Shown here in pieces: positions 1 to 36,368 of a stretch of DNA of 36,368 bases (position 1 is the stretch's first letter; the number at the start of each line of letters is the position of its first letter). The translations under genes and the position numbers were made by a program. Source of the stretch: Planctomycetaceae bacterium. GTDB lineage: Bacteria > Planctomycetota > Phycisphaerae > Phycisphaerales > Zrk34. The stretch is taken from NCBI GenBank assembly GCA_002685935.1, contig NYZD01000167.1:1-36368 (forward strand). Direction: 5' to 3'. The notes under the pieces were generated by a model. It saw only the letters and a list, made by a program, of their open reading frames with translations, did no database searches and was not told where the DNA came from.

Positions 1-467
1 TCGTGCTTTTCGGTCTGCGAACGAAATCGCAGCTCGTCGATGTGGTCGATGATCTCGCGGAGGTTGTAGCCGCTGGAAATCTTGTTTTTGATCTCGCCGA
101 AGATTTCACCGATTTTGTATTCGATAGTGTTCGGTCCGCTGGCCCTCAGGTTGAAGCCGTTCAGGTAGGGAACGAGCTTCTGATTGACGAACTCCACCAG
201 ATCATCGCCGATCATCGCCTTGTTGTGGTCAATCTGCCCGTCTTTGCCTTTGGGCGCAGCCCAGCTTTCCCAGCGATAGGGCTTTTCGAGGATGTAGGTG
301 TATTTCTTGCCATCAAGCGCTGCTTCGTCGGCGCGGTCCTGCTCCAGCCCGTCGAGGTATTTCAGAAACAGCAGCCACGAAGTCTGCTCGGTGTAATCGA
401 GTTCGGTGGTGCAGCCGGCCTCTTTCCACAGCACGTCGTCGATATTCTTGAAGGCTTGTTCAAACAT
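1..467 (-). CDS. hsdM: Type I restriction-modification DNA methyltransferase subunit HsdM, N-terminal part (runs off left edge)
   Basis: HsdM is the adenine methyltransferase subunit of type I restriction-modification enzymes and works with HsdS and HsdR. Reading the minus strand from the ATG at 467 gives about 155 open residues with no stop before the window edge. The protein begins MFEQAFKNIDDVLWKEAG, followed by ELDYTEQTSWLLFLKYLDGL and a YNLREIIDHIDEL stretch. This is the classic HsdM_N helical domain that precedes the SAM-binding domain. The DPAG and NPPY-type catalytic motifs would lie beyond position 1, so activity cannot be judged. A modest GAGG lies about 8 bases upstream of the start. 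The gene follows a 96-residue unknown ORF on the same strand after a 32-base gap, which suggests one operon. Family identity is secure; whether hsdS and hsdR follow is not visible. Confidence 0.9.
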   Translation of the reverse strand, partial: MFEQAFKNIDDVLWKEAGCTTELDYTEQTSWLLFLKYLDGLEQDRADEAALDGKKYTYILEKPYRWESWAAPKGKDGQIDHNKAMIGDDLVEFVNQKLVPYLNGFNLRASGPNTIEYKIGEIFGEIKNKISSGYNLREIIDHIDELRFRSQTEKH

Positions 468-499
468 GATGGTGTCGCCTCGATGGTGGGGCCGGTTGA

Positions 500-790
500 T
501 TAAGCGCCGCGATTGTCCTTGATCGTGAAGGCATCGACCGATCCTCCGGCGTAGTAGGTGGTCGCTTTGAGCAGGATCAGGGCCGGGTCGTCACAGAAGG
601 GCTTGAGCCGGTCGGCTTTGGCAAGGGCGTCGTTGGTGCTGTCGGCGGCCCATTGCATATCGCGCACGCCGTCCATTTCCGCTGACTCGAACGGGGGTTC
701 ACCGACGGCGGCGGTTAGCGGGTCACAGAGATCGGGGCCGCCGGGCGCAACACGAATCCATGCGGTCACGATGCACCGTGTCGTCCTCAT
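500..790 (-). CDS. Small hypothetical protein upstream of hsdM
   Basis: A 96-residue protein starting at ATG 790 (MRTTRCIVTAWIR) and ending at TAA 500-502, just upstream of hsdM on the same strand. I do not recognise the family. It has no signal peptide or membrane segment and is mixed alpha/beta with a polar C-terminus. An in-frame TTG at 796 would add two residues, and neither start has a strong ribosome binding site. Coding character is supported by non-repetitive protein-like sequence (for example DMQWAADSTNDALAKADRL) and by its position 32 bases before hsdM. Small ORFs at the head of restriction loci can be controllers, antirestriction proteins or passengers, and nothing here picks between these. 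Confidence 0.55.
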   Translation of the reverse strand: MRTTRCIVTAWIRVAPGGPDLCDPLTAAVGEPPFESAEMDGVRDMQWAADSTNDALAKADRLKPFCDDPALILLKATTYYAGGSVDAFTIKDNRGA

Positions 791-1201
791 GCCCAAAGGA
801 TACCCGACGCCCGGCGGGGCCGTCGATTCAGTTCAACCGATTGCCCCCAAAAGCGCGGGGAGTTCGCTTCGGCGTCTCCCCGGGTTTTTTAACCACGAAC
901 ATGACATGCCCCATCTCAGACCCCCACTTCGCGCCTTCAAATAGGCAAGGCGTGATCGTCGGCAGACCTTTCCAAAAACGCGCCGCAATCAACGTAAAGG
1001 GGGTGGGGGGCCGCCCTGAATCGATGCTGCATGCCGAATCACCAGATTCACAGCGCATCGTGGCCCGCATCGCGCGGCGGCGATCCCACGATGATGACGA
1101 ATCCGACTCGGCGTCCGCCCGGCCACTCGTCGCCGCACATCGGATACTTCTTTCCCATCGGATGAGGATGTCATTTGGCATCGGTCACGTTGGCAGCGGC
1201 C
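791..1201. other. Region without a supported gene
   Basis: Open frames on both strands here are low in hydrophobic periodicity, rich in Arg/Ser and overlap one another, so I support none of them as genes. The stretch lies between the recombinase-like tail and the hsd operon. It holds one terminator-like hairpin (856-890) and is probably decayed island DNA. Confidence 0.5.
856..890 (+). terminator. Terminator-like hairpin with T-run, no matching upstream gene
   Basis: A 7-bp stem CGGGGAG / CTCCCCG (856-862 with 876-882) encloses a 13-base loop and is followed by GG and six T residues (885-890). This is the form of a rho-independent terminator on the plus strand. No plus-strand gene reads into it in this window, so it could be left over from a lost gene, block antisense transcription into the hsd operon's upstream region, or be chance. 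Confidence 0.45.
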
Positions 1202-1411
1202 TCACCCCTTCGCCGCTTCCACCATCGCAAGGATGCCCGCCCGTAGCGGCGCAGGGAGGGACGGCCAAGCGTCGATCAGCGGGGTCAGATCGGTGTCGTT
1301 TTCGATGATTTGCGCCAAGCGGAGCGCCAAGACGTCAGTGCGGTCCGCGCCCGTCTTGTCACAAGTGACAAGTTGTTCAGGTAGTTGTGGTGAATCCGCT
1401 TCCGATGTTCC
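1202..1411 (-). pseudogene. C-terminal remnant resembling planctomycete tyrosine recombinase tails
   Basis: Minus-strand codons from 1411 to a TGA at 1202-1204 encode about 69 residues ending in LTPLIDAWPSLPAPLRAG then ILAMVEAAKG. The pattern of a short acidic stretch, AWPxLPxxIR-like helix and ILAMVxA ending is one I associate with C-terminal tails of tyrosine recombinases in planctomycetes; this is recollection, not a database result. There is no start codon or catalytic domain attached: upstream the frame runs straight into the tRNA-Leu fragment at 1412-1455. The simplest reading is a deletion that joined the end of an integrase gene to the 5' half of its target tRNA. It could instead be the end of another small protein family carrying the same tail. 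Confidence 0.45.
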
Positions 1412-1455
1412 CCGGATTTTGAATCCGGCGCGTCTGCCAATTCCGCCGCTCTGGC
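1412..1455 (-). tRNA. tRNA-Leu(CAA), 5' portion only (truncated)
   Basis: On the minus strand from 1455 the sequence reads as an acceptor 5' strand GCCAGAG, a leucine-type D-arm (GGCGGAATTGGCAGACGC) and a perfect anticodon stem CCGGA/TCCGG around loop TTCAAAA, giving anticodon CAA at 1419-1421. After 1412 a long variable arm, a T-arm (GGTTCRANYCC) and an acceptor 3' strand are expected. None is present; the sequence turns into the recombinase-like reading frame. The base at position 8 would be C instead of the near-universal T. I therefore read this as a truncated, non-functional tRNA-Leu. A promoter-like element is retained upstream. Confidence 0.75.
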
Positions 1456-1465
1456 GCGGGTGGTA

Positions 1466-1494
1466 TATCTTTACTCGATGGAGGCGGGTGTCAA
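1466..1494 (-). promoter_or_regulatory. Putative sigma70-type promoter of the truncated tRNA-Leu
   Basis: A consensus -35 box TTGACA (minus strand, 1494-1489) is followed 15-19 bases later by the TA-rich stretch TAAAGATATA, which can supply a -10 box. The first tRNA base (1455) lies 34 bases below the -35 box, as expected for a tRNA promoter with a short leader. Confidence 0.5.
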
Positions 1495-1589
1495 CTGCGC
1501 TGCCGCCGCGACTCGGCAATGCCGATCGTGGACATGGGGCAGCCCGGCAACGTCCAACGTCTCGAGTCGCCGTGCGATCTCCAGGGCCT

Positions 1590-2588
1590 TCACGTCTCGT
1601 CGGTCTTGTATCGTGACCGGACCCCGCTACAAACGAACTCGTCGCAGGCGGAATCCTGCCACGCGGGATCGATGCCGATCGACACATTGTCGCCGTAATA
1701 ACCGGCGATGAATCCGCCGCGGCCGCGCCACAGTTCATCGAGCATCTGGCGCGCTTTGTCGCGGATCACCCGCTCGTCACCTCGAGGCAGCACCTGCTGA
1801 ATGTCCACGGGACACCAGAAGGTGATACGACTGTCCTGCTGATAGGCCGCAAGCGTGTCGATGCCGTGCAGATCGGGCTGATCGAACTGCAGCACGTCGA
1901 TGCCCGCGTCGATCAGACCCGGCACAATCGCGCGAATCTGCCCGCACGAGTGCATGAACACTCTCAGCCCAAGGTCGTGGGCCAGGCCGCAGAGCGTGGC
2001 AAATCTCGGCTGAAACTCCTGATGCCACAGTTCGGGGCTGATCAGCGTCTGCGTCTGCGTGCCCCAATCTTCGGGGAACATCACACTATCGGCGCCGGCG
2101 CCGGCAAAATTGCGAATCATGTCGGCGAGCATCACGTCGATCCGATCGTGAAGCGTGCTAATCCAATCCGGCTCCGTGACCAGGTCCATCAGGTATTGAT
2201 CGAGCTTGCGCATTTTGCGGGCGATGTTGAACGCAAAACCAGGCATGTGCCCAATCAGCCAATGGTCGCCGTGTTCGACGCGAAGCTGCACGACCTCGGC
2301 GTAGTCCTCGGCATGCGTGTAGTCCGGAAATGTGTAACCGTCCAGATCGGACAGATTCTCCAGCACGCCCCTGACGACCTCGCCCTTCGAGGTGGGATCG
2401 ATCCGGGACCACGTGTTGCCCCACTCGTCGGTTCGCTGCCATCGACCGTCGCCCAGCGCCTGCCAGTCGGTCGCGCGGGTGCGGGCCTTGCACCCGGCCC
2501 CCTTGAAGTCCGACCCGTCGAAAGACCGCGCCACGCGCGCCGGCCCCCCGAATTCAAGCGTCCGCCGAACAATCTCACGGGGTGTCAT
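1590..2588 (-). CDS. Uroporphyrinogen-decarboxylase-family protein (MtaA-like, not HemE)
   Basis: A 332-residue member of the URO-D superfamily starting at ATG 2588 (MTPREIVRRTLEF), with CGGAGGACAGG just upstream as ribosome binding site; a longer in-frame reading to 2912 has no protein-like content. The barrel shows MFPEDWGTQ, then FMHSCGQIRAIVPGLIDAG and LQFDQPDLHG, with the His-x-Cys-Gly motif that carries zinc ligands in MtaA/CmuA-type corrinoid methyltransferases. The N-terminal arginine motif of true HemE is absent, so haem synthesis is unlikely. Relatives in planctomycetes and verrucomicrobia sit next to sugar-oxidoreductase genes, as here, where it is divergent from the Gfo/Idh operon. 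The substrate is unknown. The C-terminus is slightly unusual, ending in a polar VCSGVRSRYKTDET. Confidence 0.8.
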   Translation of the reverse strand: MTPREIVRRTLEFGGPARVARSFDGSDFKGAGCKARTRATDWQALGDGRWQRTDEWGNTWSRIDPTSKGEVVRGVLENLSDLDGYTFPDYTHAEDYAEVVQLRVEHGDHWLIGHMPGFAFNIARKMRKLDQYLMDLVTEPDWISTLHDRIDVMLADMIRNFAGAGADSVMFPEDWGTQTQTLISPELWHQEFQPRFATLCGLAHDLGLRVFMHSCGQIRAIVPGLIDAGIDVLQFDQPDLHGIDTLAAYQQDSRITFWCPVDIQQVLPRGDERVIRDKARQMLDELWRGRGGFIAGYYGDNVSIGIDPAWQDSACDEFVCSGVRSRYKTDET

Positions 2589-2749
2589 GTTCCCTGTCCT
2601 CCGAGTCCCGAGGTACCGGCCGACGCCGACTGCAGACCACGATATCGCGATGAGCATGCTGCGCCTACGATGCCTCGCTCGTCGCGCCGAAGCGGTCCCC
2701 ATTGGGGCGGCGTGGCCGAACAGGCTGGCCCGCATCGCGACGCCTTGTG

Positions 2750-2760
2750 TTGTCGGACAA
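2750..2760. promoter_or_regulatory. Perfect inverted repeat resembling a FadR-type GntR operator
   Basis: TTGTC-G-GACAA is a perfect 11-base inverted repeat in the 223-base divergent region between the URO-D-family gene and the Gfo/Idh operon, 51 bases upstream of the latter's start. It fits the TnGTNNNACnA form known for FadR-subfamily GntR repressors of sugar-acid and carbon pathways. No GntR gene is in the window, so the match rests on pattern alone. Confidence 0.35.
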
Positions 2761-2811
2761 GACATCGCAAAATCATCTTCGATGAACTTCTTCCGGGGCA
2801 GGGAGCGGATC

Positions 2812-3813
2812 ATGCTCAGAGCAGTCGTGGTCGGGATGGGTCCGATCGGCAATCGACATGCCCGGCTGCTCGCCGAAGACGACTCGGCGGAGCTCGTCGG
2901 TGTGTGCGACATCGACGTGACGCGCGCCGACGCGGCGAGCGAGGCATCGGGCGTCCCCGCGTTTAACGACGCCGGTCAAATGCTCCAGGCCCTGGCGCCG
3001 GACGTCTGCCACATCACCACCGGCGGACACGAATACGGTTCAGATCATTTTAAGCCCACCATGCAGGCGATCGAAGCCGGCTGTCACGTACTCGGCGAGA
3101 AACCAATCTCAAACGACATTCAACAGGCTCAGCAGATGGTCGAAGCCGCGCGACAGCGCGGCGTGTGCTACGGTATCAATCTCAACCATCGCTTCACCCC
3201 CGCCGCCACGTTGGCCAAACGCTGGCTGGATGAGGGCCGCCTGGGCCATCTGCTGTTTGTGAACATGGCGATGTGGATCGGCAATCCCGCCGAGTCGTCC
3301 CCCTACTTCCACATCAAGGCATTGCACCCCCACACCGTTGACGTGATGCGCCACTTCTGCGGGGATATCGAAGCCGTGCAGTGCTTTGCGACCCAGGCGC
3401 CCGGCAGGTCCATCTGGTCCACCGCCCAGTTCAATCTGCGGTTCCGCAACGGCGTGGTCGGCTCGCTGACCGGCAGTTACGATATCCAGCGCGGACATCC
3501 CATGGAACGCTGCGAAGTCGCCGGCACCGCCGGCCGCTTCGTGATTGACGACATGTGGCGCGAAGCCACCCTCTATCCGGCCGGCGATCCGATCAAACAG
3601 GTCTACACCGATCCGACGTTCGGCGGGTTCGCCGAGCAGGGCGGGTTCGAGCACACCTTCCGCACGCGCATCCGCCGCTTCCTGAAACAGGTCGCCGCCG
3701 GCGCGTCACCGGATGAAATCGACGGCTCCGGTGCCGACGGCCTGGCCGCCCAAAAGGTCCTCGCCGCCGCGATAGAATCGCTTGAAAACCGGTCCGTCGC
3801 GGTGGTGGATTGA
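2812..3813 (+). CDS. Gfo/Idh/MocA family oxidoreductase (first of tandem pair)
   Basis: NAD(P)-dependent sugar dehydrogenase of 333 residues. The Rossmann motif GMGPIGNRHARLL lies near residues 8-20, the family EKP motif is present as GEKPISND (NAD/sugar binding, catalytic Lys), and the C-terminal domain carries NHRFTPAA and the substrate-site ALHPHTVDVMRHF with candidate catalytic His. Start ATG 2812 is preceded by GGGAGCGG at good spacing; an upstream in-frame extension to 2392 runs through the divergent promoter region and is rejected. First gene of a six-gene operon that ends in rhaM. It is closely similar to the next gene (shared HYKPTM/HFKPTM, EKPISN, NHRFTPAA, SSPxFH, ALHPH). Family certain; substrate unknown, plausibly a deoxy-sugar or inositol-like compound. 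Confidence 0.9.
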   Translation: MLRAVVVGMGPIGNRHARLLAEDDSAELVGVCDIDVTRADAASEASGVPAFNDAGQMLQALAPDVCHITTGGHEYGSDHFKPTMQAIEAGCHVLGEKPISNDIQQAQQMVEAARQRGVCYGINLNHRFTPAATLAKRWLDEGRLGHLLFVNMAMWIGNPAESSPYFHIKALHPHTVDVMRHFCGDIEAVQCFATQAPGRSIWSTAQFNLRFRNGVVGSLTGSYDIQRGHPMERCEVAGTAGRFVIDDMWREATLYPAGDPIKQVYTDPTFGGFAEQGGFEHTFRTRIRRFLKQVAAGASPDEIDGSGADGLAAQKVLAAAIESLENRSVAVVD

Positions 3814-3904
3814 TTCGTGGATCGCGCGGCCGCTGGTTGAGCCGGCAGAAGTTGACGCTACCATCGGCGTCTCATCAACGCCCGTTGCGGGTAAGGAACG
3901 GATC

Positions 3905-4900
3905 ATGATCAACGTCGCTGTGGTCGGACTCGGTAGCATTGGCAACACGCACGCCCGGTGTTACCGCGAGAATCGCTACACCAGGATCGTGGCCGTGTGC
4001 GACATCCTCCGCGAGCGAGCCGACCGCGCCGCCCAGGAATACAACTGCCCGGCGTTCTACTCGATTAAACAGATGCTGGCCTCGGACATCCGCATCGACG
4101 CCGCGAGCATGGCCACGGCCGGCGTCGAGAACGGCGGCGATCATTACAAGCCCACCATGGAACTGCTCAACGCCGGCATCCCCGTCCTCGGTGAAAAACC
4201 CATCTCCAACAAAGTCAGCGAAGCAAAGAAGATGGTCGCACTGGCCAAGCGCAAGCGCCTGCCCTACGCAATCGACTTGAACCATCGATTCACCCCCGCC
4301 GCCGTCAAAGCCAAGCAATGGCTCGACTCCGGCCGCATCGGCGAAGTCAACTTCGTCAACATGTACATGTGGATCAACAATCCCAATGAATCCAGCCCGC
4401 ACTTCCACATGCGCGCACTGCATCCGCACTCACTCGACGTGATGCGCTACTTCGGCGGCGACGTCGCCCGTGTCCACGCATTCTTCAAGAAGGGCAAGGG
4501 CCGCAAGATCTGGTCGAATGTCCACGTCAACCTGCAGTTCAAGTCCGGCGTGCTCGGGCACCTCATGGGCAGCTACGACGGCGGCGGACCCGGCACCCCC
4601 TGGGGACTCGAACGCTGCGACATCATCGGCGCCAAGGCAATGGTCACCATCAATGACGCCTGTGAGAAGCTCATCTTCTCCCCGCGATTCTCCCTGGAAC
4701 AGGAAATCTACGACCACCCCGGCGGCATGAAGAGCTTCGGCGACACGTTCGAATCCCGCATCGGCAAGTGGGTCGATGACCTGCGCAAGAAAACCAAACC
4801 CAGCGCCGTGGACGGCAAGGCAGAAGACGCGCTCAAGGCCCAACTGATCATCGAGGCCGCCATCGAGAGCTGGGAAAAAGGCACCGTCGTCGATCTCTAG
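3905..4900 (+). CDS. Gfo/Idh/MocA family oxidoreductase (second of tandem pair)
   Basis: A 331-residue paralogue of the preceding gene. The N-terminal GLGSIGNTHARC is the NAD-binding glycine loop, GEKPISNK holds the family lysine, and LNHRFTPAAVKAKQWL and MRALHPHSLDVMRYFGGD mark the C-terminal substrate domain. Start ATG 3905 follows AAGGAACGG; the in-frame extension to 3782 overlaps the end of the previous gene and lacks protein character. The gap to the upstream gene is 91 bases and to the next gene 26. Retention of both copies side by side suggests two sequential or opposite redox steps on one sugar, or a heteromer; this is inference. Unlike its neighbour it has a lysine-rich stretch (FFKKGKGRKIW) near the middle. 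Confidence 0.9.
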   Translation: MINVAVVGLGSIGNTHARCYRENRYTRIVAVCDILRERADRAAQEYNCPAFYSIKQMLASDIRIDAASMATAGVENGGDHYKPTMELLNAGIPVLGEKPISNKVSEAKKMVALAKRKRLPYAIDLNHRFTPAAVKAKQWLDSGRIGEVNFVNMYMWINNPNESSPHFHMRALHPHSLDVMRYFGGDVARVHAFFKKGKGRKIWSNVHVNLQFKSGVLGHLMGSYDGGGPGTPWGLERCDIIGAKAMVTINDACEKLIFSPRFSLEQEIYDHPGGMKSFGDTFESRIGKWVDDLRKKTKPSAVDGKAEDALKAQLIIEAAIESWEKGTVVDL

Positions 4901-4926
4901 GACCATCACGCCACGAAGGAACCACC

Positions 4927-5724
4927 ATGAAACTCGGCGTCAATTCCGTCCTCTTCGGCGGCCACGACATGGCCACCGCGTTCAAATACGTCAAAGCCTG
5001 TGGCTACGACGGCATCGAGGTCTCCGCCATTAACTCCATGAGCGAGCACGTCGTCCTCGAACGCTGGCAGGAGACCGCCGCCGAGGCAAGGAAACTCGCC
5101 GACCAGCACGACCTGCCCATCCTCGCCATGGAACAGCCCTCGCAGGACCCCGACACGATGCAGCGAGGGTTCGAAGCCGCCGCCGTGATGGGTTGCCCCG
5201 TGATCAACTGCGGGCCCGGCGGAAAGACCGGCGACGAAGAATCATTCAAGACGTCCATCGACGCGCTGAACCAATTATCGGAAATGGCCGCGCAATACAA
5301 CGTCACGCTGTGCGCCAAGGCCCACGTCGGCCAAGGCGTCCACGACACCCCCACCAGCGTGCGTCTGCTTCAGGCCGTCAACCATCCGAACTTCGGCCTC
5401 GACATGGACCCCTCGCACATCCACCGCGCCGATGAGAACCCCGTCGAAGCGATCGCCGCCGTTGTCGACCGAATTCGCCACGTCCACATCCGTGATTGCA
5501 AAGGCCGTCAGCAGGGCCCCGGTGATCCCGAGATGCAATCCAACGGCCGCGGCGATATCGACCTGCTTGGCTACCTCCGCGTCCTGCACCAATCAGGTTA
5601 CGCCGGCCCCGTTGATCTGGAGATCATCGGTGCCAAAGAATACGAACTGCCCCTGTGCGTCATGATTGCCGCCGAATCGCGCGGACACATGCAGGCCTGT
5701 CTTCAGGCCTGTGGAGCCCGATGA
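4927..5724 (+). CDS. Sugar phosphate isomerase/epimerase family protein (xylose-isomerase-like TIM barrel)
   Basis: A 265-residue AP-endonuclease-2-type TIM barrel. It starts MKLGVNSVLFGGHD, with GYDGIEVSAIN (strand 2 Glu), FGLDMDPSHIHRAD and IRHVHIRDCKG (metal-binding Asp/His) and, near the end, VDLEIIGAKEY (final metal-binding Glu). These features fit the divalent-metal site that moves protons in isomerases, epimerases and inosose-type dehydratases. AAGGAACCACC precedes the start. It is cytoplasmic, with no signal peptide. Position between two Gfo/Idh dehydrogenases and a sulfatase-fold gene points to epimerisation or dehydration of a keto-sugar made by the dehydrogenases. Substrate not deducible. 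Confidence 0.85.
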   Translation: MKLGVNSVLFGGHDMATAFKYVKACGYDGIEVSAINSMSEHVVLERWQETAAEARKLADQHDLPILAMEQPSQDPDTMQRGFEAAAVMGCPVINCGPGGKTGDEESFKTSIDALNQLSEMAAQYNVTLCAKAHVGQGVHDTPTSVRLLQAVNHPNFGLDMDPSHIHRADENPVEAIAAVVDRIRHVHIRDCKGRQQGPGDPEMQSNGRGDIDLLGYLRVLHQSGYAGPVDLEIIGAKEYELPLCVMIAAESRGHMQACLQACGAR

Positions 5725-5766
5725 CCGACCGCACCCGTCGCACCGAGCATAAGGACCAAACAGAAA

Positions 5767-7167
5767 ATGGCTAAGCGTACAAGTAAGACCAAACGACCCA
5801 ACATCCTGCTCATCGCCATCGATTCGCTCCGCCGCGATCACATGAGCTGCTACGGCTACCACCGGCTCACCACACCTTACATTGATGATTTCGCCGAGCA
5901 GTGCACGCTGTTTGAACAGACATTCAGCCCCCACATCCCCACAACATCGGCGTACGCGTCGATGCTCACCGGACGCGATTGCTTCGGCACCGAAGTCGTC
6001 GCCCTCCGCCACAAGGGCGGCCTCACCAAAAAGGTGACCACGCTCCCGGAACTGTTACGACAGGAAGGCTACAACACCACCTGCGTCGGTTTCGGTGGCA
6101 ACCCGTCCAGTCGCGGATTCAGCAGATACCTCGAATACGAACAATGGGGATCGTGGGCCAACGCCCCATTGGCCAAGGCCGACCTCCTCAATCAGGTGGC
6201 CCTGCCGGAGCTCGATCGGCTAAGCCGTTCATCCAAGCCCTGGTTTGTCATGCTCCGCCATATGGATCCCCACGCGCCCTATCTGCCGCCGCCGCCCTAC
6301 AACCAGATGTTCTACAGCGGTGATCCCACCGACAAAAAGAAGCCCAATACGATCAAGCCGGCATTCGATTTCAAGCCCTTCGCCGACTTCTTCAAATCCT
6401 GGATGATGCCCGGCCTGCGCGATGCCGACTGGGTCGATGCCCAATACGACGGCGCGATCGCCTACATGGACGCCTGCATCCAGGTGATCTTCCAACGCCT
6501 CGAAGAGATCGGCGTGATCGACGACACCATCGTCGCCCTCAACGGCGACCACGGCGAGACCCTGCAGGAACATACATGCTGGTTCGATCACCATGGCACG
6601 TACGATCCCACCCTCGTCGTGCCCCTGATGATCCGTTACCCGCGCAAAGTCCCGATGGGACTGCGTATCCCCGGCATCAATCAGCACAAAGATCTCGTGC
6701 CCACGCTGCTGGATCTCGCGGGCGTCAAATCATCGCTGAAGTTCGACGGCCGATCTCTCATGAAACTCGTACGCGGCCAGGCCGCCAGCTTTGAAAGCGA
6801 GTTCTACATCACCGAATGCACCTGGATGCGCAAGCACGGCTGGCGCACGCCGCAATGGAAATACATTGAGGCACTGGAGCCCGACTTCCACTTCCTCGAC
6901 GCCGTTGAACTCTACGACCTCGTCGAAGATCCGCTCGAACTGAACAATCTGGCCCGCAAGAACCCCGACGTCGTCGCCACGCTGCGCGACCGGATGAACC
7001 GCTTCATCGCAAAACGTGAAAAGCAGCTCGGCATCACCAACCCCATGCTAACCCAAGGCGACTGGAACGCCGGCGCGCCGTTTGCCTCCAGCCGGGAAGC
7101 GTACGCCGCGCTGCACATCGGCGACTCCAAGGAGGCCAAGCGCATCCAGGCCATGTCACGCAAATAA
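5767..7167 (+). CDS. Sulfatase-fold (alkaline phosphatase superfamily) hydrolase/transferase lacking the formylglycine cysteine
   Basis: A 466-residue protein of the sulfatase/alkaline phosphatase superfamily. Metal ligands are visible at the N-terminus (NILLIAIDSLRRDHMSCYG, residues 12-30) and in the C-terminal half (LNGDHGETL then DHHGTYDPTLVVPLMIRYP). The segment that in S1 sulfatases reads C/S-x-P-x-R-A-S-x-L-T-G is here TTSAYASMLTG (residues 59-69). The Cys or Ser converted to formylglycine is Thr59, the Pro is Ser and the Arg is Tyr. Thr nucleophiles are known in phosphodiesterase and phosphotransferase branches such as LtaS and EptA, so phosphoryl chemistry is more likely than sulfate ester hydrolysis. 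No signal peptide is present (basic MAKRTSKTKR start), implying a cytoplasmic enzyme. AAGGACC precedes the start. Often annotated simply as sulfatase. Confidence 0.85.
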   Translation: MAKRTSKTKRPNILLIAIDSLRRDHMSCYGYHRLTTPYIDDFAEQCTLFEQTFSPHIPTTSAYASMLTGRDCFGTEVVALRHKGGLTKKVTTLPELLRQEGYNTTCVGFGGNPSSRGFSRYLEYEQWGSWANAPLAKADLLNQVALPELDRLSRSSKPWFVMLRHMDPHAPYLPPPPYNQMFYSGDPTDKKKPNTIKPAFDFKPFADFFKSWMMPGLRDADWVDAQYDGAIAYMDACIQVIFQRLEEIGVIDDTIVALNGDHGETLQEHTCWFDHHGTYDPTLVVPLMIRYPRKVPMGLRIPGINQHKDLVPTLLDLAGVKSSLKFDGRSLMKLVRGQAASFESEFYITECTWMRKHGWRTPQWKYIEALEPDFHFLDAVELYDLVEDPLELNNLARKNPDVVATLRDRMNRFIAKREKQLGITNPMLTQGDWNAGAPFASSREAYAALHIGDSKEAKRIQAMSRK

Positions 7168-7195
7168 GCCGATCGCTCCCCGCGCAGCGTCCGTC

Positions 7196-7972
7196 ATGTT
7201 TGACTCACCCGACCACGTGATCACGATCATCGGCCGAGGCCATTCGGGCACGCGCGCGATCTCAAAAACCCTCCATGACTCAGGCGTGTTCATGGGCGAA
7301 CCGCAGAACCCGTCAAGTGACCTCATCCCGCCCGAGGACATGTACGAAGCCTGCCGCGTCATGGCCCACCACGTGAAGTATCGCGGCGACATGAGATGGG
7401 ATCTGGCGAAACTGCACACCATGCCCATCGACCCCGCCTTCACCCGGCTGATCGAGTCGTTTCTGTCCAGCGTCATCGCCTCCGATGCGGCGTGGCGAGG
7501 CTGGAAGATCCCCGAAACCACGCTGTGCTATCCCTGGATCGCGCGACTGTTCCCCGATATCCGTTATATTCACTGGGTGCGCGACCCGCGCGATGGGATT
7601 CTCAACGGACACACGACCGACGATCTGGCGCGCTTCGGCGTGCCCTATCCTCGGACCGACAACATCTATCTTCAACGCGCCATCAGTTGGAAATACCAAG
7701 CACAGATCATGGCCGACACGCCGCGCCCCCGTCGCATGCTGCGCGTCCGGCTGGAAGATTTCGTCACCCGCCAGCAAGCCACGCTCACCCGCCTCCAGCG
7801 GTTCCTCGGCTTCCCGCTCGAAGCGATTTCCGTGCGCCCTCAGGTCGTCGGCCGATGGCGGCGCAATCCCCAACCCGTACACTTCAATTTCTATCAGGCC
7901 GAGCTGCGCAGCCATGGATACCTGCGCGGCCCGCGTCGCACCGCACAACTTCGACAAGGAGCCGGATCATGA
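7196..7972 (+). CDS. P-loop sulfotransferase family protein
   Basis: A 258-residue sulfotransferase-fold protein. The 5'-phosphosulfate loop is GRGHSGT (residues 13-19), and the 3'-phosphate site is suggested by YIHWVRDPRDGIL in the middle of the chain; both are PAPS-binding elements. Start ATG 7196 (MFDSPDHVITII) begins right at the first beta strand, 28 bases after the previous stop; the longer reading from 7082 lies inside the sulfatase-like gene in another frame. The stop overlaps the rhaM start by 4 bases (ATGA), so translation is probably coupled. A sulfotransferase in the same operon as a sulfatase-fold enzyme and a rhamnose mutarotase is unusual. The acceptor is unknown; rhamnose-containing glycans are one guess. 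Confidence 0.82.
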   Translation: MFDSPDHVITIIGRGHSGTRAISKTLHDSGVFMGEPQNPSSDLIPPEDMYEACRVMAHHVKYRGDMRWDLAKLHTMPIDPAFTRLIESFLSSVIASDAAWRGWKIPETTLCYPWIARLFPDIRYIHWVRDPRDGILNGHTTDDLARFGVPYPRTDNIYLQRAISWKYQAQIMADTPRPRRMLRVRLEDFVTRQQATLTRLQRFLGFPLEAISVRPQVVGRWRRNPQPVHFNFYQAELRSHGYLRGPRRTAQLRQGAGS

Positions 7973-8283
7973 TCCGCAAAGCATTCGTAATGTCCGTCCA
8001 CGAAGGTCACGAAGCGGAATACGAGACACGCCACAACCCCATTTGGCCCGAATTGGAGCAGGCGCTCCGCGACCACGGCGTGAGCAATTACTCGATCTTC
8101 ATGCACGATCAGACGCGGCAACTGTTCGCCTACGCCGAGATTGATAGCGAGCAGCAGTGGACCGCCATCGCCGACACTCCAATTTGCAAGAAGTGGTGGG
8201 ACCACATGCACGAGATCATGCCGTCGAATCCGGATCACTCACCGGTTGCCGATGGACTGCGGGAAGTCTTTCACCTCGACTGA
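7969..8283 (+). CDS. rhaM: L-rhamnose mutarotase
   Basis: Interconverts the alpha and beta anomers of L-rhamnose, speeding entry into rhamnose isomerase. The protein is 104 residues, the same length as Escherichia coli RhaM, and matches it throughout: MIRKAFVM start, RHNPIWPELE with catalytic His22, a FAYAEIDSEQQW central strand, KKWWDHM, MPSNPDHSPV and a REVFHL end. It overlaps the upstream sulfotransferase by 4 bases and closes the operon. No rhamnose isomerase (rhaA) or kinase (rhaB) is in the window. Together with the aldolase-type BMC at the right end it indicates that the organism handles L-rhamnose, or another 6-deoxyhexose accepted by the same fold. Confidence 0.95.
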   Translation: MIRKAFVMSVHEGHEAEYETRHNPIWPELEQALRDHGVSNYSIFMHDQTRQLFAYAEIDSEQQWTAIADTPICKKWWDHMHEIMPSNPDHSPVADGLREVFHLD

Positions 8284-8309
8284 AGCGACCCTCCCTTCGG
8301 CCGAACACG

Positions 8310-8657
8310 TCACGCGATCAAGGCCCCCACCTTCGCGGCACAAATAAAGTCGTTCTCCGTCAGCCCGTCCACCGCGTGCGTCCAGTAGCTCACCCGACAC
8401 GTGTTGTACCCAACTTCCAAATCCGGATGGTGATTCTCCGTGTGAGAGATCCACGCCACCGCGTTCACAAATCCCATCGTCTGGTAGTGATCCTTGAACT
8501 CGAACTGCCGCGTCACCCGACCGTCGATCACCTCCCAGCCCGGCGTCTGCTTCGCCATGCCGCGCACCTCCTGATCGTCCAGCGGCGGCACACCTCCCTC
8601 GCACGGCTTGCAGGATCGCCCAGCAAGGTCGCATACCGTCGCTGATCCATCATTCAC
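8310..8657 (-). CDS. phhB: 4a-hydroxytetrahydrobiopterin dehydratase (pterin-4a-carbinolamine dehydratase)
   Basis: Dehydrates 4a-hydroxytetrahydropterin to regenerate the pterin cofactor of aromatic amino acid hydroxylases. The 115-residue protein has the usual bacterial N-terminus (LAGRSCKPCEGGVPPL) and the signature TENHHPDLEVGYNTCRVSYWTH spread over two segments, with the paired His and the Pro-Asp of the active site, and ends in DFICAAKVGALIA. A GTG start at 8657 is chosen because AGGAG lies 9 bases before it; the longer frame to 8792 has no family similarity. It converges on rhaM with 26 bases between stops and shows no visible terminator. No phenylalanine hydroxylase is nearby. In species without one, the protein is sometimes linked to other pterin enzymes. 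Confidence 0.92.
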   Translation of the reverse strand: MNDGSATVCDLAGRSCKPCEGGVPPLDDQEVRGMAKQTPGWEVIDGRVTRQFEFKDHYQTMGFVNAVAWISHTENHHPDLEVGYNTCRVSYWTHAVDGLTENDFICAAKVGALIA

Positions 8658-8841
8658 GGGTGTGATCTCCTGTCCCAAATGCGTGATGTCGCATGATAGA
8701 TCGCCAGGACCGAGCAGGCCAAGCGGCATCGCTACCCGGGGAAATTGGCCTTCGCCCGATGATCGGAATAAGATGAATTGGCTCGACCACACGCCCCACC
8801 GCCGCCCTGCCCCCGCCCGGTATCCCTCACAGGAGTCCCTG

Positions 8842-9819
8842 ATGGTCCAACCGACTCACGCAACACGCGATCACGGTTTCTCCCTGATCGAGTTGATGGT
8901 CGTCATCATGATTCTCGCAGCGTTGCTCGGCATCGTGCTGCCGGTCGTCAGCCACGTCCGCAAATCCGCCGACCAGGCCGCCAGCAGCGCCCAGGTCAAC
9001 AGCATTGCCGATGCCTGCCGTCAATACCAACTCACGTTCAACGCTTTTCCCGGCTATCTCAGCGACAATGTCTTGGCCGACGACAGCGTCAAGATTAACA
9101 ATCGCATCACGGGAACCGAGAATCTGCTGATCAGTCTCCTGGGCCGCATCGAAGACGAGAATGCGGTGACCAACGCCTCCGACAGGTTCGGCGCCGGCTT
9201 CCTGGGCACGGCCTTTAGGAATACGGGAACGGATGATGTCGTTGATCTGTCAAAGATCGGCGACGGACCCATGATCAAATCGTTCCGCACATACGGCGCG
9301 TTCTACGCGCCCAAGGACGGCGAGCTCGGCAACGTCACCACACAGGACAACCTTTGGTACGAGGACAACAAGATGCCCGAGCTGCTCGACGCTCGGACCC
9401 TGGTGCCCATCTTGTATTATCGAGGTAACGCCAGCCGGCGACTGACCGCCTCCGAACGGCATGTGAACAACCAGAACCAGAATGGCGCCTTCTATCGCGC
9501 CGGCAATGCGTTCTACACCGATACGATCTTGTACAATCAGAATGGCGACAAGTACGAACAGCAGGGGAAATCATTGATCGGCGTCGCCGCGGGTGGGAAC
9601 CTGATGAACAACTTCGCGTACACGCTCATCAATCCCACCCTCAGCAAACTCACCAGCGGACCCAATGCGCCCGACGGCCCGGTCCTGCGCGGCTCGGTCG
9701 CCCTGTTCGCCCCCGGCACCGATGGCATCTATTTCAGTTTAGATGAGCTGGGCGACACAGAAATCAACAACGCCGACGAACTCAAGAGATTCGACGACAT
9801 CATGCAGTTCGTCGAATAA
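8842..9819 (+). CDS. Prepilin-type N-terminal cleavage/methylation domain protein (pseudopilin-like)
   Basis: A 325-residue secreted protein with a prepilin peptidase site: a short basic leader, then G|FSLIELMVV with Glu at +5, followed by a hydrophobic helix IMILAALLGIVLPVV. The mature part begins with a long amphipathic helix (VRKSADQAASSAQVNSIADACRQY) and continues as a globular, Asn/Asp-rich domain ending in DDIMQFVE. This is the typical planctomycete type II secretion or type IV pilus-like pseudopilin layout. Start ATG 8842 has AGGAG 7 bases upstream. The gene stands alone, divergent from the pterin dehydratase, with no other secretion genes nearby, so it may use machinery encoded elsewhere. 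Exact role unknown. Confidence 0.88.
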   Translation: MVQPTHATRDHGFSLIELMVVIMILAALLGIVLPVVSHVRKSADQAASSAQVNSIADACRQYQLTFNAFPGYLSDNVLADDSVKINNRITGTENLLISLLGRIEDENAVTNASDRFGAGFLGTAFRNTGTDDVVDLSKIGDGPMIKSFRTYGAFYAPKDGELGNVTTQDNLWYEDNKMPELLDARTLVPILYYRGNASRRLTASERHVNNQNQNGAFYRAGNAFYTDTILYNQNGDKYEQQGKSLIGVAAGGNLMNNFAYTLINPTLSKLTSGPNAPDGPVLRGSVALFAPGTDGIYFSLDELGDTEINNADELKRFDDIMQFVE

Positions 9820-9867
9820 ATCGCCCACGCCCGATAAAAATCTTCGCCTTCGCCTAAAGACGATCAT

Positions 9868-9897
9868 TTGGACTCGCGATATCAATACCAATAGAAT
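9868..9897 (+). promoter_or_regulatory. Putative promoter upstream of the polysaccharide export operon
   Basis: TTGGAC (9868-9873) and TAGAAT (9892-9897) are separated by 18 bases in the 179-base gap before the ABC permease gene. The -10 matches 5 of 6 consensus positions and the -35 only its TTG. It is the best promoter-like match I see ahead of the export genes. Confidence 0.35.
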
Positions 9898-9998
9898 CGC
9901 GCGCCGGCACATGCCAACCGCGCGATCAGTGTGTGCGTACCACATTCAACCCGGGTCACCCCCGGTATGCTTTCGCCGATTCCCCGGAGTAACCGCTG

Positions 9999-10916
9999 TT
10001 GACCACCGTCAGCACATCCAACCCGCCCGCGAGCACCCCATCAAACACCGAGGTGACCGTCGTCAAGGCCCATCGCGGTTGGGTCGCGGTCAACTTCGCC
10101 GAGGTCTGGCGCTACCGCGAGCTGCTGTTCTTCCTGGCATTGCGCGATATCAAGGTCCGGTACAAACAGACCGTCCTCGGCGCCGCCTGGGCCATGCTTC
10201 AACCATTGATGGTCATGGTCGTTTTCTCCGTGCTCTTCGGACTGCTCATGGACCGAAAACCCACCATCGCCGGCATCCCCTACGGCATCAGCACGTTTTG
10301 TGCCCTCGTCCCATGGCAACTGTTCGCCGCGTCTCTGTCCCAGGCCGGTAACAGCCTCGTCAACAATCGGCATCTGATCACCAAAGTCTACTTCCCCCGA
10401 CTGCTGACCCCTTCGGCTCCCGTCCTCGCCGCCGGCGTCGACTTCGTCATCGCCTTCGGCGTCCTGATCCTCATGATCGCCGGCTATCACTTCTTCGACA
10501 GCTCCTACCAGTTCCAATTCAGTTGGGGACTGCTCCTGCTGCCCGTGTTCACACTGACCGCCGCGATGACCGCCCTCGGCGCCGCCCTCTGGCTCTCCGC
10601 CCTCAACGCCCTCTACCGTGACTTCCGCTACACGATCACCTTCCTGGTGCAGCTCTGGATGTACGCCACTCCCGTTGTCTACACCGCCGGATCAATCCAC
10701 GAAAAACTTAACCCCAAACACGCCGACCTCATCATGACGATCTACTCGGTCAACCCGATGGTCGGTGTCGTCGAAGGATTCCGCTGGGCCATGCTCGGCA
10801 CCGACGCGCCGCAGCCCGGCATCTTCGTCGTCTCCTTCTGCGTGATGGCGTTCACGCTCTGGAGCGGCATGTATTACTTCAAACGCATGGAGCGGCACTT
10901 CGCCGACCTGGTGTAA
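9999..10916 (+). CDS. ABC-2 type polysaccharide export permease (Wzm-like)
   Basis: A 305-residue inner-membrane permease of the ABC-2 family. After a Ser/Thr-rich N-terminus comes the cytosolic segment WRYRELLFFLALRDIKVRYKQ, the conserved RDIKVRYKQTVLGAAW motif of O-antigen and teichoic acid exporters, then about six membrane helices (for example MVMVVFSVLFGLL, VDFVIAFGVLILMIAGY and LLLLPVFTLTAAMTAL). YATPVVY and NPMVGVVEGFRW are further family motifs. A TTG start at 9999 is used, with CCGGAG about 10 bases upstream. The ATPase gene follows 5 bases later. The pair exports a completed, lipid-linked polysaccharide across the inner membrane. Confidence 0.92.
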   Translation: MTTVSTSNPPASTPSNTEVTVVKAHRGWVAVNFAEVWRYRELLFFLALRDIKVRYKQTVLGAAWAMLQPLMVMVVFSVLFGLLMDRKPTIAGIPYGISTFCALVPWQLFAASLSQAGNSLVNNRHLITKVYFPRLLTPSAPVLAAGVDFVIAFGVLILMIAGYHFFDSSYQFQFSWGLLLLPVFTLTAAMTALGAALWLSALNALYRDFRYTITFLVQLWMYATPVVYTAGSIHEKLNPKHADLIMTIYSVNPMVGVVEGFRWAMLGTDAPQPGIFVVSFCVMAFTLWSGMYYFKRMERHFADLV

Positions 10917-10921
10917 ACCCA

Positions 10922-12196
10922 TTGAGCAGCATCGCCGTTAAATCTCGGGGACTCTCCAAGCAATACCGACTCGGCGAAACCGAGCCCTACAAAACGCTGC
11001 GCGAAGCGATCGTCAGACTCGCCCGCGCCCCGATGCGACTCAAGGGCAATGGCAACGGCAAGCGCGACACAGAGCGCCACGTCTGGGCTTTACGCGATGT
11101 ATCATTCGACCTGCATGAAGGTGAAGTGCTCGGCATCATCGGCCGCAACGGCGCCGGCAAGAGCACCCTGCTGAAAGTCCTCTCACGCATCACCGAACCC
11201 ACCGAAGGCTTTGCCGAGATCCACGGCCGCGTCGGCAGTCTTCTGGAAGTCGGCACCGGCTTCCATCCTGAACTCACCGGTCGCGAAAACGTCTACATGA
11301 ACGGCGCGATCCTCGGCATGCGAAAGCGTGAAATCGATCACAAGTTCGACGAGATCGTCGCCTTCGCCGAGGTCGAACAGTTCCTCGATACGCCCGTCAA
11401 ACGATACTCCAGCGGCATGCAAACCCGCCTCGCCTTCGCCGTCGCCGCCCACCTCGAACCCGATATCCTCATCGTCGACGAGGTGCTCGCCGTCGGCGAT
11501 GCCAAATTCCAAAGCAAATGCATGGGCAAGATGAACGAAGTCGCACGCGGCGGCCGAACCGTGCTCTTCGTCAGCCATAACATGAACGCCATCCAGCAAC
11601 TGTGCACGCGCGGCATCGTGGTCGACAACGGCCGCCTCACCTTCGACGGCACCGCCGACGACGCCGCCGGTCACTATCTCGATGCCATGGCGTCGCACGA
11701 CTTCGGCTCCGCCGACCTGACCAATCACCCCGGCCGCAAACGCAATTCGATTCCCCTGCTCACGTCGGTCCGCGTTCACCGCGCAAACGACATGGACCAG
11801 CCCGCCATCACCATCAACAGCGGCGACGACGTCGCCTTCCACGTCGGGTACGACTGCGGCGCCCAGCGCTATGACTGGATCAAAGTCTGCGTCGAAACGC
11901 TCCTCGGTGAGCGCATCTGCTCCGCCGGAACCCACACCACCGCCGACTGCCCCGAAGTCTTCACCGGACGCGGCGTCGCCGAATGCCGCATCCCCGACCT
12001 TCGCCTCGCCCCAGGCGAATACTCCGTCCGCGTCGTGATGGGCCAGAAGCTCGGCCCATCCTGGGTCGACGTCGTCGACGACGCCATGCGATTCCACGTC
12101 GAGCTGGGCGACTTCTTCAACGTCGCCACCTGGTACGATCGCAGCCAGGGCATGTTCGTCCAGCGCTGCAATTGGCGTATCATCGACGCTGATTGA
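10922..12196 (+). CDS. ABC transporter ATP-binding protein for polysaccharide export with C-terminal Wzt-like domain
   Basis: The 424-residue ATPase partner of the preceding permease. It has Walker A GRNGAGKST (residues 74-82), ABC signature YSSGMQTRLAFA (from 162), Walker B DILIVDEVLAVGD (from 181) and switch histidine FVSHNM. Residues after about 240 form an extra beta-rich domain (DVAFHVGYDCG, LAPGEYSVRVVMG, FFNVATWYDRSQGMFVQ) like the Wzt carbohydrate-binding domain, which selects capped O-antigen chains. The start is TTG 10922, 5 bases after the permease stop, with no clear ribosome binding site, so coupling is likely. The presence of a C-terminal domain suggests the exported chain carries a specific non-reducing end; given the next gene, this could be a sulfate group (inference). 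Confidence 0.93.
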   Translation: MSSIAVKSRGLSKQYRLGETEPYKTLREAIVRLARAPMRLKGNGNGKRDTERHVWALRDVSFDLHEGEVLGIIGRNGAGKSTLLKVLSRITEPTEGFAEIHGRVGSLLEVGTGFHPELTGRENVYMNGAILGMRKREIDHKFDEIVAFAEVEQFLDTPVKRYSSGMQTRLAFAVAAHLEPDILIVDEVLAVGDAKFQSKCMGKMNEVARGGRTVLFVSHNMNAIQQLCTRGIVVDNGRLTFDGTADDAAGHYLDAMASHDFGSADLTNHPGRKRNSIPLLTSVRVHRANDMDQPAITINSGDDVAFHVGYDCGAQRYDWIKVCVETLLGERICSAGTHTTADCPEVFTGRGVAECRIPDLRLAPGEYSVRVVMGQKLGPSWVDVVDDAMRFHVELGDFFNVATWYDRSQGMFVQRCNWRIIDAD

Positions 12197-12225
12197 TCCG
12201 CTCAACCAATAGAGGCGCACGATCC

Positions 12226-13098
12226 ATGGCCGGCATCGCCCGACGCATCTGGCTCACACTGCGGCGCCGTGCCTATGACGCGTGGATGCACGACCGGTTC
12301 CCAAGGGAACTGCGCGCCTCCGATGTCTTCCTCGTGTCCTACCCCAAGTCCGGCCGGAACTGGGTCGCGTACTTCCTCGCCCATCTGATCCGCAGCCGCA
12401 TCCCCAGCGCTCCCGATGAGTTGACCCTCAACAACTGGCCGCACATCCTGCCCGTGATCGATCGCATGACCGGCGTCGACACCATTGCCATCCGCCGCTG
12501 TCGTGATCGTCCCGACCCGCGTGTGTTCGCCACCCACACCCCCCACACCGATCTGCTGCCGCGCATCGTCTACATCGCGCGCGACCCGCGCGATGTCGCT
12601 GTCTCCTATTTCCACTATCAGCAGCGCACCGATCCCCACCCGATCACCGACATGAATGGATTCCTCGACGTCTTCCTCGCAGATCGGCTCTGGGTCGGCG
12701 GCTGGCAAGACCATGTGATGCGCTGGCTGGAGCAGACAGCCGATCCCCAGCGCGGCCTGCTGGTTCGATACGAAGATCTGCGTTCCGATCCACAAGCGGG
12801 CTTCACCCGCATCGTCGAGTTCATCGGACTGCGATCCGATCCGGTGGCCGTCGAATCCGCGATTCAGGCCAGCTCCTTCGACGCCATGAGGAAAGTCGAA
12901 GACCGCTTCGGCGTCAACGATGCGCGCGGCGACGACACCGTCCGCTTCACCCGGTCAGGCCGCGCCGGTGAATGGCGCACACAACTCGAGCCGCACCAGA
13001 TCGCGCGCATCCAAGACACGTGCGGTGACGCCATGGCCGAACTTGGCTACGCTCATCACGATCACCCCGACTCACCTGCTGGGCCCGCCGTATCATGA
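12226..13098 (+). CDS. Sulfotransferase domain protein of the polysaccharide locus
   Basis: A 290-residue cytosolic sulfotransferase. The PAPS 5'-phosphosulfate loop is YPKSGRNW (residues 39-46), the 3'-phosphate loop is YIARDPRDVAVSYF, and the C-terminal GRAGEWRTQL resembles the conserved RKGxxGDW-type segment of the family. LLVRYEDLRSDPQ is another family hallmark. Start ATG 12226 is preferred to a TTG at 12193 because GAGG lies upstream and the extra residues add nothing. It overlaps the next glycosyltransferase by 4 bases (ATGA). Position between the exporter and the glycosyltransferases indicates it sulfates the exported glycan, either on chain sugars or as a terminal cap. It is not closely similar to the other sulfotransferase at 7196-7972. 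Confidence 0.9.
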   Translation: MAGIARRIWLTLRRRAYDAWMHDRFPRELRASDVFLVSYPKSGRNWVAYFLAHLIRSRIPSAPDELTLNNWPHILPVIDRMTGVDTIAIRRCRDRPDPRVFATHTPHTDLLPRIVYIARDPRDVAVSYFHYQQRTDPHPITDMNGFLDVFLADRLWVGGWQDHVMRWLEQTADPQRGLLVRYEDLRSDPQAGFTRIVEFIGLRSDPVAVESAIQASSFDAMRKVEDRFGVNDARGDDTVRFTRSGRAGEWRTQLEPHQIARIQDTCGDAMAELGYAHHDHPDSPAGPAVS

Positions 13099-14030
13099 GC
13101 AACGCCCCGCTGATCACCATCGTGCTGCCCACCTACAACCGCGCACGGTTCCTGCCCCAGGCGATCGACAGTCTCATGGCGCAGACGCAACGCGATTGGG
13201 AGCTGATCCTTGTCGACGATCACTCCGACGATGCCCGCGTGCTCGACATCATCGATGACTACACTCAACGCGACGACCGCATCCGTGCGATCATTCACGA
13301 CCGCAATCGTCGGCTACCCGCCGCACTGAACACCGGACTCGACGCCGCCCTCGGCACACTGCTGACCTGGACCACCGACGACAACGCCCACGAACCCGAC
13401 GCGCTCGCCGTCATGGCCGATCGACTTCAGCAGGATCCAGATCTCGACATGGTCTACGCCCAATACGTCGACATCGACGACGACGACCACATCCTGCGCC
13501 CCGGCCCCATCTCATCGCCCGATCGCCTCATCGAAGTCGGCAACTGCATCGGCCCCTGTTTCATGTATCGCCGATCCATGCGCGACAGAATCGGTCCTTA
13601 CGCCGACGAGACCTTCATGGCCGAGGACTACGACTACTGGCTCCGCGCCTGGCCGCACTGCCGCATCGAACTGATCCATCAGCCGCTGTACCGCTACCGA
13701 GTGCACGATGCATCACTCAGCGTGTCCTCCCGCCCCGCCCAGGCCCGCGCCAGCATCCGCGCGATCCAGCGCTTCCTCGAAACACCGCCCACGTTGACAA
13801 GGCGGCAGTGGGCACAGACCCACTGCACCATCGCCAAATACGCCGCCGAGGCATCGGATCAGCCGCTCGTGCGCCGGCACGTCGCCATGGCCCTGCGATA
13901 TGATCCGCTCTACGTCTTCCGCCGACGTCCGCGGCTCTGCGTCCGGGCCTGCCTCGGTGCCCGAATCGCCAACGCCATACCAGTTCTTCGCACGCCATCG
14001 CCGCAATCAATCCGCAGTCCAACCGAATGA
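13095..14030 (+). CDS. Family 2 glycosyltransferase
   Basis: A 311-residue GT-A fold glycosyltransferase. The N-terminus ITIVLPTYNRARFLPQAIDSL is the nucleotide-binding start of GT2, ILVDDHSDDARV follows, and TWTTDDNAH stands where a DxD-type metal motif is expected, with EDYDYWLRAW as the later acidic catalytic motif and a HDASLS element. No membrane segment is visible. It overlaps both neighbours by 4 bases, so the four genes from 12226 to 17154 are probably translated as one coupled unit. It transfers an activated sugar onto the growing lipid-linked glycan; donor and acceptor cannot be told. Confidence 0.92.
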   Translation: MSNAPLITIVLPTYNRARFLPQAIDSLMAQTQRDWELILVDDHSDDARVLDIIDDYTQRDDRIRAIIHDRNRRLPAALNTGLDAALGTLLTWTTDDNAHEPDALAVMADRLQQDPDLDMVYAQYVDIDDDDHILRPGPISSPDRLIEVGNCIGPCFMYRRSMRDRIGPYADETFMAEDYDYWLRAWPHCRIELIHQPLYRYRVHDASLSVSSRPAQARASIRAIQRFLETPPTLTRRQWAQTHCTIAKYAAEASDQPLVRRHVAMALRYDPLYVFRRRPRLCVRACLGARIANAIPVLRTPSPQSIRSPTE

Positions 14031-15919
14031 ATGATGCCCTGTCCATCCTCATCCCCACGCACAACCGTGCCGATCTGTTGAAACAGACACTGCGAAGCCT
14101 GCACGGCCTGAATATTCCCGAGGGTGTCTCCGTCGAACTGATCGTCGTCGCCAACGGATGCACCGACGACACACCCCGTGTCGTCGCCGATGATTCCTCA
14201 CACCTGCCGGTCACCACGCGCTTCGTTGAGGAACCGCGGCTCGGCGTCTCGAACGCAAGAAACCGCGCGATCCAGGAGGCCCATTTCGACCTGCTCGCCT
14301 TTCTCGACGACGACGTGCAACTCTCGCCCAACTGGATCACCGGCCTGCTCGACGTGTTCACGCATCACCCCGCCGACGTCCTCGCCGGCCGCATCGAGCT
14401 ATGGTGGGGTGAGGTCGAGGAACCGGACTGGCTCACGCCCGGCATCGCCGCACATCTCAGCGCCCTCAATCACGGCAACGAGGTGATCGAACTGACCCGC
14501 GCCGCGCAGGTCACCGGCGCCTGTTTCGCCTTTCGCCGCGAGGTCTTCGATAGAGCCGGCCCGTTCCGAACCGACCTCGGCCGCACCGGACGAAACCTCG
14601 ACGCCGGCGAAGAGACCGACTGGGTTGCCCGCGCCCTCGACGCCGGCTGTCGCGTGTTCTACGCCCCCAACATGATGGTCCGGCACTGGGTCGCGGCGAA
14701 TCGTGTGAAACCCGCCTACCTCAAGGCCGCCTTCTTCGGATCAGGCAAGGCCCAGGCTCTGTACCGCCCCAATATGACCGCCCTCCGACTGGCGCGTTCC
14801 ATCATCGCCAACAGCATATTCATCTTCCTGCACACGTTGGCCGCCACCCTTGGACGTATCACCGGCAATCGTCGCCAATACATGCATCAGTTCACCATCC
14901 GCGCCCAACGGTTGGGCCTCCTGGCCGGCGTGTGGCAGCGACATTTCAGAAAGTCGGTCGACGGGGTCGACCGACCCACCGCCACATCGACCAGTGTCCC
15001 CTCGTTCAGCGTGATCATGTCCGCCTACAACGCTGCCGATTACGTTGAAGCCGCCATCGAATCCGTATTGGCTCAATCCTGCCGGGACTTTGAACTGATT
15101 ATCGTCGACGACGGATCGACAGACGACACGCCCCACATCCTTCAACGTTATGAAGATCGAGCGCACATCATCCGCCAGGAGAATCAGGGCTTGGGGGCCG
15201 CCAAGAATCGCGGCGCCGAGCAGGCCTCACATGATTATCTCGTCACCCTCGATGCCGATGACCTATGGCCGCCGTGGACACTCGAGGGCATGCAACACGT
15301 CATTCGAAAGCACCATGCTCCGACGCTCGTGTTCATGTCACGAAAGACCTTCACCGGCGGCCCGCCTGTCTTGCCGTCGGTCGATCCCAGATCGATCACC
15401 GGCCGACGGTTCGACGACTTCCTGTCCGCCGGCCTGCGCGACGTCGTCGGCGGCGGACTGTGCGCCATCCGAACCGAGTCTTTTCGCGCCGGCGGCGGGT
15501 TCGCCGAGTTCGACGCTAACGCCCAGGACATCGATCTGTTCCTCCGCATCGGCACCGCGCCCGGTTGCGTCTACACCGGCCCCACGCCCCTCGTGTTCAT
15601 TCGTCAACACGACCAGCAAGCCACCGGGCGGGCAAAGCGCATTTATATCGGCCATCGAAAGCTCATTCAGCACGAGATCGAAGGCCGATACGCCGGCGGC
15701 CTCGAACGCCGACTTCAGCGCATCAGGCGCATCTGCAAGCACGTCCGCAACGCAGCTACCATCTGCGCACTGCGTGGCCACGCCCAACTTGCCCTCGACC
15801 TGTACCGCCGATCCTGGAGATGGCAGTTGCGCCTGGGTCGATTCCGATTCCTGCTCGGCCTGCCGCTGCTTGTGTTATTCTCCCCACGACCCAAGACAAG
15901 ACACCCATCCACCCAATGA
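14027..15919 (+). CDS. Tandem fusion of two family 2 glycosyltransferase domains
   Basis: A 630-residue protein containing two complete GT2 modules. Module one (about residues 1-310) has LSILIPTHNRADLL, LAFLDDDVQLSPNW (DDD metal motif) and LDAGEETDWVARAL. Module two (from about 325) has FSVIMSAYNAADYVEAA, LIIVDDGSTDDTP and LVTLDADDLW (DAD) followed by a FAEFDANAQDIDLFLRIG motif. A linker with a hydrophobic patch (SIIANSIFIFLHTL) may sit at the membrane, and a second one near the end (FLLGLPLLVLF) may also associate. Two active sites in one chain suggest alternating addition of two sugars, as in bifunctional polymerases. ATGA overlaps join it to both neighbours. Confidence 0.9.
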   Translation: MNDALSILIPTHNRADLLKQTLRSLHGLNIPEGVSVELIVVANGCTDDTPRVVADDSSHLPVTTRFVEEPRLGVSNARNRAIQEAHFDLLAFLDDDVQLSPNWITGLLDVFTHHPADVLAGRIELWWGEVEEPDWLTPGIAAHLSALNHGNEVIELTRAAQVTGACFAFRREVFDRAGPFRTDLGRTGRNLDAGEETDWVARALDAGCRVFYAPNMMVRHWVAANRVKPAYLKAAFFGSGKAQALYRPNMTALRLARSIIANSIFIFLHTLAATLGRITGNRRQYMHQFTIRAQRLGLLAGVWQRHFRKSVDGVDRPTATSTSVPSFSVIMSAYNAADYVEAAIESVLAQSCRDFELIIVDDGSTDDTPHILQRYEDRAHIIRQENQGLGAAKNRGAEQASHDYLVTLDADDLWPPWTLEGMQHVIRKHHAPTLVFMSRKTFTGGPPVLPSVDPRSITGRRFDDFLSAGLRDVVGGGLCAIRTESFRAGGGFAEFDANAQDIDLFLRIGTAPGCVYTGPTPLVFIRQHDQQATGRAKRIYIGHRKLIQHEIEGRYAGGLERRLQRIRRICKHVRNAATICALRGHAQLALDLYRRSWRWQLRLGRFRFLLGLPLLVLFSPRPKTRHPSTQ

Positions 15920-17154
15920 ATCGATCCATGCCCCAGCCGCCGCCCGACCCAACCACCGACACGTCGCCCGCCCGCGCCGCCGCATATCTGGTCGAAGGCG
16001 GCGAAGTGTACGGCGTCGCGCAGATGGTCCTCGCCGAAGCCGGCGGACTCGCCGCGCGGGGCTGGCGGATCGAGATCATCTCCCTCAATCCCGGCCGTTT
16101 CGTTGACGAGTGCCGCAGCGCCGGACTTAACGTCACCGCCCTGGGCTTCGGACCATCACCCAGGCTCACGCGCGGTTCGCTGCGCGATGTGCGCACGCTC
16201 TGGACGCTTCAGCGATACCAGCGACGTGCCGCCCGGCAGGTCGCCCGCACATTAAGCGAACTCAGTATCGACGTCGTTAATGTCGCCTGGCCCAATTTGA
16301 TGGGCATCGCCGGTCGCGCCGCTCACGCCCGCCGCGTCCCCTGTTTCTGGGCCATGCCCAACGCCGTGGGTTCACGCTGGCTCGGCTTGAATCGCTGGAT
16401 CTACCAGCACCAGTGCCAGGAGTACGGCGTCGTCCCGCTCGCTACCAGCAAATACACCGCCTCCACACTCGGCGACCAACCCGTCAAACCCATCGTGCGA
16501 TACCTCGGCGTGGATCAGAATCGTTTCAACCCGGTTACAACCAACTCAATCCAGCGGCACGACATCGGCATTCCCGATCACGCGATCGTGTTGAGCATCA
16601 TCGCGAGGATCGGCCCGGAAAAGGGACAGGATCGCGTACTCCAGGCGATGCTCTCACTGGCCTCAACGTCCCCGCCCCTGCACCTCTTGCTGTTGGGCGG
16701 CCCGACCGACGGCCCCCTCGCCAACGCCCTCCGCGATACCGCCCAACGCGCCGGCGCCGCTGACCGCCTGCACATGCCCGGCGTCGTGACCGACCCACAT
16801 CGTTACTACAACGCCATCGACATCGCGATCAACTGCCGCATCGATCCCGAGCCGTTCGGCTTGTCCGTCATCGAAGCCATGATGATGCGCACCCCCGTCC
16901 TCGTCCATGCATCAGGCGGACCGGCAGAAACCGTCATCGACGGCGTCACCGGATGGCACGTCCCCGCGCCAACCGCCGAGGCATTCACCGCCGGCCTTCG
17001 GCGAGCGATCACCGACCAACCGCGCTGGGACCAGATGGGCGCCGCCGCACAAGCCCACGCAAACGAACATTTCACACGCGATCGCATGGTCGACCATTAC
17101 ATCCAAATCGTCGAACAGACCCTCAACGCCGCGAGAACGACGCCCCACGATTGA
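15916..17154 (+). CDS. Family 4 glycosyltransferase
   Basis: A 412-residue retaining GT-B glycosyltransferase. The N-terminal domain begins AAYLVEGGEVYGVAQMVL, the acceptor-side glycine loop. The C-terminal nucleotide-sugar domain has VLSIIARIGPEKGQDRVLQAM, HLLLLGGPTDGPLA and the GT4 donor motif EPFGLSVIEAMMMRTPVLV with the E-x7-E pair, then GGPAETVIDGVTGW. Start ATG 15916 overlaps the previous stop (ATGA); the longer reading to 15565 runs through the upstream gene in another frame. Last gene of the coupled series; it converges on the epimerase at 17174 with 19 bases between. Donor sugar not determined. Confidence 0.92.
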   Translation: MNRSMPQPPPDPTTDTSPARAAAYLVEGGEVYGVAQMVLAEAGGLAARGWRIEIISLNPGRFVDECRSAGLNVTALGFGPSPRLTRGSLRDVRTLWTLQRYQRRAARQVARTLSELSIDVVNVAWPNLMGIAGRAAHARRVPCFWAMPNAVGSRWLGLNRWIYQHQCQEYGVVPLATSKYTASTLGDQPVKPIVRYLGVDQNRFNPVTTNSIQRHDIGIPDHAIVLSIIARIGPEKGQDRVLQAMLSLASTSPPLHLLLLGGPTDGPLANALRDTAQRAGAADRLHMPGVVTDPHRYYNAIDIAINCRIDPEPFGLSVIEAMMMRTPVLVHASGGPAETVIDGVTGWHVPAPTAEAFTAGLRRAITDQPRWDQMGAAAQAHANEHFTRDRMVDHYIQIVEQTLNAARTTPHD

Positions 17155-17173
17155 TCGAATCCCCCTCGCCGAA

Positions 17174-18124
17174 TCACTGCGATTGCACCCACTCCCACTG
17201 CCGCCCGATCCCCTGCTCGAGCGACACCCGCGGCTCATATCCCAGCACCGTCGACGACCGCGTCAGATCCGCATAAGTCCGCTCCACATCCCCCGGCTGC
17301 TGCGGCTGACGATCGATCTTCGCCCGCTTGCCCACGACCTGCTCGATCGCTCCAATCAGATCCGTCAACGTCACCGGATGATTGCCTCCCAGATTGTAAA
17401 TCCCGAACGCGTCACACCGCTCCAAGGCCGCAAGCATCCCATCCACAATGTCACCCACAAACGTGAAATCGCGGCTCATCGATCCGTCGCCGAACACCGG
17501 AATCGCCGCGCCCGCTTCCACCAGACGCAAAAACTTGCCGATCGCCAGATCCGGTCGCTGCCGCGGCCCGTACACCGTGAACAGCCGCAAACACGCGACC
17601 GGCAAATGGTGCAGATGCCAATACGTGTGGCAGATCAGTTCCCCCGCCCGCTTCGTCGCCGCATAAGGACTGATCGGGAAGTCAACCGGATCGTCCTCGG
17701 CGAACGGCACCTTCTGGTTGTTCCCATAGACGCTCGAGCTCGAAGCGAACACGAACCGTCCCACCCCGTGCTTCACCGCCGCGTCCAGCACGTGCATCGT
17801 GCCGTCCACATTCACCGCCACATACAGCGCCGGGTTCTCGATGCTCGGCCGCACCCCCGCCATCGCCGCCAGATGCACCACCGACTCTGGCTTCACGCGC
17901 GCGAACACCGCGTCAATCGCATCGCCGTCGCGGATGTCCGCCTCCATCATTTCAAACTGATCCAATCCCAGCGCCCCGGCCAGATTCCGCCGTTTGACCG
18001 CCGGATCATAAAAATCACACAAATTATCCACACCCACCACACGTCGGCCCGCCGCCAACAGTCGATCCGTCAGCGTAGAGCCAATAAACCCCGCCGCACC
18101 CGTGATCAATATGGGTCCATTCAT
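17174..18124 (-). CDS. NAD-dependent UDP-sugar epimerase (UDP-glucuronate 4-epimerase-like)
   Basis: A 316-residue extended short-chain dehydrogenase. NAD loop GAAGFIG (residues 9-15), DNLCDFYDPAVKRRNL (the segment typical of UDP-glucuronate epimerases), HLAAMAGVRPSIENP, SSSSVYG and catalytic YAATK, then LFTVYGPRQRPDLAI with the arginines that contact the UDP sugar and RDFTFVGDIVDG. GGAGAG lies 9 bases before the ATG at 18124. It is transcribed divergently from the UDP-GlcNAc dehydrogenase-like gene across 153 bases, a sensible pairing for making galacturonate-type or GalNAcA-type donors for the glycosyltransferases. Substrate assigned by resemblance only. Confidence 0.88.
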   Translation of the reverse strand: MNGPILITGAAGFIGSTLTDRLLAAGRRVVGVDNLCDFYDPAVKRRNLAGALGLDQFEMMEADIRDGDAIDAVFARVKPESVVHLAAMAGVRPSIENPALYVAVNVDGTMHVLDAAVKHGVGRFVFASSSSVYGNNQKVPFAEDDPVDFPISPYAATKRAGELICHTYWHLHHLPVACLRLFTVYGPRQRPDLAIGKFLRLVEAGAAIPVFGDGSMSRDFTFVGDIVDGMLAALERCDAFGIYNLGGNHPVTLTDLIGAIEQVVGKRAKIDRQPQQPGDVERTYADLTRSSTVLGYEPRVSLEQGIGRQWEWVQSQ

Positions 18125-18277
18125 GCGCGGTCGCTCTCCATATCAAACTCCGTACAGCATAACACCCCAAAGCCCGCGCCGTGTACCGTGCAACGCGCCC
18201 CGCGCCGGCGCGCCTTTACGTCCCGCCTCGCCCTAACGATACTACATTGCTTCCCTCACCCAGCCGATGGAAATGGC

Positions 18278-19588
18278 ATGACGATTCAGCAGAAGATTGC
18301 CGACAGATCCGCCGTGGTTGGCGTGGTCGCCCTGGGCTACGTGGGCCTGCCCCTGGCCCGTGCCTTCTGGTCCGCGGGGTTCCAGACCATCGGCTTTGAT
18401 ATCGACCCCGAAAAAATCCGCTTGCTCAATCGGGGCGAGAACTACCTCCGCCACCTCGGCGAGTCATTCGTCAGCGAGATGTGTCAGGACGGCCGATTCC
18501 AGGCCACCGATGACTTCACGCGGCTCTCAGAAGCCGACGCCATCCTCATCTGCGTCCCCACCCCGCTCGGAAAACACCTCGAACCCGACCTCAGCTTCGT
18601 CGAATCCGCTTCCGACCAGGCCGCCGCAACCCTGCGCCCCGAACAGTTGATCGTCCTGGAATCCACCACCTACCCCGGCACGACCCGCGACATCATGCTC
18701 CCACGCCTCCAGGCCACCGGCCTGACTTGCGGCAAGGACTTCTTCCTCGCCTACTCACCCGAGCGCGAAGACCCCGGCCGCGCCGATCACTCCACCCAGA
18801 CCATCCCCAAACTCGTCGGCGGCATCGATCAAGCCAGCGGCGAACTCGCCGTCGCCCTCTACCGTCAGGCCGTCCGCGAGATCGTCCCCGTCGGCAGCGC
18901 CGAGGTCGCCGAGGCCGCCAAACTCCTGGAAAATATCTACCGCGCCGTGAACATCGCCATGGTCAACGAAATGAAAATGCTGTTGACCCCCATGGATATT
19001 GACGTGTGGGAAGTGATCGAGGCCGCCGCGACCAAGCCGTTCGGCTTCCAGCCCTTCTACCCCGGCCCCGGCCTCGGCGGACACTGCATCCCCATCGATC
19101 CGTTCTACCTAACCTGGAAAGCGCGCGAAGCCGGCCTGTCAACCCGATTCATCGAACTGGCCGGCCAGATCAACCACGGCATGCCCACCTACGTCGTCCA
19201 GCGCGCCGCCGATGCCCTCAACCGCCACGGCAAGGCGATCCATGGCGCACGCGTCCTCGTGCTCGGCCTCGCCTACAAACCCAACGTCGATGATGTGCGC
19301 GAAAGTCCGTCCTTCGAAATCATCGAACGCCTTCAGGCCGCCGGCGCCGACGTCGATTACAACGACCCCCACGTCCCCGCCACCCACAAAATGCGCCACC
19401 ACGACTTGCACATGAGCAGCGTTGATCTGTCCGCTGACATGCTCAATCAATACGACTGCGTCCTGATCGCCACCCATCACGCCGCCTACGACTGGCAGAT
19501 GATCGCCGACCACGCCAAACTCGTCGTCGACACCCGCGGCGCCATGCGCCACGTCACCGGACCACACGATCACATCATCAGCGCTTGA
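18278..19588 (+). CDS. wbpA: UDP-N-acetylglucosamine 6-dehydrogenase-like nucleotide sugar dehydrogenase
   Basis: Four-electron oxidation of a UDP-hexosamine to its uronic acid. The protein is 436 residues, the length typical of WbpA. It has PGPGLGGHCIPIDPFYL with catalytic Cys270, LAYSPEREDPGRAD, a KLLENIYRAVNIAMVNEM helix with the catalytic-region Lys/Asn, and LGLAYKPNVDDVRESPS in the UDP-binding domain. The NAD loop reads VVALGYVGLPLA: the first glycine of the usual GLGYVG stretch is Ala, which is uncommon. Start ATG 18278 follows GATGGAAATGG; the open frame extends upstream to 16907 through other genes and is not coding there. UDP-glucose dehydrogenase is a less likely alternative. It supplies uronic acid donors to the polysaccharide locus. 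Confidence 0.88.
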   Translation: MTIQQKIADRSAVVGVVALGYVGLPLARAFWSAGFQTIGFDIDPEKIRLLNRGENYLRHLGESFVSEMCQDGRFQATDDFTRLSEADAILICVPTPLGKHLEPDLSFVESASDQAAATLRPEQLIVLESTTYPGTTRDIMLPRLQATGLTCGKDFFLAYSPEREDPGRADHSTQTIPKLVGGIDQASGELAVALYRQAVREIVPVGSAEVAEAAKLLENIYRAVNIAMVNEMKMLLTPMDIDVWEVIEAAATKPFGFQPFYPGPGLGGHCIPIDPFYLTWKAREAGLSTRFIELAGQINHGMPTYVVQRAADALNRHGKAIHGARVLVLGLAYKPNVDDVRESPSFEIIERLQAAGADVDYNDPHVPATHKMRHHDLHMSSVDLSADMLNQYDCVLIATHHAAYDWQMIADHAKLVVDTRGAMRHVTGPHDHIISA

Positions 19589-19626
19589 TGGACCCGCGAC
19601 CCCGCACCTTCACCACCCATCCGCCA

Positions 19627-20505
19627 TCACGCAATCGACGCCAGCGGCACGATCCTCTCCACCAGTTCATCACGCGTGTAAACCGTCGATAGATCGATCG
19701 GCAACATTTGGCCCGCCTGGTCATCGCTGTTGATCACCAGAATCGTTTCATCGATCGCCTCGTACCCCGCGTCTGTCGGCTGGTGCCCGCAGACAAACAC
19801 GCGCGCCCCCCATTCTGCCGCCAGCGCGTCCGCCACCGCCTGCTTCATGTTTCGACCCCACACCAGCAAATAGGCGCTGCCCGTCGGCCCGTGCATGTCC
19901 TCTTCAAGCGGCTCCCGATCCAGGATCGAAGCGTCAAATGCCTTGATCCGCGAAGGCGACGGCAGGCTGTGCGAACAGAACACCCCGTTCGCACACTGCA
20001 CCGCCAGCGGCATCGCCCGCACAAACCGTTCCAGCGACTCAGCCACCATCGCCTCGTGTTCGCCAAAGATATATTCAATCCCCTGATTGAACGCGTCCAC
20101 ACTGCTCACCCCCGCTTTCAGAATCGAATCCCCGTTCACCTGCGCCAGTTCGTGGTTCGACAACATCACGTGCACCCGATCCGGATATTGCACCACCAGA
20201 TCTGCGGCCACCAGCGCCATGCGATAGCTGAAATCCATCCCGTTAAACAGCCGATCCCCGTGAATCAGTTCCTGCAGGATCAGATGCCGGTCGCCGTCCG
20301 CATCCAGTTCCGCAAGCTGGATGATCTTGCGCAGGTTGTCACTATGATCGTGGATGTCCCCCGTGATCAGCAGCCGACCCGCATCCGGCAGTTCCACCTT
20401 GCTGCCCGTCCGCACCGAACTCACCCGCAGCCCCTCCGCCGCCCGGTCCAATAAATCACACACTTCCACCGCATCCTGCGTGTTGATCGAGGTCTCCATA
20501 CTCAT
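19627..20505 (-). CDS. Calcineurin-like metallophosphoesterase
   Basis: A 292-residue phosphoesterase with the binuclear metal motifs LLITGDIHDHSDN (GDxH-type), VMLSNHELAQ (NHE) and VFCSHSLPSPSR, and a final VFVCGHQPTDAGYE (GHxP). The usual GD-GNHE motif is slightly changed: the second Gly-Asp is recast as LIHGDRLFNGMDF and the Gly of GNHE is Ser. No signal peptide, so cytoplasmic. Starts at 20505 (MSMETS), 20499 or 20529 are all possible; 20505 is a compromise without a strong ribosome binding site. It is divergent from hslV with only 74 bases between, so promoters must overlap. Substrate unknown; serine/threonine phosphatase or nucleotide phosphatase roles are possible. Confidence 0.82.
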   Translation of the reverse strand: MSMETSINTQDAVEVCDLLDRAAEGLRVSSVRTGSKVELPDAGRLLITGDIHDHSDNLRKIIQLAELDADGDRHLILQELIHGDRLFNGMDFSYRMALVAADLVVQYPDRVHVMLSNHELAQVNGDSILKAGVSSVDAFNQGIEYIFGEHEAMVAESLERFVRAMPLAVQCANGVFCSHSLPSPSRIKAFDASILDREPLEEDMHGPTGSAYLLVWGRNMKQAVADALAAEWGARVFVCGHQPTDAGYEAIDETILVINSDDQAGQMLPIDLSTVYTRDELVERIVPLASIA

Positions 20506-20579
20506 CCCATGAGCGTAGCGGCTCCCCACCGCCGGTCAAACACCGCACGGCGCACCCGTTCGCGGTTATCATGACACTC

Positions 20580-21119
20580 ATGAAGATCCGATCCACAACC
20601 ATTCTCTCCGTCCGGCGCGGTGATCAGGTCGCCCTCGGCGGCGACGGCCAGGTCACCATGCAGGACACCATCGCCAAAGCTGACGCCGTCAAGATACGCC
20701 GACTCGAACCCGCCGACGGCCACGCCGTCCTCGTCGGATTCGCCGGCGCTGCCGCCGACGCCTTCGCCCTGCTTGAACATTTCGAATCCAAACTCAAAGA
20801 CTCGCCCGGCAACATCCGCAAAGCCGCCATCGAACTCGCCAAGCTCTGGCGCACCGACCGCATGCTCCGCCGACTCGAAGCACTGCTCGCCGTCACCGAT
20901 GCCCAGGCCAGCCTCCTCGTCAGCGGCACCGGCGACGTCATCGAACCCACCGACGGCATCATCGGTATCGGCTCCGGCGGCTCATACGCCACCGCCGCCG
21001 CCCGCGCGCTCGTCCGTCACGCCGACCTGCCCGTCGAACAGATCGTGCGCGATGCGCTCACCATCGCCGGCGAGATGAGTGTCTACGCCAACACAAACCT
21101 GACCATCGAATCCATCTGA
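20580..21119 (+). CDS. hslV: ATP-dependent protease proteolytic subunit HslV
   Basis: Threonine protease that forms a double hexameric ring and is opened by the ATPase HslU. The 179-residue protein reads MKIRS-TTILSVRRGDQVALGGDGQVT, so the catalytic Thr is residue 6 and a five-residue propeptide must be removed. Family motifs VGFAGAAADAFALLEHFE, LAKLWRTDRMLRRLEALL, VSGTGDVIEP and IGIGSGGSYATAAARAL follow; the last usually reads GSGGPYA, so Pro is replaced by Ser. Start ATG 20580 is preferred to the in-frame ATG three codons upstream. No hslU lies within the window on either side: the next genes are a small membrane protein and thyA. The partner is probably encoded elsewhere. Confidence 0.95.
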   Translation: MKIRSTTILSVRRGDQVALGGDGQVTMQDTIAKADAVKIRRLEPADGHAVLVGFAGAAADAFALLEHFESKLKDSPGNIRKAAIELAKLWRTDRMLRRLEALLAVTDAQASLLVSGTGDVIEPTDGIIGIGSGGSYATAAARALVRHADLPVEQIVRDALTIAGEMSVYANTNLTIESI

Positions 21120-21130
21120 CCCCACGTCAC

Positions 21131-21472
21131 GTGCCACCAGTCAGACGATACATCCCCGTCGCCCTCACGCGCATCGTCCTGATCATTCACGCGGTCTGGC
21201 TCGCAGCGCTGTGGCTCGATCAGTCCCGTCCGCCCCAACCGCTCGGATCGCTCGGCGAATCGCTCTGGGCCCTCGCCCACAAACCATCGTTCTACCCCCT
21301 CGCCGCCGCCATCGTCGTCGCCCTGCCCGCCACGCTCGTCGCCGCTTTCATGCGCGGCCGACATCGATGGTGGCTCGCCGTCAGCTGGGCCGTCACCCTC
21401 ACCCTCATCGCCGTCTACCACACCCCTAAAGTCACCGCCATGCTCCGTGTCCTCTACCGGCAATACACCTGA
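21131..21472 (+). CDS. Small hypothetical membrane protein
   Basis: A 113-residue protein with three predicted hydrophobic segments: VALTRIVLIIHAVWLAALWL, PLAAAIVVALPATLVAAFM and WWLAVSWAVTLTLIAVY, separated by short polar loops with basic residues (RGRHRWW). I do not recognise the family. The start is GTG at 21131, 11 bases after the hslV stop, without a clear ribosome binding site. It lies between hslV and thyA on the same strand, with 38 bases to thyA, so the four genes hslV to folA may be one transcript. The membrane pattern supports it being a real gene; function unknown. Confidence 0.65.
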   Translation: MPPVRRYIPVALTRIVLIIHAVWLAALWLDQSRPPQPLGSLGESLWALAHKPSFYPLAAAIVVALPATLVAAFMRGRHRWWLAVSWAVTLTLIAVYHTPKVTAMLRVLYRQYT

Positions 21473-21510
21473 GCCGCGCACCGCCCAACGTCTGATACAA
21501 TCTCCTCAAC

Positions 21511-22305
21511 ATGAAGGCCTATCTCGACCTGCTCCAACACATCCTCGACCACGGTCGACCCCGCCCTGACCGCACCGGCACCGGAACCATCAGCATCTTC
21601 GGTTACCAGCTCCGACACGATCTCGCCGACGGATTCCCCCTGCTCACCACCAAGAAGCTGCACCTCCGCTCCATCATTCACGAGCTGCTCTGGTTCCTCG
21701 CCGGCGACACCAACATCCAACACCTCAACGACAACAACGTCCGAATCTGGGACGAATGGGCCGACGAAAACGGCGACCTCGGCCCCGTCTACGGACATCA
21801 GTGGCGCTCCTGGCCCGCCGCCGACGGCCGTGCCATCGACCAGATCGGTCGCCTCATCGATCTGATCCGAAACGACCCCCACTCCCGCCGCCTCATCGTC
21901 AGCGCCTGGAACGTCGCCGACGTCGATCAGATGGCGCTGCCCCCCTGCCACACCATGTTCCAGTTTTATGTCGCCGAAGGCCGACTCAGTTGCCAACTCT
22001 ATCAACGCAGCGCCGATGTGTTCCTCGGCGTCCCCTTCAACATCGCCAGTTACGCCATCCTCACCATGATGGTCGCCCAGGTCACGGACCTGCAGCCCGG
22101 TGATTTCGTGCACACCTTCGGCGATGCTCACCTCTACACCAATCACATCGATCAAGCGCGCGAACAATTGTCGCGCGCGCCGCGCGCCTTGCCCACCATG
22201 CGCATCAATCCCGATGTCTCCGACATCTTCGCGTTTGAACACAACGACTTCGCGCTTGAACAATACGACCCCCACCCGCACATTGCCGCCCCCATAGCCG
22301 TATGA
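21511..22305 (+). CDS. thyA: Thymidylate synthase
   Basis: Methylates dUMP to dTMP using methylene-tetrahydrofolate and releases dihydrofolate. The protein is 264 residues, the same as Escherichia coli ThyA, with the active-site [10 protein letters not shown] carrying Cys146 at the identical position. Other family elements are [73 protein letters not shown] and [12 protein letters not shown]. It overlaps folA by 4 bases (ATGA), coupling dTMP synthesis to dihydrofolate recycling. A GC-rich inverted repeat lies inside the gene at 22156-22178. Confidence 0.98.
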
Positions 22306-22799
22306 CCATCTCCATGATCGCAGCGATGGCCCGGAACCGCGTGATTGGCCGCGACGGCCAACTCCCCTGGAGCCTCCCCGACGACATGGCCCACTTCATG
22401 AAACACACCCGTGGCCACGCCGTCATCATGGGCCGACGGACCTTCGACACCCTCGACGGCCCCCTCACCAATCGAAACAACATCATCCTCACCCGGCAGC
22501 GCCACCTCGCCGTCGACGGCGCGACCATCGTCCACACCCTCGACCAGGCCATCGCCGCCGCCGGCGATGACGATGAGCCCTTCATCGCCGGCGGTGAAGA
22601 CATCTACCGCCTCGCCCTCCCCCGCGCCGATCGCATCTACCTGACCGTCGTGCATGCGTCGCCCAACGGCGACACGCGTTTCCCGCCTTTCGATGCATCC
22701 GACTGGCAGATCGTCGAGAACATCCACCACCCCACCGACGACCGCCACACCCACGCCTTCGATTTCCTGACCTATCAACGAATTGACCGTCGGCATTGA
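22302..22799 (+). CDS. folA: Dihydrofolate reductase
   Basis: Reduces dihydrofolate, made by thymidylate synthase, back to tetrahydrofolate with NADPH. The 165-residue protein shows [21 protein letters not shown] (substrate and Met20 loop region), [24 protein letters not shown] with the usual acidic residue, the LTRQ stretch after NNIIL, and [22 protein letters not shown], the NADPH-binding GGxxIY motif. The start overlaps the thyA stop. The length and motifs suggest the chromosomal trimethoprim-sensitive type. It forms the classic thyA-folA pair. Confidence 0.97.
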
Positions 22800-22841
22800 C
22801 CGAACACCCCGTACCGTCCCAACAACGATCGGAGCACATCC

Positions 22842-23708
22842 ATGAAACTCGCCGTCAGCACCTACAGTCTCTCACGCTGGATGCGCGACAACAACAAATC
22901 CATCAACCAGGCCATCGACTGGATCGCCGATCACGTGCGCGGCATCGAGTTCGTCGGCATCCCCGTCGATAAAGGGCAGGATCCCATCCGCAAGGCCCGC
23001 GCGATTCGCCGGCGATGCGAGCAGCGCCGCCTCAAGATCGTCGGCTACTGCACCGGCGCGAATCTGCTGCAGACCAAACCGCGCGAGCAAGCCAAAGTCA
23101 TCAATGAAGTCAAACAGCAAGTCGACGTCGCCGCCGCCCTCGGCGCTCCCTCGATGCGCCATGACGTCGCGCACGGTTTCGGCGACGACTGGAAAGGGCC
23201 CCGCACCGACGCCGCCGCCTTCCGCATCCTCGTGCCCGCCGTGCGCCAGATTGCTGACTACGCCGATTCACGCGGCGTCAAGACGTCACTCGAGAACCAC
23301 GGCTTCTACCTGCAATCCTCCGCGCGCGTCGACCGCTTCATTCAGGCCGTCAACCACCCCAACTACGGGTTGACCATCGACATCGGCAACTTCCTGTGCG
23401 TCGCCGAACGCCCCGAGACCGCCGTGCCCCGCCTCGCGAAACACGCGATCATGGCCCACATCAAAGATTTTCACATCAAACCCAAGACCCGCGCCCCCGA
23501 CGTCGGCTGGATCATCACCCCCAAATCCATCGCGATCCGCGGCGCCGTCGTCGGCCACGGCGACATCGACCTGCTGTCCTGCCTCAAATCCCTCCGCCGG
23601 TCCGGTTATGACGGTTGGTTAAGCCTGGAATTTGAGGGCCTCGAAGAACCGGCCCAGGGCGTCGAATTGGGCCTCACCTACGCCGAACGCCTCATCAAAT
23701 CACTGTAA
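22842..23708 (+). CDS. Sugar phosphate isomerase/epimerase family protein
   Basis: A 288-residue xylose-isomerase-like TIM barrel starting MKLAVSTYSLSRWM, with CGGAGCACATCC before the ATG. Visible metal and active-site elements are VRGIEFVG (Glu), KTSLENHGFYLQ (Glu and His), YGLTIDIGNFL (Asp), MAHIKDFHIKP (His) and LSLEFEGLEEP (final Glu). It is distinct from the barrel at 4927-5724, with which it shares only the general pattern. It is the last gene after folA, 42 bases downstream, but is not metabolically related to folate and may have its own promoter. Substrate unknown. Confidence 0.85.
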   Translation: MKLAVSTYSLSRWMRDNNKSINQAIDWIADHVRGIEFVGIPVDKGQDPIRKARAIRRRCEQRRLKIVGYCTGANLLQTKPREQAKVINEVKQQVDVAAALGAPSMRHDVAHGFGDDWKGPRTDAAAFRILVPAVRQIADYADSRGVKTSLENHGFYLQSSARVDRFIQAVNHPNYGLTIDIGNFLCVAERPETAVPRLAKHAIMAHIKDFHIKPKTRAPDVGWIITPKSIAIRGAVVGHGDIDLLSCLKSLRRSGYDGWLSLEFEGLEEPAQGVELGLTYAERLIKSL

Positions 23709-23829
23709 CCAACCCACACGCCCCAGTTTAACATGATGCGCCTGGATGAGCCGCCGTGATCGCTCAGGATCGGCGCCGCGCCAAAGTCCGATATATCAAA
23801 AAAATAGCGACTTCTGCCCAGGAAACAGG

Positions 23830-23877
23830 TACAATTCACTGTGGCAGCATACGACCGCTGCCATTGTAGAAGGGAGG
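23830..23877 (+). promoter_or_regulatory. Putative -10 box and 5'-end hairpin leading to the PEP-CTERM gene
   Basis: TACAAT (23830-23835) fits a -10 box, although no good -35 is seen. Starting about 7 bases after it, TGGCAGC (23842-23848) and GCTGCCA (23857-23863) form a perfect 7-bp hairpin with an 8-base loop, followed by AGGGAGG (23871-23877). If transcription starts near 23842, the RNA would begin with the hairpin. This lies in a 348-base gap that otherwise holds only the small ORF at 23899-24060. Confidence 0.35.
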
Positions 23878-23898
23878 AAATATAGGCCATACCTGACC

Positions 23899-24060
23899 AT
23901 GAACCCAGAACTGTCGATGGGCTGCCGCCGTCGAGGTGCTATGCGTTACGAGCACTGCGCACACCATACGTGTGTTGGTGTTGTTGTTGTTGATGTGCTG
24001 TGGCTGATGACGCGTTTTATCGCGCTCGCAACGGGCGGGCGTCAATACCGGAGACGATGA
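23899..24060 (+). CDS. Candidate small ORF translationally coupled to the PEP-CTERM gene
   Basis: A 53-residue reading frame from ATG 23899 to TGA 24058-24060. Its stop overlaps the ATG of the following PEP-CTERM gene (ATGA). The peptide begins MNPELSMGCRRRGAM, contains HCAHHTC and a hydrophobic run VGVVVVDVLWLMTRFIALA, and ends in basic GGRQYRRR. It could be a single-span membrane peptide or a leader whose translation opens the next start. AGGGAGG lies about 21 bases before the ATG, too far for an ideal ribosome binding site; an inner ATG at 23941 is also possible. The frame uses TTG/GTT-rich codons unlike its neighbours. Real coding status uncertain. Confidence 0.35.
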   Translation: MNPELSMGCRRRGAMRYEHCAHHTCVGVVVVDVLWLMTRFIALATGGRQYRRR

Positions 24061-24935
24061 CTGTGAGTTGGAGTTTGCGCATTCTGTTTGGGCTGACTCT
24101 CATCATCACGATGATGGTGCGCGATGCCCGCGCCGACATCCTCACCCTCGACGACGGCAACGCACAGGTCGTCATGGACACTGCTTCACAAGTCGGCGTC
24201 TCAACATGGTCCGTCGATGGCCAGGATCAACTCGCCAAACAGTGGTACTGGCTGCGCATCTCCGGTGCTGGTCCCGAGATCTCGCTCGACACCCTCAATC
24301 TCGCCGGCACCCAGGTCTCCAACAACGACCTCGACCCCGGCAACGATCGGTTGCGTGTCCGATACGACGAAACCGATTTTGAAGTCCTCCTCGACTTCTC
24401 CCTCACCGGCGGTCTGCCCGGCAGTGGCGTTTCGTCAATGAGTCAGACCTTCCGCATCAAGAACACTTCCGATGACACCTTCGACATCGACTTCTTCTCC
24501 TATATGGATTTCAATCTCGAACAGCAGCCCGGCGGCCAGACCGTCCAAATCACCGGCACGCCCGGGAACACCGCCACCCAGACGTTCGTGTTCAATCAGG
24601 ACCAGGTGCAGATGATCGGCACCCCCGCGCCGAATCGATTCACCGTTGGCCTCAACGGCCCAGGCACGCCCCTCCTCGATGCCCTCAATGACGCAAGCAA
24701 CACCCATCTCGATAACCAGGTCGGCCCAACCGGCATCGGTGATGCCTACACCGCATTCCAGTGGAGCCAGAGAATCAAGCCCGGCCAATCGTTCCTCATC
24801 GGCCTCGATCTCAGCCTCGATGTGCAAAACCCCATCCCCGAACCCGCCACCGTCACAATCCTGGGACTCGCAGGCCTGGCCTTGGGATCACGACGCGGAC
24901 GCCGAAACACCCATTCCGCCCGAAAGAATCAATGA
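24057..24935 (+). CDS. PEP-CTERM sorting domain protein
   Basis: A 292-residue exported protein. The N-terminal signal peptide is LRILFGLTLIITMMVRDARA with a cut before DILTLDD. The mature part is beta-rich, Asp/Asn/Thr-rich and low in Lys, with QWYWLRISG near its start. The C-terminus is a textbook PEP-CTERM signal: PIPEPATVTILGLAG LALG then a basic SRRGRR tail (read as two segments), recognised by an exosortase, which is not in the window. Start ATG 24057 has CGGAGACG upstream. The protein is a paralogue of the second PEP-CTERM gene downstream. Extracellular anchoring at the outer envelope is expected; function unknown. Confidence 0.88.
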   Translation: MTVSWSLRILFGLTLIITMMVRDARADILTLDDGNAQVVMDTASQVGVSTWSVDGQDQLAKQWYWLRISGAGPEISLDTLNLAGTQVSNNDLDPGNDRLRVRYDETDFEVLLDFSLTGGLPGSGVSSMSQTFRIKNTSDDTFDIDFFSYMDFNLEQQPGGQTVQITGTPGNTATQTFVFNQDQVQMIGTPAPNRFTVGLNGPGTPLLDALNDASNTHLDNQVGPTGIGDAYTAFQWSQRIKPGQSFLIGLDLSLDVQNPIPEPATVTILGLAGLALGSRRGRRNTHSARKNQ

Positions 24936-24957
24936 CTTACGGAAGATAGTCAAAATA

Positions 24958-25008
24958 GGCGGGTCAAACCGCCCACGAACGGTTGCCTTACCCCCGATTT
25001 CGGGTAAG
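24958..25008. other. Two hairpins between the PEP-CTERM genes
   Basis: GGCGG/CCGCC (24958-24973) and CTTACCC/GGGTAAG (24987-24993 with 25002-25008) can each form a small hairpin in the 125-base gap. Neither has a following T-run, so they are at most weak terminators; processing or 5'-UTR elements of the second gene are alternatives. Confidence 0.3.
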
Positions 25009-25060
25009 ATTACATAAGAGTAGTCTGGAAGATGATGTCGTACATAGAGGAGATCGAGAG

Positions 25061-25936
25061 ATGACAAGCGCCACCCGCGCTTCCACTACGGTATGGGTCT
25101 TGTGCTTCGCTGGCTTGCTTGCCGCGCCCGTGATCGCCGCACCCATCGATCTGGCCGACCTCAACTCCGCCGTTTCACTGGATCCCAACGCAGGCGGCGC
25201 CGTCAACTGGACCGTCGACGGCGTGCAGAACTTTGGTCAGCTCTGGTATTGGTTGCGCTTCGACAACGACCCCGAACAGTCCATCGACAACCTCAACCTC
25301 ACCATCCCCCCCGGCCATCCGCTCGACGACAGCTCGTTCGACAACGGCGATATCCGACCCGACACCCTCACGCTGGTCTACGACGGCTCCCACACCGGCA
25401 TCCCCTACAGCGTCGAGATCGTCCTCAGCTTAAGCGGCGGCGACCCCGGCAGCGGCGAAAGCCTCCTCAACCAGTCCATCACCATCTCCAACAACGCGTC
25501 GCCCGGCGGCGGCCAGCTCGACATGCGCTTCTACGAGTACGTCAACTTCAGTCTCGCCGACACACCCGCCAACGACTCGGTGCATCTCAGCAGCGACACC
25601 GTCGGCCAACCCGTGAACACCGCGCGGCAGTGGGATATCTCTCAGTCGCAAGCCGAAGGCATCGTCACCGTGCGCCCCTCCGCCGTCGAAGCGGACCTCG
25701 CTTCCACGCTGTTGACCAAGCTCAACGACGCCGCCCCCACCGTCTTCAGCAACAACGATACCGCCGGACCCGGTGACGTCGCATGGGTCTTCGAATGGCA
25801 CAAAGCGCTCGACCCGCAGAATTCGCTCGTCTTCTCCGAAACCAAGCGCCTGACCATCATCCCCGCCCCCGCCGCCGCCGGACTCGGGCTCATTGGCGGC
25901 CTTGCGCTCGTCGCACGCCGTCGCCGGCGCAACTGA
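25061..25936 (+). CDS. PEP-CTERM-like protein, paralogue of the preceding gene
   Basis: A 291-residue exported protein. The signal peptide is TVWVLCFAGLLAAPVIAA. The beta-rich mature region contains LWYWLRFDN, matching QWYWLRISG in the upstream paralogue, and both have a long strand-rich middle with a GDPGSGESLLNQS or GLPGSGVSSMSQT segment at the same place. The C-terminus is IPAPAAAGLGLIGGLALVA followed by RRRRRN, the VPxPAA form of the PEP-CTERM signal. AGGAG lies 8 bases before ATG 25061. The pair looks like a tandem duplication followed by divergence. Function unknown; anchored envelope or matrix proteins are likely. Confidence 0.85.
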   Translation: MTSATRASTTVWVLCFAGLLAAPVIAAPIDLADLNSAVSLDPNAGGAVNWTVDGVQNFGQLWYWLRFDNDPEQSIDNLNLTIPPGHPLDDSSFDNGDIRPDTLTLVYDGSHTGIPYSVEIVLSLSGGDPGSGESLLNQSITISNNASPGGGQLDMRFYEYVNFSLADTPANDSVHLSSDTVGQPVNTARQWDISQSQAEGIVTVRPSAVEADLASTLLTKLNDAAPTVFSNNDTAGPGDVAWVFEWHKALDPQNSLVFSETKRLTIIPAPAAAGLGLIGGLALVARRRRRN

Positions 25937-25953
25937 TCCCCCTTCGACAATCG

Positions 25954-26454
25954 TTATCTGAGCGCCGGCCGACCCCGCTCCGCCCGACGCGCGTTCACCC
26001 ATGCCAGCGCCCGGGGTTCATGCTTCAACAACTTCACCAATTGGGTCGACGTGCACCCCAGCCACTGCGCCGCATCGCTCACCTCACCCCCGTAATACGC
26101 GATCACATCCAACGCCTCAGCCAGCAACGCCGGAAAATCACGATGCGACGCGTTGATCGACAGCCGCCCGCCCCGGCAACGCGATCGCCAGCATTCACTG
26201 ACCGCATCGCCCACGAACGCCCGCACCTCCAGCGCCAGGTTCACCCGCAGCCGAAACGTCGCCTTTCGCTGGTTATCCGCCGGGCTGCGGCTCTCCGTCG
26301 CTGCGCCGCTCACCCCCGTCGGCCCATGAACCAGCCGCACCCCCGTCTCCACCTTATTGCGGTGCTGCCCCCCCGGCCCCGACCCCCGCGTCCGCTCCAT
26401 GCGGCAATCACGCCCCAGCGCCTCGTCGTCCAACATCGCGGGATGTAACGTCAC
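25954..26454 (-). CDS. Peptide chain release factor-like protein with GGQ motif
   Basis: A 166-residue protein containing only the class I release factor catalytic domain. RTRGSGPGGQHRNKVETGV (GGQ at residues 28-30) is the peptidyl-tRNA hydrolysing motif, followed by RLVHGPTGVS and NQRKATFRLRVNLALEV. The stop-codon-recognition domains of RF1/RF2 are absent, so the protein belongs with stand-alone GGQ proteins such as ArfB or RF-H relatives. The C-terminus is not the basic ArfB tail but a helical region (WLGCTSTQLVKLLKHEPRAL) that resembles a helix-turn-helix, which is unusual. The start is uncertain: GTG 26454 is used, ATG 26436 would be shorter, and neither has a clear ribosome binding site. 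Confidence 0.75.
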   Translation of the reverse strand: MTLHPAMLDDEALGRDCRMERTRGSGPGGQHRNKVETGVRLVHGPTGVSGAATESRSPADNQRKATFRLRVNLALEVRAFVGDAVSECWRSRCRGGRLSINASHRDFPALLAEALDVIAYYGGEVSDAAQWLGCTSTQLVKLLKHEPRALAWVNARRAERGRPALR

Positions 26455-26518
26455 GTCCGACACGTCGCTATCATAATCACAAAATCGATTCGACCGGTCA
26501 TCCCGCGCAGTGCCTCCC

Positions 26519-28501
26519 ATGAAAAAGACAACCACATCCCCCGACCCGCGCCACCTCGCCCCAATTCAGTGCGCCGCGATCGTCCTGCTCACCATCGTCG
26601 CATCCGCATCGCATATGCATGCCGACCCGACCCCCGGCATCATCACCTTCAACACCCCCGAACAGTTCGACCGGTGCTTCCGCGACACCCACATCGACGC
26701 CGTCACCACCCCCGGTCGCATCACCCTCGCCCCGACCGAAATGTTCATCAGTCACCTGGGCAACCGCATTCAATGGGCAAGAGCCGCGCCGAATAGCGTC
26801 GCCCGCAAGACGTTCCACCTCGACACCGTCCAGGCCACCCACGCCGAGATCTACTTCTTCCGCACCCCCGGCGAGGCATCGATCAACAATCACCCGCTCA
26901 CCGTTGACCGACTGCCCTACGGCGGATGGTCCCGCGCCATCGTCAAGCCCCAGTGGCTCCGGTCCGGCCTCAACACACTTCGATTCGAATCAAACTTCAG
27001 CCTCGCCATGGATCTCGATGCGCCCCACGCGCCCGGTAATGAGATCAGCGACGACAACGGCAAGACCTGGCGACCCGCCGACGGCGCGTTCCTCGCCCAT
27101 CTCCGCCTCTGGCGTCACCCGCCCCGGGGAACCATCACCTCACCCGTCATCGATCTAAACAACCCCCACCGGCGCGACGTCATCCACCCCGACATGCGAT
27201 GGACAAAGGTCGACATCTCCCCCACCGCCGACGTGCCGGAACACACCCAGATCCAACTCCAGGCCCGCACCGGCGCCACGCCTCGGCCCGATGCCGCCTG
27301 GACCGACTGGGCGTTCTCCATCGTCGTGCCCGCACGGTTTATCCAATGGCGCGCCACGCTTACAACAACCGACCGAACCGTCACCCCGCGACTCGAGTCA
27401 ATCACCATCCACGCGGCCGGCGAACCCAGCCCGTTCCAACCCGCCGGACTCCACCAGCTCAGAGAGTTCGCCAACCAGCACATCGTGCGCAGCGGTTACC
27501 CCTACCAGCACCAAACCCCCTCCCCGAATCTCGAACAACTGCGCAAGCAGTTTGACCTCGACCACACCGTCGCGACCGGCGACACCGACCTCGAAAAGCT
27601 CGTCCTTCTGCGCAACTGGGTTCGCCGACAATGGCCCAACAATGACGACGGCTCCCGCTCTCGCACCTGGAACGCCATCGAAATCCTCGGCGCCCCTCGC
27701 GGTCAGCACGGCATGTGCGTCCACTACGCCAACGCCTACTCCCAGTGCGCCCTCGCGCTCGGCTACACCGCCCGACCCATCGTCCTACACCATCACTTTG
27801 TCGCCGACGTCTGGTCCGATGCCCACCGCAAGTGGGTCCTGATGGATGTCGAATCCGTCAACTCCGATGTCTACAAGCAGTACGGCACGTGCCTGTATAT
27901 CGACGCCGATTCCCGCGCCCCGCTCAGCGCGCTCGATCTCCATCAGGCCATCGTCAACAAGACCACCGACAAAGTCGTCCAGCAGATGTACCGCTTCAAA
28001 GACGGCGAACACCAGATGGTCGAACGCCCCACCCCCCAACCTATGTCCATCTTCGATTTCTTCGCCTACGTCGATCGCAACAATCACATCGATCAACTCG
28101 AACCGTGGGAGAAATTCCATGGCTTCGATCACTACCACAGCGATGCCTACCTCTGGTGGGCCGACGCCGCCGTCCCCCTCCGCCTCGAATACTCCCGCCA
28201 CACCAACCGACCCGCCGACATCAATCCCTCGCTCAACCAGGCCCAGCTCACCGTCACCACCGCCCCCGATCCCAACACCCTCAACGTCCTCATACAAACC
28301 TTCACACCCAACTTCCAGACCTTCCTCTACCGAACCAATCAAGGCCCTTGGCAAACACTCGACGGCCGCGGCGCACACCCCGACGATCGACACGCCCAGC
28401 TCACCTGGACCCTCAAACCCGACCGCAACACCCTCGAGGTCCGCCCCCGCGACAAGTTCGGTCACGACGGCATCATCAGCACGATCACCGTCGTCCATTG
28501 A
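26519..28501 (+). CDS. Secreted transglutaminase-like cysteine peptidase fold protein
   Basis: A 660-residue exported protein. Signal peptide APIQCAAIVLLTIVASASHMHA. The first half is a beta-rich domain of CBM or galactose-binding type (GRITLAPTEMFISHLGNRI, ITSPVIDLNN, ITIHAAG). The transglutaminase core follows, with the catalytic triad Cys400 (GQHGMCVHYANAY), His426 (HHHFVADVW) and Asp443 (WVLMDVE). A C-terminal Ig-like segment ends the chain. Start ATG 26519 is chosen over GTG 26510. Transglutaminase-fold enzymes of this type cleave peptide or amide bonds or modify glycans; the target is unknown. The next gene, 39 bases downstream, encodes a putative lipoprotein and may act with it. Confidence 0.82.
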   Translation: MKKTTTSPDPRHLAPIQCAAIVLLTIVASASHMHADPTPGIITFNTPEQFDRCFRDTHIDAVTTPGRITLAPTEMFISHLGNRIQWARAAPNSVARKTFHLDTVQATHAEIYFFRTPGEASINNHPLTVDRLPYGGWSRAIVKPQWLRSGLNTLRFESNFSLAMDLDAPHAPGNEISDDNGKTWRPADGAFLAHLRLWRHPPRGTITSPVIDLNNPHRRDVIHPDMRWTKVDISPTADVPEHTQIQLQARTGATPRPDAAWTDWAFSIVVPARFIQWRATLTTTDRTVTPRLESITIHAAGEPSPFQPAGLHQLREFANQHIVRSGYPYQHQTPSPNLEQLRKQFDLDHTVATGDTDLEKLVLLRNWVRRQWPNNDDGSRSRTWNAIEILGAPRGQHGMCVHYANAYSQCALALGYTARPIVLHHHFVADVWSDAHRKWVLMDVESVNSDVYKQYGTCLYIDADSRAPLSALDLHQAIVNKTTDKVVQQMYRFKDGEHQMVERPTPQPMSIFDFFAYVDRNNHIDQLEPWEKFHGFDHYHSDAYLWWADAAVPLRLEYSRHTNRPADINPSLNQAQLTVTTAPDPNTLNVLIQTFTPNFQTFLYRTNQGPWQTLDGRGAHPDDRHAQLTWTLKPDRNTLEVRPRDKFGHDGIISTITVVH

Positions 28502-28540
28502 CGCCCGTCACCCCGCCCGCATCTCACCCAAGGTCATCCC

Positions 28541-29908
28541 GTGCACAACACCCCGCACCGCATCCCGGCCCGCCGCGCACCATACCGTCCAGGATTCCTG
28601 TCGTTCATCTTCACCCTCGCGCTAATCCATCACGTCCCCGGCTGCGCCCAGTCCAACCCACGATCCCTGATCCAGCGCATCGTCATCGCAGAAACCACGG
28701 ACCTCCCGCGCACCAACTGGCCCATCCTCATACCCATCGCCCTGCCCCCCGAAATCACACCCCAGCAGGCCGCCGCGTGGCGTCTCGAACAGATCACTGA
28801 CGCCTCCCGCCTGCCCGTTCAATTCCAGGTCATCGATACGCCTCAAGCCCCGCTGGACGCTTCCGGCCCCCCACCCGAGCGACAGATCGAAATCTGCTTC
28901 ACCGTCGACCTCACCCCCCGGCAGCAGCTCGTCTTCGAACTCCACGACACCGCCAAGTCTGACCCCACCATCCCGCCCACAACCAAACATTCCCTCAAAG
29001 TCTCCGGCAAGGACTTCGACCTCACCATCAACACCGGCCCCATCACCTGGACCACCCACGCGCTGTCCGGCCAATTGCTCAACTACCGCGCTGGACAGGG
29101 CGCCGACCAGCGCCTCCTCAGGTTCAATCAGGGCAACACCGAATTGCCCATCCACTGGAACCCCGACGTCTGGGCTCCCCCGCTCTCATGGGGACACACC
29201 TGCGACTGGGACGTCACCAAACCCGACCTCACCCCGACACTCCGCACTTCACGCGGTCCCATCGTCACCCGCACCCTCCGCCGCGGCGAGATGCCCAATT
29301 CCAATCACGTCGATGCCGCCGTCTGCTACACCTTCATCGCCGGCCAGCCCTTCGTCTACGAATCCTCCTTCATGCGATTCACCGCCGACACCACCGTCCG
29401 CGCCGTCCGCAACAACGAACTTGTCTTCGGTCGAGGTCTCCATACCCACGGCGCCTGGCCCAATGCCGACGGCCAAATCGAGCAGCGCCAGCTCTACGAC
29501 ACATCCGATCCCAAGAAGTTCTTCCACATCATCGCCCCCGTCCCCCCCGACGTCCCCTGGATCGCGATGTTCCACGAAGACCGCCGCACCGGCATCGCCA
29601 TCGTCAACCTGCGCGCCGTTCACACCCCCGCTCCCGGTGCCGACACCACGCACGATCAAGACGCCAAATACTACTTCTACGACTACGGCGACTGGGGCAT
29701 CGAAGACAGGTTTGAATGGAACTTCACCTACATGTGCCGCACGATCGTCACACCCGATTCGCTGATCAAAGCCGATACCACCTACGCCGAACGATGCGCC
29801 TTCCTCGTATTCGAACTCGGCGATACCGACGCCGATCGATTCGATCAGCTCACCCGCTGGGCCCAACTGCTGCGCAATCCGCCCAACGTCACCGTCGAAT
29901 CACCGTAA
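28541..29908 (+). CDS. Exported putative lipoprotein, function unknown
   Basis: A 455-residue protein, GTG start 28541 with AAGGTC nine bases upstream. The N-terminal hydrophobic segment FLSFIFTLALIHHVPGC ends in a possible lipobox VPGC, with Pro at -2 atypical, so plain secretion is an alternative. The mature protein is beta-sandwich-like with many Trp and Asp residues: WPILIPIALP, IEICFTVDL, GPITWTTHALSGQLLNYR, WGHTCDWDVTKPDL, FVYESSFMRFTADTTVRAVRNNELVFGRGLH (two segments), and DYGDWGIEDRFEWNF. Such a layout recalls polysaccharide-lyase or esterase accessory proteins, but I cannot name a family. It lies directly after the transglutaminase-like gene and the two are probably cotranscribed. 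Confidence 0.7.
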   Translation: MHNTPHRIPARRAPYRPGFLSFIFTLALIHHVPGCAQSNPRSLIQRIVIAETTDLPRTNWPILIPIALPPEITPQQAAAWRLEQITDASRLPVQFQVIDTPQAPLDASGPPPERQIEICFTVDLTPRQQLVFELHDTAKSDPTIPPTTKHSLKVSGKDFDLTINTGPITWTTHALSGQLLNYRAGQGADQRLLRFNQGNTELPIHWNPDVWAPPLSWGHTCDWDVTKPDLTPTLRTSRGPIVTRTLRRGEMPNSNHVDAAVCYTFIAGQPFVYESSFMRFTADTTVRAVRNNELVFGRGLHTHGAWPNADGQIEQRQLYDTSDPKKFFHIIAPVPPDVPWIAMFHEDRRTGIAIVNLRAVHTPAPGADTTHDQDAKYYFYDYGDWGIEDRFEWNFTYMCRTIVTPDSLIKADTTYAERCAFLVFELGDTDADRFDQLTRWAQLLRNPPNVTVESP

Positions 29909-29937
29909 CCTGATTGAATCGACGCCCCCGTCGCCCC

Positions 29938-31113
29938 TTACCTGCGCGGCCGCTTCGATTCCGCCCGTCCGATCGCTGACATCCCAAATCGATCCTTGAT
30001 CTCATCCACCGCCGTGTCCACGCGCCGCCGCCGATCATCATCCGCATCCGCGAACAACCCCATCTGCCCCACGTCCGTCGCCGTCAGCGATCCCGCCCCC
30101 ATCCCGATCAGGCGCACCGGCTCAAATCCCCCTCGCGCCCACCGATCAAACAGCAACTGCGACACCGCCCACAGCCGATCCGTCTGGTCCGTCGGCTCGT
30201 CCATCGTCTGCGACCGTGACACCGTCTTGAAATCTCCATACCGGATCTTCAACGTCACCGTCCCCGCCCGCAATCTCTGCCGCCGCAATCGCGTGCTCAC
30301 CTGATCCACCTGCCCCAGCAGCACGCTCCGAACCGCCTCCGCTTCCGTCACGTCACGATCGAACGTCTGCTCCTGACTGATGCTCTTCGCCGCGTGGTCC
30401 GGCGTCACCACCCGCTCATCTTCCCCCCGCGCCAGCTTCCCGAACGTCGGCCCCGCGCTGCCGAATACCTCCTCCAACTGCCCGTCACTCATCGCCGCCA
30501 GATCGCCGAACGTCTTCAACCCGTATTCCGCACACCGCTGCGCCGTCGAGCGGCCGATCCCCCACATCCGATCGATCGTCAGCCCCGGCAGCCGCGTCTC
30601 GATCTCCCTTGGCCCCATCACCGTCAACCCGTCGGGCTTGTCCATATCCGATGCAAGCTTCGCCAGGAACTTGTTCGGCGCCAATCCAATCGATGCCGTC
30701 AACCGCAACTCATCATGGACCCGCCGCTTCAACCGCCGCGCCACCTCGGCCGCCTCACCATGTAGTCGCTCCGTCCCCGTCACATCCAAAAACGCCTCAT
30801 CAATACTCAACGGCTCCACCATCGGCGTCAGCTCAGCAAACAACTCAAACAGCCGCCGCGACACCTCCCGATACCGTCCGCCCCGCACCCCCACCACCAC
30901 CGCGTCCGGGCAGAGCCGCTTCGCCACCGCCATCGGCTGAGCCGAATGACACCCGAACGGACGCGCCTCGTACGACGCCGTGCTCACCACCCCACGCGGA
31001 CCGTCATACCCCACCAGGACCGGCTTGCCCCGCAGTTCAGGATGATCCAGTTGCTCGATGGCCGCGAAGAATGCGTCCATGTCCACGTGCAGGATCGTCC
31101 GCGCCCAGTCCAT
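29938..31113 (-). CDS. dinB: DNA polymerase IV (Y-family translesion polymerase)
   Basis: Error-prone DNA synthesis past lesions. The 391-residue protein has all Y-family motifs: HVDMDAFFAAIEQ (catalytic Asp11), VVSTASYEARPFGCHS, PLSIDEAFLDVTG (Asp105-Glu106), ASIGLAPNKFLAKLASDMDKP and the helix-hairpin-helix WGIGRSTAQRCAEYGLKTFGDLA. QMGLFAD near the C-terminus fits a beta-clamp-binding motif. ATG 31113 is preferred to ATG 31122 because GTGGGGT precedes it. It lies 36 bases after the DeoR regulator on the same strand and converges on the lipoprotein gene. No SOS box was recognised upstream. It could be part of the BMC transcript by read-through. Confidence 0.96.
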   Translation of the reverse strand: MDWARTILHVDMDAFFAAIEQLDHPELRGKPVLVGYDGPRGVVSTASYEARPFGCHSAQPMAVAKRLCPDAVVVGVRGGRYREVSRRLFELFAELTPMVEPLSIDEAFLDVTGTERLHGEAAEVARRLKRRVHDELRLTASIGLAPNKFLAKLASDMDKPDGLTVMGPREIETRLPGLTIDRMWGIGRSTAQRCAEYGLKTFGDLAAMSDGQLEEVFGSAGPTFGKLARGEDERVVTPDHAAKSISQEQTFDRDVTEAEAVRSVLLGQVDQVSTRLRRQRLRAGTVTLKIRYGDFKTVSRSQTMDEPTDQTDRLWAVSQLLFDRWARGGFEPVRLIGMGAGSLTATDVGQMGLFADADDDRRRRVDTAVDEIKDRFGMSAIGRAESKRPRR

Positions 31114-31149
31114 ACCCCACATTGTACGATGCGGCCAACCCCCGCGATC

Positions 31150-31923
31150 TCACACCCCGTTGCCGTTCTCCGGCACGTCCACCGCCACCAGCCGATCTCC
31201 CATCGCCTTCACCCAACGATCCGACACCCCCGCATCCGAGACCACCAGATCCACGTCGCTCACGTGACAAACCCGCGCCAGACTCTTGCGCCCGAACTTC
31301 CTCGAGTCCATCAGCAGCACGCTCCGCGCCGCCTGACGCATCATCGTCTGCTCGACCTCCGCCATCGCGATGTTCTGATTGAACGCCTCATCATCATGAA
31401 TCCCCGCCAGCGAAAACAGCAGCAAATCCGCATGCAGCGTGGCCAGCGCCGACGTCGCGATCGGCCCCAGCATCACCCCCGTCCGCGGATAGAGATTCCC
31501 ACCCACAAACAACAGCTCTACCTTCTCATCATCCGTGAACAAATTCGCGATAGACAAACTGTTCGTCACCACTTGAATCGGTCGCGCCTCGATCTGCCGA
31601 GCCGCGTAATACACCGTCGATCCCCCGTCCAGACATACCGTCATCTGCGGCTCAACCAGTTCCGCCGCGTACGCACCGATCGCCTGCTTCGCCGCCGGAT
31701 GCTCGTGCATCCGCTCCGCGAACACAAGACTGTGATGATGTGGACCCCGATAGATCGCCCCGCCATGCGTGCGCTCGATCAACCCCTGCTGCTCCAGCGT
31801 CTCCAGATCACGCCGCACCGTCGACCCCGATACCCCCAGCGCATCGCTCATCGCTTCCAGCGTGGCCGTCTGCGCTTCTCGAAGCATTTCCAGTAAGCGC
31901 TGCTGACGTTCAACAATGAGCAT
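31150..31923 (-). CDS. DeoR-family transcriptional regulator
   Basis: A 257-residue repressor with an N-terminal DeoR helix-turn-helix (ERQQRLLEMLREAQTATLEAMSDALGVSGSTVRRDLETLEQQG, read in segments) and the conserved THGGA hinge. The C-terminal effector domain is of the sugar-phosphate-sensing DeoRC type with LDGGSTVYYAARQI, VVTNSLSIANLF and LLFVGGNLYPRTGVMLGPIA, then FSLAGIHDDEAFNQN and LMDSRKFGRKSLARVC. It starts at ATG 31923, with no strong ribosome binding site. It lies distal to the BMC genes in the same orientation, 79 bases away. DeoR regulators are the expected controllers of fucose and rhamnose BMC loci; a phosphorylated sugar would be the inducer. Confidence 0.93.
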   Translation of the reverse strand: MLIVERQQRLLEMLREAQTATLEAMSDALGVSGSTVRRDLETLEQQGLIERTHGGAIYRGPHHHSLVFAERMHEHPAAKQAIGAYAAELVEPQMTVCLDGGSTVYYAARQIEARPIQVVTNSLSIANLFTDDEKVELLFVGGNLYPRTGVMLGPIATSALATLHADLLLFSLAGIHDDEAFNQNIAMAEVEQTMMRQAARSVLLMDSRKFGRKSLARVCHVSDVDLVVSDAGVSDRWVKAMGDRLVAVDVPENGNGV

Positions 31924-32002
31924 GCAACAAGATCCGTAATAGTCCGTGCGGGGCCGCCGCCCGCCCGATGCGCTTCTCAACCGCGCCGCGCGGCCCAACC
32001 CG

Positions 32003-33184
32003 TTAACCGAGAATCCGATCCCACCGCGAACGTTGCCACGCCACCTTCTCGGCCGGCGTCATATTTGAAAAATCCGGCTGCCCGCGCGAATCAACCGAAT
32101 TGGCCGTCTTCAAACCCGCCGCGCCGCGCCCGCCCTGATTCGCCGCCGAACTCCCCCCGCCGCTGTACGCGCTCGCCGCTTCGCCCGTCTTCAGATCATC
32201 GTCCAGCGAACGTTTCGGCGCGATCCCCAGTCCCTGCAAATCGCCGTGATACGCCTTCACCGCCTCGACCGCCCCCACCGCACCATCTGCCACTGCCCGC
32301 AACTGCTTCACAAACGAAGGCTGGTGTTCCGCATTGTTAATCTTCCGACCGAACAGCGCCACCCGCGCCCCGTATTTCTTCGCATCCGCCAGCAGGCCAA
32401 ACGCATCGAGTGTCGTCCCCGCCGAACCGCCCAGGATGCCCGGAATCATTGTCCGGTCATAGCTCGCCAGCGCCTCCATCGCCGCCGGCCCGTGATACGC
32501 GATCTTCAAGAACAGCGGCCGACCCGCGCTCGTCACCCCCGCCAGCGCTCGCGCGATGTTGTCCGCCACGAACCGCCCCACGTCCTTGATCTCCCCCTGA
32601 GGCGCATTCGGGTCAAACACTTCCAAAAAGTGACGGAATCCCGCCGTCTCCGCCTCATGGCGAAACGCCCGGTAATGCTCCAGCGACGCCAGATCCAATC
32701 CGACATCATTGTTGAACGTCATGGAATACAGCCCTAAATCCGCGCCGACGCGGCGCTCGCCCGCCTCACACCGCACCTTCCCGCACATGATGTGATCGAT
32801 CGTCGCCGTGCGGAACGGCCGCGACGGCTTCTGCGGATAGCGCCCCGTCCCCCCTGCCAGCCAGATGTCCGTCGTGTCGTTCGCCCGAACTGCCGGCGTG
32901 ATGTGGCTCCCGTCGAACAACCGCTCCTGAATCGTCAGCACCTCGTTCGAACTCGCGCTCATCAGCATGATGTCCAGCAACCCCTGCTCCACCAACTCTC
33001 GCATGTTCTGTCGGTAATCCGCCATCGTGCGGAACCGCGCCTCGCCGCCGTGCTGTTCCGGACTCGCCCCCGCCGACGCCAACCCGAACGCCATGTCCGC
33101 ATCCTTCGCGTCCGCGAGAATGAAATCCCCGCAAGACGGATCCGCCAGAATCCGCGCCAACTTCTCATCCATCGACTTCTGCAT
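32003..33184 (-). CDS. Conserved BMC-associated barrel-like protein with linker and C-terminal helical tail
   Basis: A 393-residue protein I cannot name biochemically but which I associate with planctomycete BMC loci. The core looks like an (alpha/beta)8 aldolase-type barrel: GLLDIMLMSASSNEVL, HFLEVFDPNAPQG, RPLFLKIAYHGPAAMEAL, MIPGILGGSAGTTLDAF and GARVALFGRKINNAEH, with Lys residues that could form a Schiff base as in class I aldolases (inference). After about residue 330 a Gly/Ser-rich linker leads to a final amphipathic helix PAEKVAWQRSRWDRILG. This linker-plus-helix layout is what BMC cargo uses as an encapsulation peptide. Start ATG 33184 follows GAAGGTTGAG; GTG 33190 is also possible. 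Confidence 0.8.
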   Translation of the reverse strand: MQKSMDEKLARILADPSCGDFILADAKDADMAFGLASAGASPEQHGGEARFRTMADYRQNMRELVEQGLLDIMLMSASSNEVLTIQERLFDGSHITPAVRANDTTDIWLAGGTGRYPQKPSRPFRTATIDHIMCGKVRCEAGERRVGADLGLYSMTFNNDVGLDLASLEHYRAFRHEAETAGFRHFLEVFDPNAPQGEIKDVGRFVADNIARALAGVTSAGRPLFLKIAYHGPAAMEALASYDRTMIPGILGGSAGTTLDAFGLLADAKKYGARVALFGRKINNAEHQPSFVKQLRAVADGAVGAVEAVKAYHGDLQGLGIAPKRSLDDDLKTGEAASAYSGGGSSAANQGGRGAAGLKTANSVDSRGQPDFSNMTPAEKVAWQRSRWDRILG

Positions 33185-33206
33185 CGTCACTCAACCTTCA
33201 AAAAAG

Positions 33207-33584
33207 TCACTGCGGCAGCGGCACCCGCTCGCCCAGCACGATCGGCTCAAAGTGATGCGAAACGTAACGTCGCTGCGAAAACTTCACCCGCATCGCCTCC
33301 GCCGGCACGATCAACCCGTCGCGATCATCACGGTAGATCCAGTCATCCCCATCGCGATACGCCGGAGAACCCAGCAGGATGGTTACCTCCGTCCGCGTCA
33401 TCCCAACCCGCAAACGCTCCGCCTGGCGTTTCACCGTCGCGTAGGCGAACCGCTGGTCGCCCTGCGGCAATAACTCACCCGTGCGCGCATCACGCACCCC
33501 GCATCCCCCGGCGCTGAACGCCCCACCGGCCAACACGCAGATCAAGATCAATCGAATCAAGACTTCGCTCCTGACAAGAAACAT
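33207..33584 (-). CDS. BamE/SmpA-like small lipoprotein inside the BMC operon
   Basis: A 125-residue exported protein. The signal sequence LIRLILICVLAGGAFSAGGC ends in a lipobox with Cys28. The mature part has the BamE/SmpA pattern GMTRTEVTILLGSPAYRDGD then DWIYRDD, ending in basic strands VKFSQRRYVSHHFEP. ATG 33584 is used; an upstream GTG at 33602 would overlap the aldolase stop by 4 bases (GTGA) and add six residues. BamE assists outer-membrane protein assembly, but small proteins of this fold have many other roles. Finding a lipoprotein between two cytoplasmic BMC enzymes is unexpected. The operon position (22 bases to the next gene) suggests cotranscription. Confidence 0.75.
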   Translation of the reverse strand: MFLVRSEVLIRLILICVLAGGAFSAGGCGVRDARTGELLPQGDQRFAYATVKRQAERLRVGMTRTEVTILLGSPAYRDGDDWIYRDDRDGLIVPAEAMRVKFSQRRYVSHHFEPIVLGERVPLPQ

Positions 33585-33598
33585 ATCGCGCCTGCCCG

Positions 33599-34477
33599 TC
33601 ACGCCTTCACGCTTTCCATAATCTGGTCCGTAATCGTCTGCACCATCGCCTCGAACGCGTCGCCCGAAACCGGCGCACCGCTCGTCTGAGTCGACGACGC
33701 ACCCGTCACCTGCCCGTCACACCCGCACACCGCCGACATCGGCCGCACGTCATAGTGCGCAAAGAACGGCTCGTTGATCTCACCCACACACCCGTCCGGC
33801 GCACAGTCCAGCCGCTCATCATCAAATCCAAACCTCTTCTTGACTTCCAACAGCTCCGTCATCTGCTGCGAATCCAATACGTTCGTCCGTCCGAGCTGAC
33901 GCGTCAGCATCAGGACGCGACAGTACGCATCCAGAATCTCCAGCTTGTAAAACGCATCCACAATCCCCTTCGTCGAAAAACTCACCGACCCGTGATTCCC
34001 CATCAATACCGTGTTCGTCTGCGCGCCGATCAGCGGTGTGATGCTGTCCGGCAACGCCTGCGTTGACGGTGTCGCATAGTCCGCCGTCGGCACCCGACCC
34101 AGAAACACCTCCGCCTCCGGATGAATCCCCTCCGGCAGCGGAATCCCGCTGATCGCGAACGCCGTCGCGTGCGGCGGGTGCGAATGAATCACCGCCGTCA
34201 CGTCAGGCCGATGCTTGTAAATCGCCAGATGCACCAGCACCTCGCTCGTCCGCTTGTAACTCGTGTTTCCATCCACCTGGTTGCCGTCCATGTCCACCGT
34301 GCAGATCATCTCCGGCTTCAAAAACCCCTTGCTCAATCCCGTCGGCGTGCACAACACACGATCGTCACTGATCCGCACCGAATGATTCCCCTCATTCCCC
34401 GCGCAAAATCCCTTCAGCCAGATGCGATAACCAATATCGCACATGTCCTGTTTCAGTTGCCAGACCTGCGTGGCCAT
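33599..34477 (-). CDS. Class II aldolase (L-fuculose/L-rhamnulose-1-phosphate type) with C-terminal encapsulation-type tail
   Basis: Splits a 6-deoxyhexulose-1-phosphate into dihydroxyacetone phosphate and L-lactaldehyde. The 292-residue protein has the zinc ligands of the FucA family, Glu79 (KRTSEVLVH), His98 and His100 (VIHSHPPHATAFA) and His162 (LMGNHGSVS), at nearly the FucA spacing. GNEGNHSVRI and CTPTGLSKGFL form the phosphate-binding region. After about residue 260 a Gly/Ser/Thr-rich linker leads to an amphipathic helix FEAMVQTITDQIMESVKA, an encapsulation peptide of the kind that directs cargo into BMC shells. FucA itself ends near residue 215, so the tail is extra. AAGGAG precedes ATG 34477. 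Family and BMC role are secure; fuculose versus rhamnulose is not decided. Confidence 0.93.
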   Translation of the reverse strand: MATQVWQLKQDMCDIGYRIWLKGFCAGNEGNHSVRISDDRVLCTPTGLSKGFLKPEMICTVDMDGNQVDGNTSYKRTSEVLVHLAIYKHRPDVTAVIHSHPPHATAFAISGIPLPEGIHPEAEVFLGRVPTADYATPSTQALPDSITPLIGAQTNTVLMGNHGSVSFSTKGIVDAFYKLEILDAYCRVLMLTRQLGRTNVLDSQQMTELLEVKKRFGFDDERLDCAPDGCVGEINEPFFAHYDVRPMSAVCGCDGQVTGASSTQTSGAPVSGDAFEAMVQTITDQIMESVKA

Positions 34478-34487
34478 GGTGCACTCC

Positions 34488-34814
34488 TTAAGCGGCCGGC
34501 TGATCGATCAATTCGCCGTCCACGTCGATCGAATCCAATATCGCACAACAATACGCGTCAATCGGCACCCGCTCCGGGTACCACGGCATCGACGCCTCAC
34601 GCCCCTCGCTCACCGCGATCAACTCGCCCGCCCCCGCTCCCAGATCATCAAACACCACCAGTGACTCCGGCATCGGCTTCTCACGCGCCACATACGCCCC
34701 CGGGGAAACCAACCCCCGCGCTTCCAACGTCTCACAAATCAGATAACGCCCGGGCTTCAGCTCCGGCGTCATCCGGTCCAACGTCACCGTGCCCAGCACG
34801 CGAGCTATCCGCAT
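34488..34814 (-). CDS. BMC vertex protein of EutN/CcmL family (BMC-P), first copy
   Basis: A 108-residue pentameric shell protein that caps the vertices of icosahedral microcompartments. It starts MRIARVLGTVTLD with the usual N-terminal strand, then GRYLICETLEARG, SLVVFDDLGAGAGELIAVSEGREAS (two segments), the diagnostic GAGxGE stretch, and ends with AILDSIDVDGELI. AAGGAG precedes ATG 34814. It overlaps the RpiB-like gene by 10 bases and lies 10 bases before the aldolase. A second copy is encoded at 35719-36003; several different vertex proteins per locus are known for planctomycete BMCs. Confidence 0.95.
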   Translation of the reverse strand: MRIARVLGTVTLDRMTPELKPGRYLICETLEARGLVSPGAYVAREKPMPESLVVFDDLGAGAGELIAVSEGREASMPWYPERVPIDAYCCAILDSIDVDGELIDQPAA

Positions 34815-35716
34815 GTCGATAGCTCCTTCAACTGCCGCTCAACCCCCGGCAGACTCGGTCGCGCGCTGTTGCAGAATCGATCCACCATCACCGACGCCGA
34901 CCGATACCCGTGGAACGGATACTCAATCACCAGCACGTTTGCTCCCAACTGATCCACCCCCTGCTCCACCGCCTCATCGCACGTCCCCACGATCGCCCGC
35001 AACGACGGACACCGATTCGCGTAGCAAATCGCCCGCGACGCCGACGGCACGAACAGCACCCCGCCCGCCACGTCACCCCGCCGCACCCGCTGCGCCAGCT
35101 CACGCACCACGTCGTGCAACGCGTCGGCTTTCCGCGGCTGCCCCGCCGCCACCGACCGGTCCGCCGCCTGCTTCAATAGCGATTCAAACACATCGCACCG
35201 CCCGTCAATCCACCACAGCCACCGCCCCCCGTCCGATGCCCCCGTCACCCCCGCCGACGCTGCTCCCGCGCCGACCCGCTCGACCCGAATCCCCTTCTCT
35301 TTGGCCGTGTCCACCGCCAGCGGGGTCAGCCGCGCATCCGCCGCAAGACAAACCACACCATCCCGCGCCGCCAACAGCAGTTGATCCCCCGTCACAAATC
35401 CGTTCAACGCCTTGCGCCGCGGTGCCCCACCGGCCGCACCACCGCCCCCGTCCGCACCCGACAACGCCGCGATGTACGCCGCCGGCGGGTCTCCGTCCTG
35501 CTCACCCCCCGCCGGCGCTGCACTCCGCTTCGCCTTCGCCGGCGTCGGGTTCTCCGCGCGCGTCAGTCGATCACGCAACTCCGCAAACTTCGAATAGTCC
35601 CCCGTGCACGTCCCGATCACCGGCCGCACGTCCGCGCGCATCACCCCGCCCTGCGGCAGCTGTGCCATCACCTGCGCCACAATCTGATCCACGAGTTGTG
35701 CGTCCGGCGTCGCCAC
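34805..35716 (-). CDS. RpiB/LacA/LacB-like protein with N-terminal encapsulation-type helix
   Basis: A 303-residue BMC-associated protein from GTG 35716 (AGGAC ten bases upstream). Residues 1-20 (ATPDAQLVDQIVAQVMAQL) form an amphipathic helix of the type that targets cargo to the shell, followed by a flexible Ala/Gly/Pro linker region with a basic middle and GFVTGDQLLLAARDG. The C-terminal half, from about residue 190, aligns by eye with sugar-phosphate isomerase RpiB: VVRELAQRVRRGDVAGGVLF, ANRCPSLRAIVGTCDEAVEQ and ANVLVIEYPFHGYRSASVMVD, the region that in RpiB holds the phosphate-binding and dimer residues. The usual catalytic Cys of RpiB-type enzymes is not clearly at its place, so activity is uncertain. 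It overlaps the vertex gene by 10 bases. Confidence 0.8.
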   Translation of the reverse strand: MATPDAQLVDQIVAQVMAQLPQGGVMRADVRPVIGTCTGDYSKFAELRDRLTRAENPTPAKAKRSAAPAGGEQDGDPPAAYIAALSGADGGGGAAGGAPRRKALNGFVTGDQLLLAARDGVVCLAADARLTPLAVDTAKEKGIRVERVGAGAASAGVTGASDGGRWLWWIDGRCDVFESLLKQAADRSVAAGQPRKADALHDVVRELAQRVRRGDVAGGVLFVPSASRAICYANRCPSLRAIVGTCDEAVEQGVDQLGANVLVIEYPFHGYRSASVMVDRFCNSARPSLPGVERQLKELSTCG

Positions 35717-35718
35717 GT

Positions 35719-36003
35719 TCAGTTCATGTCCTGCATCACGTTCATCCCCGCATCAACGATGCCCAGCGTCCACCAGCGGACCGGCGAATTGTTGTCCCTC
35801 AACAGCTCACGCAACCCCAACCCATCCGATGAAATGATCACCACGTCGCCCGCACCCGCACCCAACTGATCCACCGCCAGAATCGGGTCACCGCTCGGGT
35901 CCCCCGCGACATCCAACTGCTGACAAACCAGCAACTTCTGCCCCTCCAAAGAACGATGCCGCACCGTCGTCGTCGCTCGGCCTTGAACCAGGGCAAGTTG
36001 CAT
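35719..36003 (-). CDS. BMC vertex protein of EutN/CcmL family (BMC-P), second copy
   Basis: A 94-residue EutN/CcmL pentamer subunit: MQLALVQGRATTTVRHRSLEGQKLL, read in segments, then QLDVAGDPSGDPILAVDQLGAGAGDVVIISSDG with the diagnostic GAGAGD, and a C-terminal RWWTLGIVDAGMNV. It is shorter than the first copy and has a longer final loop (GLGLRELLRDNNSPV). It lies 2 bases before the RpiB-like gene and 54 bases after the aldehyde dehydrogenase. The spacing from GGAGG to ATG 36003 is long (about 14 bases), so its expression may be lower or coupled. Confidence 0.93.
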   Translation of the reverse strand: MQLALVQGRATTTVRHRSLEGQKLLVCQQLDVAGDPSGDPILAVDQLGAGAGDVVIISSDGLGLRELLRDNNSPVRWWTLGIVDAGMNVMQDMN

Positions 36004-36057
36004 GATCCGCGTTCAAACCTCCAGCATGACTCACTCACAAACCCAACTCGCCGCCGC

Positions 36058-36368
36058 TCACACAATCCGCAACGCATCCGCGATCGTCGCCCGGCGAAAT
36101 CGGCTGAACGTCAGCGGATTGGTAATCCCCTCGCCCGTCGGCGTCGCGATCGAATAACTCGCATAACCCTCGCCCCCCCCGCCCAGCGCCGCCGTACTCG
36201 CGCCGTTCGCCACAAAAATCGTGGTGTTCATCGCCTGACCCATCGCCGTGATGTGCGCCAGATTGTTCGAATGAATAATCGCCGTGTGCCCGAAACCATG
36301 TTCGTACTGAATCGCCTTCTCCACCGCCGTGTCAAAATTCGGCACGCGGATGAACGGTACGAACGGCA
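36058..36368 (-). CDS. CoA-acylating aldehyde dehydrogenase (PduP/EutE type), C-terminal part, runs off right edge
   Basis: Oxidises lactaldehyde (or propionaldehyde) to its acyl-CoA inside the microcompartment. The reading frame stays open to the window edge and ends at TGA 36058-36060. About 103 residues are visible: PFIRVPNFDTAVEKAI, YEHGFGHTAIIHSNN, MNTTIFVANGAS, LGGGGEGYASYSIATPTGEG and TNPLTFSRFRRATI, all matching the last hundred residues of EutE/PduP. The nucleophilic Cys and NAD domain lie beyond 36368. It heads the visible part of the BMC operon and is the upstream partner of the aldolase in the pathway. Confidence 0.94.
   Translation of the reverse strand, partial: PFVPFIRVPNFDTAVEKAIQYEHGFGHTAIIHSNNLAHITAMGQAMNTTIFVANGASTAALGGGGEGYASYSIATPTGEGITNPLTFSRFRRATIADALRIV

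Follow-up and report, generated by a model that had tools for sequence, protein, structure and literature searches.

We consider it very probable that the stretch of DNA analysed here (the window, 36,368 nucleotides long) contains one attachment junction of an integrated element of a widespread planctomycete type, whose integrase gene (int) contains attP and is split by the element's own integration. Comparison of sequences showed in relatives the split of the gene, the continuity of the frame across it, the location of the catalytic set before it, the occurrence of unsplit genes, the presence of arm-like repeats and a constraint on the tail as a protein.

The junction in the window and its closest relatives

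The features of the window relevant to this reading are as follows.

3 to 467, minus strand: HsdM (type I restriction methyltransferase), N-terminal part, truncated at the end of the contig (PF12161, HsdM_N, 5.4e-10; PADLOC MTase_I, 4.1e-37)
500 to 796, minus strand: 98-aa ORF on the element side, with no Pfam family
1205 to 1411, minus strand: IntC fragment, made of linker and conserved C-terminal tail (tail profile match at 1205-1327), with its stop codon at 1202-1204
1370 to 1388, minus strand: candidate P' arm-type repeat ACAACTacctgaACAACTt, 23-42 nt beyond the core, weak and read from sequence only
1412 to 1455, minus strand: 5' part of tRNA-Leu(CAA), with acceptor 5' strand, D-arm, anticodon arm and recombined att core, in register with the tRNA of G395
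1590 to 2588, minus strand: URO-D family gene (PF01208, 6e-13)

The first-pass annotation, made from the letters of the window, had described a truncated tRNA-Leu(CAA) joined to a 69-residue frame with a recombinase-like C-terminus, and this description was confirmed. From 1455 to 1412 the minus strand tracks the intact tRNA-Leu(CAA) of a genome of the same family (G395, locus L192) through the anticodon arm, with 96% identity over 45 nt at the DNA level (E 4.8e-13), and diverges from it at 1411. The reading frame through the tRNA piece runs into the 69-residue frame, which stops at 1202 and whose final 41 residues match the tail profile described below (9.8e-19), the window tail being itself one of the 27 sequences used to build that profile. 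The tail proved to be part of a planctomycete tyrosine integrase. The T-arm and the 3' acceptor, reported as absent, can be taken as truly missing, because ARAGORN found no complete tRNA in the window and Rfam no family. The claimed promoter of the tRNA piece was not borne out in a sigma-70-type scan of 1000-1800, though a TTGACA hexamer is present upstream of the piece. HsdM does lie on the side where it had been placed, and is taken as element cargo, while the URO-D gene is assigned to the side of the host chromosome. An ORF of 178 aa (1202-1738), with its start upstream of the tRNA piece, was discarded as no credible gene. The candidate P' repeat was read without a partner half, the paired arm-like repeats considered later coming from other elements.

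The partner half of the window element lies beyond the contig end, and what is claimed for the window is therefore drawn from relatives. The best parallel is the element G361a, which involves the same tRNA-Leu(CAA) in sense orientation and the same frame through the tRNA. Its repeat of 195 bp consists of 157 bp of upstream DNA plus the 5' part of the tRNA, which is a duplicate, and the intact tRNA-Leu(CAA) is found 21 kb on, at the other end, where the part of int that codes for the catalytic half overlaps it. By analogy with G361a, what the window shows is the tail end of an element that continues past the end of the contig, and we infer that the missing end would carry a catalytic half together with an intact tRNA-Leu(CAA).

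Eight other genomes of the family were available, seven of them with an intact tRNA-Leu(CAA) (L192-L198) and the remaining one, G396, with an element-borne copy. In G396 (L205, 5063-13236), an element of about 8 kb splits the host tRNA-Leu(CAA) via a 13-nt core and brings with it a full substitute for that tRNA, located at 8745-8830; its integrase is split in phase too. In the comparison proposed at the URO-D gene, the seven relatives displayed no matching URO-D neighbour within flanks of 1.5 kb, and no empty site emerged. A search for an intact tRNA-Leu(CAA) elsewhere in the genome of the window, also proposed, gave none in the 3.49 Mb assembly, which is 78.8% complete.

The search for the partner in the same genome yielded nine PF00589 matches, and no integrase among those inspected continues into tRNA-Leu(CAA), one of the matches (on C101) stopping at a contig edge. 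Two other places in this genome carry tails at a tRNA-Thr. The one on C192 (L181) is a tail end with the sole complete pair of the genome, its integrase being short and out of phase, and the one on C116 (L190) is a relic of 2.2 kb with tail, core and tRNA-Thr and no integrase. Concerning cargo, restriction genes were present in the three elements inspected, namely the window (HsdM), G361a (type III restriction genes) and G331 (type IIG together with SNF2/PLD genes).

The tail family and the split integrase pairs

The 69-residue tail of the window matches 29 places in 19 of 294 Planctomycetota genomes, and the profile of 27 tails matches 101 of 392. The consensus is DPDLAxxxxAWPxLPxAIRAGILAMVxA, with W, LP and A held at constant positions across many families and tRNA targets. 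Diversity at codon positions 1, 2 and 3 (0.35, 0.23 and 0.57, respectively; 35 distinct tails) was as expected for a constrained coding sequence; a codon count of tail-specific constraint in the single close pair G002/G034 gave no clear signal. The tail matched no family in Pfam, and tblastn against phages and plasmids gave weak matches alone (<60% identity). The DNA ahead of the 29 tails adjoins a tRNA gene piece directly in nearly every case, mostly an antisense T-arm plus acceptor and at times a sense 5' or 3' part or a whole tRNA.

A pattern search of genome contigs gave 90 matches, of which 32 were relatives of the tail, at least two of these (L133 and L134) appearing weak. Thirty bear planctomycete labels, one an Armatimonadota label and one that of another bacterium, in a sampling of other phyla that was uneven. 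The Armatimonadota case (L129, 7444-7887, labelled Candidatus Zipacnadia) is the sole named tail locus beyond Planctomycetota and has its tail behind an intact tRNA-Ser(GCT), with no partner half within the 10 kb examined. Two tails, possibly decayed, belong to the cultured planctomycete Paludisphaera soli (L117 and L119). In a viral contig (L135, IMGVR_UViG_3300050015_001122), a tail follows an apparent antisense tRNA piece at 210-737, and no partner was seen in 10 kb downstream.

The association of tails with integrases was studied in 32 genome tails taken with their downstream DNA, 13 of them initially (60 kb each) and 19 more afterwards. In eleven of the 13, a second copy of the tRNA piece was present 3.7-23 kb downstream on the same strand, with a tyrosine-integrase ORF reading into the repeat, and the same layout occurred in 13 of the 19. 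Altogether, a same-strand copy of the piece within an integrase ORF lies 3.7-36 kb downstream of 24 of the 32 tails, and three additional pairs (L124, G396 and the viral contig L229) bring the paired elements to 27. When the two halves are joined through the core, a single ORF with catalytic domain, tRNA-coded stretch and tail is obtained in 27 of 27. Phase is conserved in 27 of 28 pairs overall, the exception, off by one base, being the C192 pair of the window's own genome; by simple arithmetic a random phase would give this with a probability of about 1e-12, the pairs not being fully independent (e.g. G002 and G034).

The targets include tRNAs for Leu, Val, Lys, Ala, Arg, Asn, Ser, Met, Asp, Gly and Ile. 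In 24 of the 27 pairs it is the integrase end that has the intact tRNA, in G086 it is the tail end, and in G396 the tRNA is inside the element; in G198 no intact tRNA was recognised. The count includes G293, although its integrase is truncated (209-aa join), and in G373 the two copies of the repeat differ by 2 nt in length. No in-phase partner was found for eight of the 32 tails (G361b, G361c, G361d, G361e, G372a, G325, G319 and G377a), some of them on short contigs; G361d looks like a false tail, and in G377a a tRNA-His repeat is present while the integrase has decayed. The same script, run on 14 tail loci from genome contigs or viral contigs with flanks of up to 10 kb, gave one pair (L124). 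The split in L229 is like that in the window: one end has the 5' part of a tRNA-Arg, in sense orientation, together with the tail, and the other has the integrase with an intact tRNA-Arg(TCG). An apparent tandem integration was observed in G231 (L161, 1-963 and 836-1114), where a second integrase lies just upstream of the tail and reads the same tRNA-Gly core in another frame.

Unsplit genes, integrase anatomy and rival explanations

Catalytic domain and tail in one frame were found in two places. Before viral contigs were considered, the only one among the loci examined was L081 (same place as L050, in G306), a partial copy without the N-terminus. Among 24 viral-contig integrase loci, L241 has both in a single frame of 533 aa, on a contig with neighbouring terminase (phrog_2, 6.5e-34) and helicase genes. 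Related integrases of three other viral contigs (L235, L246 and L247) run past the tRNA-derived core into tails of unrelated sequence, so that attP inside int may extend beyond this tail family, while most others of the 24 finish without a recognised tail.

A limit on the pair evidence is that ten of the pairs served to build the integrase profile. The catalytic residues R234, K261, H324, R327, H350 and Y360 (G331 numbering) do not vary among the aligned integrases (11 of 11), and all of them precede the core. The three integrases scanned with Pfam matched PF00589 and none matched PF16795, one also giving Phage_int_SAM_1 below the cut-off. Arm-like direct repeats, often tandem units of about 10 bp, occur on either side of the core, some 10-180 nt ahead of it and 40-90 nt past it; compared with mismatched pairs, these flanking repeats exceeded the 95th percentile in 22 of the 27 pairs and the 99th in 15, and they are regarded as putative arm-type sites. 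In an AF2 model of L241 (mean pLDDT 71, 15 sequences), the linker 387-498 is disordered and the tail forms helices at 502-507 and 514-526 (pLDDT about 65-78). The attP core and the paired arm-like repeats fall in this predicted disordered linker, and the top PDB match of the model (Foldseek) was full-length lambda Int.

The mechanism that we propose is that the circle would carry a lambda-like tyrosine int gene coding for N-terminal domains, catalytic domain, long disordered linker and conserved two-helix tail, with attP (P arm, tRNA-derived core and P' arm) located in the linker-coding DNA. When attP recombines with the tRNA gene, the frame is cut, the catalytic part then ending in tRNA or chromosomal sequence beyond the core and the tail being left at the opposite end of the element beside a tRNA piece, as in the window. 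The tail is not a random fusion, because its joining to the tRNA piece is what recombination at an attP inside the int frame normally yields. Judging from the joined frames, the tail is predicted to be present in the Int of the circle and absent once the element is integrated. Selection on the tail would then act in the circle, and the tail would most likely serve integration, e.g. in synapsis or in contacts between protomers. The chances are about even that the tail acts in integration and that the tail-less integrated Int is idle or specialised in excision, which would constitute a built-in direction switch. Somewhat more tentatively, this int family might sense its own state by the structure of the gene, the tail-bearing Int integrating and the tail-less one excising or being silent, so that the DNA rearrangement would itself set directionality and a separate switch would perhaps be unneeded.

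Several other accounts were considered. The tail could be a by-product, the int frame merely running through attP, with an end that has no role and a split that has no regulatory effect. All the catalytic residues remain in the larger piece, so the integrated Int may work unchanged, and the unrelated tails after the core in the three viral contigs point in the same direction, but the fixed W, LP and A, the excess of third-position diversity and the frame continuity in nearly all pairs argue for a constrained protein, and we regard the by-product as unlikely. It is possible, if doubtful, that the integrase is suicidal as in archaeal SSV, the split inactivating Int and trapping the element until an intact Int arrives. 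The logic of the gene is the same, split genes preclude excision without an intact copy according to passages of a review (PMC8371274), and unsplit genes are rare among the loci examined, being limited to the two frames mentioned above; against this, the catalytic part stays whole, unlike that of SSV, and its sequence assigns it to PF00589 rather than to Phage_integr_3.

The first-pass annotation had interpreted this place as the scar of an island that destroyed the tRNA site it had used to integrate. The view that it is an integration junction at tRNA-Leu(CAA), with a restriction locus on the element side, stands; the destruction is wrong or unsupported. A dead scar would agree with the failure to find an intact tRNA-Leu(CAA) in the assembly and with the genuine split of that tRNA in G396, but the assembly is 78.8% complete, the far end of the element is beyond the contig, most paired elements keep an intact tRNA at the integrase end, and in G361a the intact tRNA-Leu(CAA) persists at the far end, the 5' part being a duplicate. 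Such a scar is thus very improbable. A chance resemblance, or an assembly chimera of a tRNA fragment with an unrelated ORF, might be suspected in a draft of 198 contigs with the junction near a contig end; the same junction type in many independent genomes, some of them single-contig (G331, G361, G352, G368 and G287), makes it scarcely credible, and pure chance is ruled out by recurrence. Two further candidates were rejected, namely a separate excisionase gene, contradicted by the frame continuity through the core, and a group I intron, given the intact anticodon arm and the att repeats of relatives.

Significance and comparison with known systems

An int gene split by its own attP offers a natural test of how an integrase chooses direction, by comparison of one enzyme with and without its tail, and the stranded tail is an easy marker for one end of an element. 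Some annotated integrases in databases end in odd peptides derived from tRNA sequence, which the split may explain. The open-access literature searched yielded no account of a bacterial integrase gene that its own attP splits.

In the enzyme itself there is a likeness to the heterobivalent phage integrases of lambda type, with the catalytic R, K, H, R, H and Y, lambda Int as the best fold match and arm-like repeats flanking the core. The attP of lambda lies outside the int coding frame, while here the core and the arm-like repeats are coding sequence; in some phages attP overlaps the very end of int. In the integration-dependent immunity of phages, attP is inside the repressor gene, whose C-terminus is trimmed on integration. 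Actinobacteriophages with this immunity are alike in that integration restructures a phage gene, as stated in part of a study on mycobacteriophages (PMC10865867), and differ in that the gene is the repressor, whereas in the planctomycete case it is the integrase itself. The tRNA-dependent lysogeny of mycobacteriophage Fionnbharth, described in the same part of that study, resembles G396, where the element carries the tRNA and the host copy is split; in G396, however, int is split as well, whereas the Fionnbharth integration plasmids hold attP in an intergenic position upstream of int (PMC10865867).

Gene splitting by an attP inside int was described as exclusive to archaea in the corresponding section of a 2021 review (PMC8371274). 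In the archaeal SSV-type integrases treated there (SSV1, pTN3 and pT26-2), attP is inside the int gene and integration puts the two parts at the ends of the element, as in the planctomycete elements; the archaeal suicidal integrases carry Phage_integr_3 (PF16795) according to that section (PMC8371274), and the planctomycete ones PF00589. In contrast to SSV, the full catalytic set is kept in one piece, only a helical tail of about 30 aa plus linker being cut off; the hosts are bacterial, and arm-like repeats and attP are in a disordered linker. Judged by sequence, then, the planctomycete integrases share the gene logic of SSV, yet are not members of the SSV type. An SSV-like logic of splitting thus occurs widely in a bacterial phylum, and in viral contigs too, but the cut differs, leaving the catalytic part whole and removing only a conserved tail.

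Follow-up and report, generated by a model that had tools for sequence, protein, structure and literature searches.

A class I aldolase-like protein of a nameless family as a probable cargo enzyme of the planctomycete PVM microcompartment

The window analysed here is a stretch of 36,368 nucleotides from a Planctomycetaceae bacterium (contig NYZD01000167.1). Toward its end it carries on the minus strand, in this order, genes for a CoA-acylating aldehyde dehydrogenase truncated at the window edge, a BMC-P shell protein, an RpiB-like protein, a second BMC-P protein, a class II aldolase, a BamE-like protein, a 393-residue protein and a DeoR-family regulator. The main features of the locus are:

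36058..36366, minus strand: C-terminal end of a CoA-acylating aldehyde dehydrogenase (EutE/PduP type), truncated at the window edge (NCBIfam NF011927, E 2e-39)
35719..36003, minus strand: BMC-P shell vertex protein (Pfam PF03319)
34488..34814, minus strand: BMC-P shell vertex protein (Pfam PF03319)
33599..34477, minus strand: class II aldolase (PF00596; Pfam/NCBIfam) with its own, different C-terminal tail, the PVM signature enzyme
33190, minus strand: alternative GTG start of the 393-residue protein gene
32003..33184, minus strand: whole gene of the 393-residue protein, an unnamed class I aldolase-like protein with a C-terminal tail (ORF listing)
31150..31998, minus strand: DeoR-family regulator (Pfam)

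BMC-P genes, a PF00596 aldolase, a CoA-acylating aldehyde dehydrogenase and a DeoR regulator together match the gene content described in the literature for the PVM microcompartment (Planctomycetes and Verrucomicrobia), a fucose/rhamnose metabolosome that has the PF00596 class II aldolase as its named signature enzyme (PMC4207490, PMC8217296). Genes for BMC-H, PduL and acetate kinase would be expected past the end of the window at position 36368; in a homologous locus (L100), ORFs were seen, by inspection only, at these positions. Two smaller genes of the window deserve mention in their own right. The BamE-like small protein (PF04355, E 1.2e-5; 33207-33602, minus strand) lies between the class II aldolase and the 393-residue protein gene, overlaps the end of the aldolase gene and, of the loci examined, gave a match in the window's own genome alone. 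The RpiB-like protein (PF02502, E 1.6e-5; 34805-35716, minus strand) has an N-terminus, DAQLVDQIVAQVMAQL, with a helix-like segment that resembles a canonical encapsulation peptide, and related genes also occur in several other PVM loci (L086, L090, L100, L102 and L106).

The initial annotation had placed a 393-residue protein at 32003-33184 with no strand stated. On the minus strand, 33184 to 32003 is an intact open reading frame of 393 codons plus stop in the ORF listing, and the plus-strand reading frame is interrupted across the same interval, so that the protein is real and its gene lies on the minus strand. Searches of Pfam, NCBIfam and the PDB (by phmmer and by profile) returned no sequence-family match to this protein, and its relatives, which are encoded in at least 452 stretches of GTDB genomes, likewise found no sequence identification in these three collections. 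A lone weak PDB match, to dihydrodipicolinate synthase at E 0.31, was taken as chance, though this enzyme is also a TIM barrel. Term searches of the literature returned no description of the family; the founding PVM paper, which was outside their coverage, may list the gene as hypothetical. The family is currently nameless.

The predicted parts of the protein, from the N-terminus onward, are the following:

32195..33184, minus strand: predicted catalytic TIM-barrel core, residues 1-330 (AlphaFold2, Foldseek, hhalign to the LsrF family)
32621..32623, minus strand: Glu188 (HFLEVFDPN), candidate acid/base residue, conserved in 106/106 sequences
32504..32506, minus strand: Lys227 (FLKIAYHGP), predicted Schiff-base lysine, aligned with LsrF K203 by hhalign and conserved in 106/106
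32345..32350, minus strand: Gly279-Arg280 (FGRKINNAEHQ), predicted phosphate-binding motif on strand 8, aligned with LsrF G253-R254 and conserved in 106/106
32075..32176, minus strand: flexible Gly/Ser/Ala linker, residues 337-370 (pLDDT <50 over 337-363; column identity 0.23 for 341-366)
32006..32074, minus strand: C-terminal tail, residues 371-393 (DFSNMTPAEKVAWQRSRWDRILG), a probable BMC-targeting peptide with the conserved family motif and a helix at 377-392

The AlphaFold2 model, computed from a shallow alignment of 24 window and locus sequences (Neff ~2), is a TIM barrel of alternating strands and helices with a mean pLDDT of 77. The best-ranked Foldseek matches of this model all belong to the class I aldolase superfamily of TIM-barrel enzymes, i.e. 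LsrF (E 3.5e-9, probability 1.00), ADH synthase, LacD, archaeal FBPA and YihT, with moderate TM-scores to LsrF (0.50 by query and 0.69 by target) and ~14% identity to the nearest solved structures. A family-to-family hhalign comparison of an 86-row alignment with LsrF and its planctomycete relatives gave a probability of 95 and an E-value of 9.6e-9, and with all 106 rows a probability of 90 and an E-value of 1.9e-6, where the E-values apply to one comparison and not to a database. None of the controls (a reversed profile, an XylA/xylose-isomerase-like barrel, the class II aldolase) produced a noteworthy alignment. Profile comparisons with the single E. coli YihT and FbaB sequences were not significant; therefore, membership in either subfamily is not claimed. 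The PF01791 model found no match in the protein or in 24 relatives even at E 10, where only noise was returned, so the kinship to the superfamily is one of fold and profile alignment, and the family is not filed in PF01791.

In the hhalign alignment Lys227 falls on LsrF K203, the established catalytic lysine of that enzyme, and it sits at the end of strand 6 of the barrel, the strand that bears the catalytic lysine in the superfamily. Gly252-253 align with LsrF GG226-227, and Glu188 is placed on the Glu of the YihT 'IIEPVV' segment by a non-significant alignment only. Lys227, Asp25, Glu188 and Arg280 are invariant in 106/106 sequences, including those that lack the tail. The protein shares with the DeoC/LacD/LsrF superfamily (PF01791 and kin: LsrF, ADH synthase, archaeal FBPA, tagatose-1,6-bisphosphate aldolase and YihT) the TIM barrel, the strand 6 lysine, the strand 7 GG and the strand 8 GR, but it differs from its members in the missing PF01791 match, the low identity and the C-terminal linker and tail. 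The structure prediction that had been proposed as a check on fold and lysine site therefore agrees with the earlier impression of a barrel-like protein, and the suggestion of a class I aldolase-like reaction gains support from the fold, from the lysine alignment with its null controls and from operon partners in other genomes (see below). We regard the assignment of the predicted fold and lysine site to the class I (Schiff-base) aldolase type as well supported.

Beyond the barrel, the Gly/Ser linker of the initial annotation is borne out as a Gly/Ser/Ala-rich stretch after residue ~337, predicted to be disordered, and a terminal helix follows it in the AlphaFold2 model. An encapsulation peptide is defined as a terminal helix of ~15-20 residues on a flexible linker (PMC8217296), and the model of the 393-residue protein has this layout. 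The family tail reads PDFSxMTxxEKxxWNLxRWxRIxG after a linker that varies in length from 19 to 74 residues, and the motif is present in 80/86 homologues. Averaged by column over these 86 homologues, identity falls from 0.79 in the core to 0.23 in the linker and recovers to 0.69 in the tail, so that tail conservation, on which the cargo proposal had been staked beforehand, holds. The terminal helix had also been described as amphipathic and as similar to the tail of the co-operonic aldolase. The helix itself stands, but its amphipathicity is only weakly held, since the hydrophobic moment of the window copy equals that of shuffled sequences (0.276 vs 0.277) and that of the family consensus lies above its shuffles at p ~0.08 (0.461 vs 0.263); the likeness to the class II aldolase fails, as the two tail sequences differ. 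Nor does the tail show the hydrophobic repeat that is usual in known encapsulation peptides. When 36 genomes were scanned with a tail profile, convincing matches were found in the family of the 393-residue protein only, and the best matches to other proteins (E 0.007 in G200 and E 0.012 in G143) were not convincing as a shared targeting motif. Because the tail differs from that of the class II aldolase and the window helix is not more amphipathic than shuffles, we consider it a plausible but atypical encapsulation peptide.

The gene had been expected always to lie inside the PVM locus, and this expectation failed, for in most of the 80 closest relatives it lies elsewhere; linkage alone is therefore insufficient to explain an association with microcompartments. 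In many Pirellulaceae, on the other hand, the gene sits in the PVM operon itself, behind a lactate dehydrogenase. As it is so often outside the locus, its co-occurrence with shell genes was assessed in an even sample of 294 Planctomycetota genomes, in which the gene was called from strong matches only. Both PF03319 and the PVM aldolase were used as PVM markers, because PF03319 alone, being common to other BMC types, overcounts PVM loci. The gene was found in 38/294 genomes, 36 of which carry BMC-P together with the PVM class II aldolase (Fisher p ~1e-30, with the reservation that related genomes are not independent). Tailed copies in this sample were in BMC-P genomes in 32/32 cases, and one further copy was cut by a contig end. 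Among further tailed genomes, reached via gene-bearing loci and overlapping little with the first sample, BMC-P was present in 42/42 and the PVM aldolase in 40/42. In the two gene-bearing genomes without BMC-P (G302 and G096) the copies stop before the tail, such that BMC-less genomes hold tailless copies only. Tailless copies are also kept in three genomes that do have a BMC (G224, G299 and G114). On a tree built from core sequences, three changes are needed to explain the tailless state: one falls in a separate lineage and two on nested long branches. In addition, 17 genomes with the PVM aldolase and BMC-P lack the gene, which is thus not essential to the organelle.

These distributions bear on whether the enzyme is cytosolic, its tail being an oligomerisation or partner-binding element and its co-occurrence with BMC genes a result of a shared sugar-rich lifestyle and common descent. 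The difference of the tail from canonical encapsulation peptides, the frequent distance of the gene from the BMC locus and the three BMC-bearing genomes with tailless copies would all fit such an enzyme, but it would leave unaccounted for the presence of BMC-P in every tailed genome of both sets, the restriction of BMC-less genomes to tailless copies and the place of the gene inside the PVM operon in many Pirellulaceae, and we consider it unlikely. The earlier guess of a BMC cargo is instead supported by the conservation of the tail, by the strict co-occurrence of tailed copies with shell genes even when unlinked, and by the tailless copies of BMC-less genomes. The protein is a good candidate for membership in the PVM cargo set, and from the computed co-occurrence of tail and shell we infer that the tail drives its encapsulation.

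Outside the PVM locus, the neighbours of the gene point to sugar catabolism in about eight loci, the window not being among them; the genes identified in the window include no linked kinase or isomerase of the PfkB or sugar-isomerase kind. A PfkB sugar kinase gene is adjacent on the same strand in L039, L041, L055 and L088, and adjacent or nearby on the opposite strand in L032, L038, L068 and L094. In L039 and L055 the barrel gene and the PfkB gene are joined by a D-lyxose isomerase family gene (PF07385) and a GH38 alpha-mannosidase gene. A xylose-isomerase-like gene accompanies barrel and PfkB genes in L041 and, in a divergent arrangement, in L032 and L038. In a BMC-less genome (L088:8289-11807), a tailless barrel gene stands in an overlapping run with a PfkB gene and a gene for a sulfoquinovose-isomerase-like protein (NF048012, E 5e-35, under the curated cut-off), and in L095 an aldehyde dehydrogenase gene comes next after another tailless copy.

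The class I superfamily also includes non-aldolases, such as the LsrF thiolase and the ADH synthase transaldolase, and the protein might catalyse an LsrF-type thiolase/acyltransferase or ADH-synthase-type transaldolase reaction on the acyl-CoA or DHAP pools of the BMC. That LsrF, an annotated thiolase, is the best match in both fold and profile, with ADH synthase next, speaks for such a reaction; the combination of isomerase, kinase and aldolase genes, typical of sugar breakdown, and the tailless copy beside an aldehyde dehydrogenase speak against it, and we hold it to be improbable. We are moderately confident that the protein instead cleaves a ketose phosphate by an aldol reaction. The linked isomerase families, where characterised, make D-xylulose- or D-fructose-type ketoses, from which we infer a D-ketose 1-phosphate as the probable substrate class; our confidence in any single substrate is low. 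The nature of these isomerases, which are not of the L-fuculose kind, together with the finding that all gene-bearing BMC genomes among the 294 have the class II enzyme, also makes it rather improbable, and slightly more so than either reading above, that the protein is an isozyme of the class II aldolase that cleaves L-fuculose- or L-rhamnulose-1-phosphate and opens no second sugar route, even though the two aldolases share locus and regulator neighbourhood and both reactions could in principle yield DHAP and lactaldehyde.

Taken together, the protein is probably a class I (Schiff-base) ketose-phosphate aldolase of an unnamed family and a lumen cargo of the planctomycete PVM microcompartment. 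In the proposed mechanism, an isomerase and a PfkB kinase would make a ketose 1-phosphate, most likely D-configured, with which Lys227 would form a Schiff base; cleavage would give DHAP and, according to the sugar used, lactaldehyde, glyceraldehyde or glycolaldehyde as the short hydroxyaldehyde. The tail on its flexible linker would target the enzyme to the inside of the shell, where it would make the aldehyde beside the aldehyde dehydrogenase of the compartment. The enzyme would be a second entry point to the organelle, alongside the class II aldolase and its cleavage of L-fuculose- and L-rhamnulose-1-phosphate. More tentatively, and with slightly less than even confidence, we suggest that the PVM microcompartment serves as a common hub for aldehydes supplied by no fewer than two unrelated aldolases. 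Into this organelle, for which only L-fucose and L-rhamnose are known as sugars, a class I aldolase encoded apart from it, and in some lineages in an isomerase and kinase operon of its own, would be recruited by a private tail and would admit D-configured and perhaps 6-deoxy ketose phosphates.

Several known systems resemble the proposed one in part. The published accounts of the PVM microcompartment covered here name one aldolase, of class II (PMC4207490, PMC8217296), whereas here a putative second, of an unrelated class and often encoded off-locus, lies in or co-occurs with such loci. The sulfoglycolytic EMP pathway of YihS, YihV and YihT also runs from an aldose isomerase over a PfkB kinase to a class I aldolase that yields DHAP and a lactaldehyde, and one tailless copy is linked to a sulfoquinovose-isomerase-like gene (L088); however, the profile comparison with YihT alone is non-significant and the window bears no sign of a sulfonated substrate. 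In the SPU-type BMC a class I TIM-barrel aldolase, DeoC, likewise feeds aldehyde to a BMC (PMC8217296), but DeoC is a PF01791 deoxyribose-phosphate aldolase, whereas the present family is outside PF01791 and lives with PVM shells and the class II aldolase.

If correct, this reading would name a function for a family that has so far gone uncharacterised despite at least 452 matches in GTDB genomes. It would also give a second substrate class to the fucose/rhamnose organelle of the Planctomycetes, a group of importance for the turnover of algal and plant polysaccharides. Metabolosome cargo would then be predictable from a tail even where the gene is far from the shell genes, and the tail, as an unusual targeting peptide, would be a candidate for engineering.

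A few further observations were made in other genomes. In L055:9995-15417 and L039:9995-15413 the barrel aldolase, PfkB kinase, D-lyxose-isomerase-like and GH38 genes form an operon, with DeoR divergent to it, and may make up a whole pathway for a sugar derived from an alpha-mannoside. In G001, a BMC-less genome of the same family, the class II aldolase match (C3:7479-8168) also ends before its C-terminal tail, paralleling the absence of the tail in the barrel family. DeoC-family genes occur near BMC-P genes in other members of the phylum. Genomes of family f30 (e.g. G176 and G229) typically have five BMC-P copies and no barrel gene, and a shorter, tailless class II aldolase match of ~210 residues adjoins a BMC-P gene there; this lineage possibly harbours another BMC type.
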